A stretch of DNA of 64,000 bases from Truepera radiovictrix DSM 17093 (GTDB taxonomy: Bacteria > Deinococcota > Deinococci > Deinococcales > Trueperaceae): NCBI RefSeq assembly GCF_000092425.1, contig NC_014221.1, positions 2,795,001 through 2,859,000 of the forward strand. The letters are read 5' to 3'. Shown here piece by piece: positions 1 to 64,000 of this stretch (the stretch's first letter is position 1; each line of letters opens with the position of its first letter). The notes beneath the pieces are model-generated. The model had not been told where the DNA came from. It worked only from the letters and a program-made list of their open reading frames with translations, and did not search any database. Position numbers and translations under genes: made by a program.

Positions 1-237
1 GACGGTGACGGCTCTTGCCGTGGGCGTAGCGCGCGTGTGCAGGGTTACAAGCCGCCGCAGGAGCGCCGCGCGGTGCGGCAAGAGCGCCCGCAGCAGCGCC
101 TCCGAACCGGTGTGGGGGCGGTAAACGGCCTCTAGGAGCGCCTCGGCCGCCGCGCCCTCGTCGCCCAGCCGAAAGGCGTCCTCCAGAGCCGCCGTCAGCC
201 CCGCGGAGCGGCGCGCGAGAAAGTCGTCTTGTGACAT
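1..237 (-). CDS. N-terminal part of an unrecognised protein (runs off the window)
   Basis: An open frame of 79 codons runs from an ATG at 237-235 to the window edge without a stop. The visible part starts MSQDDFLARR and is Leu/Ala-rich and probably helical. I recognise no family. The start codon lies within an array of TGTGACA repeats (230-282), so regulation close to the start is plausible. The gene is cut by the window, so length and function are unknown. Confidence 0.45.
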   Translation of the reverse strand, partial: MSQDDFLARRSAGLTAALEDAFRLGDEGAAAEALLEAVYRPHTGSEALLRALLPHRAALLRRLVTLHTRATPTARAVTV

Positions 238-282
238 AGCGCCATTGTGACACCTCGCGCCGTTGTGACACCCCGTGTGACA
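230..282 (-). promoter_or_regulatory. Four same-orientation TGTGACA repeats at a gene start
   Basis: TGTGACA occurs at 230-236, 246-252, 264-270 and 276-282, all in the same orientation, at spacings of 16, 18 and 12 nt. The first copy covers the start codon of the partial minus-strand gene. TGTGA is the half-site of CRP/FNR-type regulators, but no symmetrical full site is present. Binding by such a regulator is inference. Related motifs recur at 60698-60753. Confidence 0.4.
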
Positions 283-386
283 CCCCGTGCGCGCTTGACG
301 GCGTGAAAACCCCAACGAGGCGCGCCCCAGAGAGCTCGGAGTGCCGGGGGTGCGATTCCGAGCCTCTGGGGCGGCGCCTCTTGAGC

Positions 387-398
387 TACTCTAGAGTA
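387..398. promoter_or_regulatory. 12-bp perfect palindrome with -10-like hexamers on both strands
   Basis: TACTCTAGAGTA is self-complementary and carries TAGAGT on both strands. It sits between the partial gene ending at 237 and the 3' end of the regulator at 469, so it could be a promoter or operator for the left-hand gene. No -35 element is clear. Confidence 0.25.
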
Positions 399-468
399 AC
401 GACAGCGGGCGGTGTTAGGGGCTTTTTCCAACGCGCGTCGGGACGCTTTCCCGAACTGTGGCGCGGGT

Positions 469-1782
469 TCAAGGGGGCTCCAAGGCCTCTAACCTGCCGA
501 GGTAGCGCAGCGCCAGCGCGACGCGGCTGCTCAGGTGCAGCTTCTCCTGAAGGCTCGTGACGTAGTTGGCAACCGTCTTCTCGCGGACCCCCAAAGCGCC
601 GGCGATCTGCGCGTTTGAGAGCCCGCGCGCGACGAGCCGCCACACCTCGCGCTCGCGGGGAAAGAGGCCGTCGTCGCCGAGCGTCGGCCCCTGGTAGAAA
701 CGCTCACCAGCCGCGACGCGCTCGAGCGCGACCCTGACCTCCGCTTCGGTCACGCGCCCAGCGATAAGACCCTCGGGGGAGAGCGCGGCGAGGTCGCGCA
801 GGTAGGGCTCGGACGCCCCCTCGGTGAGCACGAGCACAGGGCGTGCGGGCGCCCCCTCGCCGCTGAGGAGGTCAAAGGCGTAGCCGTGCGGCACGTCGAT
901 GACGAGCGAGGCGGGTGCGGGAAGGGGCCGCACCCACGAGGTGTAGAGCGTTTGGAGCGCGCCGAAGCCGCAGCGGACGACCGGCGGCGTCGCAGGGGGC
1001 GCTGGCGGGGCGGCCTCGAGCGCGGCCGAGGCGCGCGCCACGAGCGCGGCGAGGTCATCGCCCGCGCCAGGGTGCGCCCAACCGCTTTTGATGCCCAACG
1101 CGTCGCGCCTTAGAGCGGCCTCGAGCGCGTCCCAAGAGGGCGCCGCGGCGCTGAGCAAGACGGTGATCTGAAAGGTGCCCGTGCGAAACGCGCGTGCGCC
1201 CGCCGGTAGGGCGCGCGCGAGCGCCTCGGCAAAGCGCCTCAGGAGCAGGTCGCCACGCGCTCCAGAGGCGTCGTGGCAGCACTCGAGCACGCCGAGCGCC
1301 CCGACCTCGCTCAGCAGAGCGCCTTGGGGTGCGCGCGCGAGCTCCTCGAACGAGCGCTGGTTGGGGAGCCCCGTCAGCCAGTCCGTATGGGCCTGGCGCT
1401 CGAGCGCCTCGCGGTAGCCCGCGGCTTCGAGCGCAGCGATCAGGTGCTCGCAAAAAAGCGCCGCCAAGCGGAACTCCCGCGGCTCGCCCAGCGCGAGCCC
1501 CGTCAACGCGAGGTAACAGGGCGCCGGCGGTCCCGCAAAGAGGGCCACGTAAGCCTCACCGTCACCGGGGAGCACGACCCGTCCGCGGGACACCAGGGGG
1601 GCTGGCTCGAGCTCTCCCACCTCGAACACCCGCAGGGCGGCGCCGTCGAACACCCAGCCGACGCCTGCAGCGGCGCGGCGCAAGACCTCCTCGACGCGCA
1701 GCTTGCTAAGTCCCACCATCAGCTCCTGCAGCAGCAAGAGCCGGTTGGAGAGCAGCGCCCAGTCGGTCGGCGGGGTCAGCAC
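469..1782 (-). CDS. LuxR-type regulator with GAF-like and degenerate GGDEF-like regions
   Basis: 437 residues from a GTG. Residues about 10-120 look like a GAF-type sensor region. Residues about 128-255 begin with the diguanylate-cyclase entry motif DWLTGLPNQRSF, but where RxGGDEF should be the protein reads RTGTFQ, so cyclase activity is unlikely. Residues about 285-360 resemble the last strands of a NarL-type receiver. Residues about 370-432 form a good LuxR helix-turn-helix (FPREREVWRLVARGLSNAQI). It is therefore probably a DNA-binding transcription regulator in which the GGDEF fold serves as a ligand or dimerisation module. No partner kinase is adjacent. The domain order is unusual. Confidence 0.7.
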   Translation of the reverse strand: MLTPPTDWALLSNRLLLLQELMVGLSKLRVEEVLRRAAAGVGWVFDGAALRVFEVGELEPAPLVSRGRVVLPGDGEAYVALFAGPPAPCYLALTGLALGEPREFRLAALFCEHLIAALEAAGYREALERQAHTDWLTGLPNQRSFEELARAPQGALLSEVGALGVLECCHDASGARGDLLLRRFAEALARALPAGARAFRTGTFQITVLLSAAAPSWDALEAALRRDALGIKSGWAHPGAGDDLAALVARASAALEAAPPAPPATPPVVRCGFGALQTLYTSWVRPLPAPASLVIDVPHGYAFDLLSGEGAPARPVLVLTEGASEPYLRDLAALSPEGLIAGRVTEAEVRVALERVAAGERFYQGPTLGDDGLFPREREVWRLVARGLSNAQIAGALGVREKTVANYVTSLQEKLHLSSRVALALRYLGRLEALEPP

Positions 1783-1809
1783 CGTCTTTGTACCTGCACC
1801 GCTCTGGGG

Positions 1810-2292
1810 TCAGAGCGCGTCGACGGGTACAGCCAGGAGGTCCGTCCAGCAGTTGATCATGCGAAACACCCCCACGACCGCGACCGCCTCGACAACCTCG
1901 GCTTCGGAGAGACGCTCACGAAGCCCTTGGACGAGGGTCGCGTCGTTCGGCCGACGGGTCGCCTCCTGCGCGAACCGGAGAAGCAGCGCCACCTTGCGCG
2001 GCACGCCAGCGGGCACCTCGCCGCGCTCCAAAGCCTCTAAAAGCGGCGCCTCGACCCCCTGAAAGGTGAGCGCGTGGAGGTGGACGAGCGCGGCGTAGGG
2101 GCTGCCGGCCGTTTTGGAGATCATCACCCCCATCATCTCCTTGACGGTGCGGGGCAGCTCGCCGCGCAGCATGGTGTGCCGAAACGCCTGCCAGAGCGCG
2201 GTCTGCACCTCCGGGTTGGCGTCGGCAGCGGCGAACAGGTTGGGGACAAACCCGAAACCGAGCCCTTCTGCGATCTCTTGGCGTTGGTCCAC
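1810..2292 (-). CDS. AhpD/carboxymuconolactone decarboxylase-like protein without the CxxC
   Basis: About 160 residues from a GTG at 2292, chosen because a GAGGGGG Shine-Dalgarno lies just upstream and because longer starts add Arg-rich residues with no family resemblance. The helical core with SPYAALVHLHAL matches the AhpD/CMD family around its active site. The two redox cysteines of the usual ExxCxxCxxxH motif are replaced (Ser and Ala) while the following His remains. Peroxide reduction through a disulfide is thus unlikely. The gene lies directly upstream of the LuxR-type regulator on the same strand, so the two may be co-transcribed. Substrate unknown. Confidence 0.6.
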   Translation of the reverse strand: MDQRQEIAEGLGFGFVPNLFAAADANPEVQTALWQAFRHTMLRGELPRTVKEMMGVMISKTAGSPYAALVHLHALTFQGVEAPLLEALERGEVPAGVPRKVALLLRFAQEATRRPNDATLVQGLRERLSEAEVVEAVAVVGVFRMINCWTDLLAVPVDAL

Positions 2293-2472
2293 GACACACC
2301 CCCTCGGTGCCCCCACTCTAACAGGTACCGCAACAGATACCACCCGTTCGGTACGCGCGCGGTCGCGCGACGAGCGCCCCACACGCGCGCCTCCATACGC
2401 TACCGGGGGCCCTCGCACCGCGCCGAACGTCCCCGCGGCCAGCCCAACTTTCGGGAGGCGCCAGGACGCGCG

Positions 2473-3261
2473 CTAGACGTAGATCATCTTGCGGGTCATC
2501 CCCCCGTCGACCACCAGGTTCTGGCCGGTGACGAACCCGCTCTCTGGCGACAGCAGGTACGCCACCGCCGCGGCGACGTCCTCGGGCGTGCCGACGCGCC
2601 CGACGGGGTGCTGCGCGTGGTCCTCCGGACGGTGCTCGGGGGGCGTGCGCGCGGCGCGCTTTTTAAGCGCGCCCACCTCGATCCACCCCGGGCTCACGCA
2701 GTTGACGCGCACGGCGGGGCCGAGCGAGATGGCGAGCGCGTGGGTCAGCGCGACGAGCCCCCCCTTGGAGGCGGCGTAGGCTTCGGTGTCGGGTTCGGAC
2801 ATCAGCGCGCGCGTCGACGCGACGTTGACGACGGCGCTGCTCACCGGTTCGGGGCCACCACGGGTCGCTCCGTAGGCCGCCCGAAGGTGCGGCAGGGCGT
2901 GTTTCACGCACAAAAAGGCACCCGTGAGGTTCGTGCCGAGCACCGCCTCCCACGCGCTCAAGCTGAGCGCTTCGAGGGGGGCGCTCACCATCACGCCGGC
3001 GTTATTCACCAGACCGTCTAGCCCGCCTAGGTGCGCGCTCACCGCCGCCATGAGTGCGGCGACCGACGGTTCGTCCGAGACGTCAGAGCGCTGCGCGTAG
3101 ACCTCGGGGTGACGCGCGCGAAGCTCCGCCAGCGCCTCCTCGTCGCGGTCGGCGGCGGCGACGCGGGCGCCGCAGCGCAGCAGATACGCGACCGTCGCCA
3201 ACCCGATACCCTGGGCGCCGCCGGTGACGAGGAGGCGCCGATCGCGCAGGGACAGGGCCAC
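2473..3261 (-). CDS. Short-chain dehydrogenase/reductase (SDR)
   Basis: 262 residues from a GTG at 3261, one base after the stop of the upstream gene, which suggests translational coupling. A longer frame exists but its extra N-terminus is Arg/Ala-rich and non-homologous. The classical SDR marks are present: the cofactor glycine motif TGGAQGIG near residue 12, NNAG, the catalytic Ser then YxxxK (YAASK), and the C-terminal VVDGGMT. It is likely an NAD(P)-dependent oxidoreductase of the FabG-like type. An Asp at the end of strand 2 (AADRDEE) points to NAD. Substrate cannot be told. Confidence 0.85.
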   Translation of the reverse strand: MALSLRDRRLLVTGGAQGIGLATVAYLLRCGARVAAADRDEEALAELRARHPEVYAQRSDVSDEPSVAALMAAVSAHLGGLDGLVNNAGVMVSAPLEALSLSAWEAVLGTNLTGAFLCVKHALPHLRAAYGATRGGPEPVSSAVVNVASTRALMSEPDTEAYAASKGGLVALTHALAISLGPAVRVNCVSPGWIEVGALKKRAARTPPEHRPEDHAQHPVGRVGTPEDVAAAVAYLLSPESGFVTGQNLVVDGGMTRKMIYV

Positions 3262-3262
3262 G

Positions 3263-3649
3263 CTAGCGCCCCAGCACGCGGCTAAGGAGCGCCTCGACGG
3301 GCCCGTCCTCGCCGCGGCGGCGCGCCTCACACCCTCTCGTGTCGCGGCAGAGGGTGACGTAGCGGTAACGCCGCCCCTTGGAGCCGGGCACCTCGGCGCG
3401 AAAGACCTGCAGGTAGGGGCGCGGCGCGCTCCGTTGGCAGAGGTCACAGAGGAGCTGCGTGCTCGCTCGGCCCGCGCTCGAGACGGCCGCGAGCAGCACC
3501 AGCTCGGCGCCGTCGCGGTGCACCCGTAAGCCCTCGGGGGTCGCTTCGAAGCGGTAGGGCTCAGGCCCCGGGACGAGCGCCGCGTCGGTCGCGGGAAAGA
3601 GCGACAGCACGATCTCGCGGGCGCTGTAGGTTTTGGCGTTCTCGCTCAC
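3263..3649 (-). CDS. Small zinc-binding protein resembling the C-terminal treble clef of EF-G-binding proteins
   Basis: 128 residues from a GTG at 3649. A TATACT -10 hexamer at 3663-3658 ends eight bases upstream, so the mRNA is probably leaderless. The C-terminal half has CDLC and, after the conserved RYRYVTLCRDTRGCEARR, two further Cys. That arrangement resembles the FBP/FusB-type treble-clef zinc finger, which in FusB proteins contacts EF-G. The N-terminal EF-G-binding helical domain is not obvious here. Assignment is by motif memory only. It is followed after one base by the SDR gene. Confidence 0.55.
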   Translation of the reverse strand: MSENAKTYSAREIVLSLFPATDAALVPGPEPYRFEATPEGLRVHRDGAELVLLAAVSSAGRASTQLLCDLCQRSAPRPYLQVFRAEVPGSKGRRYRYVTLCRDTRGCEARRRGEDGPVEALLSRVLGR

Positions 3650-3657
3650 TGAGGGGC

Positions 3658-3663
3658 AGTATA
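3658..3663 (-). promoter_or_regulatory. Leaderless-type -10 (TATACT) for the zinc-finger gene
   Basis: TATACT ends 8 nt before the GTG at 3649, placing the likely transcription start at or next to the start codon. Confidence 0.5.
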
Positions 3664-3706
3664 CGCCCCCAGGGGGCTTTGTCGTGTTGGTAGGGGGCTA
3701 CAGAAC

Positions 3707-4180
3707 TCAGCCCTCCGCAGCGAGCTGCTTCATCAACGACGCCATCTCGATCGCCCCCAGGGCCGCCTCGGCGCCCTTGTTGCCCGCTTTCGTCCCCGCC
3801 CGCTCGATCGCCTGCTCGATGGTGTCGACCGTCAACACCCCGAAGATCACCGGTACGCCCGTCTCGAGCGCCGCGCTCGCCACGCCGCTCGCCACCATGC
3901 TGCAGACCACGTCGTAGTGCCCCGTCGCGCCGCGGATCACCGCGCCCAGGGTCACGACGGCGTCGTAGCGGCCGCTCGCGGCGAGGGTTCTAGCGACCAC
4001 CGGGATCTCCACCGCGCCCGGCACCCACACCGCCGTCAGGTCGTCGGGGCGGGCGCCGTGGCGCACGAGCGCCTCCTCGGCCCCCTCGAGGAGCCGGCGC
4101 GTGATGAAGTCGTTGAAGCGGCTCGCCACGAGGGCGAACCTCAGCCCCTCGGCGTGCATCCCACCCTGTAGCGTTTTCAC
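3707..4180 (-). CDS. ribH: 6,7-dimethyl-8-ribityllumazine synthase
   Basis: 157 residues, the normal length, from a GTG at 4180 with GAGGTCAAG just upstream; this start gives [23 protein letters not shown], which aligns with the usual RibH N-terminus. The enzyme condenses the ribityl-pyrimidinedione with dihydroxybutanone phosphate in the penultimate step of riboflavin synthesis and forms icosahedral or pentameric shells. Family marks are [33 protein letters not shown] with the catalytic His, FGVLTVDT, and the terminal NKGAEAA. No other rib gene is adjacent and no FMN riboswitch is visible. It begins 20 bases after the stop of the secreted-protein gene upstream. Confidence 0.93.
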
Positions 4181-4200
4181 CTTGACCTCGCGTTCATGAC

Positions 4201-4824
4201 CTACGGGGCGACGCTCAGCAGCACGTCGTCTAGGGACGCCGAGACGGCGTACTCGGGTTCGCCGTCCTCGGGGAAGCGGGCGGTAAAGAGGTTCCACCCC
4301 GCCCGGAACTCGAGCTCGCCCCCCTTGCTCGGCGCCACCACGACGTCACGGTCGACGTAGAGCAGGTTGAAAAAACCCGTCGGCGAGGTGACCATCGCCA
4401 CCCCGCCATACGGCGTGTCGGTCCCTCTATCGAAGGTGCCGCTAGCGTTCTCGTCGAGGTACACGCTCACGACCGCACGCGCTACGCGCGCGCCCTCCGG
4501 CGCGACGCTGTACGCGTCTTGCAACCCGGGCAAGCTCACCTCACCGCTGCGAAAGGGCAGCAGCTCCGTCACCTCACCCGCGACGACAACGCGAAAGGTC
4601 AGCCCCTGGTCCGTCACCGTCGGCACCCCCCCGCCCACCTCGCGCCCCCACACGCCGCCGGGGTTGACGAGGTGCACGCCGACGCGCAGGGGCGCCCCCT
4701 CGGGTAGCGGCTCGAGGGTCTCGATCACACCAGCGACGGTGACGTCCCGCTGCGCCGCTGCCGCCGCTAGGCTCCCTAGCAGCAAGCACGCACCCACCGT
4801 CCTCAGCCAAGTTACGTGTCTCAT
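4201..4824 (-). CDS. Secreted protein of unknown function
   Basis: 207 residues from an ATG with an AGGAG Shine-Dalgarno and a TAAGCT -10 further upstream. Residues 1-24 form a signal peptide ([25 protein letters not shown]) with an Ala-rich cleavage region. The mature part is mostly beta. It contains an acidic loop, [13 protein letters not shown], like a calcium-binding loop and like the short DxNxxGxxD element of extracellular proteins. I do not recognise a family. It is probably periplasmic and is followed closely by ribH. Confidence 0.6.
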
Positions 4825-4977
4825 ATAGGCTCCTAATCGGGCAGCTTAACACGGCCGTGCGGGTGCGCCCCTAAGGGGGGCATGAGGGCCGCTTCACGCG
4901 CCTCCTATGTGGCGGCCACGTTGGACCAACCGCCGCCTTACGGGGTGCGCCGCTCGGCGCGCCCGGTCCCGCCGCGG

Positions 4978-5958
4978 CTACGCGTGATAGCCCTCTGGGT
5001 GCGCCTGAAACCACCGCCACGCCGACGCGACGATCTCGCGCAGGTCGGCGTGCTGCGGCCGCCAACCGAGCTCTTGGGTCAGCAGCGACGAGTCCGCTAC
5101 CAACGCCGCCGGGTCGCCCGCGCGGCGCGGCAGCACCCGCTCCGGGATCTCGTGACCGGTCACCTCGCGGCAGACCTCGACCACCTCGCGGACGCTAAAG
5201 CCGGTGCCGTTACCCAAGTTGTACGCGTGCGCCTCGCCCGGCTCCAGCGCCTCGACCGCCAGCACGTGCGCCTCGGCGAGGTCGAGCACGTGGATGTAGT
5301 CGCGCACGCAGGTGCCGTCGCGGGTCGGGTAGTCGTCGCCAAAGATGGGGATGTAGGCGCGTTTGCCGCGCGCGACCTCTAGCACGATGGGGATGAGGTG
5401 GCTCTCGGGGCGGTGGTCCTCGCCGAAGCGCCCCGAGGCCCCGGCGGCGTTAAAGTAGCGCAGCGTGGTGTACCCGAGCCCCTGGGTCCGCTGCAGCCAC
5501 GCGAGCATCCGCTCGATAAGGTACTTCGACTCGCCGTAGACGCTCTCGGGGCGGATAGGCGCGTCCGCCGGGATGGGGAGCGCGTCGGGGGTACCGAAAA
5601 GCGCCGCCGTCGAGGAGAGCACGAACCTCTTGACGCCGTGCCCCACGAGGGTCTCGAGCAGCTTTAGCGACCCCGCGCTGTTGTTGCCGAAGTACTTAAA
5701 CGGCTGCTCCATCGACTCGCCGACGAGCGAGGAGGCGGCGAAGTGCAAGACCGCCTCGACGCCGTGCTCCTGCACCGCAAAACCCACCATCTCGGGGTCT
5801 TGGATGTCGCCGTGGACGAACGCGGCCGCCTCGTGAACCGCGTCGCGGTGCCCGGTGACGAGGTTGTCGAGCACCACCACCCGGTGGCCCCGGTTGACAA
5901 GCGCTTCGACCGTGACGCTGCCGATATACCCTGCTCCGCCTGTGACGAGAACGTTCAT
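4978..5958 (-). CDS. galE: UDP-glucose 4-epimerase
   Basis: 326 residues. The ATG at 5958 gives MNVLVTGGAGYIGS, the standard GalE N-terminus; the longer upstream frame is not homologous. A TACACT hexamer at 5970-5965 ends six bases before the ATG and there is no Shine-Dalgarno, so translation is probably leaderless. GxxGxxG (res 7-13), DNL with the Asp binding NAD, the catalytic Ser-Ser-Thr-Ala and YGESKYLIE (Tyr and Lys), and the RYFNAAGA sugar-binding region are all present. It interconverts UDP-glucose and UDP-galactose for surface polysaccharides. No other gal gene is nearby. Confidence 0.95.
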   Translation of the reverse strand: MNVLVTGGAGYIGSVTVEALVNRGHRVVVLDNLVTGHRDAVHEAAAFVHGDIQDPEMVGFAVQEHGVEAVLHFAASSLVGESMEQPFKYFGNNSAGSLKLLETLVGHGVKRFVLSSTAALFGTPDALPIPADAPIRPESVYGESKYLIERMLAWLQRTQGLGYTTLRYFNAAGASGRFGEDHRPESHLIPIVLEVARGKRAYIPIFGDDYPTRDGTCVRDYIHVLDLAEAHVLAVEALEPGEAHAYNLGNGTGFSVREVVEVCREVTGHEIPERVLPRRAGDPAALVADSSLLTQELGWRPQHADLREIVASAWRWFQAHPEGYHA

Positions 5959-5964
5959 GAGGGC

Positions 5965-5970
5965 AGTGTA
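5965..5970 (-). promoter_or_regulatory. Leaderless-type -10 (TACACT) for galE
   Basis: TACACT ends 6 nt before the galE ATG; there is no Shine-Dalgarno. Confidence 0.55.
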
Positions 5971-6091
5971 CCGGGTTTGGAGCGGCGGGCTTTGGCGGCT
6001 GGGCGGCGCCGCGGCGGCGTGTCCTGGTAGCGCGCGAAACGGCGCGACACCGCCCCGAAGGGGCGTTATAGTGAGCGCACAGGAGGTTGAC

Positions 6092-7054
6092 ATGACCGTA
6101 CCCCTAACCGAGAAGAGCGCTCCTGCGAGCACCTCGGCTTTAGACGCCGGCCTTATCTGGTTTGAAGGCGAACTCGTCCCCGCCGCCGAAGCCAAGGTGT
6201 CGGTGCTCACGCACGCGCTTCACTACGGCACCAGCGTCTTCGAGGGCATCCGCGCCTACAAGACGGCGCGCGGCCCGGCCGTCTTTCGCCTGCCCGAGCA
6301 CTCGCAGCGCCTTATCGACTCGGCCAAGATCATCGGCATGCCCGTGCCCTATAGCGCCGACGAGATCAACCACGCGGTGCTCGAGACCATCCGTCACAAC
6401 GGCCGCGACGCCTGCTATATCCGGCCGCTCCTCTGGTACGGCGCCGAGTCTTTGGGCGTCAACCCCGGCAGAAACCGCGTGCACTTTATGGTCGCAACCC
6501 TCCCCTGGGGCGTGTACCTGGGCGAAGAGGCGATCCGCGAGGGCGCCAAGCTCGTCACCAGCTCGTGGCGCCGGAGCCCTGGCGACGTCATGCCCACGAA
6601 GTCCAAAGCGGGGGGCAACTACATCAACTCGGTTCTGGCCAACCAAGAGGCGCGCGGGAGCGGTTTTGATGAGGCGCTCTTACTCGACAAAGAGGGGTTC
6701 GTCGCCGAGGGCTCCGGCGAGAACATCTTCTTCCTCAAGGGCGGCACCCTCTACCCCATCGCGCACTCGGTCAACCTGCGCGGCATCACCCGCGACACGG
6801 TCATCAAGATCGCCGAGTGGATGGGCACCCCCGTGGTGCCGACGATGGCGACCCGCGACGAGCTCTACACCGCCGACGAGGTCTTTATGGTCGGCACCGC
6901 CGCCGAGGTCACACCGGTCTCCTCCATCGACCGCCGCCCCATCGGCACCGGCAAAGCGGGCGAGTTCTCGCTCAAGATGCGCGAAACCTACCTCAAGGTG
7001 GTGAGCGGCGAGGTGCCCGAGTTCGACCACTGGCTGAGCTACGTCAACGGTTAG
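6092..7054 (+). CDS. ilvE: Branched-chain amino acid aminotransferase
   Basis: 320 residues from an ATG five bases after AGGAGG (6081-6086); a TATAGT -10 lies at 6067-6072, so unlike many neighbours this mRNA has a short leader. It is a fold-type IV PLP enzyme that transaminates Leu, Ile and Val with 2-oxoglutarate. Marks are HALHYGTSVFEGIRAY, YIRPLLWYG, the PLP lysine region PTKSKAGGNYINS, EGSGENIFF and VGTAAEVTPV. About 15 residues precede the usual start of homology. A hairpin terminator follows at 7080-7115. Confidence 0.95.
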   Translation: MTVPLTEKSAPASTSALDAGLIWFEGELVPAAEAKVSVLTHALHYGTSVFEGIRAYKTARGPAVFRLPEHSQRLIDSAKIIGMPVPYSADEINHAVLETIRHNGRDACYIRPLLWYGAESLGVNPGRNRVHFMVATLPWGVYLGEEAIREGAKLVTSSWRRSPGDVMPTKSKAGGNYINSVLANQEARGSGFDEALLLDKEGFVAEGSGENIFFLKGGTLYPIAHSVNLRGITRDTVIKIAEWMGTPVVPTMATRDELYTADEVFMVGTAAEVTPVSSIDRRPIGTGKAGEFSLKMRETYLKVVSGEVPEFDHWLSYVNG

Positions 7055-7079
7055 CGCAAGCTGCCGCACCGTGGTGGCG

Positions 7080-7115
7080 CCCCCGAAAGCGACGTTTCCG
7101 GCCTTTCGGGGGCCT
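7080..7115 (+). terminator. Hairpin terminator after ilvE
   Basis: CCCCCGAAAG (7080-7089) pairs perfectly with CTTTCGGGGG (7103-7112), with a 13-nt loop and a weak T stretch. Confidence 0.6.
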
Positions 7116-7161
7116 TTGTCGAAGCTCTGCAGAGGTTTTCGCCCGGCCTCGGTGCATCCTC

Positions 7162-7190
7162 TTGACGAATGTCGCATATCGGTGTACACT
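7162..7190 (+). promoter_or_regulatory. Near-consensus sigma-70 promoter
   Basis: TTGACG (7162-7167), a 17-nt spacer, and TACACT (7185-7190). Transcription should start near 7197. It is the best-scoring promoter by eye in the window, yet it points directly into the terminator at 7200-7226. Confidence 0.7.
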
Positions 7191-7199
7191 ACCCTTATC

Positions 7200-7226
7200 A
7201 GCGCTCGCAAGAGCGCTCTTTTTTTT
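7200..7226 (+). terminator. Intrinsic terminator with GCAA tetraloop immediately downstream of a promoter
   Basis: AGCGCTC (7200-7206), GCAA loop, GAGCGCT (7211-7217), then C and eight T. Stem and T tract are ideal. It lies only about 3-30 nt after the expected start of the promoter at 7162-7190, and 72 bases before the aldolase gene. Confidence 0.8.
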
Positions 7227-7297
7227 ACCCGCTTCACCCACCCCCCGCTACCGAGGCGCCATCCTCCCCCGTCGCACGCGGTAAGGTAAGAGCCCCC

Positions 7298-8074
7298 ATG
7301 GACACCCCCCTCCGCCGCCTCTGGACCGAGGGCCGCTGCGCCCGCGCCGCCTGGGTCACCCTCAACCACCCCCTCGTCGCCGAGAGCCTCGCTCGCCTCG
7401 GCTTCGACGCCCTCTGCCTCGATCTGCAGCACGGCCTTCTCACCGAGAGCGACCTCCTGGGGATGCTGCAGGCCGTCTCGCAGACCGGTGCGAGCGCCCT
7501 CGTCCGCGTCCCGTCGCACGACCCGGCCCTCATCGGCAGAGCCCTCGACTTGGGCGCCGCGGGGGTCATCGTGCCGCTCGTCAACACCCCGGCGGAGGCG
7601 GCGGCGGTCGTCGCGGCCTGCCGCTACCCCCCTGCGGGGCGGCGCTCGTACGGCCCGGTGCGCGCGTCCCTACTCTACGGGAGCGACTACGCGGCTCGCG
7701 CGAACGACGCGGTGAGCGTCTTCGTGATGATCGAGACCGAACAGGGGCTCGCTAACCTCGAGGCCATCTGCGACACGCCGGGGCTAACGGGCGTGTTTAT
7801 CGGCCCCATCGACCTCTCCTACGCGCTGGGGCTCCCGCCACAACCCGACAACCCGCACCCGGCGCACGTCGCGGCGGTGACGCGCATCCTGGAGGCGTGC
7901 CGCCGCCGGGGGCTGGTCGCGGGCAGCTTCTCCGACGACCCGAGCTTCGGGCGCGCGCTCGTCGAAAAGGGCGCGCAGCTCGTCGTGGTCGCTACCGACG
8001 CGCGCTGCTTGACCGAGGCGGCGAGCGCGCGGCTGCGGGCGTTTGACGCGCCCTCACGCACCTCACACACGTAG
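7298..8074 (+). CDS. HpcH/HpaI-family aldolase
   Basis: 258 residues from an ATG at 7298 (GTAAGGTAAG upstream). The family is class II, metal-dependent pyruvate aldolases acting on 4-hydroxy-2-oxo acids. The sequence shows LCLDLQHGLL, VRVPSHDP, GVIVPLVNTPAEA, RRSYGPVRA, the metal-binding Glu in MIETEQGLANLEAI, and GVFIGPIDLSYALG with the metal Asp. All catalytic elements are kept. Substrate cannot be assigned; no aromatic-degradation genes surround it. The DJ-1-like gene follows 33 bases later with its own -10. Confidence 0.88.
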   Translation: MDTPLRRLWTEGRCARAAWVTLNHPLVAESLARLGFDALCLDLQHGLLTESDLLGMLQAVSQTGASALVRVPSHDPALIGRALDLGAAGVIVPLVNTPAEAAAVVAACRYPPAGRRSYGPVRASLLYGSDYAARANDAVSVFVMIETEQGLANLEAICDTPGLTGVFIGPIDLSYALGLPPQPDNPHPAHVAAVTRILEACRRRGLVAGSFSDDPSFGRALVEKGAQLVVVATDARCLTEAASARLRAFDAPSRTSHT

Positions 8075-8096
8075 GCCCCCGCACAGGCCGTCCGGG

Positions 8097-8102
8097 TAAG
8101 CT
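8097..8102 (+). promoter_or_regulatory. Leaderless-type -10 (TAAGCT) for the DJ-1-like gene
   Basis: TAAGCT ends 5 nt before the ATG at 8108. Confidence 0.45.
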
Positions 8103-8107
8103 AGAGC

Positions 8108-8743
8108 ATGACCCCTACCCCCCCCAAGCGCCGAACGGTCGGTATCGTGATCTTCGACGACGTCGAGGTGCTCGACTTCTGCGGTCCCTTCGAGGTCTTT
8201 TCGGTCGCCCGCCCCCCCGGCCGCGAGGAGGACGAGGCGCGGCTCTTTGACGTCGTGACGCTTGCGGCGACGCCGGAGGTGGTGCGCGCGCGCTACGGGT
8301 TGCGGGTCGTCCCCGACCACACCCTCGACGACCACCCCCCTTTAGACCTCGTGGTCATCCCCGGCGGGCGCGGGACGCGGCGCGAGCGGCGTAACGGCGC
8401 CCTACTTCGGTGGCTCAAGCAGCAGCACGCGCGCGCGGAGCTCACCGCGAGCGTCTGCACGGGCGCCTTTTTGCTCGCCGAGTGCGGGCTACTCGATGGC
8501 CGGCGTGCCACCACGCACTGGGGGAGCGTGCAGGCGATGCGCGACAGGTACCCGCAGGTCGCGGTCGCCGAGGACGCGCGCTTCGTCGACGAGGGCCGCG
8601 TCCTGACCGCAGCGGGCATCTCGGCGGGGATCGACCTCGCCCTCTACCTCGTCGCCAAGCTGCACGGCGCCGAGGTCGCCGCCTGGACGGCGCGGCACAT
8701 GGAGTACGACTGGAACCCCGCGTTCGCCGCCGAGGGGGCCTAG
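8108..8743 (+). CDS. DJ-1/PfpI superfamily protein
   Basis: 211 residues, a single class I glutamine amidotransferase-like domain. It resembles isonitrile-hydratase/GlxA N-terminal domains: IVIFDDVEVLDFCGPFEVF at the N-terminus, VIPGGRGTRR, the nucleophile elbow SVCTGAFLLAECGLLDGRRATTHW (Cys near residue 118 and a downstream His), and AGISAGIDLALYLV. The AraC helix-turn-helix of GlxA-type regulators is absent. Hydrolase or hydratase activity is likely but the substrate is unknown. The stop TAG is followed in the same frame by the GNAT coding sequence. Confidence 0.85.
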   Translation: MTPTPPKRRTVGIVIFDDVEVLDFCGPFEVFSVARPPGREEDEARLFDVVTLAATPEVVRARYGLRVVPDHTLDDHPPLDLVVIPGGRGTRRERRNGALLRWLKQQHARAELTASVCTGAFLLAECGLLDGRRATTHWGSVQAMRDRYPQVAVAEDARFVDEGRVLTAAGISAGIDLALYLVAKLHGAEVAAWTARHMEYDWNPAFAAEGA

Positions 8744-9757
8744 ACGCCCCCCGAGTTTTTCAACCACCACGTCGTCCTGGCCGAGGGGTTCTGGGACCGG
8801 CGGGCGTTTGTCGGCAAGTGGCGCCGCCTCTACGCCCGCGACCCCAAGTGGCGCGCGCCGCACCTAGGGGCGCTGCGCCGCGCGCTGGGTGAGCTTGCGC
8901 CGCTGCGCGTCTGGGTCGAGGCGCTCCCCCGCACCCCGCTTTACGGGGCCTCGAGCTTCGATCAGCCAGTCGCCGCGGTTGCCGTGCGCCGCGACCCCGT
9001 GCAAAGGGGCACCGCCTACCTGACGATGCTGCACGCCGCCAACGACCGCGGTGCGTTGACCGTTTTGCTCGACGCCCTGGCCGAGCACCTGCGCCCGCAG
9101 GGGGTGCGGGCGCTCATCGGCCCGACCCACCTGCTGCCCCACTTGGGCGGCGGGGTGCTCGTCAGCCACTGGCACCGGCCGCCGCCCACCGACACCCCTT
9201 ACGCGCCCCCCTACCTGGGCGAGCACTTGGGCGCGCTGATGGTGCCTCTTGGCGAGGCGCGCCTCGTCGAGCTCGAGGTGCCCGCCGCGCACCCAGGCCC
9301 CCCGCCCGCGGGGGCGCTCGAGCTCGCGCCGCTGGCGCTCGAGCGGCTGGCGGGCGACCTGCTCCCCCTCTTTCGCGCGGCGGTCGCCCCCTCACCGGCG
9401 CTCTCCCCCCCGGACGCGGCCGAAGTAGCGGCGGCCCTGAGGTGGTGGGAACCCCGCCGCCCCTTCGGCTATCTCGCCCTTGCCGGTGGGGCACCGGTCG
9501 GTTTCGCCCTCCTCTACGAGGACCCCGCGGCGCGCCCCGTCCGGTGCGGCCGCCTCCTCGGGGGTGTCGCGCCCGCGGCGAGGGGGCGGGGCGTCGGGCG
9601 CGCGCTTTTAGGGAGCGCGTTAGCGGCGGCCCGCGCGCGCGGCTGGGCGCGCCTCAGCGTCGGCCCCGTACCCACGACGTCGGCCGCCGAGGCCTTTTTG
9701 AGGGCGTGTGGCGGCGTGCCGGAGGGACGCTACACCCTCTACCAGGCGGCGCTCTAG
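8744..9757 (+). CDS. GNAT-family acetyltransferase, possibly two GNAT-like halves; start codon unclear
   Basis: The frame stays open from directly after the TAG of the DJ-1 gene to 9757, up to 337 residues. Protein-like sequence begins at once: PPEFFNHHVVLAEGFWDRRAF, then KWRRLYARDPKWRAPHL, typical of the N-terminus of large GNAT proteins. The first ATG/GTG is only at 8979, well inside this homology, so initiation must use ACG (8744), CTG (8777) or another route such as stop readthrough. The C-terminal third is a clear GNAT fold with the acetyl-CoA loop GVAPAARGRGVGRALL. Substrate is unknown. The boundaries given are those of the open frame. Confidence 0.6.
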   Translation, partial: TPPEFFNHHVVLAEGFWDRRAFVGKWRRLYARDPKWRAPHLGALRRALGELAPLRVWVEALPRTPLYGASSFDQPVAAVAVRRDPVQRGTAYLTMLHAANDRGALTVLLDALAEHLRPQGVRALIGPTHLLPHLGGGVLVSHWHRPPPTDTPYAPPYLGEHLGALMVPLGEARLVELEVPAAHPGPPPAGALELAPLALERLAGDLLPLFRAAVAPSPALSPPDAAEVAAALRWWEPRRPFGYLALAGGAPVGFALLYEDPAARPVRCGRLLGGVAPAARGRGVGRALLGSALAAARARGWARLSVGPVPTTSAAEAFLRACGGVPEGRYTLYQAAL

Positions 9758-9935
9758 GGGTGACCCTACGCTAGCGTTCATGGAGCAGCGCACGTGGGGC
9801 AGCGTTTGGCGGGCCTCGCCGCCTCGACGCGAGGACGGCCAAAAGCCGTTCGGTAGCGTCCGGGGGGCGGTCGCTACGCTTACCGTCTCGGCCTGACGCC
9901 GCTCGAAGACGACGCCCTCGGCGCTGAGGGCGCGC

Positions 9936-9961
9936 AAAAAACCCAGCCGCTGGGGGCTGGG
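9936..9961 (-). terminator. Intrinsic terminator of the small-protein operon
   Basis: On the minus strand CCCAGCC, a 6-nt loop, GGCTGGG, then TTTTTT. It lies 24 bases beyond the stop of the 54-residue gene. Confidence 0.8.
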
Positions 9962-9984
9962 CGAACCGTTGGGAGTTTTCGGGT

Positions 9985-10149
9985 CTAGAGCGACCGCTGG
10001 GGTGTGCGCGCTACAGGGCGCTTCGGCTGGCGCCGGAGGGCACGCGCCAAGCGGCTGCGGAAGCTCGGGGTCATACGGGCGGCGCGCGCTTCGGCGAGAA
10101 GTTCCCTCATGCGGTCTTGGGCGTAGTCGTAGTGAAAGTCTAGGTACAT
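9985..10149 (-). CDS. Small basic protein, 54 residues, unknown
   Basis: ATG at 10149 preceded by AAAGGAGA, a strong Shine-Dalgarno. The protein begins MYLDFHYDYAQDRMRELL and ends in an Arg/Pro-rich tail (RRQPKRPVARTPQRSL). The N-terminal half should form an amphipathic helix. I recognise no domain. It is the second gene of a two-gene unit: promoter and operator at 10412-10450, first gene at 10199-10345, this gene, terminator at 9936-9961. Full transcription signals around so short a frame are the main evidence that it is real. Confidence 0.7.
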   Translation of the reverse strand: MYLDFHYDYAQDRMRELLAEARAARMTPSFRSRLARALRRQPKRPVARTPQRSL

Positions 10150-10198
10150 CGTTGTCTCCTTTGTAGACGAGGGGCCGGAGCGAACGGCGCGGGATGCG

Positions 10199-10345
10199 TT
10201 AGCGGTTCGCCCAGTGCCAGAGGACGCGGGGGGTACGTTCGCGGTCGGGGTACGCGGTGCGCGCGAGGCGCTGCGATTTGGCGTGGCGCTGGAGTTCGGC
10301 GATGTGGTTGCTGGCCAGCAGGGTAAAGCTCGTGTGCGACAGCAT
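10199..10345 (-). CDS. Small basic protein, 48 residues, unknown
   Basis: ATG at 10345 with AAAGGA about nine bases upstream. The protein is MLSHTSFTLLASNHIAELQ onward, ending PRVLWHWANR, basic and probably helical. It has no signal peptide, no cysteines and no recognisable domain. Its promoter (TTGCAT, 17 nt, TACACT; 10440-10412) overlaps a perfect 8+8 palindrome, so expression is probably controlled by a dimeric repressor or activator. Together with the 54-residue gene downstream it forms a compact operon. Confidence 0.68.
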   Translation of the reverse strand: MLSHTSFTLLASNHIAELQRHAKSQRLARTAYPDRERTPRVLWHWANR

Positions 10346-10411
10346 TAGGTGTCCTTTCTCGTGCTCCAAGCACGGGCGTTGTCGGGGGGGTGCCCAGAGC
10401 GGGCCGACCTC

Positions 10412-10450
10412 AGTGTAGCAGCTTCCTAGCGAATATGCAAGCGCATATTC
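10412..10450 (-). promoter_or_regulatory. Promoter overlapped by a perfect palindromic operator
   Basis: On the minus strand the -35 is TTGCAT (10440-10435), the spacer is 17 nt, and the -10 is TACACT (10417-10412). GAATATGC (10431-10438), AAGC, GCATATTC (10443-10450) is a perfect inverted repeat centred on the -35, the usual place for a repressor site. It is also a local AT-rich island in GC-rich DNA. Confidence 0.7.
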
Positions 10451-10718
10451 AGAGGAAATGTCATCCCTTGGTCAACCCATCGGTCTTTTCAGGGAGAGAG
10501 TACACAGCGGCGTTGTCGACAGGGGCAGAGCTCATCAAACCGGCGCCGGGACAAAAAAGATCAGCGGAAAGCCGCCTTTGGACGACGCGGGCGCGCCCGA
10601 GCGGCAGCCGTCTCGGCGAGCCGTCGCAGCGACAGCGAAGCCTATGGGGGTCGAAGTACAACGGTCACTGCAGCTTGGGCCTGCGTGTTTAAGACCCCCC
10701 AGATGCCCACCGGTATGC
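10451..10718. other. Gap with no gene seen
   Basis: Between the small-protein promoter and the proS terminator. Frames here are short, lack ribosome-binding sites and resemble no family. I see no RNA gene. Confidence 0.4.
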
Positions 10719-10746
10719 AAAAAAGCAGGTAGCCCGAAGGCCACCT
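10719..10746 (-). terminator. Intrinsic terminator of proS
   Basis: On the minus strand AGGTGGCC, UUCG-type tetraloop, GGCTACCT (one G-U pair), then GC and six T. It begins 41 bases after the proS stop codon. Confidence 0.8.
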
Positions 10747-10786
10747 CTAGGTTAGGTCCTGGTTGGACGGGCGCAGCGGTACGCGC

Positions 10787-12382
<1,596 letters not shown>

Positions 12383-12489
12383 TCAGCACCGGCGCAACAG
12401 AGGTGTCGTGGCGGCCGCCGCCGTAGCGACGAGACAGCAGCGCCCAAAGGCGGGCCGGTGAGGGTGCATCAAAACGGTGAGGGTGCGTC

Positions 12490-12512
12490 AAAAAGGGTGC
12501 CTTGCGGCACCC
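12490..12512 (-). terminator. Intrinsic terminator of the small lipoprotein gene
   Basis: On the minus strand GGGTGCC, GCAA tetraloop, GGCACCC, TTTTT. It lies about 33 bases after the stop. A duplicated GGTGAGGGTGC(A/G)TCAAAA sequence (about 12461-12494) overlaps its distal end. Confidence 0.8.
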
Positions 12513-12545
12513 TCATCTCCGTCATGTCCTTGGCGCTACCAGCGG

Positions 12546-12827
12546 TTAGTTGCCGGTCGCGTCGTCCTGGTCATCAGCCGCGTCGTCGGCGTCGTCGGGA
12601 GTCACCGTGTCGGTCGTCGTGGTGGCCTCGGGCTGTGCGGGCTCGGTGACCGCCGGGTCGGTGGCGGGGTCGGTCGCCGCGGGATCGGTCGGTTCAGCCG
12701 TGTCCGTCGTCGTCGCGGGCGCGCCGGTGGTACCCGTGCCCGTGCCGGCCCCACCACCGGGCTCACACGCGACGAGGGCCAGAGAGACCGAAAGCGACGC
12801 TAGCAGGATGAGTAACTTTTTAGACAT
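12546..12827 (-). CDS. Small Thr/Asp/Ala-rich lipoprotein
   Basis: 93 residues from an ATG with AAAGGAGG upstream. A lipoprotein signal peptide (MSKKLLILLASLSVSLALVAC, lipobox LVAC) is followed by a low-complexity acidic stalk rich in Gly, Thr, Pro and Asp (TDPAATDPATDPAVTEP repeats, then DDADDAADDQDD). The mature protein is probably lipid-anchored, unfolded and extracellular. No catalytic domain. It has its own terminator. Confidence 0.75.
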   Translation of the reverse strand: MSKKLLILLASLSVSLALVACEPGGGAGTGTGTTGAPATTTDTAEPTDPAATDPATDPAVTEPAQPEATTTTDTVTPDDADDAADDQDDATGN

Positions 12828-13088
12828 AGGTCAACGCCTCCTTTAGCGACACCGTAGCAAAGGGTGATATGGCAAACGTTAAGCCACACTGCAGTTTGAT
12901 GAAAGGTAAACGCATAAAGCGTGCTTGCTACGCGCGTCGCTCCGCAGATTGGGTCAGGACGCCTAGGAGGGCAGTAGGTCGCGCCCCTAGCACCTACGAC
13001 CCGACGCCACGCTGAGTTTAAGGGGGTCGCGCCGCCCTTTGTCAAGGGTTCATCTTGCGAACGGGAGAGCAACCTGATACAACCGCCT

Positions 13089-13862
13089 ATGACCCCCTAC
13101 CGAAGCCTTTTCGACCTCTCAGATAGGCGCGCGTTGGTCATCGGCGCGGGCTCGGGTATCGGTGCCGCCGTGGCGCAAGGGCTCTCGGCGTTCGGCGCCT
13201 TTGTCACCTGCGCCGACCTCGACCTCGGGGCCGCCGAGCGGGTGCGGGTTGGCCTCGAAGGCCCCGGTGAAGCGACGCGCCTCGACCTCACCGATAGCGC
13301 GCAGGTCGCCGCGGTTATAGGGGCGCTCCCCAAACTCGATATCCTCATCTGCACCCCCGCTATCAACGTGCGCAAACGGCTTTTGGAGCTCTCCGAGGCT
13401 GAGTTCGAGCGGGTTGTCAACCTTAACCTCAAGGGAAGTTTTTTTGCACTGCAGGCCGCCGGACGGCGGATGGCGGAGGCGGGGGGCGGGAGCATCGTGC
13501 TCTTTTCAAGTATCCGCGCGCAGGTCGTCGAACCGGGGCAAGGGGTCTACGCCGCGACGAAAGCGGGGGCCTTGCAGCTGGTGCGGGCGCTCGCCGCCGA
13601 ACTTGGCCCCTACGGGGTGCGCGCCAACGCTATCGCCCCGGGGGTGGTCGAGACACCGCTCACCGCCCCCATCAAAGCGCACCCCGAGTGGTACCGCGCC
13701 TACGCCGACAAGGGTGCGCTCGGGCGTTGGGCGACGCCGGACGAAATGGTCGGCGCGGCGGTCTTTCTCGCGAGCCGCGCCGCCTCCTACGTCACCGGCA
13801 CCCTCCTCGTCGTCGATGGCGGCTGGACGGCGGTCGACGGGCGCTTTACACCGCCCCTATGA
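13089..13862 (+). CDS. Short-chain dehydrogenase/reductase
   Basis: 257 residues. The ATG at 13089 lies five bases after TACAAC, a leaderless-like spacing. SDR marks: IGAGSGIGAAVA near residue 18, ADLD, a Ser in VLFSSIRA, YAATK (Tyr, Lys), and VVDGGW near the end. The usual NNAG is replaced by TPAIN, as in some sugar or gluconate dehydrogenases. It overlaps the M20 gene by four bases (ATGA), so the two enzymes are likely made together in a catabolic unit with the ABC importer downstream. Confidence 0.86.
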   Translation: MTPYRSLFDLSDRRALVIGAGSGIGAAVAQGLSAFGAFVTCADLDLGAAERVRVGLEGPGEATRLDLTDSAQVAAVIGALPKLDILICTPAINVRKRLLELSEAEFERVVNLNLKGSFFALQAAGRRMAEAGGGSIVLFSSIRAQVVEPGQGVYAATKAGALQLVRALAAELGPYGVRANAIAPGVVETPLTAPIKAHPEWYRAYADKGALGRWATPDEMVGAAVFLASRAASYVTGTLLVVDGGWTAVDGRFTPPL

Positions 13863-15085
13863 CCCCGTGTGAAGCGCTCGCCGCGCGCGCGGCGGCGGCG
13901 GTCGATCCGGAGCGGGCGGTCGCCCTCGCCCGGGCGCTGGTGCAGCGCCGCAGCGTCTTCGAACCGGAGCGGGGCTGCGCGGAGGCCGAAGCCGCGCGCT
14001 TTCTCGCCGCGACCTTGCGCGAGAGCGGCTTCTCGGTCACGCTCGAAGAGGTGGCGCCGGGGCGCCCCAACGTGATCGCCGACTGGAGCGGGTCGCGCTT
14101 CGACCCCAAACGCCACAAGACGCTGCTGTTTGGGGGGCACACCGACGTCGTCACCGAGGGCGACGCGGCGGCCTGGAAGCACCCCCCCTTCGCGGGGGTG
14201 CTCGAGGGGGGGCGCCTCTACGGCCGCGGCGCGTGCGACATGAAAGCGGGCGTCGCGGCGGCGGTCGTCGCGGCCGAGGCGGTGCGCGCAGCCGCGCCCG
14301 AGCTCGGCGGCCGCTTGCGCCTCGGCTTCGTGGTCGACGAAGAGGGGCTCATGCTCGGCGTCAAGCACTTTATCCGCCGGGGGTGGGCACGCGGGGTCGC
14401 TGGCGCGATCATCTGCGAACCCGAGGAGAACGAGCTGTGCCTGTGGCAAAAGGGGGCGCTGCGCGTCGAGGTGCGCGCGCGCGGCGTGATGGCGCACGGC
14501 GCGATGCCCTACGCGGGGGTGAATCCGGTGCCGCCGCTCGTGCGGTTTTTGGGGGCAGTGGGGGAGCTCGAGCACGACGAGCAGAGGCGTTTGGGCGCTC
14601 ACCCCTTCCTGGGGCTCCCCTACCTCACCCCGACTATCTTGCGCGCGCCGGAGCGGGGCGAAGCGCAGCTCAACGTCCTGCCCGAAACCGCCCTCTGCGC
14701 CCTTGACATCCGCACGGTACCGGGGCAGGACCACCGCGCGCTCCTCGGGCGCCTCGGGGCGCTCGCCGAGCAGGTGCAGGGGGACGCGGCGCTCTCCTTG
14801 ACGCTGCTCGAAGACCGCCCCTGGACGCAGACGCCCGCAGACGACCCCTTGGTACGGGCGCTAGAGGCCGCCTACGTCCACGTGTTCGGCACCCCGCCGC
14901 GCTACGGCGGCGTCCCCGGCGCTACCGACGGCACCTTTTTACACGCCTGGGCGGGCGTACCCGTCGTAACGGTCGGGCCGGGCGGGCGCACCGTGCCGCA
15001 TCAGCGCGACGAATACGTGGCGGTCGATGACCTCGTGCAGGCAGCTAGGCTCTACGCGGCGGCCGCCGTCTACTTTCTCGCCTAA
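13859..15085 (+). CDS. M20-family metallopeptidase/amidohydrolase
   Basis: 408 residues. The ATG overlaps the SDR stop (ATGA). Binuclear zinc ligands are recognisable: His in FGGHTDVV, Asp in RGACDMKAG, Glu-Glu in VVDEEG, Glu in ICEPEEN, and His in VPHQRDEY. The dimerisation domain lies between. The family includes ArgE, DapE, carboxypeptidase G2 and N-acyl amino acid deacylases; which reaction is used cannot be told. Position next to a peptide-type importer suggests hydrolysis of an imported peptide or N-acyl compound. Confidence 0.87.
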   Translation: MTPCEALAARAAAAVDPERAVALARALVQRRSVFEPERGCAEAEAARFLAATLRESGFSVTLEEVAPGRPNVIADWSGSRFDPKRHKTLLFGGHTDVVTEGDAAAWKHPPFAGVLEGGRLYGRGACDMKAGVAAAVVAAEAVRAAAPELGGRLRLGFVVDEEGLMLGVKHFIRRGWARGVAGAIICEPEENELCLWQKGALRVEVRARGVMAHGAMPYAGVNPVPPLVRFLGAVGELEHDEQRRLGAHPFLGLPYLTPTILRAPERGEAQLNVLPETALCALDIRTVPGQDHRALLGRLGALAEQVQGDAALSLTLLEDRPWTQTPADDPLVRALEAAYVHVFGTPPRYGGVPGATDGTFLHAWAGVPVVTVGPGGRTVPHQRDEYVAVDDLVQAARLYAAAAVYFLA

Positions 15086-15283
15086 AGCAGCGCTCAAGGG
15101 GCGTTTCGGCCCTGAGAAGCCACCGACAACCCACACGACCGGCCACACGCTACCCGCCAGCCCCCGTCAAGCGGTGCGCCCTGGTCCGAGAACACTGGAG
15201 CCCTAGGAAAGCGGGCGCGGTAAACTAGCACGACATCACGTAGGGGCCGCAGCGCGGCCCGAGGAGACCCATAGAGGAGACCT

Positions 15284-16762
15284 ATGAAACACCTTCTAGC
15301 GCTCTCTACGCTTCTTTTCGCCGCGTCCGCCGTGGGCGCTCCCCCACCCCAGCAGGGCGGCGAGATCACGGTGGCGATCGTCGTCGAACCCCCCGGTTGG
15401 GACCCGACGGTCTCCAACTCGCAGGAGATCAACCGCGTCACCTACGGCAACGTCTACGAAGGGCTGGTGATGCTGAACCGCCACGGTGAGATCACACCCG
15501 GGCTCGCCGAGTCGTGGGAGGTGTCCGAAGACGGCCTCAGCTGGACCTTTACCCTGCGCGAAGGGGTCACCTTTCACGATGGCAGCACCTTTACGGCCGA
15601 AGACGTCCTCGCCAAGTTCGAGCGGGCGCGTGACCCCGACGCAGGCCACACCCACCCCGAGTACTACACGGCGATCGACACCGTGAGCGCCGAGGGCAAC
15701 ACGGTGACCTTTACCCTCACCCACCCCTCCGCGAGCCTCCTTTACAACCTCGCGCGGCCCTCCTCGATCATCTACCCCGCGGGCACCGAAGAGACGCAGC
15801 GAACCGCCCCCGTCGGCACGGGGCCCTTCCGCTTCGCCGAGTGGGTGCGCGGCAGCGAGGTGCGCCTAGAGCGCTTTGACGACTACCACGGCGAAAGCGC
15901 CTACCTAGACGCTGTGACCTTTCGCATCATCGAAGACCCCAGCGCGCAGCTCGCCGCGCTCCAAGCGGGCGACATCGACATGGTGGGCGTCGCGCTGAGC
16001 CCCGAGAACGCGCTGCAGGTGCAGGCCGACCCCAACCTTAAACTCACCGAGGGTTCGGCGACGACCGAGATCACCCTGGCGATGAATAACGCCCGCGAAC
16101 CCTTAAGCGACCTGCGGGTGCGCCAAGCGATAACCCACGCCATCGACAAGCAAGCCATCATCGAGGGGGCGCTTTTCGGTTTCGGCACCCCCATCGGCAC
16201 GCACGCCAGCCCCATCGAGCCCTACTTTATCGACGTCGAGCCCTACCCGTACGACCCCGAGCGCGCCCGCGAACTGCTCGCCGAAGCGGGGTTCGAGGAT
16301 GGCCTCACGCTCACCTTCGAGCTCCCCCCCTACCCCATCGAGCGCCGCGTCGGCGAGGTCATCGCGCAGCAGCTCGCCGACGTGGGTATCACCGCGAACG
16401 TCACCAACGTCGAGTGGACGACCTGGCTCGAGCGCATCTTTACGAACGCCGACTATGAACTCACCATCATCGGCCACTCCGAACCGCGCGACATCGGCAT
16501 CTACGGCAACCCCGAGTACTACTTCCGCTACAACAACCGCGACGTGCAGGCGCTTTTGGAGCAGGCCGAACGCGCGGTGGACGAAACCGAACGAAACGAG
16601 CTCTTAAAGGAGGTCGCGCAACGCATCGCCGACGAAGCGGTCAACGTCTGGGTGCTGAGCCCGCCCTACCTGGTGGCGGCGCGGGCCGACCTGTACGGCT
16701 TCTGGGAGGACCAACCGACGCCCGCGATCAACCTCACCGAGGCGTACCTCGCCCAACCCTAA
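15284..16762 (+). CDS. ABC transporter substrate-binding protein, peptide/nickel/opine family (SBP family 5)
   Basis: 492 residues from an ATG after GAGGAGACCT; TAAACT further upstream is a likely -10. Signal peptide MKHLLALSTLLFAASAVGA. The mature protein shows the family 5 pattern: NRVTYGNVYEGLV, PGLAESWEVSEDGLSWTFTLREGVTFHDGS, GTGPFRFAEW and RQAITHAIDKQAI. It has no lipobox, so it is probably free in the periplasm or retained by its uncleaved signal. It supplies ligand to the two permeases that follow. Confidence 0.92.
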   Translation: MKHLLALSTLLFAASAVGAPPPQQGGEITVAIVVEPPGWDPTVSNSQEINRVTYGNVYEGLVMLNRHGEITPGLAESWEVSEDGLSWTFTLREGVTFHDGSTFTAEDVLAKFERARDPDAGHTHPEYYTAIDTVSAEGNTVTFTLTHPSASLLYNLARPSSIIYPAGTEETQRTAPVGTGPFRFAEWVRGSEVRLERFDDYHGESAYLDAVTFRIIEDPSAQLAALQAGDIDMVGVALSPENALQVQADPNLKLTEGSATTEITLAMNNAREPLSDLRVRQAITHAIDKQAIIEGALFGFGTPIGTHASPIEPYFIDVEPYPYDPERARELLAEAGFEDGLTLTFELPPYPIERRVGEVIAQQLADVGITANVTNVEWTTWLERIFTNADYELTIIGHSEPRDIGIYGNPEYYFRYNNRDVQALLEQAERAVDETERNELLKEVAQRIADEAVNVWVLSPPYLVAARADLYGFWEDQPTPAINLTEAYLAQP

Positions 16763-16777
16763 CCCCGCTCTGGGTCC

Positions 16778-17722
16778 GTGCTCGCCTACCTCCTGCGCCG
16801 CCTCGCCTCCGCGCTCCTCAGCGTCACCCTGGCGGCGGCGCTCGTCTTCGGGGCGCTGCAGGCGATCCCCGGCGACCCCGCCGTGGCGATCTTGGGCCTG
16901 AACGCCTCCCCCGAGGCGGTCGCCGCGCTGCGCGCCCAGCTCGGCCTCGACGAGCCGCCGCTGACGCGCTTCGTAGGGTGGTTCGGCGGCGCCCTACGGG
17001 GCGACTTCGGCACCTCGCTCAACTACGGTACGCCCGTGCGGGCGCTTATCGCCGAGCGCCTCGCCGTCTCCTTGCCGCTCGCCTTGGGCGGGATGCTGCT
17101 CGCTTGCCTCATCGCCCTGCCGCTCGGGATCGCCGCGGCCTTGGCGCGCGGCACCCCGCTCGACCCCGCGCTGACCGCCCTCGCGCAGCTCGGCGCCGCC
17201 GTACCGTCGTTTTGGCTCGGGCTGCTGCTCATCCTGCTCTTTAGCGTGCAGCTCGGTTGGCTCCCCGCGGGCGGCTTCGTCCCCTGGTCGCGCGACCCCG
17301 CGGGGTACCTGCGGAGCCTCGCGCTGCCGACGCTGGCGCTCGGGCTCGGGCAAGCGGCGGTGATCATGCGGATGACGCGCGCGGCGATGCTCGAGACCCT
17401 CGCGCAAGACTTTGTCCGCACGGCCCGCGCCAAGGGCCTCCCCGCGCGCCGCGTGATCTTGGGGCACGGCCTGCGCAACGCCCTCGTCACGCTCGTGACG
17501 GTGTTTGGCCTGTCGTTTTCGCAGGTTCTGGTGGGCGCTATCGTCATCGAACAGGTGTTTTCGTTGCCGGGGCTCGGGCGCCTCGCACTCACCGCCATCG
17601 GCACCCGCGACTTCCCGCTGCTGCAGGGTGAAATCCTCGTCTACGCCAGCGTCATCGTCTTTATGAGCCTGCTCGTCGACCTCTCTTACGGCCTGCTCGA
17701 CCCACGCATCCGCTACGACTGA
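16778..17722 (+). CDS. ABC transporter permease, DppB-like
   Basis: 314 residues from a GTG 15 bases after the binding-protein stop. About six membrane segments. The N-terminal MLAYLLRRLASALLSVTLAAALVF and the EAA-type loop ETLAQDFVRTARAKGLPARRVILGHGLRNALVTLVT are typical of the first permease of peptide/nickel importers. The C-terminus ends DLSYGLLDPRIRYD, as usual for DppB. Confidence 0.92.
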   Translation: MLAYLLRRLASALLSVTLAAALVFGALQAIPGDPAVAILGLNASPEAVAALRAQLGLDEPPLTRFVGWFGGALRGDFGTSLNYGTPVRALIAERLAVSLPLALGGMLLACLIALPLGIAAALARGTPLDPALTALAQLGAAVPSFWLGLLLILLFSVQLGWLPAGGFVPWSRDPAGYLRSLALPTLALGLGQAAVIMRMTRAAMLETLAQDFVRTARAKGLPARRVILGHGLRNALVTLVTVFGLSFSQVLVGAIVIEQVFSLPGLGRLALTAIGTRDFPLLQGEILVYASVIVFMSLLVDLSYGLLDPRIRYD

Positions 17723-17753
17723 GGCGCTCCCCCAAGGTCGCCCCGCAAAACCC

Positions 17754-18566
17754 ATGCCCCAACGCCCCCCCCTCAACCTGCTCGTCGGCGCGCTCCTTAT
17801 CGGCACCGTGACCGTGAGCGCGCTGCTCAGCTTTGTCTGGCTCCCGCACGACCCCAACGCGATGAACTTTGCCGCGCAGCTCGCGCCGCCGAGCGCCGCC
17901 CACCCTCTAGGCACCGACCAGTTCGGGCGCGACCTCTTAAGCCGCCTCATGGTGGGCTCGAGGGGGGCGCTCTTCGTCGGTTTTGTGGCGGTCAGCATCG
18001 CCCTCGGCGCGGGCTGCCTCATCGGCGCCCTGGCGGGGTTTGTCGGCGGGCTCCTCGACGAAGCCCTCATGCGCCTCGTCGACGTGCTCTACGCGTTTCC
18101 CCCCATCCTCATGGCGCTCCTCTTGGCCGCCGTGTACCAACCCGGCATCCTGACGGCGATGGTCGCGATCGGCATCGCCACCACCCCGGTCTTTACCCGG
18201 CTCATGCGGGCGGGCGTGTTGGAACTCAAGGGGCGCGACTTCGTCGAGGCGTCCTTTGCGCTCGGCTCGAGCCCCGCGCGCTTGCTGCTGCGCCACATCC
18301 TACCGAACGCGCTCTCGCCCATTATCGTGCAGGCGAGCCTCAGCTTCGCGGTCGCCGTGCTCGCGGAGGCGGCGCTGTCGTTTCTCGGCCTCGGCACCCC
18401 GCCGCGCACCCCGAGTTGGGGCAACATGCTCCGCGAGGCGCAGGGGTTTTTGGCGCTCAGCCCCTACCCGGTGCTCGTACCGGGGCTCGCCATCGTCGCC
18501 ACGGTGCTCGGCTTTAGCCTCCTCGGCGACGGCCTGCGCGACCTGCGCGACCCGCGGGGGCGCTAG
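17754..18566 (+). CDS. ABC transporter permease, DppC-like
   Basis: 270 residues, start ATG at 17754. It contains HPLGTDQFGRDLLSRLMVGSR after the first helix, the EAA loop LKGRDFVEASFALGSSPARLLLRHILPNALSPIIVQ, and the DGLRDLRDPR ending of DppC proteins. It pairs with the DppB-like permease. No DppD/DppF ATPases follow, so the importer must borrow ATPases encoded elsewhere. Confidence 0.92.
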   Translation: MPQRPPLNLLVGALLIGTVTVSALLSFVWLPHDPNAMNFAAQLAPPSAAHPLGTDQFGRDLLSRLMVGSRGALFVGFVAVSIALGAGCLIGALAGFVGGLLDEALMRLVDVLYAFPPILMALLLAAVYQPGILTAMVAIGIATTPVFTRLMRAGVLELKGRDFVEASFALGSSPARLLLRHILPNALSPIIVQASLSFAVAVLAEAALSFLGLGTPPRTPSWGNMLREAQGFLALSPYPVLVPGLAIVATVLGFSLLGDGLRDLRDPRGR

Positions 18567-18573
18567 GCGCGGC

Positions 18574-18918
18574 TTACCCCGAGCCTCGCCGCGCTCGCCA
18601 GGCCGGTTTGTAGAGGTCGTCGTAGGCGGCGCGCACCACCTCCCGAAAGCGCGCGCGGTCGCCGGCGGCGACGACCGTCTGCTCCTCGAGAAGGCGCCGC
18701 ACCGCGACCTCGAGCCCGTCACCCTTACGCAACTTGCGGAGGCTGCGAAGCACGATCTGCGCAAAGGGGATCTGCGCCCCGAGGTGAACGTGCAACCACC
18801 ACAACAGGGGTCCCCAACCCATGAATTGCGGGCCTGGCCCCTCGACGTGGGCCGCGAAGTCCCAGTTCGTCAACGTTCGCAGCGCCGGCGTAAAGGCCCG
18901 CGCACCGATGGCAGGCAC
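18574..18918 (-). CDS. Hypothetical protein, possibly truncated
   Basis: 114 residues if started at the GTG 18918. The frame remains open upstream to about 18990 and still reads protein-like (FHIVQEGFCDYASAVATG), but no start codon with a ribosome-binding site is seen there. A Trp-rich segment (GPQFMGWGPLLWWLHVHLG) and a basic helix follow. I recognise no family. It is convergent with the DppC-like gene and divergent from the methyltransferase gene, whose promoter region truncates it. It could be a decayed gene. Confidence 0.4.
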   Translation of the reverse strand: MPAIGARAFTPALRTLTNWDFAAHVEGPGPQFMGWGPLLWWLHVHLGAQIPFAQIVLRSLRKLRKGDGLEVAVRRLLEEQTVVAAGDRARFREVVRAAYDDLYKPAWRARRGSG

Positions 18919-19037
18919 CCCGGTGGCGACAGCCGAAGCGTAGTCACAAAACCCCTCCTGAACGATGTGAAACGCCGTGTCGGGGGCGGTTGCGCCGCTT
19001 CGGCAGCGGCCCGCGCGCCGGACAAGGCGGCGTTAGC

Positions 19038-19077
19038 TATGATGGCTTTTATGTTCGCCGACTCCAGGAGGTGCTAG
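19038..19077 (+). promoter_or_regulatory. TATGAT -10 with leaderless mini-ORF ahead of the methyltransferase gene
   Basis: TATGAT (19038-19043) ends seven bases before ATG 19051. That ATG opens an 8-codon frame (MFADSRRC) ending TAG at 19077, two bases before the GTG of the methyltransferase. The mini-ORF contains the AGGAGG that serves the main gene, so ribosomes finishing it could reinitiate directly. Confidence 0.5.
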
Positions 19078-19079
19078 CC

Positions 19080-20255
19080 GTGCCGCCGCTAACGCCGCGC
19101 GCGCTCGAGCGCCGCCTCAAGCGCTACGTGTGGGGTGAGACGCACGACTTTCTAGCGGTGTGCGCCCCCGGCCTCGAGGCCGTCCTCTTAGGGGAGGTGC
19201 GGGGGCTCCCCGGGGTCACCGACCTCGTGCGCGTGCGCGGCGGGGTCAGCTTCCGGGGCCCCTTTGAAAGCCTCTACCACGCCAACTTGGAGCTTGCGAC
19301 CGCGCACCGCGTGCTCTGGCGCATCGGCGCGTTTTTGGCGCAGTCCTACCCCATGCTCTTTAACAAGGCGCGCAGGCTCCCCTGGGAGCGCTTCGTGGGC
19401 TTTCAGCAGGAGGTGGCGTACCACGTCGCCGCGCGCGCCTCGAGGCTGCGCCACGGCCCCAAAATCGCCGCGACGCTCCACAGCGCCCTCTCGGACGCGC
19501 TCGCCCCTTTGGGCCTCGGCGCGGCGCACGTCGAGGCCGCCCCGCTCACCGTCCACGCGCGGCTCTTTCGCGACCGCTGCACCCTGAGCCTAGACACCAG
19601 CGGCGAGCACCTGCACCGGCGCGGCTACCGCACCCATGTCGGCGAGGCGCCTTTGCGCGAAACGTTGGCCGCCGGCATCCTGCTCGCTCTAGGCGCCCCC
19701 GCGTTCGACCTCATCGTCGACCCCATGTGCGGCAGCGGCACCCTGCTCATAGAGGCCGAGCGCCTCGCGCGCCGCCGCCCCCCCGGCGAGTTTCGGCGCT
19801 TCGCCTTCGAGCACTTCCCAAGTTTTCGCCCCCCCCGCTACGCGCGCCTTAGGGAAAAGGCGCTCAGCACCCCCGCGCCGGAGCGCCTGCCCCGCCTTTA
19901 CGGCTTCGACCGCGACGCGAGGGTGTTGGAGGCGGCCACGCACAACGCCCGCGCGGCGGGGGTCGCGGGCGCGATCACGTTCACTCAGGCCGACGCGCTC
20001 ACGCACCCGCTCGCACCCCTCCGAGCGCCCCACGAACGGGCGCTGCTGGTCTGCAACCCGCCCTACGGCCATCGCTTGGGCGAGGGTCGGGCGCTCTACC
20101 GCCGCCTCGCGACCGCCCTCAAACCGCTCTCGGGGTGGCGCGTCGCCATCTTGATGCCCGAACCCGCGTGGCTCGCCGAGCTCCCGCGAGCGCCGGCGCT
20201 GCGCTTTCAAAACGGCGGCCTAGACGTCGTGCTCGTCACCGGAAAGCTGCCCTAA
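19080..20255 (+). CDS. THUMP-domain 23S rRNA guanine-N2 methyltransferase, RlmL-like
   Basis: 391 residues from a GTG with AGGAGG nine bases upstream; the longer frame has no ribosome-binding site. Residues about 15-170 form the ferredoxin-like/THUMP RNA-binding region ([18 protein letters not shown] opening). The Rossmann methyltransferase follows with the SAM motif [13 protein letters not shown], the acidic [11 protein letters not shown], and the N-methylation motif [10 protein letters not shown]. This matches the RlmL/TrmG10 group, which makes m2G in rRNA or tRNA; the exact target is not decidable here. Confidence 0.88.
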
Positions 20256-20340
20256 CACCCGGCGCTCGCGAAACCGCCCTGCCCCGAAGCGCCGCTCACC
20301 GGCGCGCAAAGCCCGCTCAAAACGTGACAACTGCCGTAAC

Positions 20341-20370
20341 TTGTGCTCGCTACGCGAGGTGTGCTTTAAT
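20341..20370 (+). promoter_or_regulatory. Promoter of the S1-like gene
   Basis: TTGTGC (20341-20346), 18-nt spacer, TTTAAT (20365-20370). A leader of about 36 nt with AGGAGG precedes the ATG at 20413. Confidence 0.55.
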
Positions 20371-20412
20371 AGGAATGTTGCCACCAAGCTAGGCAAGGAG
20401 GAACCCCCCTAC

Positions 20413-22767
<2,355 letters not shown>

Positions 22768-22786
22768 GCCCCTACCCACGACCCCA

Positions 22787-22818
22787 AAAGAGGCGCAGCT
22801 TTAGGGCTGCGCCTCTTT
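22787..22818 (+). terminator. Strong intrinsic terminator after the S1-like gene
   Basis: AAAGAGGCGCAGC (22787-22799) and GCTGCGCCTCTTT (22806-22818) form a 13-bp stem with a 6-nt loop. A-rich and T-rich ends make it usable from both strands, so it may also stop lemA transcription. Confidence 0.8.
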
Positions 22819-22964
22819 GGTTAGGTCACACTTCACGCCGCTAGTAGCAGCTAGTCGGCAACGCCCCTACGTAAGAGCGTGAGAGTTCACCCTGCACGCT
22901 ACCTTCCGAGGGCTGCCTGCAGCAACTCGCGGAGCTGCGGTGCGTCGTGACCACCCTTAAAGCC

Positions 22965-23510
22965 TTAAAACGCCACCTTCGGCGCGCGACGCTCCTCGGC
23001 GGGGGTCTCGAGCGGCTCCTGCTCGCGCTTACCCATCGGCCCCGCCAGGAAAACCCCCGGCACGGTCTGGATGGCGTTGTTAAACTGCAGCACCGCGTCG
23101 TTGTAGAACTGCCGCGCGTAGGCGATTTTGTTCTCCGTCTCCGCGAGCTCGCCCTGGAGCGCGAGGAAGTTTTCGTTCGCGCGCAGCTCGGGGTAGTTCT
23201 CCGCCACCGCGAACACGCTCCTCAGGGCCGCCGTGACCTGGTTGGCGGCGTCGGCCTGCTCGGGGATGCTGGTCGCACGCAGCGAGCGCTCGCGCGCCTC
23301 ACCCAAGCGGGTAAACAGCTCGCGCTCGTGAACCGCGTACCCCTTGACGGTCTCCAACAGGTTGGGAATGAGGTCGTTGCGGCGCCTTAGCTGCACGTCG
23401 ACCTGCGCCCAGGCGTTTTTCAGGCGGTTCTCGAGGACGATGATGCGGTTGTAGAGCGCGACCGCAGCGAGCGCCAGGACGACGAGCAACACGAGCAGGA
23501 TCCAACCCAC
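22965..23510 (-). CDS. lemA: LemA family protein
   Basis: 181 residues from a GTG preceded by AGGAGGTAGCC; a TACACT -10 lies further upstream, giving a leader of about 20 nt. One N-terminal membrane helix (WILLVLLVVLALAAVALYN), then the LemA core: NAWAQVDVQLRRRNDLIPNLLETVKGYA, ENYPELRANENFLALQGELAETENKIAYARQFYNDAVLQFNN. It is membrane-anchored with a helical domain. The family's function is poorly known. No htpX or TPM gene is adjacent. Confidence 0.92.
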   Translation of the reverse strand: MGWILLVLLVVLALAAVALYNRIIVLENRLKNAWAQVDVQLRRRNDLIPNLLETVKGYAVHERELFTRLGEARERSLRATSIPEQADAANQVTAALRSVFAVAENYPELRANENFLALQGELAETENKIAYARQFYNDAVLQFNNAIQTVPGVFLAGPMGKREQEPLETPAEERRAPKVAF

Positions 23511-23589
23511 GGCTACCTCCTAGGCCCCCGAGACCAGTGTAGCGCGGCGGGCGCGTCCGGCGCTTTTGGCGCAGCTTTTTTGTGCAGCT

Positions 23590-24708
23590 TTACGGCAGGC
23601 GCTCGGTGATAACCCCGCCGCCCAAGAGCCGCGTGCCGTGGTAGAGCACCGCCGACTGACCGAGCGTGACGGCGAACATCGGTTCGTCAAAACGGAGTTC
23701 GAAGCTCGAGCCCGACAGGCGCACCGAAGCGGGCACCGGTCGCTGGCGGTAACGCGTCTGCACGAGCACCCGCTCGGGCACCTCCGCCGCGTCGAGCAGC
23801 CAGTTCGCCTGCTCCGCGCGGAGGCCGCGCCAGTGGCACATCTCGCGGGTTCCCACGATGACCTCGTTGGTCTCGGAGCGCAGGTCGACCACGAAGCGCT
23901 CGAGGTGCGAGTGGTAGAGCCCCAAGCCGCGCCGCTGCCCGATGGTGTAAAACTGCACGCCGCTATGCTCGCCCACCTTTTTAAAGCCGTCGGAAGCGTC
24001 CAAAACGGCTCCGGGGCGGCGCTCGCTAAAGTCACGCAGGTAGTCCTTGACGCTCGTGGTGATAAAGCAGAGCCCGTGTGACGACCTTTTGTCGGCGGTG
24101 GCAAACCCGCGCGCTTCGGCGAGTTCGCGTACCTGCGTTTTGCTAAGCGCGCCGAGCGGGAAGAGCAGGTGCGGCAAGATGCTGCGCTCTAACGCCCAGA
24201 GAAAGTACGTCTGGTCCTTTGTGTCGTCCTCGCCGCGGTGCAGCTCCACCCCCCCGGGGCCGTCGACCCGGCGCACGTAGTGCCCCGTGGCGATGTAGTC
24301 GCACCCGAGCCGCCGCGCTTTTTTGAGAAAGGTGCCGAACTTGATCTCGCGGTTGCACCACACGCACGGGTTCGGCGTCCGCCCCGCTTCGTAGGTGGGG
24401 ACAAAGGGGCTAATAACCACCTCGTCAAACTGCTCGCGCGCGTCTAACAGGTAGAAGGGCACGTCGATCGCGTCGGCGACGCGGCGCGCGTCAAAAGCGG
24501 CGTCGGGGCTGCAGCAGAGGTCAAAAGCGCCCTTCGGGCGGTCGTCGGGCCAAAAGCGCAGCATCGCCCCCTGGACGGCGTACCCCGCCTCTTTCAGGAG
24601 CGCCGCCGCCAACGACGAATCCACCCCGCCCGACATGGCGCAGAGCACGCGGCCCTTGGGGGCCGCGTCGGTCGTTTGAGGTTCCAGAGTCGGCGAGGGA
24701 GCAAGCAT
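23590..24708 (-). CDS. mnmA: tRNA-specific 2-thiouridylase
   Basis: 372 residues from ATG 24708 (AGAAGG upstream). TACACT (24724-24719) ends seven bases before an in-frame GTG at 24711, so a leaderless start at that GTG is equally possible and adds one residue. MnmA thiolates U34 of tRNA-Lys, -Glu and -Gln. The ATP loop SGGVDSS, the catalytic Cys in TPNPCVWCNREIKFG, YIATGHYVRR, DQTYFLWAL and the second Cys in SHGLCFI are all present, as is the C-terminal beta-barrel (YTIGQRRGLGL). Confidence 0.95.
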   Translation of the reverse strand: MLAPSPTLEPQTTDAAPKGRVLCAMSGGVDSSLAAALLKEAGYAVQGAMLRFWPDDRPKGAFDLCCSPDAAFDARRVADAIDVPFYLLDAREQFDEVVISPFVPTYEAGRTPNPCVWCNREIKFGTFLKKARRLGCDYIATGHYVRRVDGPGGVELHRGEDDTKDQTYFLWALERSILPHLLFPLGALSKTQVRELAEARGFATADKRSSHGLCFITTSVKDYLRDFSERRPGAVLDASDGFKKVGEHSGVQFYTIGQRRGLGLYHSHLERFVVDLRSETNEVIVGTREMCHWRGLRAEQANWLLDAAEVPERVLVQTRYRQRPVPASVRLSGSSFELRFDEPMFAVTLGQSAVLYHGTRLLGGGVITERLP

Positions 24709-24718
24709 CACGCCTTCT

Positions 24719-24724
24719 AGTGTA
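24719..24724 (-). promoter_or_regulatory. -10 (TACACT) for mnmA
   Basis: TACACT ends 7 nt before GTG 24711 and 10 nt before ATG 24708. Confidence 0.45.
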
Positions 24725-24799
24725 GCGGAGCGCCCCTTAGCGGCGCGGCGCGTCTGCGACATGGGCCGCGCGCCACGACGGCGCGCGCGGGCACGGCCG

Positions 24800-25189
24800 C
24801 TAGTGCCCCAGCGCCCTTTGCAGCGCCAAACGGTCGTAGTAGACCGTCACCGAGGTGATCTTGCCGTCACGCACCTCGTAGAAGGCGGCGACGGGTTGCG
24901 CCACCCATACGCCGTCAAATAAGCCGCTGTTGACGCCCTCGGTCGCGACGACGTCGCCGCTCGCGACGTAGCGGAGGTGACGGAAGCGGACCCGCGCCCG
25001 GCTGTCGGCCTCGAGGGTGCGCCTCAGAGCCGCCTTGCCGCGCCGGACTTTGAAGCCCAACCCCCCCGCCGCGTCCGGCGCGCGCTGGAGCACCGCGTCG
25101 TCGTAAAGAGCGAGCGCGCCCTCGACATCACCTGCGTTCAAGGCGGCGGTTGCCGCCTTGACGACAGCTACGGGATCTACTGGGTCCAT
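24800..25189 (-). CDS. NTF2-like/SnoaL-type protein
   Basis: 129 residues from ATG 25189 with a G-rich Shine-Dalgarno. The pattern AVVKAATAALNAGDVEGALALYDDDAV-like opening, central RRGKAALRRTLEAD and closing FYEVRDGKITSVTVYYD is that of NTF2-like folds, which act as small-molecule isomerases, cyclases or binding proteins. No catalytic residues can be assigned. The upstream extension of the frame is Ser/Arg-rich and unlikely to be translated. Confidence 0.72.
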   Translation of the reverse strand: MDPVDPVAVVKAATAALNAGDVEGALALYDDAVLQRAPDAAGGLGFKVRRGKAALRRTLEADSRARVRFRHLRYVASGDVVATEGVNSGLFDGVWVAQPVAAFYEVRDGKITSVTVYYDRLALQRALGH

Positions 25190-25386
25190 GTGGATCCCCC
25201 CTAGCGCACCCCCACGCGCGCTCGAGCTGGAAGGCGACGGCGCTCGGGCAGCACCACGGCGGGTACGGGTATCGTCCGCAGCGCCGGTATCACCCACCAA
25301 ACGCGCGGCTGAACGGCCCTCTGCCTGCCGCGCGTGTCACCGACCGATGCTACCGGCTACGGCTACCAATACCACGGCCACTGAGG

Positions 25387-26433
25387 CTAGATCTGAATCG
25401 TCACCCGCGCCCCGTCGCCCAGCAGGTGCACCGCGTCCGAAAAGCGCAGCACCCGCGACTTATACCCCATCGAGACGGTGTGCGTGCGCGCGCCGTCTTT
25501 AAAGAAGCGCACGCCTTTCAGCATGTCGCCGTCGGTGATGCCGGTCGCGCTAAAGACGATGTTTTCGCCCGGCGCGAGCTCCTCGGTGCGGTAGATCTTC
25601 TCCGTAGAGACGCCCATCGCCGCGAGGCGCTTCGCCTCCTCCTCGTTGCGGGGCCGGAAGCGCCCCTGGATCTCGCCGCCCAAACACTTGAGCGCCGCCG
25701 CCGCGAGCACCCCCTCGGGCGCGCCGCCGATACCCATCACCGCGTGCACCCCCGTGTTGCGCACCGCCGCCGCGAGCGCCGCGATGACGTCGCCGTCGCC
25801 GATGAGCTTGACCCGCGCCCCCGCCTCGCGCACCTCGCGCAAGAGCTCCTTGTGGCGCGGACGGTCGAGGATGACCACCGTGAGGTCTTCGATGCGGCGG
25901 TCGAGGCTCTGCGCCACGGTGTTGAGGTTCGCAGCGACCGGCCACGCCAGGTTCACCCGGCCCGCCGCGGGGGGCCCGACGATGAGCTTCTCCATATAGG
26001 TGTCGGGCGCCTGGAAGAGCCCCCCCTTCTCGGCGATGGCGATGACCGCGACCGAGTTGTTGACTAGCCGCGCGGTGATGCCGGTGCCCTCGACGGGGTC
26101 GACGGCGATGTCGACGGGCCACGCGCCCGGGCCGCCGCGCCCGACCTTTTCGCCGATAAAGAGCATCGGCGCCTCGTCGCGCTCACCCTCGCCGATGACG
26201 ATCTCCCCGTCGATGTCGAGTTCGTTGAGCACGCGCCGCATGGCGTCGGTACCGGCTTGGTCGACGAGCTCGGAGTCGCCCTTGCCGGCGACGCGGCTCG
26301 CGGCGATGGCGGCTTGCTCGGTGACGCGCACCGTGTCGAGCACGAGCGCCCGCTCCATGTCCGTCCCGCTCACCGGCCGCGCAGCGGGGCTCGGCGGGGT
26401 GCTCGGGGTCTCTTTACGCGCTTTCTGGGTCAT
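25387..26433 (-). CDS. glpX: Fructose-1,6-bisphosphatase class II
   Basis: 348 residues from ATG 26433. GlpX-type, lithium-sensitive phosphatase of gluconeogenesis. Metal and phosphate motifs are [32 protein letters not shown] and [21 protein letters not shown]. The C-terminal [17 protein letters not shown] is also typical. The first 25 residues are Ser/Pro-rich and poorly conserved, so a later start is not excluded. No glycerol genes are adjacent. Confidence 0.93.
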
Positions 26434-26496
26434 ATCCCCATAGTGTGGCACAGCGCCCCTAAGCGCAGGCGGTGTGTATCGCGCGCGCGATAAACA

Positions 26497-27159
26497 CTAC
26501 CCCTGCCCTTTGTGCGGGGCGCCGTGCCGCGCGGCGAGCACGGCTGCGACGTCGTGCAGGCTAGAGCCGCTCTCGTGGAGCAGCACCGTGAGGTGAAAGA
26601 GCAAATCGGCGGCCTCCCCGGCGAGCTCCCCGCGCGCCTCGGTGAGGGCCGCCACGACGCTCTCCCCCGCCTCCTCGACGACCTTCTGCGCCACGTAGCC
26701 GAGGCCGCGCGCGTGGAGCTTGGTGACGTAAGAGCCTTCCGGCAGCTCGGCGAGGCGCGCCGCGACGACGTCCTCCAAGGTCGCCATCATCTCACCGATC
26801 CCGGGCTCGGCGCGCGCCGTGAGCGCCCGGTAAAAGCAGCTCCGCGCGCCCGTGTGGCACGCCGCGCCCGTCTGCACGACGCGGTAGAGCAGCGCGTCGG
26901 CGTCGCAGTCGACGCGCACCTCGACGACCCGCTGCACGTGCCCGCTCGTCGCCCCCTTGCGCCAGAGCTCGCCGCGCGAGCGGCTGTAGTAGTGCGCCTC
27001 GCCGGTCTCGAGGGTTTTCGCCACCGCCTCCCGGTTGGCGTACGCCAGCATCAAGACCTGGGCGGTGTGGGCGTCTTGCGTCACGACCGGGACGAGGCCG
27101 CGCTCGTCGAAGCGCAGCGCCTCGGGGCGCAGGGGGGGGTCTACGGGGGTGCGGTCCAT
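26497..27159 (-). CDS. hisI: Bifunctional phosphoribosyl-AMP cyclohydrolase / phosphoribosyl-ATP pyrophosphatase
   Basis: 220 residues (HisIE fusion) from ATG 27159; TAGACT (27172-27167) ends seven bases upstream, so probably leaderless. It catalyses steps 2 and 3 of histidine synthesis. The HisI part (residues 1-115) has [11 protein letters not shown], the metal aspartates around [12 protein letters not shown], and the zinc cysteines in [14 protein letters not shown]. The HisE part (125-215) is an all-alpha NTP pyrophosphohydrolase: [32 protein letters not shown] and [13 protein letters not shown]. No other his gene is nearby. Confidence 0.94.
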
Positions 27160-27166
27160 AGGGGCT

Positions 27167-27172
27167 AGTCTA
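27167..27172 (-). promoter_or_regulatory. Leaderless-type -10 (TAGACT) for hisIE
   Basis: TAGACT ends 7 nt before the hisIE ATG. Confidence 0.5.
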
Positions 27173-27263
27173 AGCCAGGTGGCGCCCCCGTACCGCACCA
27201 AGGGGCGCCCCCGTCCCCCTTGCGCAGCCACCCGCCGCTACGGGCGGAGCGACCGGGGGCGTC

Positions 27264-27269
27264 TACAAT
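27264..27269 (+). promoter_or_regulatory. Leaderless-type -10 (TACAAT) for dus
   Basis: TACAAT ends 5 nt before GTG 27275. Confidence 0.5.
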
Positions 27270-27274
27270 GGGGG

Positions 27275-28345
27275 GTGCTGATGACACCCCGCCGCCCCCC
27301 CTACCCCCTAAGCGTCGCCCCCATGATGGACTGGACCGACCGCCACTACCGCGCTTTTATGCGCGGCGTGACGCGGCGCACCCTGCTCTACACCGAGATG
27401 GTCCACGTCAACGCCGTGCTGCGCGGCGACCGGGAGCGGGTGCTGGGCTTTTCCGAGTTTGAAAAACCGCTCGCGCTGCAGCTCGGGGGGGACGACCCGC
27501 GAAAGCTCGCCGCGTGCGCGCGCGTCGCCGAGGACTGGGGCTACAGCGAACTCAACCTCAACGTCGGGTGCCCGTCGCCGCGGGTGCAGCGCGGCAACTT
27601 CGGCGCCTGCTTGATGGCGCAGCCGGAGCGGGTCGCCGCGTGCGTCGCGGCGATGCGCGAGGCCACCACCTTGCCGGTGACCGTAAAGCACCGCATCGGC
27701 ATCGACGACCGCGACCGCTTCGACGACCTCGCACACTTCGTCGAGGTCGTCGCGCAGGCGGCTCCCGCCCGCTTCACCGTCCACGCGCGCAAGGCGTGGC
27801 TCTCGGGGCTCTCGCCGAAGGAGAACCGCACGGTGCCGCCGCTGCGCTACGAGGAGGTCTACCAGCTTAAACGCCTGCACCCCGAGCTCGAGATCGAGCT
27901 TAACGGCGGCGTGCGCAGCCTCGAGGCCGCCGCGGCGCACTTGGGGCGCGTCGACGCCGTGATGATCGGCCGCGCCGCCTACGAGGACCCCTACGCGCTC
28001 GCGCGCGCCGACGCCCTCTTTTACGGCGCGCCTCACGTGCCGACGCGCCGCGAGGTCGTCGAGGCGTTTTTACCCTACGCGAGCCGGCAGCTCGAGCGGG
28101 GCGTCCCGCTCGCCAGCTTGACGCGGCACCTCTTGGGGCTCTTTACGGGCGCGCCGGGCGCGCGGGCGTGGCGGCGCCTGCTCAGCGAGCAGGCCCACCA
28201 GCCGGGCGCGGGCGTCGAGGTTTTAGAGCGCGCCCTTGGGGCCCTTCCGGACGAGGTCCTCGACGCCCGCCCCGAGGTGAGCGCGCCCCAACCCGCCCCG
28301 ACGCGAGCCCCGGCGACGGCCACGCAGGGGTTTGGGCAACGGTGA
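27275..28345 (+). CDS. dusA: tRNA-dihydrouridine synthase A
   Basis: 356 residues from GTG 27275, chosen because TACAAT ends five bases before it; ATG 27281 two codons later is the alternative. FMN-dependent reduction of uridine in tRNA D-loops. DusA signature is clear: [62 protein letters not shown] with the catalytic Cys, [29 protein letters not shown] and ELNGGVRS. The last 25 residues are Pro/Ala-rich. purN starts right after it with a -10 abutting the dus stop. Confidence 0.94.
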
Positions 28346-28348
28346 TTG

Positions 28349-28354
28349 TAGAAT
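28349..28354 (+). promoter_or_regulatory. Leaderless-type -10 (TAGAAT) for purN
   Basis: TAGAAT ends 5 nt before the purN ATG and begins four bases after the dus stop. Confidence 0.5.
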
Positions 28355-28359
28355 CGGCC

Positions 28360-28983
28360 ATGGTCTTTCCTCTCGGCCGCCCCGCACGCCTCGCCGTGCT
28401 CGCGTCGGGGCGGGGTTCGAATCTGCGCGCGCTCGCTGCCGCCTTCCCCCCGGGCGACCCGCTCGGGTCGGTCGTTTTGGTGCTGTCGAACCGGCGCGAC
28501 GCACCCGTGCTGGCGCTGGCTCGCGACCTGGGGATCGAAGCCCGCTTCATCCCCTTCGGCGCCGATCGGGCGCGCTTCGAACGCGAGGCGACGGCGCAGC
28601 TGACGGCGGCGGGCATCGACCTCGTGCTCCTGGCGGGCTTTATGCGGGTGCTCTCGCCCGCCTTTACCGCGCGCTACGCGGGGCGGCTTGTGAACATCCA
28701 CCCCTCGCTGCTCCCCCGCTTCCCGGGGTTGCACGCGCAGCGCCAGGCGCTCGAAGCGGGCGCGCGCGAGTCGGGCTGCACGGTGCACTTCGTCGACGCC
28801 GGCGTCGACACCGGCCCCGTCATCTTGCAGCGGCGCGTCCCCGTGTTGCCGGACGACACCGAGGAGCGCCTCGCCGCGCGCATCCTTGCCCAGGAGCACC
28901 GCGCCTACCCCGAGGCGGTTCGGCGGGTGCTCTTGGGCGAGGCGCGCTTCGAGGCTCCGCAGAACCAGGAGGCGACCCCGTGA
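28360..28983 (+). CDS. purN: Phosphoribosylglycinamide formyltransferase
   Basis: 207 residues from ATG 28360, leaderless-type start. The enzyme transfers a formyl group from 10-formyl-THF to GAR in purine synthesis. Marks: [41 protein letters not shown], the catalytic [23 protein letters not shown] (Asn, His), and [16 protein letters not shown] with the catalytic Asp. It overlaps purD by four bases (GTGA), so the product and its precursor-making enzyme are translationally coupled. Confidence 0.95.
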
Positions 28984-30236
28984 AGGTCATGGTCGTCGGC
29001 AGCGGGGGGCGCGAACACGCGCTCGTCTGGAAGCTCGCCGCCTCGCCGCGCGTCAGTGAGCTGCTAGCTGTTCCCGGCAACGCGGGGATGGCGGCGCTCG
29101 CCCGCTGCGTCCCCTGCAGCCTGACGCCGGAGGCGCTGCTCGAGCTCGCCGAGCGCGAAGGGGTCGACTTTACCGTCGTCGGCCCCGAAGCGCCGCTCGT
29201 GGCGGGGGTCGCCGACGCCTTTGCGGGGGCGGGGCGGCGCCTTTTCGGCCCCGTGCGCGCGGCGGCGCTGCTCGAGGGTTCCAAAGCCCACGCGAAAGCC
29301 TTTATGGCGCGGCACGGCGTACCGACGGCGGCCCACGCGAGCTTTCGCGACCTCGCCGAGGCGCTCGCGTACCTTCGCGCCCAGCCTCTGCCGGTCGTGG
29401 TCAAGGATTCGGCGCTCGCCGCGGGCAAAGGGGTGACGGTGGCGCAGCGCTACGAGGAGGCCGAGCGCGCGCTCCGCGAGGTGCTGGGGCGCGGCGGCGA
29501 GGTCGTCATCGAGGCCTTTTTGCGCGGTCAAGAGCTCAGCCTCCTCGTGCTGACCGACGGCGACACGGCGCACGCGCTCCCGCTCGCGCAGGACTACAAG
29601 CAGGCCTTCGACGGCGACCGGGGGCCGATGACGGGGGGGATGGGGGCCGTGGCGCCCGCGCCGCTCCTCAGCGAAGCGGCGCTCGAGACCGTGATGCGCA
29701 CCATCGTCGCGCCCACGCTCGCGGGGCTGCGGGCCGAGGGGGTCACCTACCGGGGCGTCCTCTTTATCGGCCTCATGGTGACCGAAGCGGGGGCCAAGGT
29801 GCTCGAGTACAACGTGCGCTTCGGCGACCCCGAGACGCAGGCCGTGCTGCCCTTGCTGCAGAGCGACCTGCTCGAGCTGCTCGAGGCGACGGCCGACGGG
29901 CGGCTCTGCGAGGTCACGCCCACCTGGTCGGACGCCGCCTCGGCGTGCGTGGTGCTCGCCGCGCCCGGCTACCCGGGGGCGTACGCCAAGGGGCTCCCCG
30001 TAGCGCTGCCGAGCACGCTCGAACCGGGGACGCTCATCTTTCACGCCGGTACGGCGCGCGACGGGGGCCGTTTGGTCTCCGCCGGCGGCCGCGTCCTCAA
30101 TGTCGTCGCCGTGCGGCCGGCGCTCGCCGAGGCGGTCGCGGCGGCCTACCGCACCGTCGACCGCGTCACCCTCGAGGGGGCGCACGTCCGCCGCGACATC
30201 GGCGGGCGCCTCGGGGGCGACGTCGCGGTAGACTGA
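28980..30236 (+). CDS. purD: Phosphoribosylamine-glycine ligase
   Basis: 418 residues from GTG 28980, overlapping the purN stop; AGGAGG eight bases upstream. ATP-grasp enzyme that makes GAR, the substrate of PurN. Marks: [57 protein letters not shown], the purine-specific [20 protein letters not shown], and [17 protein letters not shown]. Complete and of normal length. Confidence 0.96.
30229..30234 (+). promoter_or_regulatory. Leaderless-type -10 (TAGACT) inside the purD end
   Basis: TAGACT ends 6 nt before ATG 30241; its last base is the first base of the purD stop TGA. Confidence 0.45.
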
Positions 30237-30240
30237 CCCC

Positions 30241-31140
30241 ATGCTCGACGACCTCAGCCGACTCCGAGCGGCCGACGAGGGCGGCTTTTTGGGCCGCCTC
30301 GCCGCTCTGCCCGGCTCCTACGACGGCCCCACGGGGGAGCGCCCCGGCCCCTACGGCCTCACCGGCTTCGGCGAGGCCGACGCGCTCGCGCGCGCGCTCT
30401 CGAGCTGGGTGGACGCGCCTTTGGTGACCAGTGGCACCCAGTTTCTGCTCGCCTCGGGCTTCGACTTCGGCGAGCTCGGGCCCCTCAAGCTCAGCCTCGA
30501 GCTCTCCCAGGCCGACCCCATCGTGCTCGGCTACGACGCGCACGAACCGGACGTGCGCATCCCGCCGGGGGTGCTGAGCCCGTACACCTACGCCGGCTAC
30601 CTCGCGCACGCCACCGGCCACGGCGCGGCCTTTAGCGAGGCCGAACGGGCGATGCGCTCGCTTGCTGACGCCTTCGCCCCCGAACGCCCGACCGAAGACA
30701 ACCCCGCCAAGGCGCTCGCCTGGGCGCTACTAAACCGCGTCCCGCTCCTTTTAGCGAGCCGCGCCGACGCGCCCGCTTTAGAGATCTGGCAGCGCCTTTT
30801 GGGCCGCGTCGGCAAAACGCTCGCCATCACCGTCGGCAGCCACCCCTTGGAGGTGCTGACCGGCGCTTTCGAGGCGCGCCACGCGCTGGCCGACGACATC
30901 GTCGGGGTGGTGCTCGGCGGCGGCGACGCCGAGACGCGGCTCGCGTGCGAGGTGCTCGCGACGCGGGCGGCGCAGCTCGAGCCCTTCGCGCTCCCGGACG
31001 CCCCGACCGACCCCGGGGCGCGCACCCTCGCCCTCTGGTACGCGGGGCTCTGGGTGGCGGCCTACCTCGCGCTGCTGCAGGGGCAGAGCCCTCAGGACAC
31101 CCCCGTCTACGCGCGCGCGCAGCAGGCGGCGGCGGAGTAG
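30241..31140 (+). CDS. SIS/PGI-PMI-like protein
   Basis: 299 residues; leaderless-type start. The opening MLDDLSRLRAADEGGFLGRLAALP and the C-terminal half (ALAWALLNRVPLLLASRADAP, then HPLEVLTGAFEARHALADDIVGVVL, ending with a long helix) resemble bifunctional phosphoglucose/phosphomannose isomerases with a C-terminal bact-PGI domain. The N-terminal SIS half lacks the usual glycine-rich sugar-phosphate loop and ends prematurely, so enzyme activity is uncertain. Assignment rests on remembered family pattern only. Confidence 0.5.
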   Translation: MLDDLSRLRAADEGGFLGRLAALPGSYDGPTGERPGPYGLTGFGEADALARALSSWVDAPLVTSGTQFLLASGFDFGELGPLKLSLELSQADPIVLGYDAHEPDVRIPPGVLSPYTYAGYLAHATGHGAAFSEAERAMRSLADAFAPERPTEDNPAKALAWALLNRVPLLLASRADAPALEIWQRLLGRVGKTLAITVGSHPLEVLTGAFEARHALADDIVGVVLGGGDAETRLACEVLATRAAQLEPFALPDAPTDPGARTLALWYAGLWVAAYLALLQGQSPQDTPVYARAQQAAAE

Positions 31141-31143
31141 TGG

Positions 31144-31860
31144 ATGGACCCGCAGCAGCTCACCCGGTCGCCCGCCACCCTTAGGCAGCTCGCGCGGCGC
31201 GCGGCGTGGCTCCTCGCCCTGCTGAGCGCCTGCGCCCCCGCCCCGGCGCCCCGGACGCACGTCGTGCAGAGCGCGCAACCCGCGACCTACTACCCGCGGC
31301 AGACGGGGGCCACCTGGCGCTTTTTACCCGAGGGGGAGCGCCGCGACGCCCCCCCTTTGGTGCAGCGCGTCGAGGGACCGACGGTGGTTGACGGCGCGCG
31401 CCTCATCGCGTGGCGCACCTTCGGCCGCGGCCTCGACCTGCGCACCTACCGCGACTACCGGCCCGAGGGGGTCTTTATCGTCCGCGAGGAGGGTCCCGGT
31501 TACGTCACCACCACCTCCCCACCCATCCAGGAGTGGCCCGCCGAGGGGACGCTCGCCGTCGGTCTCAGCTGGGGTGGGCAGACGCGCGCGACGGTGCACT
31601 TTACGAGCGCCCAGGAGACGCGCGCGTTCGCGCTCACCTACCGCTTCGAGGTCGTCGACGCGCGCACCGTCACGGTCGACGCCGGCACCTTCGAGGTCTT
31701 CGTGGTCGCCTTTGAGAGCGCCTCGTTAGGCCCCGGCGGCGAGGTCCTCGAGACGCTGCGGCAAGAGGTGTGGTTTGCCCCCTTCGTCGGTGAGGTGCGC
31801 ACCGACAGCGGGCTCTTCCTCGTGTCGACGACGCTACAGGCGGCGCCCACAGACCCCTGA
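31144..31860 (+). CDS. Putative lipoprotein
   Basis: 238 residues from an ATG three bases after the preceding stop. Residues 1-30 form a basic then hydrophobic signal with lipobox LLSAC. The mature part is all-beta: YYPRQTGATWRFLPEGE, then DYRPEGVFIVREEGPGYVTTTSPPIQEWP, and a closing VWFAPFVGEVRTDSGLFLVSTTL. That last motif is common in surface lipoproteins that read out as hypothetical. Role unknown; lies in the outer envelope by inference. Confidence 0.65.
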   Translation: MDPQQLTRSPATLRQLARRAAWLLALLSACAPAPAPRTHVVQSAQPATYYPRQTGATWRFLPEGERRDAPPLVQRVEGPTVVDGARLIAWRTFGRGLDLRTYRDYRPEGVFIVREEGPGYVTTTSPPIQEWPAEGTLAVGLSWGGQTRATVHFTSAQETRAFALTYRFEVVDARTVTVDAGTFEVFVVAFESASLGPGGEVLETLRQEVWFAPFVGEVRTDSGLFLVSTTLQAAPTDP

Positions 31861-31942
31861 AGCTCGCCCCTGGCGCCCACGCTCACGCGCAGCCGGAAGA
31901 CTTTAGCTGCGCCTCGCGGCGCTACACAAAAGGTGAGCGTTA

Positions 31943-31953
31943 TGCATTATGCA
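31943..31953. promoter_or_regulatory. Perfect inverted repeat ahead of the dxs promoter
   Basis: TGCAT-T-ATGCA, about 35 bases upstream of the -10 at 31988, in an AT-rich island. Candidate operator; the binding protein is unknown. Confidence 0.35.
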
Positions 31954-31987
31954 ACCGTGTCCTACAAAGTGCTTAGAAGGGGTCTGC

Positions 31988-31993
31988 TAGACT
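31988..31993 (+). promoter_or_regulatory. -10 (TAGACT) upstream of dxs
   Basis: TAGACT ends 5 nt before ATG 31999 of a mini-ORF and 72 nt before the dxs ATG. No good -35. Confidence 0.45.
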
Positions 31994-31998
31994 GCCCT

Positions 31999-32079
31999 AT
32001 GCTACAACGCACGCCGGAAGTGTCGGCGAACGCCACCTCCTCTTGGCGTTGGGAAACGGGGTCGCATGGGTGTTCTTGA
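31999..32079 (+). CDS. Leaderless upstream mini-ORF overlapping the dxs start (26 codons)
   Basis: ATG 31999 lies at the expected transcription start of the TAGACT promoter. The 26-residue frame (MLQRTPEVSANATSSWRWET and on) ends TGA at 32079, 14 bases inside dxs. The peptide has no recognisable function. Its probable role is translational coupling or regulation of dxs; that is inference. A chance frame is possible. Confidence 0.35.
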   Translation: MLQRTPEVSANATSSWRWETGSHGCS

Positions 32080-33946
32080 ACGGGTCAACTCGACCGACGA
32101 CGTCTCCGCGCTTTCGCGCGACGAACTGCACGCGCTCGCAGCCGAGCTGCGCAGCGAAATTATCCGCGTCTGCTCGCTGGGCGGCGGTCACCTCGCCTCG
32201 AGCCTGGGCGCCGTCGAGCTGACCGTCGCGCTCCACCACCTCTACGACACCGCGCGCGACCGCATCGTCTGGGACGTCGGCCACCAGACCTACGGCCACA
32301 AGATCATCACCGGCCGCAAAGACCGCATCGACACGATCCGCCAACCGGGCGGCCTCGCGGGCTTTACCACCTCCTCGGAGTCGCCGCACGACGCCCTGAC
32401 CGTCGGCCACGCCAGCACCAGCCTCGCCGCCGCGCTGGGCATGGCGCTCGCCAGGGACGCCCGGGGCGACGACTACAGCATCGTCGCCGTTATCGGCGAC
32501 GGCGCGCTCACCGGCGGGATGGCGCTCGCCGCTCTCAACCAGATCGGCCACGTCAAACCGAAGATGACGATCGTGCTGAACGACAACGAGATGTCGATCA
32601 GCGAAAACGTCGGCGCTCTCAACACCTTTATGCGCTCCCTGCAGGTGCAGCCGTGGCTGCACGAGGTCGAAGCGCAGGGCAAAAGGACGCTCGGTCAGAT
32701 CTCGCAGACGCTCGTCGACCTCGGCAGCCGCGCCAAAAAGGCCGCTCGGCGCTTTTTCGACCCCAACTCGGCCAACCCCTTTCACGCCATGGGGGTGCGC
32801 TACGTCGGCCCCATCGACGGCCACGACATCGACCAGCTCCTCTACTACCTCGCGCACGTCCAGGAGCTCAGCGGCCCCACGATGCTGCACATCGTCACCA
32901 AAAAGGGCAAGGGCTACAAGATCGCCGAGTCCGACCCCATCTACTGGCACGGGCCGCCCAAGTTCGACGCCAGCAAACCCGTCGCGGCGAGCAAGGGCTA
33001 CACCTGGTCGAGCGCCTTTGGCGACGCCGCCTGCGCGCTGAGCAGCGCCGACGACCGCGTCTGGGTGATCACCCCGGCGATGCGCGAGGGGAGCGGGCTC
33101 GTCGCGTACTCGCAAAAGCACCCCGAGCGCTACCTCGACGTCGGCATCGCCGAGGACGTCGCCGTGACGACCGCCGCCGGTTTGGCCTTGCGCGGGGAAA
33201 AGCCCATCGTCGCTATCTACAGCACCTTTTTGCAGCGCGGTTTCGACCAGGTGATCCACGACGTCTGCCTGGAGAACCTCGACGTCGTCTTCGCGATCGA
33301 CCGCGCCGGGCTCGTCGGCGGCGACGGGATGACCCACCAGGGGGTCTACGACCTCGCCTACTTGCGCGCGCTCCCCAACATGTCGGTCGCCATGCCCAAA
33401 GACGTACCGGAAATGCGCGCGATGCTTAAGACCGCCCTCAAGCTCGGGGGGCCCAAGGCGGTCCGCTGGCCGCGCGGGAAGGCCACCCCAGCGCCCGAAG
33501 CGCCGGTTGCGGCGTGGGAGGAGCTGACGTGGGGGAGCTGGGAGGTTCTTAAAGAGGGCTCGAGAGCCTTTATCTTGGCGCTCGGCCCCACCGTGGGCTA
33601 CGCCCTGCAGGCGACCGCCGACTTGCCGGAGGTGGGGGTCGTCAACGCCCGCTTCGTCAAACCCCTCGACGAGGCGCTTTTGGAGCGGCTCGCGCGGCGC
33701 GCCGAGGTGCTCATCACCGCCGAGGATCACGTGCTCATGGGTGGCCTCGGGTCGGCGGTCGCGGAGACGCTCGTCGACAAGGGTCTTCGCGTCCCCCTGC
33801 ACCGCCTCGGTATCCCCGACGTGCACGTCCCGCACGGCGACCCCGCGGCGCAGCACGAGGCGTTCGGCTACGGCCCGCGCGCGCTGCGGCGCACCCTCGA
33901 GGCGCTCGGCTTGGCCCAACCCACGCTCCTCGAGGCCTCGGACTAG
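32066..33946 (+). CDS. dxs: 1-deoxy-D-xylulose-5-phosphate synthase
   Basis: 626 residues from ATG 32066. TPP-dependent first enzyme of the MEP isoprenoid pathway, needed for carotenoids and quinones. It shows GGHLASSLGAVELTVALHHLYD, WDVGHQTYGHKIITGR, the TPP motif GDGALTGGMALAALN to LNDNEMSIS, YVGPIDGHDIDQL, and the transketolase centre with DVGIAEDVAVTTAAGLAL and the catalytic Glu. ITAEDHVLMGGLGSAVAE follows at the end. No strong Shine-Dalgarno precedes the ATG, so translation may depend on the overlapping mini-ORF. Confidence 0.96.
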   Translation: MGVLERVNSTDDVSALSRDELHALAAELRSEIIRVCSLGGGHLASSLGAVELTVALHHLYDTARDRIVWDVGHQTYGHKIITGRKDRIDTIRQPGGLAGFTTSSESPHDALTVGHASTSLAAALGMALARDARGDDYSIVAVIGDGALTGGMALAALNQIGHVKPKMTIVLNDNEMSISENVGALNTFMRSLQVQPWLHEVEAQGKRTLGQISQTLVDLGSRAKKAARRFFDPNSANPFHAMGVRYVGPIDGHDIDQLLYYLAHVQELSGPTMLHIVTKKGKGYKIAESDPIYWHGPPKFDASKPVAASKGYTWSSAFGDAACALSSADDRVWVITPAMREGSGLVAYSQKHPERYLDVGIAEDVAVTTAAGLALRGEKPIVAIYSTFLQRGFDQVIHDVCLENLDVVFAIDRAGLVGGDGMTHQGVYDLAYLRALPNMSVAMPKDVPEMRAMLKTALKLGGPKAVRWPRGKATPAPEAPVAAWEELTWGSWEVLKEGSRAFILALGPTVGYALQATADLPEVGVVNARFVKPLDEALLERLARRAEVLITAEDHVLMGGLGSAVAETLVDKGLRVPLHRLGIPDVHVPHGDPAAQHEAFGYGPRALRRTLEALGLAQPTLLEASD

Positions 33947-33968
33947 GCCGCCACGGCGCGCCGCGCGC

Positions 33969-33998
33969 TTGACAGCCCCCGCGCGAACCCGGTAAGCT
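33969..33998 (+). promoter_or_regulatory. Promoter of tRNA-Asp
   Basis: TTGACA (33969-33974), 18-nt spacer, TAAGCT (33993-33998). The leader contains GCGCC-CGCA-GGCGC, a small hairpin before the mature 5' end. Confidence 0.7.
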
Positions 33999-34031
33999 AG
34001 GCCTCTAGCGCCCGCAGGCGCCTAGAACCCT

Positions 34032-34107
34032 GGAGCCGTAGTGTAGGGGTTAGCATATCTGCCTGTCACGCAGAAGGTCGCGGGTTCAAATCCCGTCGGC
34101 TCCGCCA
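34032..34107 (+). tRNA. tRNA-Asp (anticodon GUC)
   Basis: 76 nt including an encoded CCA (34105-34107). Acceptor GGAGCCG pairs with CGGCTCC (34097-34103). The D arm, an anticodon loop reading CTGTCAC (anticodon GTC), and a T arm with GGTTCAAATCC are all regular. G at the discriminator position and G34-U35-C36 are Asp identity elements. It has its own promoter upstream and terminator downstream. Confidence 0.97.
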
Positions 34108-34109
34108 GA

Positions 34110-34133
34110 AAGCCGGGAAACCGGCTTTTTTTT
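34110..34133 (+). terminator. Intrinsic terminator of tRNA-Asp
   Basis: AAGCCGG, GAAA tetraloop, CCGGCTT, then a run of T to 34133. Confidence 0.9.
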
Positions 34134-34308
34134 GTTACCGGCGCTCGCTGCAGCTTCCCGGAGCCGGCCGCTACCGTGCAGGCCCAAGGCCGCAAGCGCC
34201 GTTTGGACCGCCTCAGGTGGCGTTTTGTGGGGCGAGACCGCTACCGCCTTCGCGCGTTGCTTTCAGCCAAACCTGTCATACCTTCCACTTTTTGAGGGGC
34301 ACACTTGG

Positions 34309-34314
34309 TACGGT
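34309..34314 (+). promoter_or_regulatory. Leaderless-type -10 (TACGGT)
   Basis: TACGGT ends 6 nt before GTG 34321. Confidence 0.45.
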
Positions 34315-34320
34315 AGCCTT

Positions 34321-35034
34321 GTGACCGAACTGCCGCTCTTTCCCCTACCCAACATCGTGGTGTTCCCGGGGATGACGCTGCCGCTCTTTATCTTCGAGGA
34401 GCGCTACAAGCGGATGGTGCGGCTCTGCGTCGAGCAGAACCAACGGCGGTTGGTCATCGTGCTCGCCAAACAGGGGGCGAGCGTCAGCGACAGCGGCGTA
34501 CACGAGATCTGCTACGACGTCGGCAGCTACGCCGACATCCTCTCGGTCGCCGAGAACCCAGACGGCACCTTTCACATCCTGACGCACGGCCAGGAGCGCT
34601 GCCGCGTCGCCGTAAGCCGCAGCGAGAGCGTCGGGGCGGGCCACGCCCCGTTGCACTTTACCCGCAACCTCCCCTACCCCCTCGCGCGCGACGACCCCAA
34701 CCTCGAGCGCCTCGCCGCGTGGGACGCCCTGGAGGTGTTTCGCAGCTACTCCGAGGTGTTTTTTCCAACCGAGGTGCTCGAGCAGATCGAGAGCGCGCTC
34801 CCCGACGACCTGCTCTTTCAGGCCTCGTTTATCTGCGCCAACTTGCGCGCGCCCGCCGAGGCGCGCCAGCGGATGCTCGAGGCCCCCTCACTCATCGCCC
34901 GCTTCGGCGCCGCACAGGAGACCATGCAGGCGCTGCTCAAAGCCCACCGCCGCGACGCCCAGGACGCGGGGGGCGCCCTGGACGAAGAGGGCGCCGAACC
35001 GAGCTCCGGTTCCGGCGGCACACCCCAGGCGTAG
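34321..35034 (+). CDS. Lon N-terminal (substrate-binding) domain protein
   Basis: 237 residues from GTG 34321, chosen because ELPLFPLPNIVVFPGMTLPLFIFEERYKRMV, the classical Lon N-domain opening, starts there and a TACGGT -10 ends six bases upstream. Only the N-domain is present; the AAA and protease parts are missing, as in the stand-alone LON-substrate-binding family. Residues about 150-205 form a helical bundle. The C-terminus is acidic and Gly/Ser-rich. Likely role is protein or chaperone-like binding, but no function is firmly known. TruD follows. Confidence 0.88.
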   Translation: MTELPLFPLPNIVVFPGMTLPLFIFEERYKRMVRLCVEQNQRRLVIVLAKQGASVSDSGVHEICYDVGSYADILSVAENPDGTFHILTHGQERCRVAVSRSESVGAGHAPLHFTRNLPYPLARDDPNLERLAAWDALEVFRSYSEVFFPTEVLEQIESALPDDLLFQASFICANLRAPAEARQRMLEAPSLIARFGAAQETMQALLKAHRRDAQDAGGALDEEGAEPSSGSGGTPQA

Positions 35035-35054
35035 GGCGCACGCGCCAAAGCGGG

Positions 35055-35060
35055 TAGAGT
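35055..35060 (+). promoter_or_regulatory. Leaderless-type -10 (TAGAGT) for truD
   Basis: TAGAGT ends 5 nt before GTG 35066. Confidence 0.5.
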
Positions 35061-35065
35061 AAGGG

Positions 35066-36157
35066 GTGTCAGAAGCCGCGCGCGACCCCGAACTCGCCCC
35101 CTTTCTCTTTCGCTGGCGCGAGCTGCCCGCGCTCACGGCGGCGCTCCCCGGCACCGGCGGTAGGGTGCGCACCGTTCCGGAGGATTTCGTCGTCGAGGAG
35201 CGGCCGCTCTACCTGCCCGAGGGGTCGGGGTCGCACGCCTACGCGCTCATCGAAAAGCGCGGGCTGACCACCCGCGACCTCGTGCTGGCGCTCATGCGAC
35301 AGGGGCTAAAAGAGGCCGAGATCGGCGTCGCGGGCCTTAAAGACAAGCACGCCGTCACGCGGCAGTGGCTGAGCGTCCCCAACCGCCACGCCGCCGCCCT
35401 CGACGCCCTCGCCGAACTCGAGGGGGTGCGGGTGCTCGAGCGGTCGCGGCACCGCAACAAGCTAGGCGTCGGGCACCTGCGCGGCAACCGCTTTACGCTG
35501 CGTGTCAGGGGAACGGAACCGGACGCCCCCGCGCGCGCCGCGGCCATCTTGGAGCGGCTCGCCGCCCAGGGGGTGCCCAACTACTTCGGCCCGCAGCGCT
35601 TCGGCCGCTTCGGTACAAACGCCGTAGACGGCCTTAAGCTCGTCCGCGGCGAACGGGTACCGGGGGGGCACCGTTTAAAGCGCTTTTTCCTCTCGGCGCT
35701 GCAGTCGCACCTCTTTAACCGCCTGGTGGCGCTGCGCGTCGAACGCGGCCTACTAGACCGCGTCCTCGTCGGCGATTGGGCGAAAAAACGCGACACCGGC
35801 GGCGTCTTCAAGGTCGAAGACGCCGAGCGTGAGAGCTTGCGGGCGCTTCGCGGCGAGATTAGCGCCACGGCTCCTCTGTACGGCAAAAAGGTCCGGGTCA
35901 GCGAAGGCGAGGCGGGCGCGCTCGAGACCGAAGTCCTGGACGCTTTCGGGCTGCGCTGGCTCGACTTCCGCGCGCGGCACGGCTCGAGGCGGCCGGTGCG
36001 CCTCTTTCTGGAGGACGTCGCGCTCACCCCCGAAGCGGACGGCTACACCCTCACCTTTTCGCTCCCCAAGGGGGCGTTTGCGACCACCGTCCTCCGCGAG
36101 GTGATGAAGGTCGAGGTCGACGACCCGGAAGACGGCGAACTCGAAGAGGACGCGTAA
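35066..36157 (+). CDS. truD: tRNA pseudouridine(13) synthase
   Basis: 363 residues from GTG 35066, leaderless-type. TruD makes pseudouridine 13 in tRNA-Glu. FVVEERPLYLPEGSGSHAYALIEKRGLTT and the catalytic AGLKDKHAVTRQWLSV (Asp in GLKDK) are diagnostic. RHRNKLGVGHLRGNRF, VPNYFGPQRFGRFGTNAVDGL and the TRUD insertion domain follow. The tail is acidic (DDPEDGELEEDA). Confidence 0.95.
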   Translation: MSEAARDPELAPFLFRWRELPALTAALPGTGGRVRTVPEDFVVEERPLYLPEGSGSHAYALIEKRGLTTRDLVLALMRQGLKEAEIGVAGLKDKHAVTRQWLSVPNRHAAALDALAELEGVRVLERSRHRNKLGVGHLRGNRFTLRVRGTEPDAPARAAAILERLAAQGVPNYFGPQRFGRFGTNAVDGLKLVRGERVPGGHRLKRFFLSALQSHLFNRLVALRVERGLLDRVLVGDWAKKRDTGGVFKVEDAERESLRALRGEISATAPLYGKKVRVSEGEAGALETEVLDAFGLRWLDFRARHGSRRPVRLFLEDVALTPEADGYTLTFSLPKGAFATTVLREVMKVEVDDPEDGELEEDA

Positions 36158-36637
36158 CGCTCTGGATTCACCCCGGCGTTGCAGCGTCATGAGCCGGTTT
36201 GCCGAGAGCGGACCACACCCTTCGAGGTCGGTCTCGGCAGCGTCCTCGCCCGCGTAGAGAGGCCCTTGGGCGGCGAACTCGGCTGTCGCGTCGCTAGATA
36301 CGCTGTTGCGTTGGCGGCCGAGCAAAGGGGCCAAAGCCGCGGGGAGCGCGTCACCACCAGGACGGGTCGGCGACGCTCGCATAGAAGGGGACGCTCTGCA
36401 CGCACGTTCTGAGAGGCTACCGGTAGCCGGCTAGCAGACGGAGCTAAGCAGACGTTTTTCCCGCTTGAGCATGCGCGCGGGGCCGTTTATCGGTCGCCGA
36501 GGCTGCGCCCGGCAGGGTGCTCGTTGCGACCGTTATGGTCACAGCCCCATACCGCTCCACACCGGTGCTCAGCACTAAAGAACCTGTACCCCAAGCCCCC
36601 CTCGAGTCCAGCGCGGCGCCAATAGCGCCCCTGTGGG
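36158..36637. other. 480-bp gap with no gene seen
   Basis: Frames here lack ribosome-binding sites and family features. The only structure noticed is a 14-bp palindrome, GGCTACCGGTAGCC, at about 36415-36428. Being between convergent genes, it may hold terminators too weak to call. Confidence 0.4.
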
Positions 36638-39046
36638 CTAGGCCCGCAGCGGGCCGAAGCGCCGCCAGAGGAGCTCGAGGAGAAACACCGCGGCGGCGGC
36701 TAACGCGGGCCAGGGCCAGATGGGGGTGGCGCGCGCGGGCATCTCGGGGGCGTAGCGCCCCGCTTCGGCGAGCACCTCGCCGCCGGTGCGGCGGGCGATC
36801 TCCTGCAGCAGGGCCTCGCCCCCGGCGGTGTCGAACTCCCCGCTCGGGGCGGTGACGGCAGCGCGCGCGACGACCTCGCCGTCGCCGACGACGAGCAGCG
36901 TGCCGCCCGCCGGCGGGGTGTCTAGGAAACCCTCGTAGCGGCCCGGGGCGACCTGCTCGAGCGGCACCTGCAGCCCCTCGTAGCGCGCTACGAGGGCTTC
37001 CCCGTCGATATACTCGCCCTCCTGTACGGCGTCCACGACGACCCGCAGGCCGTTGCCTTCGGGGCGGACGGTCGCGGCGTAGGTCGCCGGGCGCACCTGC
37101 AACCAGCGTGTGAGCGTGCCGAGCACGCCCGGCAGCGCCTCCCACGCGCCGAAGTCGCCCGCAAAGGCGTTGAGGTCGGTCGTCAAGGCGGCGCTGCGCC
37201 CGAGCCCCTGACGGCTCACCGCTAAGAGGGGCTCGCCGTCTAGGCCCTCTAAGATCATCTCCCCTTCGCCCTTGAGCGACGAAGCGATGTAGGCGCCCAC
37301 CTCGGGCGCACCCCGCAAGGTGGCGGCGGGGGCCAAGGGGTGATCTCTGGGGGTGGGCGTGAGCGGCCCTTCGCGCAGGAGCGAGCGCGTCGCCGAGAGC
37401 GCTTCGGTGGTAAAGATGCGCGGCAGCGTCGAGACGTCGAGGGCTTCGTAGTAGCGCCCGCCGCCCGCGCGGGCGATGGTGGTGAGCTGCTGCGGGTCGG
37501 CCCCGTCGCCGATGGCAATGGTCGAGGTGGTGATGCCGCTGCGCCGACCCAAGGCTGCCAAGCGCCCGAAGTCGGGTGCGGGGCCGCGGCTAAAGGGGCC
37601 CGTACCGTCGGCGAACTTGCCGTCGGTCAGGACGATCACGTGCTTGACGGCGGCCTCTTGCGCCATGAGCACGTCGAGCGCCTCGCGGTAGGCCGGCTCG
37701 AAGATCGTCCCCCCCTGCGGCGCCACGTTGAGGATCGCGGCGGTCATCTCGCGTTTGCCCTGCAGGGTCGCCTGGCGCGGGCGAAACACCCATTCGGGAC
37801 GGTCGCTAAAGGTGATAAAGCCCAGCATGTCGCGTTCGTAAGCGAGGTCGACGACCCCAACCGCGCCCTCCTTGGCCAGCTCGAGGCGGCTCGGGTTGCC
37901 CGCCGTCATCGACTGCGACACGTCCATGACGATGACCAGAGCGACCAAGGGCACCTCGACCTCGGTGCGCAAATCGGTCGTCACCGGCAGCACCGCCTCG
38001 ACCGGGGTGCGGTACCACCCCCCCAATCCGAAGGCGTCGGGGCCGCCGGTCATCATCAGACCGCCGCCCCCCTGCACGTAGCTGCCGAGCAGCTCGAGCT
38101 GCCCCGGGGTAAAGGCGCCCGCGCCCTCGCGGAGCACCACGGCGCTGTAGTTGAGCGGCGCGGTCACGTCGGCGGGGCGGCCGCGCCGCACGTGAAACCC
38201 CTGCACCTCCAAAAGCTCGGCCATCGCCGGGTCGTTGATGACCAATACCGGTTCGTCCGCGGCGACCGCGATGTCGAGGCGCTGCAGGTCGTCTTGAAAG
38301 GGCTGCTCGAAGGGCACCTCGAGCCTGGCCTCGACGGCGACGCTGCCCGCCGCCCCCGCGCCGAGCTCGAGCGAGAAGCTTAGCGGCGTCCGGCCGGGGC
38401 TCACGGTGCGGGTTATAGGCGGGAGCGCCTCGCCGTCACGCGTCGCGCGCAGCGTCACCTCCGTCTCGAGGTCGCTCGCCACGACCGCGGTGACCTCGAC
38501 CGTCTCGCCGGGGCGCGCGCTCTCGGGGGCGTGGAGCGCCTCGAGCCGCACGCTCTCGGGGCCCCTAACGTGCAGCACGTCGACGGGGAGCTCGGGGAGC
38601 GCCGCGAGCGCGTCGCCCGCCGACTCGGCGCCGTCACTTAAAAGGAGCAGCCGCCCCACCCCCGAAGCGCCCGCGACCTGCAGCGCCCGCGCGATGTCGG
38701 TGCGGTCGCGAAGGCCCTCGCGCTCGGCGTCGGCGGGCGTCGGCGGGGCGGCGTGGGCGCTGACGTCGCCGGCGAAGGTGTAAAACGCGAGCGGCTCCGC
38801 CGCCAGCTCGAGCTCGCCGAGCACCTCCACGGCGCGCGTGTCGAGGCTGTGCGAGACGTCTACCAACACCGCGACCCCCGCCCCCGGCAGCGGGAGCGCG
38901 GGGCGCGCGAGCGCGACAAGTAGTAGCGCGAGCGCGAGCACCCGCGCCCCCCACAGCGCGGGCGTCCGCCGCCCCGGCAACAGGAGCAGAAGGGGCAGCG
39001 CCAGCAGCAGCCAGGGTGCCCCGAAGCTGACCCCTAGCGCCGACAC
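36638..39046 (-). CDS. Large membrane protein with two von Willebrand A domains
   Basis: 802 residues from GTG 39046 (GGGGGG upstream). Two N-terminal membrane helices (residues about 8-50). A first VWA-like domain with a DxSxS motif follows (VLVDVSHSL, about 58). A glutamine-amidotransferase-like segment comes next (VLVINDPAMAELLEVQGF, then YVQGGGGLMMTGGPDAFGLGGW). A second VWA has a good MIDAS (VIVMDVSQSM, about 375; LTDGKFADG). A beta domain and a C-terminal helix (PWPALAAAAVFLLELLW) end the protein. It resembles BatA/YegU-type VWA proteins often encoded with MoxR ATPases, but none is adjacent. Confidence 0.82.
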   Translation of the reverse strand: MSALGVSFGAPWLLLALPLLLLLPGRRTPALWGARVLALALLLVALARPALPLPGAGVAVLVDVSHSLDTRAVEVLGELELAAEPLAFYTFAGDVSAHAAPPTPADAEREGLRDRTDIARALQVAGASGVGRLLLLSDGAESAGDALAALPELPVDVLHVRGPESVRLEALHAPESARPGETVEVTAVVASDLETEVTLRATRDGEALPPITRTVSPGRTPLSFSLELGAGAAGSVAVEARLEVPFEQPFQDDLQRLDIAVAADEPVLVINDPAMAELLEVQGFHVRRGRPADVTAPLNYSAVVLREGAGAFTPGQLELLGSYVQGGGGLMMTGGPDAFGLGGWYRTPVEAVLPVTTDLRTEVEVPLVALVIVMDVSQSMTAGNPSRLELAKEGAVGVVDLAYERDMLGFITFSDRPEWVFRPRQATLQGKREMTAAILNVAPQGGTIFEPAYREALDVLMAQEAAVKHVIVLTDGKFADGTGPFSRGPAPDFGRLAALGRRSGITTSTIAIGDGADPQQLTTIARAGGGRYYEALDVSTLPRIFTTEALSATRSLLREGPLTPTPRDHPLAPAATLRGAPEVGAYIASSLKGEGEMILEGLDGEPLLAVSRQGLGRSAALTTDLNAFAGDFGAWEALPGVLGTLTRWLQVRPATYAATVRPEGNGLRVVVDAVQEGEYIDGEALVARYEGLQVPLEQVAPGRYEGFLDTPPAGGTLLVVGDGEVVARAAVTAPSGEFDTAGGEALLQEIARRTGGEVLAEAGRYAPEMPARATPIWPWPALAAAAVFLLELLWRRFGPLRA

Positions 39047-39102
39047 CCGTCCCCCCGCCCCGCTGCACCGGGGCGCGCGGTCGACCTCATGGCAATAAGC
39101 AC
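39034..39102 (-). CDS. Leaderless upstream mini-ORF overlapping the VWA gene start (22 codons)
   Basis: TAGACT (39113-39108) ends five bases before GTG 39102, which opens a 22-residue frame (VLIAMRSTARPGAAGRGDGC and on). It ends TAG at 39034, 13 bases inside the VWA gene. The design matches that at dxs. Coupling is inference. Confidence 0.33.
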   Translation of the reverse strand: MLIAMRSTARPGAAGRGDGCRR

Positions 39103-39177
39103 GCCTTAGTCTACCATCCGCCCCCCGAGCCCCCCGTCAGCCCCCTTGCCGCGGTGCGGCGCGGTTTCCTCCAATCT

Positions 39178-39191
39178 GTGAAGTAGTTCAC
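39178..39191. promoter_or_regulatory. Inverted repeat before the histidine kinase gene
   Basis: GTGAA-GTAG-TTCAC, ending 30 bases before the -10 TATAGT (39221-39226). That position suits an activator or repressor. The binding protein is unknown. Confidence 0.35.
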
Positions 39192-39220
39192 TTCGTGCCG
39201 CCCGTGAGGGGGGCCCTTGC

Positions 39221-39226
39221 TATAGT
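39221..39226 (+). promoter_or_regulatory. Leaderless-type -10 (TATAGT) for the kinase gene
   Basis: TATAGT ends 8 nt before ATG 39235. Confidence 0.45.
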
Positions 39227-39234
39227 GACGGGGC

Positions 39235-40389
39235 ATGGCCAGCGCGCCCTACCTGCTGTTTCTCGCGGCGTCCCCCGCTACGGCGCGGCTGCTGCCGCCG
39301 CTACAGGCGCTCGCGCCGGTGCAGCACCTCGAGAGCGTGCAGGCGCTCCTTTACAGCACGCGCGACGCGGCCCCCTTGGCGCTCGTGCTCGAAGACCGGC
39401 TGCTCGAGGAGGTCGCGCAGCTCGACCTCGTAGCCCTGCTGCGCCGTCGCCCCCACCTCGCCCGCACGCCGCTGGTCTGCTTGGGCGAGGGGCGCCCCGA
39501 ACGCCACGCCGCCGTCGTCGCCTCCGGCGCCGACCTCTACTTAAGCCCGAGCGCCCCCGAGCTCGTGCAGGTGCACCTCACGCGGCTTTTGGAGCGCGAG
39601 CGGGCGGACGCCGCCCTGCGCGAGGCGCTCGCGCGGCTGCGCCAGTTCGAGGCCGCCTATCACGAATCCGAACGGGTCAAAGACGACCTCACGCACATGC
39701 TGGTGCACGACCTGAAAAGCCCCATCGCGAGCGTCATGGGGCTGTTGGAGCACGCGCTCGACCTTTTGGGCACCGACGACCCCCTCGGGCTCAGCGAGCT
39801 CCTCGCGCTCGCGCGCGGCGAGGCGCAGCACCTGTTGACCTTGGCCGCCAACATCCTCGACGTGCGCCGGATGAAAGACGGCCACATGCCTTACTACCCC
39901 GCGTGGATCGACTCGCTCGGTGAGCTCGTGCAGGTCGCGCTGCGCGACGTGCCCTACACCCCCAACGAACGGCACGTGTCGTGCCTGATTCACCCCGACG
40001 CCGAACGCCTCTACGCCGACGCCGCCCTTTTGCGCCGGATGCTCACCAACCTCCTCTCGAACGCCGTGCGCCACACCCGCTTGGGGGGCCACATCGACGT
40101 TCGGGCGTGGCGCGACGGCAACCGGGTGATCGTGTCGGTGCGCGACGACGGCGAGGGGATCCCCGAAGAGGATCAGAAGCGCATCTTTAACGCCTTCGAG
40201 CAGTCGCGCCACACCCTGCACGACCGCTTCGACACGGGGATGGGGCTGACCTTTTGCAAGCTGGCCGCCGAAAAGCACGGCGGCGACATCTGGGTCGAGT
40301 CCAAGGTGGGCTGCGGCAGCACCTTTTTCATCGCCCTGCCGCTTAACGTTGCGCTACCTTTGGAGCTCGGCGGGGCGTTCGTCGGCTGA
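39235..40389 (+). CDS. Orphan sensor histidine kinase with receiver-like N-terminus
   Basis: 384 residues, no membrane helix, so cytoplasmic. Residues 5-118 have a CheY-like strand pattern (LVLEDRLLEE, PLVCLGEG, YLSPSAPELVQVHLTRLLER) but lack the phosphoacceptor aspartate cluster, so it is a pseudo-receiver. A coiled coil (about 118-150) leads to the H-box LTHMLVHDLKSPIASVMG (phospho-His), N-box LRRMLTNLLSNAVRHT, G1 VRDDGEGIPEEDQKRIF, F-box FEQS, and G2 DTGMGLTFCK. Catalytically complete. No response regulator is adjacent, so its partner must be elsewhere. Confidence 0.9.
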   Translation: MASAPYLLFLAASPATARLLPPLQALAPVQHLESVQALLYSTRDAAPLALVLEDRLLEEVAQLDLVALLRRRPHLARTPLVCLGEGRPERHAAVVASGADLYLSPSAPELVQVHLTRLLERERADAALREALARLRQFEAAYHESERVKDDLTHMLVHDLKSPIASVMGLLEHALDLLGTDDPLGLSELLALARGEAQHLLTLAANILDVRRMKDGHMPYYPAWIDSLGELVQVALRDVPYTPNERHVSCLIHPDAERLYADAALLRRMLTNLLSNAVRHTRLGGHIDVRAWRDGNRVIVSVRDDGEGIPEEDQKRIFNAFEQSRHTLHDRFDTGMGLTFCKLAAEKHGGDIWVESKVGCGSTFFIALPLNVALPLELGGAFVG

Positions 40390-40480
40390 GAATTGGGATG
40401 ACCTCGAGGCGACAAGGCGCGCGCGGTGTGCAACCCCGAGGGGGCTGCGCCGCGTGCCCCCTTACGGATAGGTAACTGTC

Positions 40481-41116
40481 GTGACTATCCCTACCCCCCC
40501 CGACTGGCGGCTCGAGCACACCCTCTGGCAGCGTGGCTACGGCGTCCTCGCGGGGGTCGACGAAGCGGGGCGAGGGGCGCTCGCGGGCCCCGTCGTCGCC
40601 GCGGCCGTCGTGCTGCCCCGCGGCGACCACCCCTTTCGCGACTCCAAAACGCTCTCCCCAGCGGCGCGCGAGACGCTCGCCGAGGAGGTGCGGCGGCGCG
40701 CGCTCGCATGGGCCGTCGGGTGCGCGAGCGCGTCTGAAGTCGACCGCCTCAACGTGCTTCAAGCGACCCACCTAGCGGCGCAGCGCGCCCTCTGCGCCCT
40801 CGCCGGGCGCGTCGCCGTCGACGGCCTCGTCACCGACTTTTTAAAGCTGCCCTTCCCCGGACCCGTGCTGGCCGTTCCCAAAGCGGACGCCACGAGCGTG
40901 CAGGTCGCGGCGGCGAGCCTGCTCGCCAAAACGGTTCGCGACGCGCTGATGCGGCGCCTTGGCGAGCGCTACCCGGCGTACGGTTTCGCGCGCCACAAGG
41001 GCTACGGCTCGAGCACCCACCTGCGGGCGCTCGCCGCGCACGGCCCCTGCCCCGAACACCGCCGCTCGTTCGGACCGGTGCAGCGCTGCCTAACCCCTGC
41101 CGCAAAGCGGGGTTGA
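40481..41116 (+). CDS. rnhB: Ribonuclease HII
   Basis: 211 residues from GTG 40481. It cleaves RNA in RNA-DNA hybrids and removes misincorporated ribonucleotides. The catalytic acidic residues sit in GVDEAGRGALAGPVVAAAV (Asp-Glu), in the central VDGLVTD, and after SLLAKTVRDALM. RHKGYGSSTHLRALAAHGPCPEHRRSFGPVQ is the standard C-terminal signature. The enzyme appears complete. Confidence 0.94.
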   Translation: MTIPTPPDWRLEHTLWQRGYGVLAGVDEAGRGALAGPVVAAAVVLPRGDHPFRDSKTLSPAARETLAEEVRRRALAWAVGCASASEVDRLNVLQATHLAAQRALCALAGRVAVDGLVTDFLKLPFPGPVLAVPKADATSVQVAAASLLAKTVRDALMRRLGERYPAYGFARHKGYGSSTHLRALAAHGPCPEHRRSFGPVQRCLTPAAKRG

Positions 41117-41180
41117 GGCTACGGCTGACCTAGGAGCGCCGCGCGCCACGCGGCGACCTGTATATCCACGCGATAGACGG

Positions 41181-41186
41181 TATACT
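41181..41186 (+). promoter_or_regulatory. Consensus-like -10 (TATACT) for the PSP1 gene
   Basis: TATACT in an AT-rich patch, with a leader of about 155 nt before ATG 41347. No conventional riboswitch is recognised in the leader. Confidence 0.45.
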
Positions 41187-41346
41187 ACGTACTGTACTCC
41201 CCGCGCCTCGCTCTGCGCCCGCCTACAGACGACCGCAAACGCCGCTGCCGGGCGGAGCTCGAGGCGGCGGCCCTAGCGCAAACCGTGCGCGTTGAGCGCG
41301 CCACCGGTACCCGCGGCGCTGCGAGCGGGGAGGAACGGGAGGAAAG

Positions 41347-42174
41347 ATGCCCGAATGCGTCGGCGTTCGGTTTGACAACGGTCCCAAACTGCACTTTCTC
41401 GAGGTGCCGAGCCACGCCCCAAAGGTCGGTTCGCGCTGCGTCGCCGCGACGCGGCGGGGCCTCGAGCTCGGCTTGGTGCGCACCGCGGTGCGCGAGGTCG
41501 AGCGTCCGAGCGGCCACTTCGTCCGCGACGCGCAACCCGACGACCTCGCCGCGCACGCCCGCCTCAAAGAGAAGGCCGAGGCGCTCAAGTGGCTTTTGCG
41601 CGCGCGGGCGCGCGAACGCAACCTCGCCGCCAAGATCGTCCACCTCGAATTTACCCTCGACGAGGCGCTGCTGCTCGTCACCTATAGCAGCGAAGCCCCC
41701 CTACCGCTGCGCGCCCTTACCCAGGAGCTGATGCAGCATACGGGCGCGCGCATCGAGTTCGACAACGTCGGCCCCCGCGACCAAGCGCGCATCCTCGGCA
41801 CCCTGGGCGCCTGCGGGAGCGGTTCGTGCTCCTCGACCTGGCTGCAGAGCTTTAGCGCCGTCTCGATCCGCATGGCCCGCGATCAGCAGCTCCCCCTAAA
41901 CCCCGAGAAGATCAGCGGCCCTTGCGGGCGGCTCATGTGCTGCTTGCAGTACGAGCACGACCTCTACAAAGAGCTCCTCAAAGACCTCCCCAAAAAGGGT
42001 GCGAGAGCCTGCCACAAAGAGACCGGCGCGTGCGGGCGGGTGGTCAAACTCAACCCGCTTAAAGGCACCGCCGAGCTCGCTTTCGACGACGGCGGGGTGC
42101 AGGAGCTGCGCGCCGAGCTGCTCGAGCGCCCTCACAAGGCGTCGCCGAAGCAGGCGGCGCAGCGGCGCTCGTAA
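41347..42174 (+). CDS. PSP1-domain protein, RicT/YaaT-like
   Basis: 275 residues from an ATG with GGAGGAAAG upstream. The PSP1 C-terminal domain is clear: FTLDEALLLVTYSSEA, DQARILGTLGACGSGSCSSTWL, SVSIRMARDQQLPLNPEKISGPCGRLMCCLQYEHDLY. The Cys cluster (GACGSGSC, GPCG, MCC, AC, AC) matches RicT, which in Bacillus forms an Fe-S-containing complex with RicA and RicF that steers RNase Y. No ricA or ricF is adjacent. Confidence 0.88.
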   Translation: MPECVGVRFDNGPKLHFLEVPSHAPKVGSRCVAATRRGLELGLVRTAVREVERPSGHFVRDAQPDDLAAHARLKEKAEALKWLLRARARERNLAAKIVHLEFTLDEALLLVTYSSEAPLPLRALTQELMQHTGARIEFDNVGPRDQARILGTLGACGSGSCSSTWLQSFSAVSIRMARDQQLPLNPEKISGPCGRLMCCLQYEHDLYKELLKDLPKKGARACHKETGACGRVVKLNPLKGTAELAFDDGGVQELRAELLERPHKASPKQAAQRRS

Positions 42175-42213
42175 CCCCGCGCGCCAGGGGTGCTGTTGGC
42201 AGTCCCGTAGGGA

Positions 42214-42219
42214 TACACT
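42214..42219 (+). promoter_or_regulatory. Leaderless-type -10 (TACACT) for the permease gene
   Basis: TACACT ends 6 nt before GTG 42226. Confidence 0.5.
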
Positions 42220-42225
42220 GTCCCC

Positions 42226-43803
42226 GTGCAGCGCCCCCTCCTCGCGCACCTCTGCGGCGCCTTCGCGGCGCTTTTTTTAGCGGTTTTTCTCCTCTACCCG
42301 CTCGCGGTGATCCTGGTGCGCAGCGGTAGCGGCGCGCTCGCTTTTGAGGCGATCTTCGGCAACCCCTACTACCGCCAGCGGCTCGCGTTCACCACCTTTC
42401 AGGCGCTTCTCTCGACGCTCTTAACGGTCGCGCTCGCGCTGCCGAGCGCGCTGCTCTTGGCCCGCTTCGACTTTCCGGGCAAACGGCTCTTTCGCAGCCT
42501 GCTCACCGTCCCTTTCGTCATGCCGACCGTGGTCGCGGCGATCGGCTTTCTCGCCCTCGTAGGGCCGCAAGGGGTTTTCGGCGGGGTTCTCGACCTGCGC
42601 GGCACGCTCGCTGTCATCCTGCTCGCGCACGTGTTTTACAACTACGCGGTGGTGGTGCGCATCGTGGGGGCCTACCTCGAGGCGCTCGGACCGCGCCCGA
42701 GCGAGGCGGCGGCGACCCTCGGCAGCTCAGGCCCGCGCACCCTGTGGCGGGTCACGCTGCCGCTCGCCTGGCCCGCGGTCCTGGCGGCGGCCACCTTGGT
42801 CTTCATCTTCTGCTTTACGAGCTTCGGCGTGATCTTGATTCTCGCCCCCCAACCGCGCTTCGGGACCCTCGAGGTCGAGATCTACCGCCTCACGGCGCGG
42901 CTCTTGCAGCTCGACAGCGCGGCGCTCCTGGCGCTCGTGCAGCTCGCCGTCGTCGGCGGCTTTACCCTCCTCTACACGCACCTCCAAACGCGCCTCGCGG
43001 TCCCCGTGAGCGGAGCCGGGCGCCCCCGACGCCCCGAGGGGGTGTGGCGCTGGCTCCTCGCGCTCAACCTGTGCGTCGCCGGCGGGCTCATCCTCGCCCC
43101 CCTCGCCGCCCTCCTGCTGCGCGCCTTCTGGTCGGGCGGGGCGCCGTCGCTCGCGAACTTCGCGGCGCTCGCCGAGGCGCCGCGCACGGTCGGCTTTGCG
43201 GGGCCTGGGCGAGCGGTCCTCAACACGCTCCGCTTCGCCCTCTTGAGCCTCGGGGTGTCGCTCACCGTCGGCGCGGCGTTCGCCTACGCGGTCGCGCGCG
43301 GCGCCTGGCGCTGGCTCGACGCGCTGAGCCTGCTGCCGCTCGCGACCAGCGCCGTCACGCTCGGGTTCGGCTACCTGCTCGCGTTTCCGCAGCTGAGCGC
43401 GAGCTTTTGGGGCATCGTCTTGGCGCACAGCTTGGTCGGCTTTCCGTTCGTGGTGCGCAGCCTCCTCCCCGCCCTGCGCGGGATACCGCCGAGCCTTTTG
43501 GAGGCCGCGAGCACCCTCGGCGCCGGCGCCTGGAGCCGGTTGCGGCGGCTCGAGGCGCCCCTACTGGCCCCCTCGCTGGTCGTCGCGGCAAGCTTTGCCT
43601 TTGCCGTCTCCGTCGGCGAGTTCGGCGCCACGTTGGTGCTGCAACGCCCCGAGTTCGCAACCATCCCCGTGGCCATCTTCGACCGCCTGGGCCGTCCGGG
43701 GGCCGCCAACTACGGCGCCGCGCTCGCTTTAAGCGCGCTCCTCATGCTCCTCACCGCCGCCGCCATGCTCCTTCTAGAGCGCTTTGGGCGGGGCGAGTGG
43801 TAG
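42226..43803 (+). CDS. ABC transporter permease with two fused halves (ThiP/FbpB type)
   Basis: 525 residues from GTG 42226, leaderless-type. About 12 membrane helices in two homologous halves, each with an EAA loop: EAAATLGSSGPRTLWRVTLPLAWPAVL (about 150) and LLEAASTLGAGAWSRLRRLEAPLLAPSL (about 425). This double layout is that of thiamine (ThiP) and ferric iron (FbpB) permeases. The matching ATPase may be the one at 47512, which is coupled to thiamine pyrophosphokinase. I therefore favour thiamine. No binding protein is adjacent. Confidence 0.85.
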   Translation: MQRPLLAHLCGAFAALFLAVFLLYPLAVILVRSGSGALAFEAIFGNPYYRQRLAFTTFQALLSTLLTVALALPSALLLARFDFPGKRLFRSLLTVPFVMPTVVAAIGFLALVGPQGVFGGVLDLRGTLAVILLAHVFYNYAVVVRIVGAYLEALGPRPSEAAATLGSSGPRTLWRVTLPLAWPAVLAAATLVFIFCFTSFGVILILAPQPRFGTLEVEIYRLTARLLQLDSAALLALVQLAVVGGFTLLYTHLQTRLAVPVSGAGRPRRPEGVWRWLLALNLCVAGGLILAPLAALLLRAFWSGGAPSLANFAALAEAPRTVGFAGPGRAVLNTLRFALLSLGVSLTVGAAFAYAVARGAWRWLDALSLLPLATSAVTLGFGYLLAFPQLSASFWGIVLAHSLVGFPFVVRSLLPALRGIPPSLLEAASTLGAGAWSRLRRLEAPLLAPSLVVAASFAFAVSVGEFGATLVLQRPEFATIPVAIFDRLGRPGAANYGAALALSALLMLLTAAAMLLLERFGRGEW

Positions 43804-43893
43804 GGGCTGTGTGGGCAAACGCAAGGTCTACCGCTTCCGCTTGTGGCAGCGTATGCTAAGACCATTTAAGTCTCACCAAAGGGGCGATGCTAC

Positions 43894-44685
43894 ATGAGAA
43901 ACCTTCTACCTCGAACCGTTTGGGACGTCGTGCTCGCCGCGATCAACGCGGTCGTGATGGCCCTTATCGCGCTGCTGCTCGTGGGGCTCGTCGCGGGTTC
44001 GCTGGCGAGCCGCACGACGATTACCTACCGCGCCCTCTCGGGTAACGTGACCTACCAAGCGGTCGTCGATCACCTCGCGGCCGTGGGGGGGATGGCGCTC
44101 CTCGGCGTCTTGCTCGCCTGGCTGCTCTACGAGGGGGCGCTCTTTTACCGGGCGCGGGGGAGCATCCTCGAAGGGGGCAGCGAGGCGCGCCTCATGACCC
44201 GCCGCTCGCTGCTGCGCGCGCTGACAGGGGGCGCCGTCGCGGGCCTTTACGCGACGCTCGTCGCCCTCGCGTTCGTGCCGCTCGCGCGGGGCGCTTTTAT
44301 CGCCGACCTCAACCCGAGCTGGGTGCTGAGCCTCGGCCTGCTCCCCTCCTTTTTCCTGATCGCCGCCTTCGCCCTCGCCTACACCTTTACGGGAGATGAG
44401 GCCAACGCGCTGCGCCGCGAGGTGACCCTTTGGGAGCAGATCTTTTTGCTCGCCCTACCGCTCGCCCTCGGGGTGCTTTTGGGCCTCCTCTTTGGGGCGG
44501 CGGCCGCTGGCACCGAGGGCATCTTGAAAGCCCTCCTGGCGGCGGTGCTCACCTACGGTTTGGTCGACCGCTTTACGAGGCTCAAGGGGCGCGAGCTCGA
44601 GCGCGTCTGGACGAAGCTGCTCGACGCGCGCGGCGCCCCGACCATCAAGGTCGTCTCCGAGCACCGCGCCAAGCGGCACAGCTAA
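43894..44685 (+). CDS. Multi-pass membrane protein of unknown function
   Basis: 263 residues from ATG 43894 (AAAGGGG upstream, TATGCT as a likely -10). About five or six membrane segments (residues 12-38, 62-83, 104-128, 138-162, 180-215). The short C-terminal tail is basic and cytoplasmic. No recognised family or catalytic motif. Confidence 0.65.
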   Translation: MRNLLPRTVWDVVLAAINAVVMALIALLLVGLVAGSLASRTTITYRALSGNVTYQAVVDHLAAVGGMALLGVLLAWLLYEGALFYRARGSILEGGSEARLMTRRSLLRALTGGAVAGLYATLVALAFVPLARGAFIADLNPSWVLSLGLLPSFFLIAAFALAYTFTGDEANALRREVTLWEQIFLLALPLALGVLLGLLFGAAAAGTEGILKALLAAVLTYGLVDRFTRLKGRELERVWTKLLDARGAPTIKVVSEHRAKRHS

Positions 44686-44698
44686 CGGGGCGCAAAAG

Positions 44699-44839
44699 CT
44701 AAGCCAAAGCGCGCCAAAGCGCCACCATCCCGACGAGCAGGCCGAGCCAGAGGCCGCGCGAAACGGCGTAGGCTGCAGGCGACGAGGCCAGAGGGGAAGC
44801 ATGGCGCGACGCGCTAGAAGTCGCGGCGTCCTCCGGCAC
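44699..44839 (-). CDS. Candidate small membrane protein, 46 residues
   Basis: GTG 44839 to TAG 44699. The N-terminal half is polar and Ser/Ala-rich; the C-terminal half is one membrane helix (GLWLGLLVGMVALWRALA) preceded by Arg. There is no clear Shine-Dalgarno. A leaderless 17-codon frame (44867-44814) overlaps its start. The amphipathic design supports reality, but the evidence is thin. Confidence 0.38.
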   Translation of the reverse strand: MPEDAATSSASRHASPLASSPAAYAVSRGLWLGLLVGMVALWRALA

Positions 44840-44879
44840 GTAGGTTCGTGGTCGGCGGCGCTTTCACGCGCCCAGCTTA
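44814..44879 (-). promoter_or_regulatory. TAAGCT -10 and leaderless mini-ORF ahead of the small membrane protein
   Basis: TAAGCT (44879-44874) ends six bases before GTG 44867. The 17-codon frame from it ends at 44814, 26 bases inside the 46-residue gene. Confidence 0.3.
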
Positions 44880-45097
44880 CGGGCACACGCCGCTATCTCA
44901 CCCGAAGCCATCACCGCCCTCGGCGAGAAGCACTCGCCGAGGACGGTGCGAGCCGAGCGCGGTGCGACAACGCTCCCCATGCAAAGAGCCGTCTTTGAGC
45001 GCGTTCTAGGTCCCCCGCGGCGCGCTCGGGGTGCCGCTGTGCCGCAGAAAACCTCACGCAGGGGCTTCCCGACAGCCGACCCGTCACCGAGCGCGAG
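44880..45097. other. Gap with no gene seen
   Basis: No frame with a ribosome-binding site or family resemblance and no RNA gene recognised. Confidence 0.35.
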
Positions 45098-45778
45098 CTA
45101 CGCTGCAACCTCCGCTTCCGGCGACAAGTAGAACGCGAGCAGCGCACCCGTCACCGCGGCGATCAGCGGCGCCAGAAGGTAGGTAAACGGTTGTATGGGC
45201 TGGCCCCGCAACAGGTCGCCCGTAAGCAGCACGGTAGCGATGGCTGGGTTGAGCACCCCCCCGCTGCTCGGCCCCGCGATGGCGATCCCGATCAGCAGCG
45301 CGACGCCGATGCCGAGCGCCGAAGCGGCCTCGGGGAGCTTGGCGAGCACCACGCGCACCACGACAAAGACGAAGAGCGCGGTGCCCAACATCTCAAACCA
45401 CGTGGCGTTAACAGCCGGGTCGGTCTCGGGGAGTCGCCGGTCGAGCAGCTGACCGAGACCGAGCGCCAAAAACGCCCCGACGACCTGAGCTGCGAAGTAC
45501 GCTACCCCCTCGCTAAGGGGAAACTTCCGGACGACCACCAAGCCGACTGTCACGGCGGGGTTGATGTGCGACCCCGAAACCTTGCCGATCGCTAGGACCA
45601 TAACGAGCAGCGTCGCCCCGACGATCGCGAAGGTGAGGTGCGGCGGCGAGAGAAGCGCGGCGACGGTGAGCAAAAAGGTACCGACCGTCTCCGCCACGCA
45701 CCGCGTCGCTAGGCTCGGGGGTTTCGCGAGCGGCGTGGTGACGGCGTTGACGTCGGCAGCACTCGGGGCGGTTGTCAT
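45098..45778 (-). CDS. MIP-family channel (aquaporin/glycerol facilitator)
   Basis: 226 residues from an ATG with GGAGAGG upstream. Six membrane helices and both NPA half-helices: SGSHINPAVTVG (about 70) and SGGVLNPAIATV (about 180). The Glu in AETVGTFLLT of helix 1 is conserved. Residues near the selectivity filter cannot be assigned reliably, so water versus glycerol is open. The N-terminal 25 residues are a polar extension. Confidence 0.9.
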   Translation of the reverse strand: MTTAPSAADVNAVTTPLAKPPSLATRCVAETVGTFLLTVAALLSPPHLTFAIVGATLLVMVLAIGKVSGSHINPAVTVGLVVVRKFPLSEGVAYFAAQVVGAFLALGLGQLLDRRLPETDPAVNATWFEMLGTALFVFVVVRVVLAKLPEAASALGIGVALLIGIAIAGPSSGGVLNPAIATVLLTGDLLRGQPIQPFTYLLAPLIAAVTGALLAFYLSPEAEVAA

Positions 45779-45948
45779 AATGCCTCTCCTGACGGGAGTG
45801 TCGGGTCGTTACACGCCTCCCGAACATCTCCGCCCCCGGCAGTCGGTCAGGCGCAGCCTAACCGCTGCAAAAGGGGCACAGCGTAGATTGCCCCACAATC
45901 ACGCTCGAGCGGCCACGCGGCCGGGTGCACAACCGCGCCGCAGCCCCC

Positions 45949-46632
45949 TCAGTCGTCCAAACCGGCCTGCCAGTCGCGGTCCACAAGGAGCGGCAACGGG
46001 TCTTCGGCCTCCCAGTCGCAAAGCCCGGTGTACATCCCGAGGTGCAGGTGAGGGGGCGTCCCCGAGGCGTTGCCCGTGCGCCCCACAAACCCCAACAGCG
46101 TCTCCGGCGTCACCGCCTGTCCCTCGGTGAGCCCCTCGGCGAAAGCGCTTAGGTGCGCGTAGTAGTAGCGCACCCCCGCCCCGCCGATCACGGTGACGAC
46201 GTTGCCGCCGAGGTCGTTCTCGCCGATGCGGTAGACGAAGCCGTAGGTGGCCGAGTAGACGGGGGTGCCCTCGGGGGCGAAGATGTCTTGTCCCTCATGG
46301 ACGCGCCCCCCGCCGCGCGGCGCACCCCAGGTGTCGGCGACGTGCGCGACGCGCGCCCCGAAGACGGGCATCAGCAGCTCGGTGTCGCGCGCTTCGGGGA
46401 GCGCCGCCAGAAAGAGCGGCAGGAGCGCGCGGTAGGCGCGGCGGCGCTCGCGCTCCTCCGGCGCGCGGTCGGCGTCGCGCCCCCCCTCGGGCGGGTCCGG
46501 GCAGACGAGCGGCGGCAGCGCTTCGAGGGGGGGCAGCCCCGCGACCTGGGGCGGCTGCTGCGCGGGTGCGAGCGCGCCAAAGAGCGCGGCGAGCGCGAGC
46601 GGGCGGGCGACGCGGCGGGAGAGGCGGGCCAT
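45949..46632 (-). CDS. Secreted M23-family peptidase (LytM type)
   Basis: 227 residues from ATG 46632; TATCAT (46643-46638) ends five bases upstream, a leaderless-type start. Signal peptide (residues 1-24). The C-terminal domain carries VHEGQDIFAPEGTPVYSATYGFVYRIG (zinc His and Asp), YYYAHLSAF and THLHLG-like PPHLHLGMY. It probably cuts peptidoglycan cross-links or regulates amidases in the cell envelope. The metal-binding motif looks complete. Confidence 0.88.
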   Translation of the reverse strand: MARLSRRVARPLALAALFGALAPAQQPPQVAGLPPLEALPPLVCPDPPEGGRDADRAPEERERRRAYRALLPLFLAALPEARDTELLMPVFGARVAHVADTWGAPRGGGRVHEGQDIFAPEGTPVYSATYGFVYRIGENDLGGNVVTVIGGAGVRYYYAHLSAFAEGLTEGQAVTPETLLGFVGRTGNASGTPPHLHLGMYTGLCDWEAEDPLPLLVDRDWQAGLDD

Positions 46633-46637
46633 AGGTC

Positions 46638-46643
46638 ATGATA
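46638..46643 (-). promoter_or_regulatory. Leaderless-type -10 (TATCAT) for the M23 gene
   Basis: TATCAT ends 5 nt before ATG 46632. Confidence 0.45.
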
Positions 46644-46714
46644 ACGCCTTCTCAACACCTCTGGGTGGGACACGTGAGGGGCGCTGCGCCCACCCCCACG
46701 GCGGCGCCAAGCGA

Positions 46715-46720
46715 TATGCT
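46715..46720 (+). promoter_or_regulatory. Leaderless-type -10 (TATGCT) for the MBL/thiamine operon
   Basis: TATGCT ends 6 nt before ATG 46727, the first gene of a three-gene overlapping unit. Confidence 0.5.
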
Positions 46721-46726
46721 GCCCCC

Positions 46727-47515
46727 ATGCCCTCCGGACCCACCCTCCGTTTTTTGGGCGCCGCCGACTCGCAAGGGGTGCCGCGCTGGTGGTGTGCTTG
46801 CAGCGTCTGCCGCGACGCGCGCGGGGGCGGCGTCAACGCCCGCACCCGCCCCTCGGTGCTCATCGAAGGCCCCGAGCGCGTTCTCATCGACGCCGCCCCC
46901 GAACTGCGGCTGCAGGCCTCGCGCGAGGGGCTCACGGGTTTCAGCGCGGCCCTCATCACCCACGCGCACAACGACCACGTCCTGGGGCTCGGCGACCTCG
47001 CCGACTGGAGCCGTTGGACGGGGGCGCGCTGCCCCATCTACGCCCCCCGCGAGGTGATGGAGGCCTTGGCGGCGCGCTTTCCCTACCTGCAAACCGCGAG
47101 CTACCGAGCGCGCACGCCGCTTCTAGCGCTCGAGGACGCCGCTTGCAGCCGCACCTTCGCCGGCTACCGCGTTAGCGCCCTGCGCGTGCCGCACGGCTTT
47201 AACGGGTTTGCGTACGGGTTTCGCTTCGAGGGTCCCGGGGGCGCCTGGGGGTACCTACCCGACTGCCTGGACCTCGCCGACCTCGCGCCGTGGCGCGGCC
47301 TTAAGCTCCTGGTGCTCGGCGCGAGCTTTTTCCGCGAAGCCGCGCCCAAGGCGGGCCGCAGCGTCTACGACGTGCAAGAGGCGCTTGCGCTGCTCGCCGA
47401 GCTGAAGCCTAAGCGCGCCCTACTCACCCACCTCGGGCACGGCGTCGACGCCCGCCAAGGGGCGCCCGATGGCGTGCAGTACGCCCGCGACGGCCTGGTG
47501 GTGCCGCTCCCGTGA
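46727..47515 (+). CDS. Metallo-beta-lactamase-fold hydrolase, PhnP-like
   Basis: 262 residues. It starts LRFLGAADSQGVPRWWCACSVC, the Cys-bearing opening of PhnP/PqqB-like hydrolases. Metal motif THAHNDHVLGLGDL, later YLPDC and THLGHG supply the remaining ligands. It is a probable phosphodiesterase. It overlaps the ABC ATPase by four bases (GTGA), so it belongs to the putative thiamine unit; a role in thiamine phosphate metabolism is only a guess. Confidence 0.87.
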   Translation: MPSGPTLRFLGAADSQGVPRWWCACSVCRDARGGGVNARTRPSVLIEGPERVLIDAAPELRLQASREGLTGFSAALITHAHNDHVLGLGDLADWSRWTGARCPIYAPREVMEALAARFPYLQTASYRARTPLLALEDAACSRTFAGYRVSALRVPHGFNGFAYGFRFEGPGGAWGYLPDCLDLADLAPWRGLKLLVLGASFFREAAPKAGRSVYDVQEALALLAELKPKRALLTHLGHGVDARQGAPDGVQYARDGLVVPLP

Positions 47516-48513
47516 GCCTGAGGCTCGAGCGCGTCAGCAAACGCTTCGGCGACACCGTAGCGGTGCAGGACGTCTCGCTCACGCTCCGTCCGGGCGAGAC
47601 GGTGGCGCTCTTGGGCCCCTCGGGGTGCGGCAAGAGCACGCTGCTGCGGCTGATTGCGGGGCTCGAGCACCCGGACGGCGGCCGTATCGGCTTCGCGGGG
47701 GCCGACCTCACGCGGGTGAGCGCGCCGCGGCGGGGCTTCGGCATGGTCTTCCAGGACTACGCCCTTTTCCCCCACCTGAACGTCTTCGGCAACGTCGCCT
47801 ACGGGCTCGTCGAGAGGGGGTGGCGCCGAGAGCGACAGCGCGCCCGCGTCGCCGAGCTGCTCGACCTGGTCGGGTTGGCGGGGTTAGAGGCGCGCCGCGT
47901 CACGGAGCTTTCGGGCGGCCAGCAGCAGCGCGTCGCCCTGGCGCGCGCGCTCGCCCCCGAACCGCGGCTTCTGCTCCTCGACGAACCGCTCTCCAACCTC
48001 GACCTCACCCTGCGCGAGGAGCTCAAAGAGAGCCTCCGCGCGCTCCTCGCCTCCCTCGCCATCCCCGCCGTCTTCGTCACGCACGACCAGTCCGAAGCCT
48101 TTACGGTCGCCAACCGCGTCGCGGTGATGCGCCAGGGGCGGCTTTTGCAGCTCGGGGACGCCGAAACGCTCTACGCCCGGCCCGCGTCCGTGTGGGTGGC
48201 GCGGTTTTTGGGGCACGCCAACCTGTACGCGACGAGCGAGCACCGCGCGGCGCTCGCCAGGCTGATGGGCGCTCCCCCGGCGGCCCCTTACGTGCTCCTG
48301 CGGAGCGACCTCGTGCGCCTCGGGGCGGGCGCGTGCGCGGCGACCGTGCGCGCGCACCGCCGGGTGGGCGCGCTCCACCACCTCGAGCTCGAGCTCCTCG
48401 GCCTGCGGGTGCGCTGGCGCGGGTTTGCGCGCGAGCTGCCGCCCCTTGACCTCGGGCAGCCCGTGCGCCTAGAGGTCCCCCCCGAAGCGCTCGTCCCCCT
48501 GGAGGCGGGGTGA
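47512..48513 (+). CDS. ABC transporter ATPase (FbpC/PotA/ThiQ type)
   Basis: 333 residues from GTG 47512 overlapping the MBL stop. Walker A LGPSGCGKST, Q-loop VFQDYALFPHL, signature LSGGQQQRVALARAL, Walker B LLLLDEPLSNLD, and H-loop FVTHDQSEA. After residue about 235 there is a C-terminal TOBE-like regulatory domain (YVLLRSDLVRLG and on), as in FbpC and PotA. It overlaps thiN by four bases and is the natural partner of the fused permease at 42226. Confidence 0.93.
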   Translation: MSLRLERVSKRFGDTVAVQDVSLTLRPGETVALLGPSGCGKSTLLRLIAGLEHPDGGRIGFAGADLTRVSAPRRGFGMVFQDYALFPHLNVFGNVAYGLVERGWRRERQRARVAELLDLVGLAGLEARRVTELSGGQQQRVALARALAPEPRLLLLDEPLSNLDLTLREELKESLRALLASLAIPAVFVTHDQSEAFTVANRVAVMRQGRLLQLGDAETLYARPASVWVARFLGHANLYATSEHRAALARLMGAPPAAPYVLLRSDLVRLGAGACAATVRAHRRVGALHHLELELLGLRVRWRGFARELPPLDLGQPVRLEVPPEALVPLEAG

Positions 48514-49133
48514 AGGCCGTCCTCCTGGCGGGGGGGCCGGTGACCCCGACAAGGGGGCTGCTAGAACGCCTCCGAGGGGCCGCGCTCGTCGTCGCCGCCG
48601 ACGGCGGGGTGCGGCACGCGCGCCCCTTGGGGCTGACGCCCGACATTATCGTCGGCGACTTTGATTCGGCCACCCCCGAGGAGCTGGCCCCCTTCGCGGG
48701 GGTGCCGCGGCAGGTCCATCCGCCGCGCAAAGACCTGCTCGACCTCGAGCTCGCCGCAGCGGAAGCGGAGCGGCAGGGGGCATCTGAACTGCTCTTCGTC
48801 GGCGCCCTCGGTGGCCGCTTCGACCAGTCCTTGGCCGCCCTCTTCATCGCCATGCGCCTGCGCGAGCGCCTCACGGTCTCCCTGCACTCCGGTTGGAGCG
48901 CGGCCTATCCCCTCGTAGCGGGTGACGCGCTCACCTTAGAGCTCCCTCAAGGGCAGCGCTTCAGCCTCCTCAGCCTAGAACCCGCGCGCCTCAGCCTCAC
49001 CGGGGCGAGCTACCCGCTGACGCGCGCGCTGCTCCCCTTCGGCGTCGGTCTGGGCGTCTCCAACGAGGTCGCCGCCTCCCCCCTGACGGTCACCCTGCAC
49101 GAGGGGCGGGCGTTTTTGGTGCTCGACTGCTAA
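48510..49133 (+). CDS. thiN: Thiamine pyrophosphokinase
   Basis: 207 residues from GTG 48510, overlapping the ATPase stop (GTGA). It transfers pyrophosphate from ATP to thiamine, giving TPP. Catalytic motifs: VVAADGGVRHA, PDIIVGDFDSAT, VHPPRKDLLDLELAA and GALGGRFDQSLA. Regular length. Coupling to the ATPase supports an uptake-and-activation route for thiamine. TPP is used by Dxs in this window. Confidence 0.92.
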   Translation: MKAVLLAGGPVTPTRGLLERLRGAALVVAADGGVRHARPLGLTPDIIVGDFDSATPEELAPFAGVPRQVHPPRKDLLDLELAAAEAERQGASELLFVGALGGRFDQSLAALFIAMRLRERLTVSLHSGWSAAYPLVAGDALTLELPQGQRFSLLSLEPARLSLTGASYPLTRALLPFGVGLGVSNEVAASPLTVTLHEGRAFLVLDC

Positions 49134-49764
49134 GCCGCGCACAGCGCACGTCCCTTACGAGGGGAAGCCAGGCGCACGCACCTTCGCCCGGTTTACTCGT
49201 AGCCGACGGCTCTCCCGCGATGACGAGCGCCAACCCCCAAAGCTCCGAAGCGCGGGTCTAGGACGCAGCGCAAAGACGGCCCTCCCGACGGGGAGCGTCG
49301 TCGCTTACGCGCCCAGCTCGCACTCGGCAAGCCCTGCCCGCCAAGGTTGTTGCGATGGCTTCGACACCTGGGTCTACACCCGGGTCTACACCGCCACCAT
49401 GCGCCACAGTAGGTCTCACGAAAAGACGGTTCGCCGAGCTGTGATCTGGGTTCAAAAGCGTCTCACGGCCCGCAGCGTGCGGTCACGGCGCTCCGCACGG
49501 CCTGCGGTTCGGGGCCAGAGCCACCCTATCGGCGCCCGCCCGGCTATGACGCGTCACCCTGAAGACCATCCCTGACCCACGACGTAGGCAACGCCGACAG
49601 GTCTTCACCATCTACCGCCACCCACCCCCGCAAATACCGGCAGCGACCGATAAGAGCGTGAAGCTGCCGAGACCGCTCCCTCCCGAAGGCGCGAGCATCT
49701 GGCTTGTGCGTCACATCGCCCGGCGTCCAAACGCTAGGCGCAAGCAACCTAGGTGCGGCTCAGG
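49134..49764. other. 630-bp gap with no gene seen
   Basis: Short frames only, without ribosome-binding sites and with irregular codon use. A small direct repeat of GGGTCTACAC occurs near 49371-49391. No RNA gene or mobile element recognised. Confidence 0.4.
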
Positions 49765-50247
49765 TCATCTGCCGCCTGGCTGGGCGTGGGCTACGCCAGC
49801 GTGGCGAGCCGCCCTGCCGCGTCTGCTGCGCCACCACAGCAGCAGCACCGTTAGCACGCCCAGCGGCAGCGCCACGAACCCGAGCTCGAGCACGAGCGCA
49901 TACACCAGGTTGACGGGCGTGTTGATAAGCGCACCCCGGACCAGGCTTGGACGCCCCCAGCCGCCGCCGAGCGTCAGCTCGACCAAGCCGGCGACGACCC
50001 CGGTCACAGGGGCGTAGAGCAGCAGAAAGAGCAGCGTCACCAGCGGCAGCGTAAGCCAGCCGCTACGGCGAAAGAGCGGCGCAAAGAGCAGCGCGCACAC
50101 GAGCGTCATGACCGTGTAGATGGCAGCGTCCACCCAAGCCCACGAGGTCAGCGCGGTAAAGAGCCCCAAACGAGCGCTCGTGACCTCGATGATGATCGCA
50201 CCCATCAAGCCCAACACCAAAGCTAAGGCGGCGTACGGCAACCTCAT
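49765..50247 (-). CDS. Small four-helix membrane protein, last gene of the Ugp-like operon
   Basis: 160 residues; ATG 50247 overlaps the preceding stop (ATGA). About four membrane helices (residues 4-24, 38-58, 66-92, 108-138) and a basic C-terminus. No family recognised. Translational coupling to the TIM-barrel gene places it in the uptake operon. Confidence 0.7.
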   Translation of the reverse strand: MRLPYAALALVLGLMGAIIIEVTSARLGLFTALTSWAWVDAAIYTVMTLVCALLFAPLFRRSGWLTLPLVTLLFLLLYAPVTGVVAGLVELTLGGGWGRPSLVRGALINTPVNLVYALVLELGFVALPLGVLTVLLLWWRSRRGRAARHAGVAHAQPGGR

Positions 50248-51029
50248 CCATCCCCCTTGACGACGGCCCGCAGGTGCGCAACGCTCCTACCCACGCCAGC
50301 CTCGCTGCTGATTTCTAGACAGATGGTGCCGTTAAACGTGGCGAGAAATTCGCGGTAGCAGCGGTAGTCGATGCTGCCTTCAGGGGTCGGCAGGTGCTCG
50401 TCGCGCTGGCCGTGGTTGTTGTGCAGGTGCAGGTGCATGAGGGTGTCATCCAGCAGCTCGAGGTAGCGCTCAAGCCGCGCCTCGCCGGCGGCGTTGCTTT
50501 CGATGTGGGCGTGACCAAAGTCGAGGCAGTTGGCCAGGTCAAATTGGCGCGTGAGCTGCGCCAGCTCCTCAGGGGTGCGCAGGTAGTCATCCTCATCGAG
50601 CACCAGGTTCTCAAGCGCTACCGGCACGCTGGCGCCTTTAAGCGCCGCGAGCGACTCGCTGAGCGCCTCGGCGACCAGCTGGTCTGCCAGCGGGTGGCGC
50701 AGGTAGTGGCGCCCGGTGTGCAGCACCCCGCAGCCCGCTTCCACCTGATGGGCAAACTCGAGCCCGCGCAAGGTGCGCTCAACGGCAGTCTGCCGCGCAG
50801 CTGGGATGAGCGAGGCCAAGTTTAAGTCGACGTAGCTTAAGTGCACCGTGACGCCGACACCGCTATGGCGACGCAGCTCGCGCACCCGCGCAGGCTCCTG
50901 CAGCGCCGGCGCCAGCTCGTGCAGGTCAGCTGAGAGCTCGACAAAGTCAAGCGCGAGCGACTCGGCCAGGCGAAAGGCCGCCTCGAGCTCGAGCATGCCG
51001 GCGGTCATTGGGGTAAACCCAAGCCGCAT
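50244..51029 (-). CDS. Sugar phosphate isomerase/epimerase-like TIM-barrel protein
   Basis: 261 residues from ATG 51029, which shares one base with the stop of the binding-protein gene (TAATG). Xylose-isomerase/AP-endonuclease-2 fold: FVELSADL, VTVHLSYVDLNLAS, GVLHTGRHYL, VALENLVLDEDDYLRT, CLDFGHAHIES, MHLHLHNNHGQRDEHLPTPEGSIDY and CLEIS. The metal His, Glu and Asp residues are at the expected strands. It probably isomerises or cleaves the imported sugar derivative. Confidence 0.85.
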   Translation of the reverse strand: MRLGFTPMTAGMLELEAAFRLAESLALDFVELSADLHELAPALQEPARVRELRRHSGVGVTVHLSYVDLNLASLIPAARQTAVERTLRGLEFAHQVEAGCGVLHTGRHYLRHPLADQLVAEALSESLAALKGASVPVALENLVLDEDDYLRTPEELAQLTRQFDLANCLDFGHAHIESNAAGEARLERYLELLDDTLMHLHLHNNHGQRDEHLPTPEGSIDYRCYREFLATFNGTICLEISSEAGVGRSVAHLRAVVKGDG

Positions 51030-52225
51030 TAGCGGCTCTCCAAAGCGCGCCGCTGCGCTTCGGCCAAAGCGGCTTCGGGTGCCTGATTGCCGCGCAGCGC
51101 CCGCTCGAGCGCCTCGTCTAAAAGCGCCCGCCAAGCGTTAAACTCGGGGTTGCGCGGGCGCGGCACCGCGAGCTCGAGCTGCGCGAGCGCCGCTGCGCGG
51201 TTGGGGTCAGCCGCGTAAAAGTCTTCCAGTAGCGGCAACGCCGCGCGCCTCACCGGGATGTAGTAGGAGGCCTCGATCCACTTGGCCACGTTCTCGGGCT
51301 CCATCAAAAACCGCCAGAAGGCGAAGGCGCCTGCCCGCTCCGCTTCGCTCGCGCCGCGCATCACCACCAGCTGCGCGCCGCCCAAAGGCACGCGCCCCCC
51401 TTCGCGCATCGGCACCGGCGCTGCGGCGATGTCGAAGCCGATCGAAAAGCGCCGCACGTCCGGCCAGTTGGCGATGCTGGCGAAGGCCATGTTCGCCCGC
51501 GTGCGGACAAAGCTAAGGATCGCCGGGGTGCTCTCGCCGCTACCGAAAAACGCCAGTTGGCGCTGCTGCACCAGCTGCTGCAAGAGCGTGAGCGCTTCGA
51601 CCGCCTCGTCGCTCGTAAAGTTGGGGGTGCCGTCAGCCAGCACCAACTCACCGCCAAGGCTGCGCACCATCATCTCAAAGAGCCACGAGTCGCCGACAAA
51701 GACCACCCCCTGCGCCCGGCGCGAGGTCAAGGCCGCCGCCGCCTCGGCAAACGCCTCCCAGGTGGTCGGCACCGCGACGCCCGCCTGCTCGAGCGCGTTG
51801 GCGTTGTAGTACATCACCGGTGTCGAGCTGTTCCAAGGTAGCCCGTAGCGGCCACCCTCGAGCTCGCCGTAGGCCCACAGCCCCGGATAGAAGTCCTCGG
51901 TAACGTCTTGGGGCAACGCGGCCACCAGGTCGCTTAAGTCCTGCACCGCGCCGTCGGCGACCAGACGCGGAAAAAAGGCGATCTCCGCCTGAAACAAGGT
52001 CGGCTCATCGGCGCTGCCAAAGGCCGCCACGAGCCTCGTCTGCGCTTCGCTATACGAGCCGACGTAGCGCGCTTCGACCCGGTAGTCGCTCTGCGCGCTG
52101 TTAAACGCGTCCACGAGCGCAGCCACCGTGTCGTCCACCGCCTCCATCGAATGCCAGAAGGTAACGGTCGTCTGGGCGAAGGAGAGGCTCAGAGCGAGCA
52201 GGACGGGTATTCCAAGTAGCCTCAT
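51029..52225 (-). CDS. ABC transporter sugar/glycerol-3-phosphate-binding protein (UgpB-like)
   Basis: 398 residues with signal peptide MRLLGIPVLLALSLSFAQ. Family 1 solute-binding protein: VTFWHSMEAVDDTVAALVDAFN, then GRYGLPWNSSTPVMYYNANALEQAGV, PTTWEAFAEAAAAL, and FWRFLMEPENVAKWIEASYYIPVR, which is closest to UgpB. TWEAF and the Trp-rich site suggest glycerophosphodiester or sugar-phosphate ligands. No lipobox. Confidence 0.9.
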   Translation of the reverse strand: MRLLGIPVLLALSLSFAQTTVTFWHSMEAVDDTVAALVDAFNSAQSDYRVEARYVGSYSEAQTRLVAAFGSADEPTLFQAEIAFFPRLVADGAVQDLSDLVAALPQDVTEDFYPGLWAYGELEGGRYGLPWNSSTPVMYYNANALEQAGVAVPTTWEAFAEAAAALTSRRAQGVVFVGDSWLFEMMVRSLGGELVLADGTPNFTSDEAVEALTLLQQLVQQRQLAFFGSGESTPAILSFVRTRANMAFASIANWPDVRRFSIGFDIAAAPVPMREGGRVPLGGAQLVVMRGASEAERAGAFAFWRFLMEPENVAKWIEASYYIPVRRAALPLLEDFYAADPNRAAALAQLELAVPRPRNPEFNAWRALLDEALERALRGNQAPEAALAEAQRRALESR

Positions 52226-52262
52226 GAAACTCCTTTGACCGGCTTACCGCCGTGACGGCAGG

Positions 52263-53036
52263 TCATGAACGAAACCCCGCCTCAAAGACCTGCACGATGC
52301 GCTTTTCAAAAAGGCTGTAGAGCAGCAAAATGGGCAAGCTGGTAACGAGCGCCGCCGCGCCGAGTAAGCCCCACTCAAAGGGGCGGGTGCGCAAGAGCTC
52401 GGTGAGCACTGCCTGCACCGTCCAAAGCGACTCGCTGGTCATAACGCGCGGGTAGAGCACCAAGTTCCAGTGCGAGGCAAAGGCCAGCACGCCCGTTGCC
52501 AGCAGCTCGGGGCGCAACATCGGGGCGACGATGCGTCCCACGATGGTCAGCTCACCCGCCCCGTCGAGCCGCGCCGCTTCGATCGTCTCCCGGGGGATGC
52601 GTCTAAGCGCCTGGAGCAGCAAGAAGATGACCAGCGGGCTCGCCAGAAAGGGGAGGATCAGCGCCGCCAAGGTGTCGAGCAGCGCCAGGCTCTGAAGCTG
52701 CCGATAGAGCGGGATAATCAGCAGCTCGGTGGGCAGCGCCAAAAGCACCATGACGAGCCCCAGCAGCCGAAAGCCGTTACGAATCGCGTAGGCGGCCCCC
52801 AGCCCGAAGGTGAGCTGCCCCAAAACGACCAGGCTGGTGGCGCTGACCGACACGCCGAGCGCCCGCCACAAGCCGCTCCCCCAAAGCGCTGCAAAGTTGT
52901 CGAAGCTCACCCCGAAGGTCGCTAAGTTGGCCTGTACAAGCGCCTCTGCTGGTAAAAATGCCGCGTAGACGAGCCAGAGAATGGGCAGCGCCACAAAGAG
53001 GCAAAAGGCAGCGGTAATGGCGCGCATCACCCTCAC
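52263..53036 (-). CDS. ABC transporter permease, UgpE-like
   Basis: 257 residues; GTG 53036 overlaps the UgpA-like stop (GTGA); an ATG lies three codons later. Six membrane helices. The EAA loop ETIEAARLDGAGELTIVGRIVAPMLRPELLA and the ending LYSLFEKRIVQVFEAGFRS are typical of the second permease of carbohydrate importers. Confidence 0.92.
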   Translation of the reverse strand: MRVMRAITAAFCLFVALPILWLVYAAFLPAEALVQANLATFGVSFDNFAALWGSGLWRALGVSVSATSLVVLGQLTFGLGAAYAIRNGFRLLGLVMVLLALPTELLIIPLYRQLQSLALLDTLAALILPFLASPLVIFLLLQALRRIPRETIEAARLDGAGELTIVGRIVAPMLRPELLATGVLAFASHWNLVLYPRVMTSESLWTVQAVLTELLRTRPFEWGLLGAAALVTSLPILLLYSLFEKRIVQVFEAGFRS

Positions 53037-53890
53037 CCTTGCACCTCCACGCCACCGCGCCGCGCCAAGAGCTTCGCCTGCACCGAGGCGACCGCAAGCG
53101 TCACCAGCATGACAAAGAGGGTGACGGCCGCGCCGTAGCCCAGCTCGAAGCGCTCGAAGGCGGTTTCGTAGAGGTAGTAGCCCAGCACCCTGGTCGAACC
53201 GAAGGGGCCGCCGCGGGTCAAAAGATACACGGCCGTGTACGACTGGAGCGCGAAGACGGTACCGACCACCAGCAAAAAGAGCAAGGTCGGCTTGAGCAGC
53301 GGCAGGGTGATGTGGAGGCGCACCTGATGCTCGCTCGCCCCATCGATGCGCGCGGCCTCTTTGACCTCACGTGGGATGCCGCGCAGCGAGGCGGAGGTGA
53401 CCAACACCCCATAGCCGGTCTGCTGCCAGAGGGTAAAGAGCACCACAAACAGCAGCGCCGCCCAAGGAACGGTCGTCCAGGGGAGCGCTAGGCCGCTGAG
53501 CTCGACGACAAGGCCAAAGTCGGGGTTGTAGAGCAGGTACCAGGCGATCGCCGAACCACCCACGGTGATGAGCCCCGGCAGAAAGAGCAGCGCCTTGACG
53601 AAGCGCTCGAGCCGCACGCCCTCGATCGCCATGGCGATCACCACCGACAGCACCAGAAAAGCCGGCAGCGCCACGAACATAAAGAGCAGCGTGGTGCCCA
53701 GCGAACGCCACAGCGCCCCATCTGAAACGAGCCGCGCCAGGTTGAGCAAGCCGACCGGTACCGGCTCGGTCACCCCGCTCCAGCGCCAGGTCGCGTAGCG
53801 CACGACGGACAAAAGCGGCAAGACGCTAAACGCACCAAAGACAACGAGCGCGGGGAACGCCAACAGCGCCGTTTGCCAGCGCGACCTCAC
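53033..53890 (-). CDS. ABC transporter permease, UgpA-like, first gene of the operon
   Basis: 285 residues from GTG 53890, chosen because it overlaps the stop of a leaderless mini-ORF (GTGA) and follows GGGGAGAGC; a TTG at 53929 is the alternative. Six helices. EAA loop EVKEAARIDGASEHQVRLHITLPLLKPTL. Together with UgpE-like and UgpB-like proteins it makes the importer. No ATPase gene is in the operon, so a shared MsmK/UgpC-type ATPase from elsewhere is needed. Confidence 0.9.
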   Translation of the reverse strand: MRSRWQTALLAFPALVVFGAFSVLPLLSVVRYATWRWSGVTEPVPVGLLNLARLVSDGALWRSLGTTLLFMFVALPAFLVLSVVIAMAIEGVRLERFVKALLFLPGLITVGGSAIAWYLLYNPDFGLVVELSGLALPWTTVPWAALLFVVLFTLWQQTGYGVLVTSASLRGIPREVKEAARIDGASEHQVRLHITLPLLKPTLLFLLVVGTVFALQSYTAVYLLTRGGPFGSTRVLGYYLYETAFERFELGYGAAVTLFVMLVTLAVASVQAKLLARRGGVEVQG

Positions 53891-53952
53891 ACGCTCTCCC
53901 CAACTGCGCCTATGGCTCGCTCGTTGCAAGGCGCCTTGACGATGACGCCCAC
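53887..53952 (-). CDS. Leaderless upstream mini-ORF coupled to the ugp operon (21 codons)
   Basis: TATGCT (53964-53959) ends six bases before GTG 53952. The frame (VGVIVKAPCNERAIGAVGES and one more) ends TGA at 53887, overlapping the permease GTG in the classical GTGA arrangement. Real translation is inferred from this geometry only. Confidence 0.42.
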   Translation of the reverse strand: MGVIVKAPCNERAIGAVGESV

Positions 53953-53958
53953 GCCGTC

Positions 53959-53986
53959 AGCATATCGCACGCCAGGCTAGTCTAGC
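53959..53986 (-). promoter_or_regulatory. -10 (TATGCT) and inverted-repeat operator of the Ugp-like operon
   Basis: TATGCT at 53964-53959. GCTAG-T-CTAGC (53976-53986) is a perfect inverted repeat just upstream, covering the spacer and -35 region, a likely repressor site. Confidence 0.45.
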
Positions 53987-54599
53987 TACGGTTTGTCAGC
54001 GCGGTGTCAGGCGGCACGCGATCGGTGCGCGCCCAATGACGGGCTGACGCTGAGAACGGGGCAAAGCGCCCGGGGAGGTCGCAGCCCAGAAACGCCTGGG
54101 CGGCAACGTGATCGCAGCCGCGTCGACAGGGGTCAGGGAGATGCTTACCCGAGCACGCGTAGCGGACGAGAGCCCAACGCCGCCCGGATGCGCGAAAGTC
54201 CTCTGATCTGCCGACGCCGTTTGTCGAGCTGCGGCTCTCGACCGTCTCGGGTTTTGTGACACCTCTTTGCGGTTAGGAGAGCTCGTCGGGCGAGCTGGGA
54301 GCGTGGGTGCGGTGGGAGGGTCGACCGAGCGACGCGGTAGCAGAACCTCGCTACCTCGTCGTAGCCGTGGCGGACTATGGGACCAGAGCTGCAGGGCGGG
54401 CCTAGGGCCTGTGGTCGTTGCGTATGGTCGTTGCAGAGCCGAACGCGGCTCTAAAAGCGCACGGTTGGCGCCACGCTTCGCATACCGAGCGTACCGGGCG
54501 TTCTGCGCGTGAAGCGCATGGGCTGAGGGCGGCAGCTCCCGATGGGACAGAACGAGCACCAAGGTAAGGGCTAATGCACCCCGCCCTCACGCGCACCCG
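53987..54599. other. 610-bp gap with no gene seen
   Basis: No supported frame. One TTGTGACACC near 54254 matches the TGTGACA motif seen elsewhere, and TGGTCGTTGC is repeated in tandem near 54413-54437. No RNA gene recognised. Confidence 0.4.
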
Positions 54600-54605
54600 T
54601 ACACT
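54600..54605 (+). promoter_or_regulatory. Leaderless-type -10 (TACACT) for nfuA
   Basis: TACACT ends 5 nt before ATG 54611. Confidence 0.5.
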
Positions 54606-54610
54606 AAAGC

Positions 54611-55207
54611 ATGCTGACCTTTACCGACACCGCCAAGGAGAGGGTCGCGCGCTTTTTGGCGCTGCAGCAGGCCCAGGGCGTGCGCGCGCTGCGCGTCGCC
54701 GGGGACCGCCGCGAACAGAAGCTCTGGCTCGTCAAACCCGAAGACCGCCGCCCCGATGACCACACCTTCCGCGTCGCGGGCGACGAGGGCTTCGACGTCT
54801 TCGTCGACCCCCGCAGCGCCGAGCAGCTCGCGGGCGCTACCGTCGACTTCGTCGAGGACGTCATGCAGAGCGGTTTCCGCGTCTTCTACCCGAGCCCCAC
54901 TTGGGACGACCCCGTTGCGCAGCGCGTGCAGGAGGTGCTCGACCGCATCATCAACCCCGGCGTCGCGAGCCACGGCGGGCACGTCTCGCTCGCCAAGGTC
55001 GAGGGCGACGCGGCGTACGTGCTCCTAGGGGGCGGTTGCCAAGGTTGCGGCGCCGCCGACATCACGCTGCGTCAAGGGATCGAGGAGGCCATCTGCAGCG
55101 CCGTGCCCGAGATCAAGCGGGTGCTCGACGCGACCGACCACGCGAGCGGCACCAACCCCTACTACGCCCCCGCCGAGTCGGGCGACTCGCCGCTCGCCCG
55201 CAGCTAG
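54611..55207 (+). CDS. nfuA: NfuA-like Fe-S cluster carrier
   Basis: 198 residues, leaderless-type start. The N-terminal half has a degenerate A-type (HesB/IscA-like) fold without its cysteines (VDFVEDVMQSGFRVFYPSP). The C-terminal half is a NifU-like domain: VQEVLDRIINPGVASHGGHVSLAKVEGDAAYVLLGGGCQGCGAADITLRQGIEEAI, with the CxxC that holds a [4Fe-4S] cluster between two subunits. This two-part form equals E. coli NfuA, which passes clusters to targets under stress. The isc/suf genes are not adjacent. Confidence 0.93.
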   Translation: MLTFTDTAKERVARFLALQQAQGVRALRVAGDRREQKLWLVKPEDRRPDDHTFRVAGDEGFDVFVDPRSAEQLAGATVDFVEDVMQSGFRVFYPSPTWDDPVAQRVQEVLDRIINPGVASHGGHVSLAKVEGDAAYVLLGGGCQGCGAADITLRQGIEEAICSAVPEIKRVLDATDHASGTNPYYAPAESGDSPLARS

Positions 55208-55307
55208 GCGGCGCCCCGGTATGCCGTACCCGCCCAGACCGCCTCGCCGCACTACCCTGCAGCTAGCACCCGGTAGCCTCTCCTGCGTCGACAAGCCGCG
55301 GACGCGC

Positions 55308-55433
55308 TGTGGATAACTTGTGGACAACCTGTGGATAACTCCCGTCCAACCTGTGGATAACCCGCCCGAATCTGGGGATAAGCCGTGGATAACCCGCCGC
55401 GGCACCCCCTCCGGAACCGCGGCTTGTGGATAA
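55308..55433 (+). promoter_or_regulatory. Array of seven DnaA boxes in one orientation, in phase with the helix
   Basis: TGTGGATAA (the complement of TTATCCACA) occurs exactly at 55308-55316, 55330-55338, 55352-55360 and 55425-55433. One-mismatch copies occur at 55319 (TGTGGACAA), 55373 (TGGGGATAA) and 55384 (CGTGGATAA). Start-to-start distances are 11, 11, 22, 21, 11 and 41. CAACCTGTGGATAAC is repeated exactly 22 bp apart. The last box overlaps the first possible fabH start codon. A multi-DnaA complex is expected here; whether it serves replication or fabH control is open. Confidence 0.88.
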
Positions 55434-56397
55434 CGCGGCGCACGTGAGCGTGCTCGGCGTCGGCTCCTACGTCCCCACAAAGCGCCTGACCAACGCCGAG
55501 CTCGAGCGCCTAGTGGACACCTCCGACGCCTGGATCACCACCCGCACCGGTATCTCGGAGCGGCGCGTGGCGGAGTCGGGGCAAGCGACCTCGGATCTGG
55601 CCCACGCCGCCGCCGCCGCCGCCCTCGAGGACGCCGGCACCCTCCCCGAGAGCATCGACCTCATCGTCGTCGGCACCTCGACGCCCGACCACGCCTTTCC
55701 GTCGGTCGCTTGCAAGGTGCAAGCGCGCCTCGGCTGCACCCGCGCGACCGCTTTCGACGTCAACGCGGCCTGCGCGGGTTTCTTAAGCGCCCTGCAGGTG
55801 GCCGAGCAGTTTCTCCGCGCGGGCGGGGCCACGCGGGCGCTCGTCATCGGCGCCGACACGATGTCGCGCATCGTGGACTATAGCGACCGCACGACCTGCA
55901 TCCTCTTCGGTGACGGCGCGGGCGCGGTGGTGCTCGCCAAAGGGGAGCGCCCCGGGCTCCACGCGACCGTCACCCACGCCGACGGGACGCACTACGAGCA
56001 GCTCTACGTCCACGGCGGCGGCAGCCGTTTGGACACCGAGGGCGAAAGGCCGCGCATCAAGATGAACGGGCGCGCGATCTTCCCCTTGGCCGTGCGCGCG
56101 ATGATCTCGGTGACCGAAGAGGTGCTCGCCAAAGCGGGCAAGACCCTCGACGACGTCACCTGGCTCGTACCGCACCAGGCCAACCAGCGCATCCTCAAAG
56201 CGGTCGCCGAAGGTTTGAACGTCCCCGAAACGCGCGTCGTGAGCACCATCCGCGACTACGGCAACAACTCGGCGGCGTCGGTCCCTCTGGCGCTCGACCT
56301 GGCCATTCGAGACGGGCGCATCCGGCGCGGCGACACGGTGCTGCTGACCGCTTTTGGCGGCGGTCTGGCGTGGGGCGGGGCGCTGCTGACGTTGTAA
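55426..56397 (+). CDS. fabH: Beta-ketoacyl-ACP synthase III
   Basis: 323 residues from GTG 55426, which lies inside the last DnaA box; GTG 55444 is an alternative giving VSVLGVGSYVP. FabH condenses acetyl-CoA with malonyl-ACP and starts fatty acid synthesis. Catalytic residues: Cys in DVNAACAGFLSAL, His in WLVPHQANQRI, Asn in IRDYGNNSAASVPLAL. TRTGISERR and FGGGLAWGGALL complete the signature. No other fab gene is adjacent. Its promoter is not visible apart from the DnaA-box region. Confidence 0.95.
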   Translation: MDNAAHVSVLGVGSYVPTKRLTNAELERLVDTSDAWITTRTGISERRVAESGQATSDLAHAAAAAALEDAGTLPESIDLIVVGTSTPDHAFPSVACKVQARLGCTRATAFDVNAACAGFLSALQVAEQFLRAGGATRALVIGADTMSRIVDYSDRTTCILFGDGAGAVVLAKGERPGLHATVTHADGTHYEQLYVHGGGSRLDTEGERPRIKMNGRAIFPLAVRAMISVTEEVLAKAGKTLDDVTWLVPHQANQRILKAVAEGLNVPETRVVSTIRDYGNNSAASVPLALDLAIRDGRIRRGDTVLLTAFGGGLAWGGALLTL

Positions 56398-56420
56398 CGG
56401 CAGAGGTCGGTAGCCAGAAT

Positions 56421-56465
56421 TCAGGGGTCAGAACCCAGCGTCAACGGGTTTCGCCTGACCCCTGA
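56421..56465. repeat. REP/MITE-like palindrome between convergent genes
   Basis: TCAGGGGTCAG (56421-56431) and CTGACCCCTGA (56455-56465) form a perfect 11-bp stem. Inside it AACCC and GGGTT pair, leaving a 9-nt loop and a 4-nt bulge (TCGC). The bulged imperfect hairpin with GGGGTCAG ends resembles REP elements mobilised by Y1-type (RAYT) transposases. It could also act as a bidirectional terminator. Confidence 0.5.
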
Positions 56466-56479
56466 GTCGTGGCCTCGGG

Positions 56480-59131
56480 CTACTGCCCTATCCTCACCCG
56501 CGCCGAGAGCACCACCACCCCCTGCCCCGGGGAAAAGGCGCGCAGCGGGTTGAGCTCCAACTCGGCGACCTCGGGCAGCTCCTCGACGAGCCTCGAGACC
56601 CTGAGAAGCGTCTCCTCGACGGCCCTAAGGTCGCTCGCAGGGTGGCCGCGGTAACCCAAAAGCAGCGGAAAGCTCCGCACGCTGCGGACCATCTCGGCGG
56701 CGTCGCGGTCGGTGAGGGGCGTGACGCGCAGCACCCGGTCGCGCAGCACCTCGCTGTAGAGCCCGCCCATCCCGAACGATACGAGCGGCCCGAAGAGCGG
56801 GTCGCCCTGCACCCCGACGGTGAGCCCCGTCCCCTCGGGGACCATCTTCTGCACCCAGACGCGTAGGGGCCCCTCCGAGACCGCGCGGCGGAGCTCGCCG
56901 AACGCCCGCCGCACCGCCGCGCTCTCCGTCAGGCCCAACTTGGGCTCCGCTCGCGGGTCGCCGACACCCGTGTCGTTGGTCGCCAGTTTGAGCACGACGG
57001 GGAAGCCGAGCGCCTCGGCGGCCGCGACCGCCTCATCTTCAGTGGTTGCGCCGCGCCCGGGGGGGAGGGGGAGGTTAAAGGCGCGCAGCAGCGTCGTCAC
57101 CTCCTCCGGGTCCAACCAACCGCCGCCCTGGGCGCGCTTCGCGCGGCAGAGCGCGCGCGCCGTGGGGAGGTCGAGGTCGTCAAAGCGCGGCAGCGTTCCC
57201 AAGGGCTCGGCGCGCCAGCGGGCGTAGGCGTAGGCGCGGGCGAGCGCGCGCGCCGCCGACTCGGGGAAGCGGTAGCTCGGCAACCGCTCGCGACCCGCAT
57301 AGAGCGGTTCGTGGGCACCCGTAAAGCAAGCCAGCACGGGGCCGGCGTATCCCGCCCCCCGCGCCCGCACGACCTCCTCGCCGAGCACCGCCCCGATCTC
57401 GGCCGCGGTGCTCGTCCCGAGGGGGGCGAACACGACGAGCAGGGCGTCGAAGGGGGAGGCGAGCGCCCGCCGAACGGCCTCTCGGTAGTCCTCGGGGGTC
57501 GCAAAAGCGCTCAGGTCAAACGGGTTCGCCTCGTCGTCCGTCGGCGGCGCGAAGGGGTCGAGCGGCGCCAGCCCCGCCGCGCGCAGCGTGTCGACCGCCA
57601 GGGCCGCCGGCCCGCTCGCGTTGGTGACCACCCCGACCCGCGGTCCACGGGGGAGGGGTTGGTGCGCCAGCAACGAGGCGACGTCAAACAGCTCCTCGAA
57701 GGTCTCCGTGCGGATCACCCCGGTCTGCTGAAAGAGCGCGTCCGCGGCCCGCTCGCTGAGCCCCCCTTCGGCGGCGGTCGCCGCGTCCAGGGGCGCGCGC
57801 CCCGCTTTAACCGCCAAGATGGGCTTTTTGCGGCCCACGCGGCGCGCGAGCCGCGCGAAACGGCGCGGGTTCCCGAACGAGGCCAAGTAGAGCAGGATCA
57901 GCTTCGTCGCCTCGTCGTCCTCCCAGTACTGCAGCAGATCGTTGCTGGAAACGTCCGCCTTGTTGCCCAAGCTCACGAAGCTCGAGAGCCCCAACCCCGC
58001 CGCCGCCGCGTGCTCCAAGATCGCGAGCCCCAGCGCGCCCGACTGCGACGACACCGCGACCGACCCCGCCGGTGGGGGGTGGGGGGCGAGGCTGGCGTTA
58101 AGGCCGACGCTTAGGTTGATCACGCCCAGGCTGTTGGGGCCGATCAGCCGCATGCCGTGCGCCCGCGAGCGCTCCGCGATCCCCTCCTGGAGCGCTCGCC
58201 CCGCCGCTCCGGTCTCGGCGAAGCCGGTCGTGACCACCACGAGCGCCCGCACCCCCGCCGCGCCGCAGGCGTCGACGGCCGCCAAAACCTGCTCGGGCGG
58301 GAGCGCGATAATCGCGAGGTCGGGGGGCTCCGGCAGGGCGGCTACGGAGGGTGCGGCGCCCTCGAGGTTGGGGTTGACGAGCGTCACCTCACCGGCAAAG
58401 GGCTGCGCGCGCAGGTGTTTGAGCAGCCGCTGCGAGGCGCTTTTGGGGGAGGTCGAGGCGCCGATCACCGCGACCCGGCGGGGGTGAAAAAAGGGGTAGA
58501 GCGAGGCGACGGTCGCGACGCGCTCGCGCAGCTCCATGCGCTCGACGCTCTCGCGGCTCGGCAAGATGGAGAAGTTCACCTCGACGTCGCCGTACTCGAG
58601 CCGCCTCTCGACCGCGAAGCCGCTGCTACCGAACATGCTGATCATCGGGCGGTTGCGCGCCATCGTCACGGCGGTAAAGCGCGTGATGCCGTGGCGCGCC
58701 GCGACCAGCGCGAGCCGCTCGAGAATGAGCGTGCCTAGGCCCTTGCCGTGAAAGGCGTCGTCGACCAAAAACGCGACCTCGGCGACCTCGGCGTCGGGGC
58801 TTTCGCGGACGTACTCGCCGGTCGCCAGCAGCCGCGGGTGCGCCGCGTCGCCGGCGAGCACAAAGAGGACGAGCTTGTTCTCGCGCGGCTCGGGCGCCAA
58901 CATCCGCTCGGCAGCGACCTCGATGGGGGTCTCCGCGTAGAAGCGGCGGACGTACGACTCTTTGGAGATGCTCCGCAAAAAGGTGCAGAGCAGCTCGAAG
59001 TCCTCCGGCGTCGCGGGCCGCAAGGTCGCGGTGCTGCCGTCGCGCAAGATGACCTGTCCGGCGTCGGGTGCCCCCTGCGGCTCCGGCGCCTGGTAGTAGC
59101 GCGCGTCACCCTCTCGGTCAGCCTGGCTCAT
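56480..59131 (-). CDS. GNAT acetyltransferase fused to ADP-forming acyl-CoA synthetase-like domains (Pat-like)
   Basis: 883 residues. Residues about 25-195 are a GNAT domain (ATPEDFELLCTFLRSISKES, acetyl-CoA loop AFHGKGLGTLILERL). Residues about 215-330 are a CoA-binding Rossmann domain (VAVIGASTSPKSASQRLLKHL). Residues about 340-480 are the succinyl-CoA-ligase-like part (SSQSGALGLAILEHAAAAGLG, SLGNKADV). An ATP-grasp domain ends the protein (PVVLKLATNDTGVGDP, GLTVGVQGDPLFGPLVSFGMGG). The phospho-His segment SHTGSLAG of active synthetases reads AAEGGLSE, so the synthetase is probably inactive. It is likely a protein-lysine acetyltransferase of the Pat type with GNAT at the N-terminus. Confidence 0.85.
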   Translation of the reverse strand: MSQADREGDARYYQAPEPQGAPDAGQVILRDGSTATLRPATPEDFELLCTFLRSISKESYVRRFYAETPIEVAAERMLAPEPRENKLVLFVLAGDAAHPRLLATGEYVRESPDAEVAEVAFLVDDAFHGKGLGTLILERLALVAARHGITRFTAVTMARNRPMISMFGSSGFAVERRLEYGDVEVNFSILPSRESVERMELRERVATVASLYPFFHPRRVAVIGASTSPKSASQRLLKHLRAQPFAGEVTLVNPNLEGAAPSVAALPEPPDLAIIALPPEQVLAAVDACGAAGVRALVVVTTGFAETGAAGRALQEGIAERSRAHGMRLIGPNSLGVINLSVGLNASLAPHPPPAGSVAVSSQSGALGLAILEHAAAAGLGLSSFVSLGNKADVSSNDLLQYWEDDEATKLILLYLASFGNPRRFARLARRVGRKKPILAVKAGRAPLDAATAAEGGLSERAADALFQQTGVIRTETFEELFDVASLLAHQPLPRGPRVGVVTNASGPAALAVDTLRAAGLAPLDPFAPPTDDEANPFDLSAFATPEDYREAVRRALASPFDALLVVFAPLGTSTAAEIGAVLGEEVVRARGAGYAGPVLACFTGAHEPLYAGRERLPSYRFPESAARALARAYAYARWRAEPLGTLPRFDDLDLPTARALCRAKRAQGGGWLDPEEVTTLLRAFNLPLPPGRGATTEDEAVAAAEALGFPVVLKLATNDTGVGDPRAEPKLGLTESAAVRRAFGELRRAVSEGPLRVWVQKMVPEGTGLTVGVQGDPLFGPLVSFGMGGLYSEVLRDRVLRVTPLTDRDAAEMVRSVRSFPLLLGYRGHPASDLRAVEETLLRVSRLVEELPEVAELELNPLRAFSPGQGVVVLSARVRIGQ

Positions 59132-59203
59132 CGGACCCCCTTCGCCCTACAGTCTACAGGTGGGCCCCAAAGTTCCTCTACCCAGAAGGCGCTCACCGGC
59201 GCG

Positions 59204-59209
59204 TATAGT
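59204..59209 (+). promoter_or_regulatory. Leaderless-type -10 (TATAGT)
   Basis: TATAGT ends 6 nt before GTG 59216. Confidence 0.5.
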
Positions 59210-59215
59210 GAGCGC

Positions 59216-59683
59216 GTGTCACGTCCTATCCACAGCAGCGACCCAAACCACCCCGGTAAGGTCGCGGACAACCACCCTGACATGACCGGCGCCGACCGGG
59301 GCGACCAACCTGGCGCCGCCAGCGTCCGTCAGCGGCTCTGGGGGGCGCAGCGCGCGGCGATCGAGGGCGCCCTCCACACCCTCGACCCCGACCTCGCCGC
59401 GCTCATCACCGACGTCGTCTACGAGACCGTCTTGGCGCGCCCCGGGCTCGACCTCAAAACGCGCGAGCTGCTCGCCGTCACCGCCCTGATCGGCGTCGGG
59501 GGCGAGCGGGAGCTCAAGACGCACCTGCGCGGCGCGCTGCGCTGCGGCGCCACCGTCGGCGAGCTCAAAGAGGTGATCATCCAGGCGGCGATGTTCGTGG
59601 GCTTTCCCAAAGCGCTCGCCGCCATGCGGGCGCTAAGGGGGCTCGAGCCCCCCCCGGCGCCGGACGCCGCCGAGGTCGGCTGA
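59216..59683 (+). CDS. Carboxymuconolactone decarboxylase family protein
   Basis: 155 residues from GTG 59216, leaderless-type; ATG 59281 would drop a polar N-terminal tail. The core LDLKTRELLAVTALIGVGGERELKTHLRGALRCGATVGELKEVIIQAAMFVGFPKALAAM is the gamma-carboxymuconolactone decarboxylase pattern with the conserved His and no CxxC. The real reaction is unknown; no aromatic catabolic genes are near. Confidence 0.87.
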   Translation: MSRPIHSSDPNHPGKVADNHPDMTGADRGDQPGAASVRQRLWGAQRAAIEGALHTLDPDLAALITDVVYETVLARPGLDLKTRELLAVTALIGVGGERELKTHLRGALRCGATVGELKEVIIQAAMFVGFPKALAAMRALRGLEPPPAPDAAEVG

Positions 59684-59685
59684 GC

Positions 59686-60573
59686 TCAGCGCGGCTCGAG
59701 CAGCATCTTGGCGGTGCACACCTCGCGCTCACCCGCGAGCACCCGGCAATCGAAGCCGGCGATACCCGTCGCGAGCAGCGCGCGCTCGTCCGCGAACGCC
59801 TCCGGCGCGCGCCGCACCTCGAAGCGCGCCGCCTCACCGGCCCAGCAGAGGTCGCTCGCCACGACGCTCGCGCGCACCCCGCGAAAGGCGCCCGTCGCGA
59901 GCAGGTGCGACGCGGTATCGCCGAGCTGGCCGACGAGGAGCGCCACGGGCAGCGCCGGGTACGAGGCGAAGTGCCCCGCGCAGGCCGCTTCGGGCACCGC
60001 CGGCACCTCGTAGCTAGCGGTGTCGGTGACGCTGAGGCGCCCCGGTAGCGCGGCGCACATCCGGGCACGCGGCGCCGTCGCGCGCGCCCGGTGCCGGAAA
60101 AGGCGCCGAAACGCGTACTCGGTCAAGATGGTGTAGCTCACCTCGAGGCGCGCTAGGGGCTCGTCGCCGACGCTCGCCGTGATGCTCGAGCGGGCGCTGC
60201 GTTTGTTGAGGTCCTCTAGCTGCGCGCAAAAGCTCACCGGCGTGCCGTAGGGCGCGGCGCTCGGCAGCGCGTAAAACTCGGCGCGCTGCGCCAAGTAAAA
60301 CCGCCGGTCGTCGTCCCCCTGCGCGAGCGCCGCGCCGCAGAGGCCGGCGATTGCCGCGTGGCGGCTGATCTCGGCGCTGCTCATCGGGCCGACCTCGCGT
60401 CCGAGGGGCAGGTCGGCGGCGGCGGTTGCGTAAAAGCGCCCTTCATGAGCGCGCAGCTTATCGAGGGCGAAGTAGGGGCGCGAGACGCAGATGCGCGTGA
60501 GCAGCGCCGTTTCGGAGACGGGCGTGCCGGGCAGAGCGGCAGACGTCGGCGTGGTTTCGACAGGAAGCTGCAT
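59686..60573 (-). CDS. Hotdog-fold protein, probably two hotdog domains
   Basis: 295 residues from an ATG with AAAGG upstream. The C-terminal half contains GHFASYPALPVALLVGQLGDTASHLL, close to the FabA/FabZ active-site helix (GHFPxxPxxPGVL). The N-terminal half has EISRHAAIAGLCGAALAQ and FYLAQRAEFYAL, which fit a second hotdog. A dehydratase or thioesterase acting on an acyl carrier is likely, but the catalytic residues are not clear. It converges with the CMD gene and diverges from the GGDEF-EAL gene. Confidence 0.55.
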   Translation of the reverse strand: MQLPVETTPTSAALPGTPVSETALLTRICVSRPYFALDKLRAHEGRFYATAAADLPLGREVGPMSSAEISRHAAIAGLCGAALAQGDDDRRFYLAQRAEFYALPSAAPYGTPVSFCAQLEDLNKRSARSSITASVGDEPLARLEVSYTILTEYAFRRLFRHRARATAPRARMCAALPGRLSVTDTASYEVPAVPEAACAGHFASYPALPVALLVGQLGDTASHLLATGAFRGVRASVVASDLCWAGEAARFEVRRAPEAFADERALLATGIAGFDCRVLAGEREVCTAKMLLEPR

Positions 60574-60697
60574 GAGTCGGGCCTTTCATCCCGTCGCCCT
60601 TCGGGGCGGTCGGGAAACGTCACAAGAGGCAAAGTTCACACCGGGGGTGCGCTGTGCAACGGTTCAAGCATAGAGCGCTCTGCAGCGCGTATTGTGG

Positions 60698-60753
60698 GTG
60701 TCACAGCGCCGCCGGGCCCATGGTGACACACTTCGGGCGCGGCGCTTGTGACC
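60698..60753. promoter_or_regulatory. TGTGACA-type motifs upstream of the c-di-GMP gene
   Basis: GTGTCAC (60698-60704) and GTGACAC (60723-60729) are a perfect inverted pair; TGTGACC is at 60747-60753. They lie about 45-100 bases upstream of the expected transcription start, in the divergent region shared with the hotdog gene. The same half-site is repeated at 230-282. Confidence 0.4.
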
Positions 60754-60763
60754 TGCTGCGCGC

Positions 60764-60792
60764 TTTACCTGCCCGTAAAGGGCGCTTATGCT
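60764..60792 (+). promoter_or_regulatory. Promoter of the GGDEF-EAL gene
   Basis: TTTACC (60764-60769), 17-nt spacer, TATGCT (60787-60792). The leader is about 40 nt with GAGGG near the ATG at 60838. Confidence 0.6.
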
Positions 60793-60837
60793 ACACCGGC
60801 GAGCGCGACACCGCTCAGCCGTGAGGGCGCCTAGACG

Positions 60838-62814
60838 ATGCTCAAGAACCTTCGCCTCTCCCTACCGCCCGGTGAGGGCGCCCCCGCCCCCAAGGGTTGG
60901 CGCCTCGGGCTCCTGCTCGCTTTGCCGGTGCCCGCGTTTGCGCTCCTGATCGGGCTCGCCCTCGAGCACCCGAGCGGCCAAGCGACCCCTTTTGACCTCG
61001 CCGTCTACCCCGCGCTCGCGGCGCTCTTGCTGGCGCTCGACGTGCTCCTCTACCTGCGGGTCTGGAGCTTCGAGCGCGTGTTTCGCGTCACCATGGGCGC
61101 CGCGAGCGCCTTTTTCATCGGCAAGCTCGTCTACATCCTCTACTTCCTCCCCCCCACGGCCGACTTTTTCCGCGAGCTGAGCGAGTCGTTTTTCTGGGTG
61201 CCGGCGATCTACGTGCTCTCGTCGCTCCTCCCGCGCATCCGCGGCGGACGGGCGGTGGCGCTGACCTGCCTGTCGAGCATGGTCGCGATTAGCCTCGTGT
61301 ATGCAGTCCCCAACCTTTTAGCGGGCGAGAACTACGGCGAAGTCTACGCGCTGTCGCAGCTCGTCTTGGCCAACGTCACCTTCTACGTGCTGACGCAGCT
61401 CTTTAGCCTCTACATGGAGCGCTTTATCCGCTCGCAGACGCACGCGCAGACCATGGAGCGGCTCGCCTACACCGACCTCCTCACGGGCCTACCCAACCGC
61501 CTGGCGCTCGAAAACGAACTCAAACGCCTCCTCTTCGCCGACGACCCCCTCGAGCCGCACCCGCTACCCGACAAGCTGGCACTCCTCTTTATCGACATCG
61601 ACGGCTTTAAACTCGTCAACGACACCATGGGCCACGAGGCGGGCGACACGCTCTTGGTGCTCATCGCGCAGCGCCTGCGCACCTATAGCCGCCAGGGCGA
61701 CCTCTTGGCCCGCATGAGCGGCGACGAGTACGTCCTCGTGCTGCACAACGTGCGCTGCGGCGACGAAGCGGTGCGCGTCGCCGAAGCGCTCAAGCTCGCC
61801 CTCGACGAGCCCTTTTTCATCGAAGGGCAGGTCGTGAGCGTGAGCGCGAGCATCGGGGTGAGCGTCTACCCCGAGGACGCGCTCGACCCCGCGGGGCTTT
61901 TGCGCCACGCCGACAGCGCCATGTACCACGTCAAACACGCGGGCAAAAACGGCGTCAAGCGCTACCACGCGAGCGTCGACGCCGCTTTGGAGGAGCATAA
62001 ACGCCTCGAGCGCGACCTGCGCGGCGCGCTCGGGCGGGGGGAGCTGCACCTCTGCTACCAACCGATGTTTCACCTGGGGAGCGGTCAGCTGCTTAAAGCC
62101 GAGGCGCTGCTGCGCTGGCGCCACCCGACGCGCGGTTGGATCTCGCCCGCCGAGTTCGTCCCGCTGGCTGAAGCCAACGGCTTTATCCTCACCCTCGGGG
62201 AGTGGGTGTTGCAGGCGGCGATGGCGCAGGCGCGAGCGTGGCAGGGCGGCCAGTGGCCGGTGCGGCTCAGCATCAACGTCTCCCCTCTCCAGTTCGCCCA
62301 ACCCAACTTTAAAGAGACGGTCTTGGCCGCCCTTCGTGACGCCCAGTTCGCACCGCAGCTGCTCGAGCTCGAGCTCACCGAGTCGATCGTCATGCGCAAC
62401 CCCGAGATCGTGCGGCGCAACCTCCAGGAGCTGCGCAACGAGGGGATCACCGTCGCCATCGACGACTTCGGGACCGGTTACTCGTCGCTGTCGTACCTGC
62501 GCGACTTCGACATCAACACCATCAAGATCGACCGCTCGTTTGTCCGCGACCTGAGCACCCCGCGCCACGCGCCGCAGTACGCCCTGGCGCTCGTCGAGGC
62601 CATCGTCAAGCTCGCCGGCAGCCTCGACGTCGAGCTCGTCGCCGAGGGCATCGAGAGCCGCGAGCAGTTCGAGCTGGTCCGCTCGCTAGGGTGCGACGTC
62701 GGGCAGGGCTACTTTTTCGCCCGCCCCTTGAGCGCCAGCGAGTTTGCGCGCCTGCTCGGGCGCGAGCCGCGTCAGCCCGTCACCTTCGAGCGGGTGCGCG
62801 AAGTGCTGAGCTAG
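60838..62814 (+). CDS. Membrane c-di-GMP protein with GGDEF and EAL domains
   Basis: 658 residues. Residues about 20-200 hold roughly six membrane helices forming an unknown sensor. GGDEF domain about 205-375: YTDLLTGLPNRLALENEL opens it, but the active-site loop reads RMSGDEYVLVL, so SGDEY replaces GGDEF and synthesis is doubtful. EAL domain about 390-645: LKAEALLRWRHP, LELTESIVMRN, AIDDFGTGYSSLSYLRDF, IKIDRSFVRDL and LVAEGIES are all intact, so phosphodiesterase activity is likely. It probably lowers c-di-GMP in response to a membrane signal. Confidence 0.93.
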   Translation: MLKNLRLSLPPGEGAPAPKGWRLGLLLALPVPAFALLIGLALEHPSGQATPFDLAVYPALAALLLALDVLLYLRVWSFERVFRVTMGAASAFFIGKLVYILYFLPPTADFFRELSESFFWVPAIYVLSSLLPRIRGGRAVALTCLSSMVAISLVYAVPNLLAGENYGEVYALSQLVLANVTFYVLTQLFSLYMERFIRSQTHAQTMERLAYTDLLTGLPNRLALENELKRLLFADDPLEPHPLPDKLALLFIDIDGFKLVNDTMGHEAGDTLLVLIAQRLRTYSRQGDLLARMSGDEYVLVLHNVRCGDEAVRVAEALKLALDEPFFIEGQVVSVSASIGVSVYPEDALDPAGLLRHADSAMYHVKHAGKNGVKRYHASVDAALEEHKRLERDLRGALGRGELHLCYQPMFHLGSGQLLKAEALLRWRHPTRGWISPAEFVPLAEANGFILTLGEWVLQAAMAQARAWQGGQWPVRLSINVSPLQFAQPNFKETVLAALRDAQFAPQLLELELTESIVMRNPEIVRRNLQELRNEGITVAIDDFGTGYSSLSYLRDFDINTIKIDRSFVRDLSTPRHAPQYALALVEAIVKLAGSLDVELVAEGIESREQFELVRSLGCDVGQGYFFARPLSASEFARLLGREPRQPVTFERVREVLS

Positions 62815-62987
62815 GCTCTGGGTGACGTCGTGTCCCGACGCCCGCAGGTCAAGGGCCCTGTCGCGTGTAGCTCGTGGCCCGTGGAGGACGCGTCACCCGC
62901 GGTGGCTGAACCCCCAAGAGCGCGCGGGTGACACCCACGCGACCCCCCGGCAGGCGTTGGCGCCGCAGCCAGCACCCTCGCCCGACC

Positions 62988-63046
62988 CCAAAAACAAAAA
63001 AACGTCAGGTCCCCTGGTAACGGTGAAGGAGAACGCGGGGACCTGA
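62988..63046 (-). terminator. Long-hairpin intrinsic terminator, minus strand
   Basis: TCAGGTCCCC (63005-63014) and GGGGACCTGA (63037-63046) pair perfectly; on the minus strand they are followed by a T-rich tract (from 63001 to 62988). It lies about 215 nt after the TPR gene stop, so either that mRNA has a long 3' end or a small RNA ends here. Confidence 0.65.
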
Positions 63047-63052
63047 GCTGGC

Positions 63053-63097
63053 TGAAAGCTTTCTAGAGAGTGCGGGGGGAACGTGAAAGCCTTCTAG
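63053..63097. repeat. Two 14-bp direct repeats with a palindromic core
   Basis: TGAAAGCTTTCTAG (63053-63066) and TGAAAGCCTTCTAG (63084-63097), one mismatch, 31 bp apart, near three helical turns. The first contains the palindrome GAAAGCTTTC. Confidence 0.45.
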
Positions 63098-63262
63098 CGG
63101 CACGATAACTGCAGCGCGCTTACAGAACTCTTACACGGCGCTCTTGCAACGACCGCAACGGCTCCCCCCTCAGATGCGCAAGTGCGAGGGGAGCGCGGAT
63201 GAGCGAACGCACAACCGACACGACAGGGCGGTTGCAAGCAGCCTAGTGGCCTTGGGTCAGCG

Positions 63263-63958
63263 TCAAAAGCGCGACGCGAGAAGCTCGCGGGCGCGCGCCT
63301 GTTCGGCCCTATCCGCGGCGGTCGGGGCGGGCAGCTCGAGGGCCAACTCGAGCTGTCGCCGCGCCGCTTCGGGGTCGCCGAGCGCCAGGAGCGTCTCGCC
63401 GTACTCGAGGTGATGGAGCACGGTGGGGTTTATCGCAATGGCGCGCTCAAAAAGGGGCCGGACCTGCTCCGTGCGGCCGCCGAACACCCACGGGACGTTT
63501 GTGTGCCACAGTGCGAGCGCGTGCAGGGCGCCGTCGTGGTCCGGGTCGAGCTCGAGCGTCCGGTCGAGCTCGCGCTTAATCAGCGTCGCTAAGTTGAGCG
63601 ACTCCAACACGCCGCGGTACTGCGCCAGGCGCCCCCACGCGCGCGCGAGCGCGAAGTGGGCTTCGGGGTCGTCGGGGGCGAGCTCGGTCGCGCGCCGCGC
63701 GTGCGCTACCGCCTCCTCGTAGAGGGCGACCGCCGCCTCCCCTGCCGTCTCGCGCGCCTGATAGGTGCGGGCGCGCGCGGCGTGGTAGAGGGCCGCCGCG
63801 TCCTCGGGGTCGGCTTCGGCGGCGGCGAGGTAGGCCGCGGCCGCCGCCGCGTAGTCGCCTGCGGCGAACAGACGGTCGCCGTCGGCGCTCTGGGCGTGCG
63901 CGCTCACGGCGAGAGCGAACAGCAACAAGCTCAACCAGCGGTATCGCGAACGTCTCAT
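63263..63958 (-). CDS. Secreted TPR-repeat protein
   Basis: 231 residues from an ATG with AAGGAGG upstream. Signal peptide MRRSRYRWLSLLLFALAVSAHA. At least four tetratricopeptide-like repeats follow (LFAAGDYAAAAAAYLAAAEADPEDAAALYH, then ATELAPDDPEAHFALARAWG, LDRTLELDPDHDGALHALALW, FERAIAINPTVLHHLEYGETLLALGD). It probably scaffolds an envelope complex. The order of repeats, with TNVPWVFGG between them, recalls periplasmic TPR proteins of the TRAP-T type. Confidence 0.85.
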   Translation of the reverse strand: MRRSRYRWLSLLLFALAVSAHAQSADGDRLFAAGDYAAAAAAYLAAAEADPEDAAALYHAARARTYQARETAGEAAVALYEEAVAHARRATELAPDDPEAHFALARAWGRLAQYRGVLESLNLATLIKRELDRTLELDPDHDGALHALALWHTNVPWVFGGRTEQVRPLFERAIAINPTVLHHLEYGETLLALGDPEAARRQLELALELPAPTAADRAEQARARELLASRF

Positions 63959-64000
63959 CGAGCCTCCTTGGGTGCAACCAGCATGTCACATCCCGGGGGC

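Follow-up and report, generated by a model that had tools for sequence, protein, structure and literature searches.

In mycobacteria, an AUG or GUG at the 5' end of an mRNA suffices for translation (PMC9094748), and leaderless small open reading frames (ORFs) that end at the starts of downstream genes are over-represented, with their layout conserved and their sequence not (Shell et al. 2015, PMC4633059). Here, we analyzed a mini-ORF of this appearance at the start of dxs in Truepera radiovictrix DSM 17093, within a window of 64,000 nt (C1:2795001-2859000) of its genome (G000; 3,260,398 bp, a single contig). The dxs layout is real and nonrandom and, judged against the open-licence literature, is best seen as a kind already known from mycobacteria with a new occurrence in Deinococcota. 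It has in common with the class of Shell et al. a short, unannotated, apparently leaderless out-of-frame ORF whose stop falls where the following gene begins (+14 here), a frequency above expectation, and a layout that is kept across species while the peptide is not, at dxs (G000, G001, and G013) as well as at polA. With its overlap of 14 nt, it corresponds to their "overlapping" subclass and not to the RTGA-coupled one. In contrast to Mycobacterium, Truepera belongs to another phylum and uses an extended -10 promoter of the Deinococcota type, and the mycobacterial cases are backed by transcription start site and ribosome-profiling data. A further difference, and the point that we add, is a reading-frame switch between orthologues, in which the leaderless start is in frame with the gene in some genomes and opens an out-of-frame mini-ORF in others.

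Three other systems invite comparison. The E. coli mRNAs with a 5'-terminal uAUG and uORF (Beck, Fleming, and Janssen 2016, PMC4965119) likewise open with a 5'-terminal AUG that precedes the start codon of the gene itself, and translation of the uORF alters the downstream gene to varying degrees. However, these are a few individual mRNAs picked for having a conventional leader and Shine-Dalgarno (SD) sequence, and leaderless translation is a rarity in E. coli. The ORF-adjacent -10 region of Deinococcus-Thermus (PMC12340547; survey in PMC3160421) shows the same promoter-start geometry in the same phylum, but for genes in frame with the leaderless start; a term search of these sources turned up no mention of coupled mini-ORFs. 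Finally, the Cys-rich small ORFs with a regulatory function in mycobacteria (Canestrari et al. 2020, cited in PMC9094748) are also short and leaderless and located upstream of a gene, but their Cys codons are conserved and they act in sensing, whereas the peptides here are unconserved.

The dxs mini-ORF and its promoter

Table 1. Features at the dxs locus, in window coordinates, and the polA locus of G000
Feature	Position	Strand	Remarks
Upstream gene	31144..31860	+	205 nt from dxs; 238 aa; Pfam search without match
Possible upstream promoter element, TACAAAG	31963..31969	+	18 nt 5' of the -10; putative function
Extended -10, TGC-TAGACT (TGCTAGACT)	31985..31993	+	Top score against 246 leaderless-gene promoters of G000
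Putative leaderless mini-ORF, 26 codons, ATG 31999 to TGA 32077-32079	31999..32079	+	-10 spacing of 5
SD-like GGGGT for dxs, weak and tightly spaced	32057..32061	+	-5.9 kcal/mol with assumed anti-SD
dxs, 1-deoxy-D-xylulose-5-phosphate synthase, 626 aa	32066..33946	+	Pfam PF13292, PF02779, PF02780
polA, G000	L157:11953	-	Orthologues L320-L325

The geometry reported for this locus in the preliminary description is exact: TAGACT (31988-31993) ends 5 nt before ATG 31999-32001, and the 26-codon frame (MLQRTPEVSANATSSWRWETGSHGCS) stops 14 nt inside dxs. Its TGA lies in the dxs codons CTT-GAA and owes its presence to the use of CTT, a rare codon (6% of those for Leu), ahead of GAA; it is the sole stop in that frame across the 300 codons scanned in G000. 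In the dxs of the sister genome G001, the next stop in the mini-ORF frame does not come before codon 158, and only 10% of genes have a stop this early in that frame. For dxs itself, ATG 32066 is the sole in-frame start, with none further upstream.

Starts with leaderless spacing, defined as an ATG or GTG 5 to 7 nt after TANNNT, were counted in a sample of 1.264 Mb of G000 (1,088 crude gene calls), with the expectation taken from spacings of 10 to 40 nt. The 246 in-frame starts found against 37.5 expected agree with the roughly 40% of leaderless genes published for Deinococcus-Thermus (PMC3160421). On a position weight matrix derived from these promoters, the dxs promoter reaches 14.8, where the leaderless-gene promoters have a median of 10.5 and 0.07% of control TANNNT sites attain the dxs value. 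From its position, we predict a transcription start at 31999, within 1 to 2 nt, and the dxs mRNA probably begins directly at the mini-ORF start codon. Alternatively, the ATG could be a coincidence, with the transcript beginning elsewhere or reading through from the upstream gene and the mini-ORF staying untranslated. That gene is on the same strand, and a search for a terminator between it and dxs found none, so longer read-through transcripts over dxs are possible; dxs also lies close behind the upstream gene in several relatives, and one such site is not improbable by itself. Nonetheless, a promoter score at the top of the leaderless class, a -10 spacing inside the leaderless peak of 5 to 7, and an ATG that keeps its spacing in G001 and G013 despite differing leaders make a chance origin improbable.

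A TTGACA-like -35 element was looked for upstream of the dxs -10 and not found, and TACAAAG recurs 19 nt 5' of the dxs -10 in G001 and G010. The claim that dxs lacks a clear SD proved too strong for G000, where the energy of GGGGT is close to the median of nonleaderless genes, although its spacing is indeed tight. The dxs SD is about average in strength in G000 and G013, the latter having the better one, and is almost absent (-2.6) in G001. Because two patterns for the 3' tail of the 16S rRNA, scanned over the complete G000 genome, gave no match, a conserved anti-SD was assumed for these energies. Masking or an unusual tail could account for the missing match.

Conservation of layout and peptide at dxs

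At the dxs promoter, TGNTANACT is kept in G001, G013, G010, and G006. A comparison of the frame in related species, which the preliminary description had called for, revealed that in G000, G001, and G013 this motif is followed after 5 nt by an out-of-frame ATG opening mini-ORFs of 26, 17, and 18 codons, respectively, which end at +14, +14, and +23. The corresponding ATG of G010 and G006 (spacings of 6 and 7) reads in the dxs frame, and no other usable start for dxs was found there. These five genomes with a leaderless-spaced ATG at dxs are not monophyletic in the dxs tree, and at many other dxs loci of the family, the leader is longer and includes an SD, or the gene starts close behind the upstream gene. 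In several relatives, the dxs start adjoins the apparent end of the same upstream gene as in G000, which suggests an old operon. The ATG spacing is held in G001 and G013 although the remaining leader differs, and the mini-ORF peptides of these two genomes and of G000 have nothing in common. A layout that is conserved while its peptide is not suggests, at the level of sequence comparison, a role in ribosome loading. A sequencing frameshift was also considered as the cause of the dxs layout and ruled out, since three genomes with different leader lengths agree.

The unrelated peptides bear as well on the idea of an amino-acid-sensing attenuator, in which the mini-ORF would serve as leader peptide. 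Its 26 codons include two for Trp and one for Cys, and a hairpin (AACGCCA-CCTCCTCT-TGGCGTT) is present before dxs. However, no conserved run of sensor codons was found among the three peptides, folding of the leader is ordinary overall (z-score of 0.03), the terminator search was negative, and the Rfam scan matched only tRNA, with no family for the dxs leader. We rejected the attenuator, which is extremely improbable. The same lack of common sensor codons and the ordinary fold leave unsupported the proposal that start-site choice controls isoprenoid flux.

Overlapping mini-ORFs as a genomic class

In the G000 sample, ATG mini-ORFs at spacings of 5 to 7 whose stop falls 1 to 15 nt inside the next gene number 14 distinct cases (15 -10 matches were counted, one start having two) against about 2.0 expected, with no excess of those stopping before the gene or deeper inside it. 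When the comparison is limited to ATGs within 130 nt of a gene, the out-of-frame frames stop 1 to 15 nt inside the gene in 14 of 24 cases at leaderless spacing and, for the control spacings, in 14 of 86 (Fisher p=9e-5). GTG mini-ORFs show little excess (9 versus 6.1 expected), and our statistical claim is therefore built on the ATG cases. Samples of two other genomes of the family point in the same direction (3 versus 0.5 and 3 versus 0.9). The layout is thus beyond chance as a class, whereas one site by itself is not significant. The 23 members amount to 2.1% of the 1,088 genes sampled; their overlaps are mostly 4 and 8 nt, against 14 nt at dxs, and measure 1 or 4 nt in 12 of the 23. A weak SD does not mark the class, as the SDs of the downstream genes are no weaker than those of other genes.

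Four further sites in the window had been described as repeating the dxs geometry, and two of them fit the class: at 39102, a GTG start with a stop at +13 within a VWA-domain gene, and at 53952, a GTG start with a GTGA overlap with an ABC permease gene. The ATG at 19051 has true leaderless spacing, but the frame that it opens ends after 8 codons, 2 nt short of an RlmL-type gene that is strongly SD led; at 44867, only the spacing stands, as the ORF that follows lies antisense to a more convincing gene and no credible gene remains. As overlapping mini-ORFs, 19051, 39102, and 53952 are unconserved in the relatives examined, apart from the permease in L242 (a 22-codon frame at a spacing of 8).

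Conservation is broader elsewhere in the class. For 7 of the 13 members with an orthologue retrieved, G001 keeps an out-of-frame mini-ORF of leaderless spacing whose stop is at or near the gene start, some orthologue start positions having been set by eye; the class frequency of 2.1% in the G000 sample serves as the base rate for this comparison. The seven are dxs, polA, rpiA, a carboxyltransferase-like gene, a membrane protein, and two further genes; names other than those of dxs and the Pfam-scanned genes of the window were read from sequence by the analyst. Since the same layout precedes the unrelated polA, rpiA, and carboxyltransferase-like genes, a control specific to isoprenoids, as originally suggested, is not borne out. 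The clearest case, and a better showcase than dxs, is polA, which has overlapping mini-ORFs in six genera (G000, G001, G006, G009, G010, and G013; overlaps of 4 to 11 nt) and an in-frame leaderless start in G003, G004, G017, G018, and G049. For a GNAT-like gene and the VWA gene, the leaderless start is out of frame in G000, and in the relatives examined it is in frame.

Proposed ribosome loading and frame drift

We consider it somewhat probable that the dxs mRNA is leaderless for the mini-ORF, that its 5' AUG loads ribosomes, and that dxs is reached by termination-coupled restart or through an opened weak ribosome-binding site. In this scenario, RNA polymerase would use the extended -10, starting at A31999 or within 1 to 2 nt, and the 5' AUG would load a 70S ribosome. 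After terminating at the TGA within dxs, this ribosome would be left beside AUG 32066, where dxs translation would start either by reinitiation or once a ribosome gains access to the weak site, now opened. On the simplest reading, the gene start would be the 5' AUG itself, when in frame, or a nearby codon after a short out-of-frame run, and the mini-ORF would be a ribosome-loading device evolutionarily interchangeable with an in-frame leaderless start. The original idea of a leaderless AUG starting a translated mini-ORF and then dxs gains from the genome-wide spacing statistics and from the layout kept without its peptide. Its reinitiation step fares less well, as reporter studies find coupling to be best at stop-start spacings of -4 to +3 and to fall with overlap (PMC12548453). 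The overlaps of dxs in G000 (14 nt) and in G013 (23 nt) are outside this efficient range, and 14 nt should give poor coupling. The 12 of 23 class members that overlap by 1 or 4 nt fall within it.

This opens the way for another hypothesis, in which the mini-ORF is translated yet acts as a brake: dxs would initiate alone at the weak GGGGU, and ribosomes coming from the leaderless AUG would mostly occlude that site. Because coupling falls with overlap and the dxs overlap is long (longer still in G013, where the SD is better), such a model stays viable, and the average predicted strength of the SD-like stretch in G000 and G013 makes independent dxs initiation possible. We nevertheless regard a brake as rather unlikely: G001 keeps the mini-ORF with a dxs nearly devoid of an SD, G010 and G006 use the same 5' AUG as the dxs start and hence productively, and the class overall is enriched at coupling-type overlaps.

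Returning to ribosome loading, we tentatively extend it to a model for Trueperaceae, in which the 5' AUG is kept as the entry point and the leaderless frame is nearly free to drift. An indel in a fast-evolving N-terminal tail would turn a leaderless gene into a mini-ORF plus internal start, and back again, and would be tolerated as terminating ribosomes restart at a nearby in-frame codon. The dxs, polA, GNAT, VWA, and polyprenyl-synthase genes may be snapshots of this switch. If the ribosome-loading reading is correct, an unannotated mini-ORF mediates the expression of a number of genes in Deinococcota, dxs and polA among them, and the leaderless AUG would have to be reckoned with when gene starts are annotated, promoters engineered, or reporter fusions built in this phylum. 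The orthologue frame switch would then be a natural experiment in how reinitiation buffers frameshifts near the 5' end.

Two further genes deserve mention. In the polyprenyl-synthase-like gene (L168:19001, minus strand), the leaderless GTG of G000 is out of frame, with a run of seven C before the ATG, and that of G001 (L289) is in frame. This could reflect a switch of frame, slippage, or an error in the sequence, a sequencing frameshift being possible for single cases such as this one. In a gene of unknown function (L178:19347, minus strand; L314, L315, and L316), a leaderless-spaced mini-ORF of 12 to 19 codons is kept in G000, G001, G013, and G006, with its stop 1 to 4 nt inside the gene and with unrelated peptides.

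Follow-up and report, generated by a model that had tools for sequence, protein, structure and literature searches.

What is a run of DnaA boxes doing at the start of a fabH gene? The question is raised by a 64,000-nucleotide stretch of the Truepera radiovictrix genome, hereafter the window, which corresponds to C1:2795001-2859000 on a genome made of one contig of 3,260,398 bp. An array of seven DnaA boxes was found at positions 55308-55433 of the window (near C1:2850.3 kb). All are on the + strand, four being exact and three carrying one mismatch. They are distributed as follows:

55308..55316, + strand: DnaA box 1, TGTGGATAA, exact
55319..55327, + strand: DnaA box 2, TGTGGACAA, one mismatch, a variant also present in the T. 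radiovictrix oriC at C1:1588
55330..55338, + strand: DnaA box 3, exact
55352..55360, + strand: DnaA box 4, exact
55373..55381, + strand: DnaA box 5, TGGGGATAA, one mismatch
55384..55392, + strand: DnaA box 6, CGTGGATAA, one mismatch
55425..55433, + strand: DnaA box 7, exact, overlapping the first possible fabH2 start codon (GTG 55426)

The boxes are spaced by 11, 11, 22, 21, 11 and 41 bp, i.e. they lie at offsets 0, 11, 22, 44, 65, 76 and 117. Position, strand and mismatch count thus agree in full with the original prediction, including the overlap of the last box with the first in-frame GTG. Calculated at 10.5 bp per turn, the helical phases of boxes 1 to 7 are about 0, 17, 34, 69, 69, 86 and 51 degrees. 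The first six were predicted to lie on one face of the helix, which their angles of 0 to 86 degrees bear out; box 7, at about 51 degrees, faces roughly the same way.

Such a grouping of boxes outside oriC is well above chance. The window contains 11 box-like sites for 1.47 expected, a number attained by none of the shuffled sequences. With the background density of 0.065 site per kb, measured on 400 kb sampled from the same genome, about 2e-14 occurrence of seven one-strand boxes within 126 bp is expected per genome. No site with 2 or 3 mismatches to the DnaA box is present in 55297-55444, so that the boxes of the array stand out cleanly, and the gaps between them are unrelated. Matches with one mismatch at most and nothing intermediate fit a situation where the boxes, and not the spacers, are what matters. 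In the whole genome the exact TGTGGATAA occurs 41 times, versus 3 times for a reversed control pattern, and 31 of these 41 copies fall in eight clusters: oriC (9), a locus at C1:31 kb (4), five CRISPR leaders (14 together) and the array described here (4).

The array is located between two co-directional genes:

54611..55207, + strand: nfuA-like gene (Fe-S carrier), upstream of fabH2; NCBIfam TIGR03341, 2e-33, below the curated cut-off
55208..55425, + strand: nfuA-fabH2 gap holding the array, 218 bp, with no consensus promoter or terminator
55426..56397, + strand: fabH2, beta-ketoacyl-ACP synthase III, full-length; NCBIfam TIGR00747, 401 bits for a cut-off of 292

Translation of fabH2 may start at GTG 55426, the first in frame, or at GTG 55444, both being equally plausible. 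This gene is the second FabH of the genome; the other copy, vertically inherited, is located at C1:3036562 and is 46% identical. Among 81 searched genomes, the only close relative of fabH2 was found in G001, which belongs to the same genus (71%). In a midpoint-rooted FabH tree, whose outside sequences are nearest hits by choice, the copy at C1:3036 kb clusters with the FabH of Trueperaceae. A split with full support separates this group from the fabH2 sequences of both Truepera genomes, which cluster with Pseudomonadota and one Thermodesulfobacteriota sequence. The gene was likely acquired by transfer into the genus Truepera from outside Deinococcota, as far as the tree can tell. To call it the gate enzyme of fatty acid synthesis, as was done originally, is too strong for a genus-restricted second FabH that falls outside the Deinococcota FabH clade.

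The scan of 55208-55425 revealed no consensus promoter or terminator element. A weak TCGACA-N18-GATAAC running into box 1 was seen by eye and is not counted as evidence. As the array may be part of a 5' leader, with one box over a start codon, the repeats could in principle act in the fabH2 mRNA or bind a protein other than DnaA. We regard this as very improbable: the RNA fold of the region is ordinary (z = -1.2) and the 9-mer is the oriC box itself, the TGTGGACAA variant included.

Could the array be the replication origin? The DnaA domain match begins at C1:493. Directly after dnaA and before dnaN, 12 boxes (9 exact) are present at C1:1554-1748, with offsets 0, 12, 23, 34, 46, 73 and 83 on the + strand followed by boxes on the opposite strand, and a 78% AT stretch lies at the edge of these boxes. 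GC skew, which was taken from sampled stretches of the genome, is positive from 80 to 1520 kb and negative from 1680 to 3028 kb, with a single exception, weakly positive, at 2580 kb; at 3120 kb it is positive again. These 12 boxes, the AT-rich edge and the change of skew sign at this place locate oriC in the dnaA-dnaN gap. The genes dnaA and dnaN, whose absence beside the array was noticed originally, are at the opposite end of the contig numbering. A distance of 410 kb separates oriC from the array, which is inside the left replichore and about a quarter of the way down. Skew is negative on both sides of it, the sign changing at dnaA and not here. Being so far within one replichore and having no AT-rich stretch, it is not an origin: it shares with oriC the cluster of boxes, and neither the AT-rich element nor the skew change. 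A standard oriC was already doubted in the original prediction; the dnaA position and GC skew, proposed there as a check, settle the point. The idea of a second or fallback origin draws on seven boxes in an arrangement resembling an origin arm. It is scarcely credible, given at most 53% AT per 40 bp near the array against 78% at oriC, no arm of opposite-strand boxes, no skew change, and a complete oriC already present between dnaA and dnaN.

The resemblance to an origin arm itself deserves attention. Nine dnaA-linked origins of the genus g20, which we take from sequence to be Thermus-like, display boxes at offsets 0, 11, 23, 44, 56, 67 and 95, all on the + strand, followed by opposite-strand boxes (one of the nine is devoid of the box at 56). 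The left arm of these Thermus-type Deinococcota origins is, like the array, made of seven same-strand boxes, and it begins with 0, 11, 23, 44 where the array has 0, 11, 22, 44. The later offsets diverge (56, 67, 95 versus 65, 76, 117), and the origins have an opposite-strand arm, an AT-rich stretch and dnaA/dnaN beside them, all of which are missing at the array. The array therefore looks like an isolated left arm of oriC. Box repeats inflate any alignment between the array and oriC arms, so descent is not readable from the alignment score. A copy of the dnaA-oriC junction was considered and rejected: no dnaA 3' end or other part of oriC is found in the flanks. A plasmid source was also rejected, the one plasmid match being weak (E = 3e-6) and covering only the boxes.

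The array is also missing wherever we looked for it in relatives. Both Truepera genomes have the nfuA-like gene next to fabH2, with a gap of 218 bp in T. radiovictrix and of about 3 bp in G001, the only same-genus genome compared, which has no box near this junction. The array was therefore either gained after the split or lost in G001. None of 28 other Deinococcota fabH loci has a box array, nor has the vertical fabH of T. radiovictrix. The 80 loci carrying the closest fabH2 relatives detected among 84,980 species are likewise without one, flanks of up to 3 kb being covered. Judged by these comparisons the array is lineage-specific, occurring only in the T. radiovictrix lineage among the genomes compared, and a conserved fabH regulator is ruled out. 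Conservation had been put forward originally as a way to refute a role for the array. Its absence from all relatives examined does dispose of a conserved function, and leaves a species-specific one standing.

This narrow distribution suits a neutral origin, i.e. duplicated or transferred oriC-like DNA, or a minisatellite of boxes, under no selected function, though DnaA may still bind it. The 11- and 22-bp periods reported by Tandem Repeats Finder, the similarity to oriC left arms and the apparently acquired nature of fabH2 point the same way. A decaying relic would, however, be expected to look different from seven sites with at most one mismatch, no half-decayed box, still even spacing, unrelated gaps, and flanks free of any dnaA end or other oriC part. 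We therefore hold the neutral reading to be unlikely.

The reading that we prefer, with about even confidence, is that the array is a lineage-specific, ectopic, high-affinity DnaA-binding site which would both titrate DnaA and block fabH2. The box sequence and its TGTGGACAA variant match the oriC of the same genome. DnaA of D. radiodurans binds a 13-box origin with a Kd of 0.24 uM, and fragments of 7, 3 and one box with Kd of 0.37, 1.08 and 2.88 uM, respectively (PMC7988490). A seven-box array should accordingly bind DnaA nearly as strongly as an origin. Because it repeats the oriC box of its own genome, and because D. radiodurans DnaA binds a seven-box fragment almost like the whole origin, the array is still best interpreted as a DnaA sink or a DnaA-responsive site. 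This part of the original prediction stands. The other part, a general switch between lipid synthesis and replication, is weakened since neither the sister genome nor any other fabH checked has the array, and since the gene is a genus-restricted second FabH.

The mechanism that we infer is the following. An oriC-left-arm-like DnaA-binding site, devoid of unwinding parts, would have arisen or been kept only in the T. radiovictrix lineage. ATP-DnaA would most likely assemble cooperatively along it, and DnaA would leave the free pool each time the locus is copied, titration being the simplest global effect that can be proposed. A second effect of bound DnaA should be a block or repression of transcription into fabH2, given that box 7 sits on the first start codon and that the array occupies most of the gap's 3' half. 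Since it ends on the start codon and no other control element is recognised in the gap, this block would be the simplest local effect. Two observations weigh against this explanation: the array is not conserved in the relatives compared, and there is no recognisable promoter on which DnaA could act. The second FabH, moreover, may be of little consequence to the cell.

Titration could also be the whole story, with fabH2 unaffected and the location incidental. Regions rich in DnaA boxes favour titration in E. coli (PMC12371093), the seven boxes, 410 kb from oriC, are replicated fairly early, and a sink is in any case a component of the preferred explanation. We find a sink and nothing else somewhat unlikely: the array abuts and overlaps a gene start, the most regulatory place possible, and box clusters are already available elsewhere in the genome, at 31 kb and in five CRISPR leaders.

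In T. radiovictrix, each of the five CRISPR arrays detected with the repeat GTTTCAATCCCCTGACGGGGCAGA has a leader containing an inverted DnaA-box pair and a third box (on C1, at 111995, 471412, 477142, 2407360 and 2587613). BLAST of the leader over the phylum detected the box pair in leaders of G010, G040, G053, G087 and G089, and leader pairs were found in families f1, f3 and f4 of Deinococcota. In family f4 the pair has the form TTATCCACA-N6/7-TGTGGATAA, and Truepera, G010 and G040 have slightly wider loops; the boxes are constant, the letters of the loop are not. A phylum-wide pattern search with 40 fetched loci, for which the reversed control pattern gave 0 matches, showed that when the two boxes are 15-16 bp apart (start to start) a CRISPR repeat follows about 64-65 bp beyond in 25 of 26 cases, the remaining one being cut by a contig end. 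Over all the leaders in which the pair was seen, its distance to the first repeat is nearly constant at 62-65 bp. Since these leaders share descent within the phylum, the cases are not independent events. For pairs of other spacing, a CRISPR repeat was detected in none of 14. The fabH2 array is not a relic of such a leader: it has no CRISPR repeats beside it, and the inverted pair and the palindrome of the leaders (see below) are missing. Our literature search found no paper combining a CRISPR leader with a DnaA box.

The cluster at C1:31153-31348 belongs to another type of element, present away from oriC in most of the Trueperaceae: four to five DnaA boxes between trpF and a cupin or acyl-CoA carboxylase gene. 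Its layout consists of two same-strand boxes 20-22 bp apart, then about 142 bp, an opposite box and one or two more, with nearly constant internal spacing across the family. It is a better candidate than the fabH2 array for a DnaA control site that is conserved. In CRISPR leaders and trpF elements the boxes go with a palindrome close to CCGTCCWGGACGG, whose mean best mismatches are 2.5 and 1.9, versus 4.9 and 4.4 in shuffled sequences; in oriC the signal is weaker (2.9 versus 4.7). It is not found at the fabH2 array (4.0 versus 4.1), which is thereby set apart; a partner protein may bind at the palindrome. Genomes of genus g25 carry an inverted DnaA-box pair whose loop is 14 bp, at some 1.5 kb from the boxes of oriC. 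These pairs are located at:

G066:C23:17697
G085:C119:12608
G058:C1:3097422
G092:C2:456381
G094:C1:1310073
G049:C22:20774
G093:C1:31654

This distance is about one dnaA gene length, which suggests that DnaA may autoregulate the dnaA promoter there.

What makes the fabH2 array interesting is that it has the layout of half an origin, and that it led to DnaA boxes at other places of these genomes. The inverted CRISPR-leader pairs and the trpF element are more surprising than the array itself, and the former, which suggest that CRISPR immunity is connected with the initiation of replication, may matter more. As a tentative generalization, which we consider possible though far from probable, DnaA of Deinococcota would be a wider regulator docking at CRISPR leaders, at the trpF/acyl-CoA carboxylase gap of Trueperaceae and, newly, at fabH2 of T. 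radiovictrix; a half-origin would have been recruited in one lineage as a switch between acyl-chain supply and DnaA level, beside a DnaA control of CRISPR transcription or spacer uptake. If DnaA binds the array, this would be a half-origin used without replication, and nature would here offer a test of what one origin arm can do by itself, be it to titrate DnaA or to control a gene. In B. subtilis, lower fabHA expression slows initiation through oriC (PMC4207641), and the array would then be the reverse wire, from DnaA to fabH.

Comparison with known systems places the array among DnaA-box groups located outside oriC. E. coli datA and DARS rely on particular sets of boxes, most with IHF or Fis sites, at conserved positions (PMC4585315). 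The array shares with DARS1 and DARS2 its non-coding nature and its place outside oriC. The DARS core, however, makes DnaA release ADP. It consists of three boxes and also needs certain flanks or Fis/IHF sites (PMC4585315), and no such three-box core is recognisable in this run of seven same-strand boxes. Like datA, which has five boxes, the array is a non-coding group of boxes away from oriC and a possible sink. Unlike datA, which needs two particular boxes with an IHF site between them and keeps a conserved distance from oriC (PMC4585315), it is not conserved even within its genus, the syntenic place being devoid of boxes in G001 as in all other relatives. The closest parallel is provided by the clusters and DnaA-regulated promoters of B. 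subtilis (sda, ywlC, vpr, ywcI and others), which likewise contain several boxes outside oriC, in or near gene starts. The array differs from these by its seven same-strand boxes in one 126-bp run over a start codon, by its location next to a fabH paralogue in one species of Deinococcota, and by a DnaA binding that is putative. It is nevertheless of a kind already known from B. subtilis, where DnaA binds box clusters outside oriC cooperatively and where, at some of them, genes are activated or repressed (PMC4447404).
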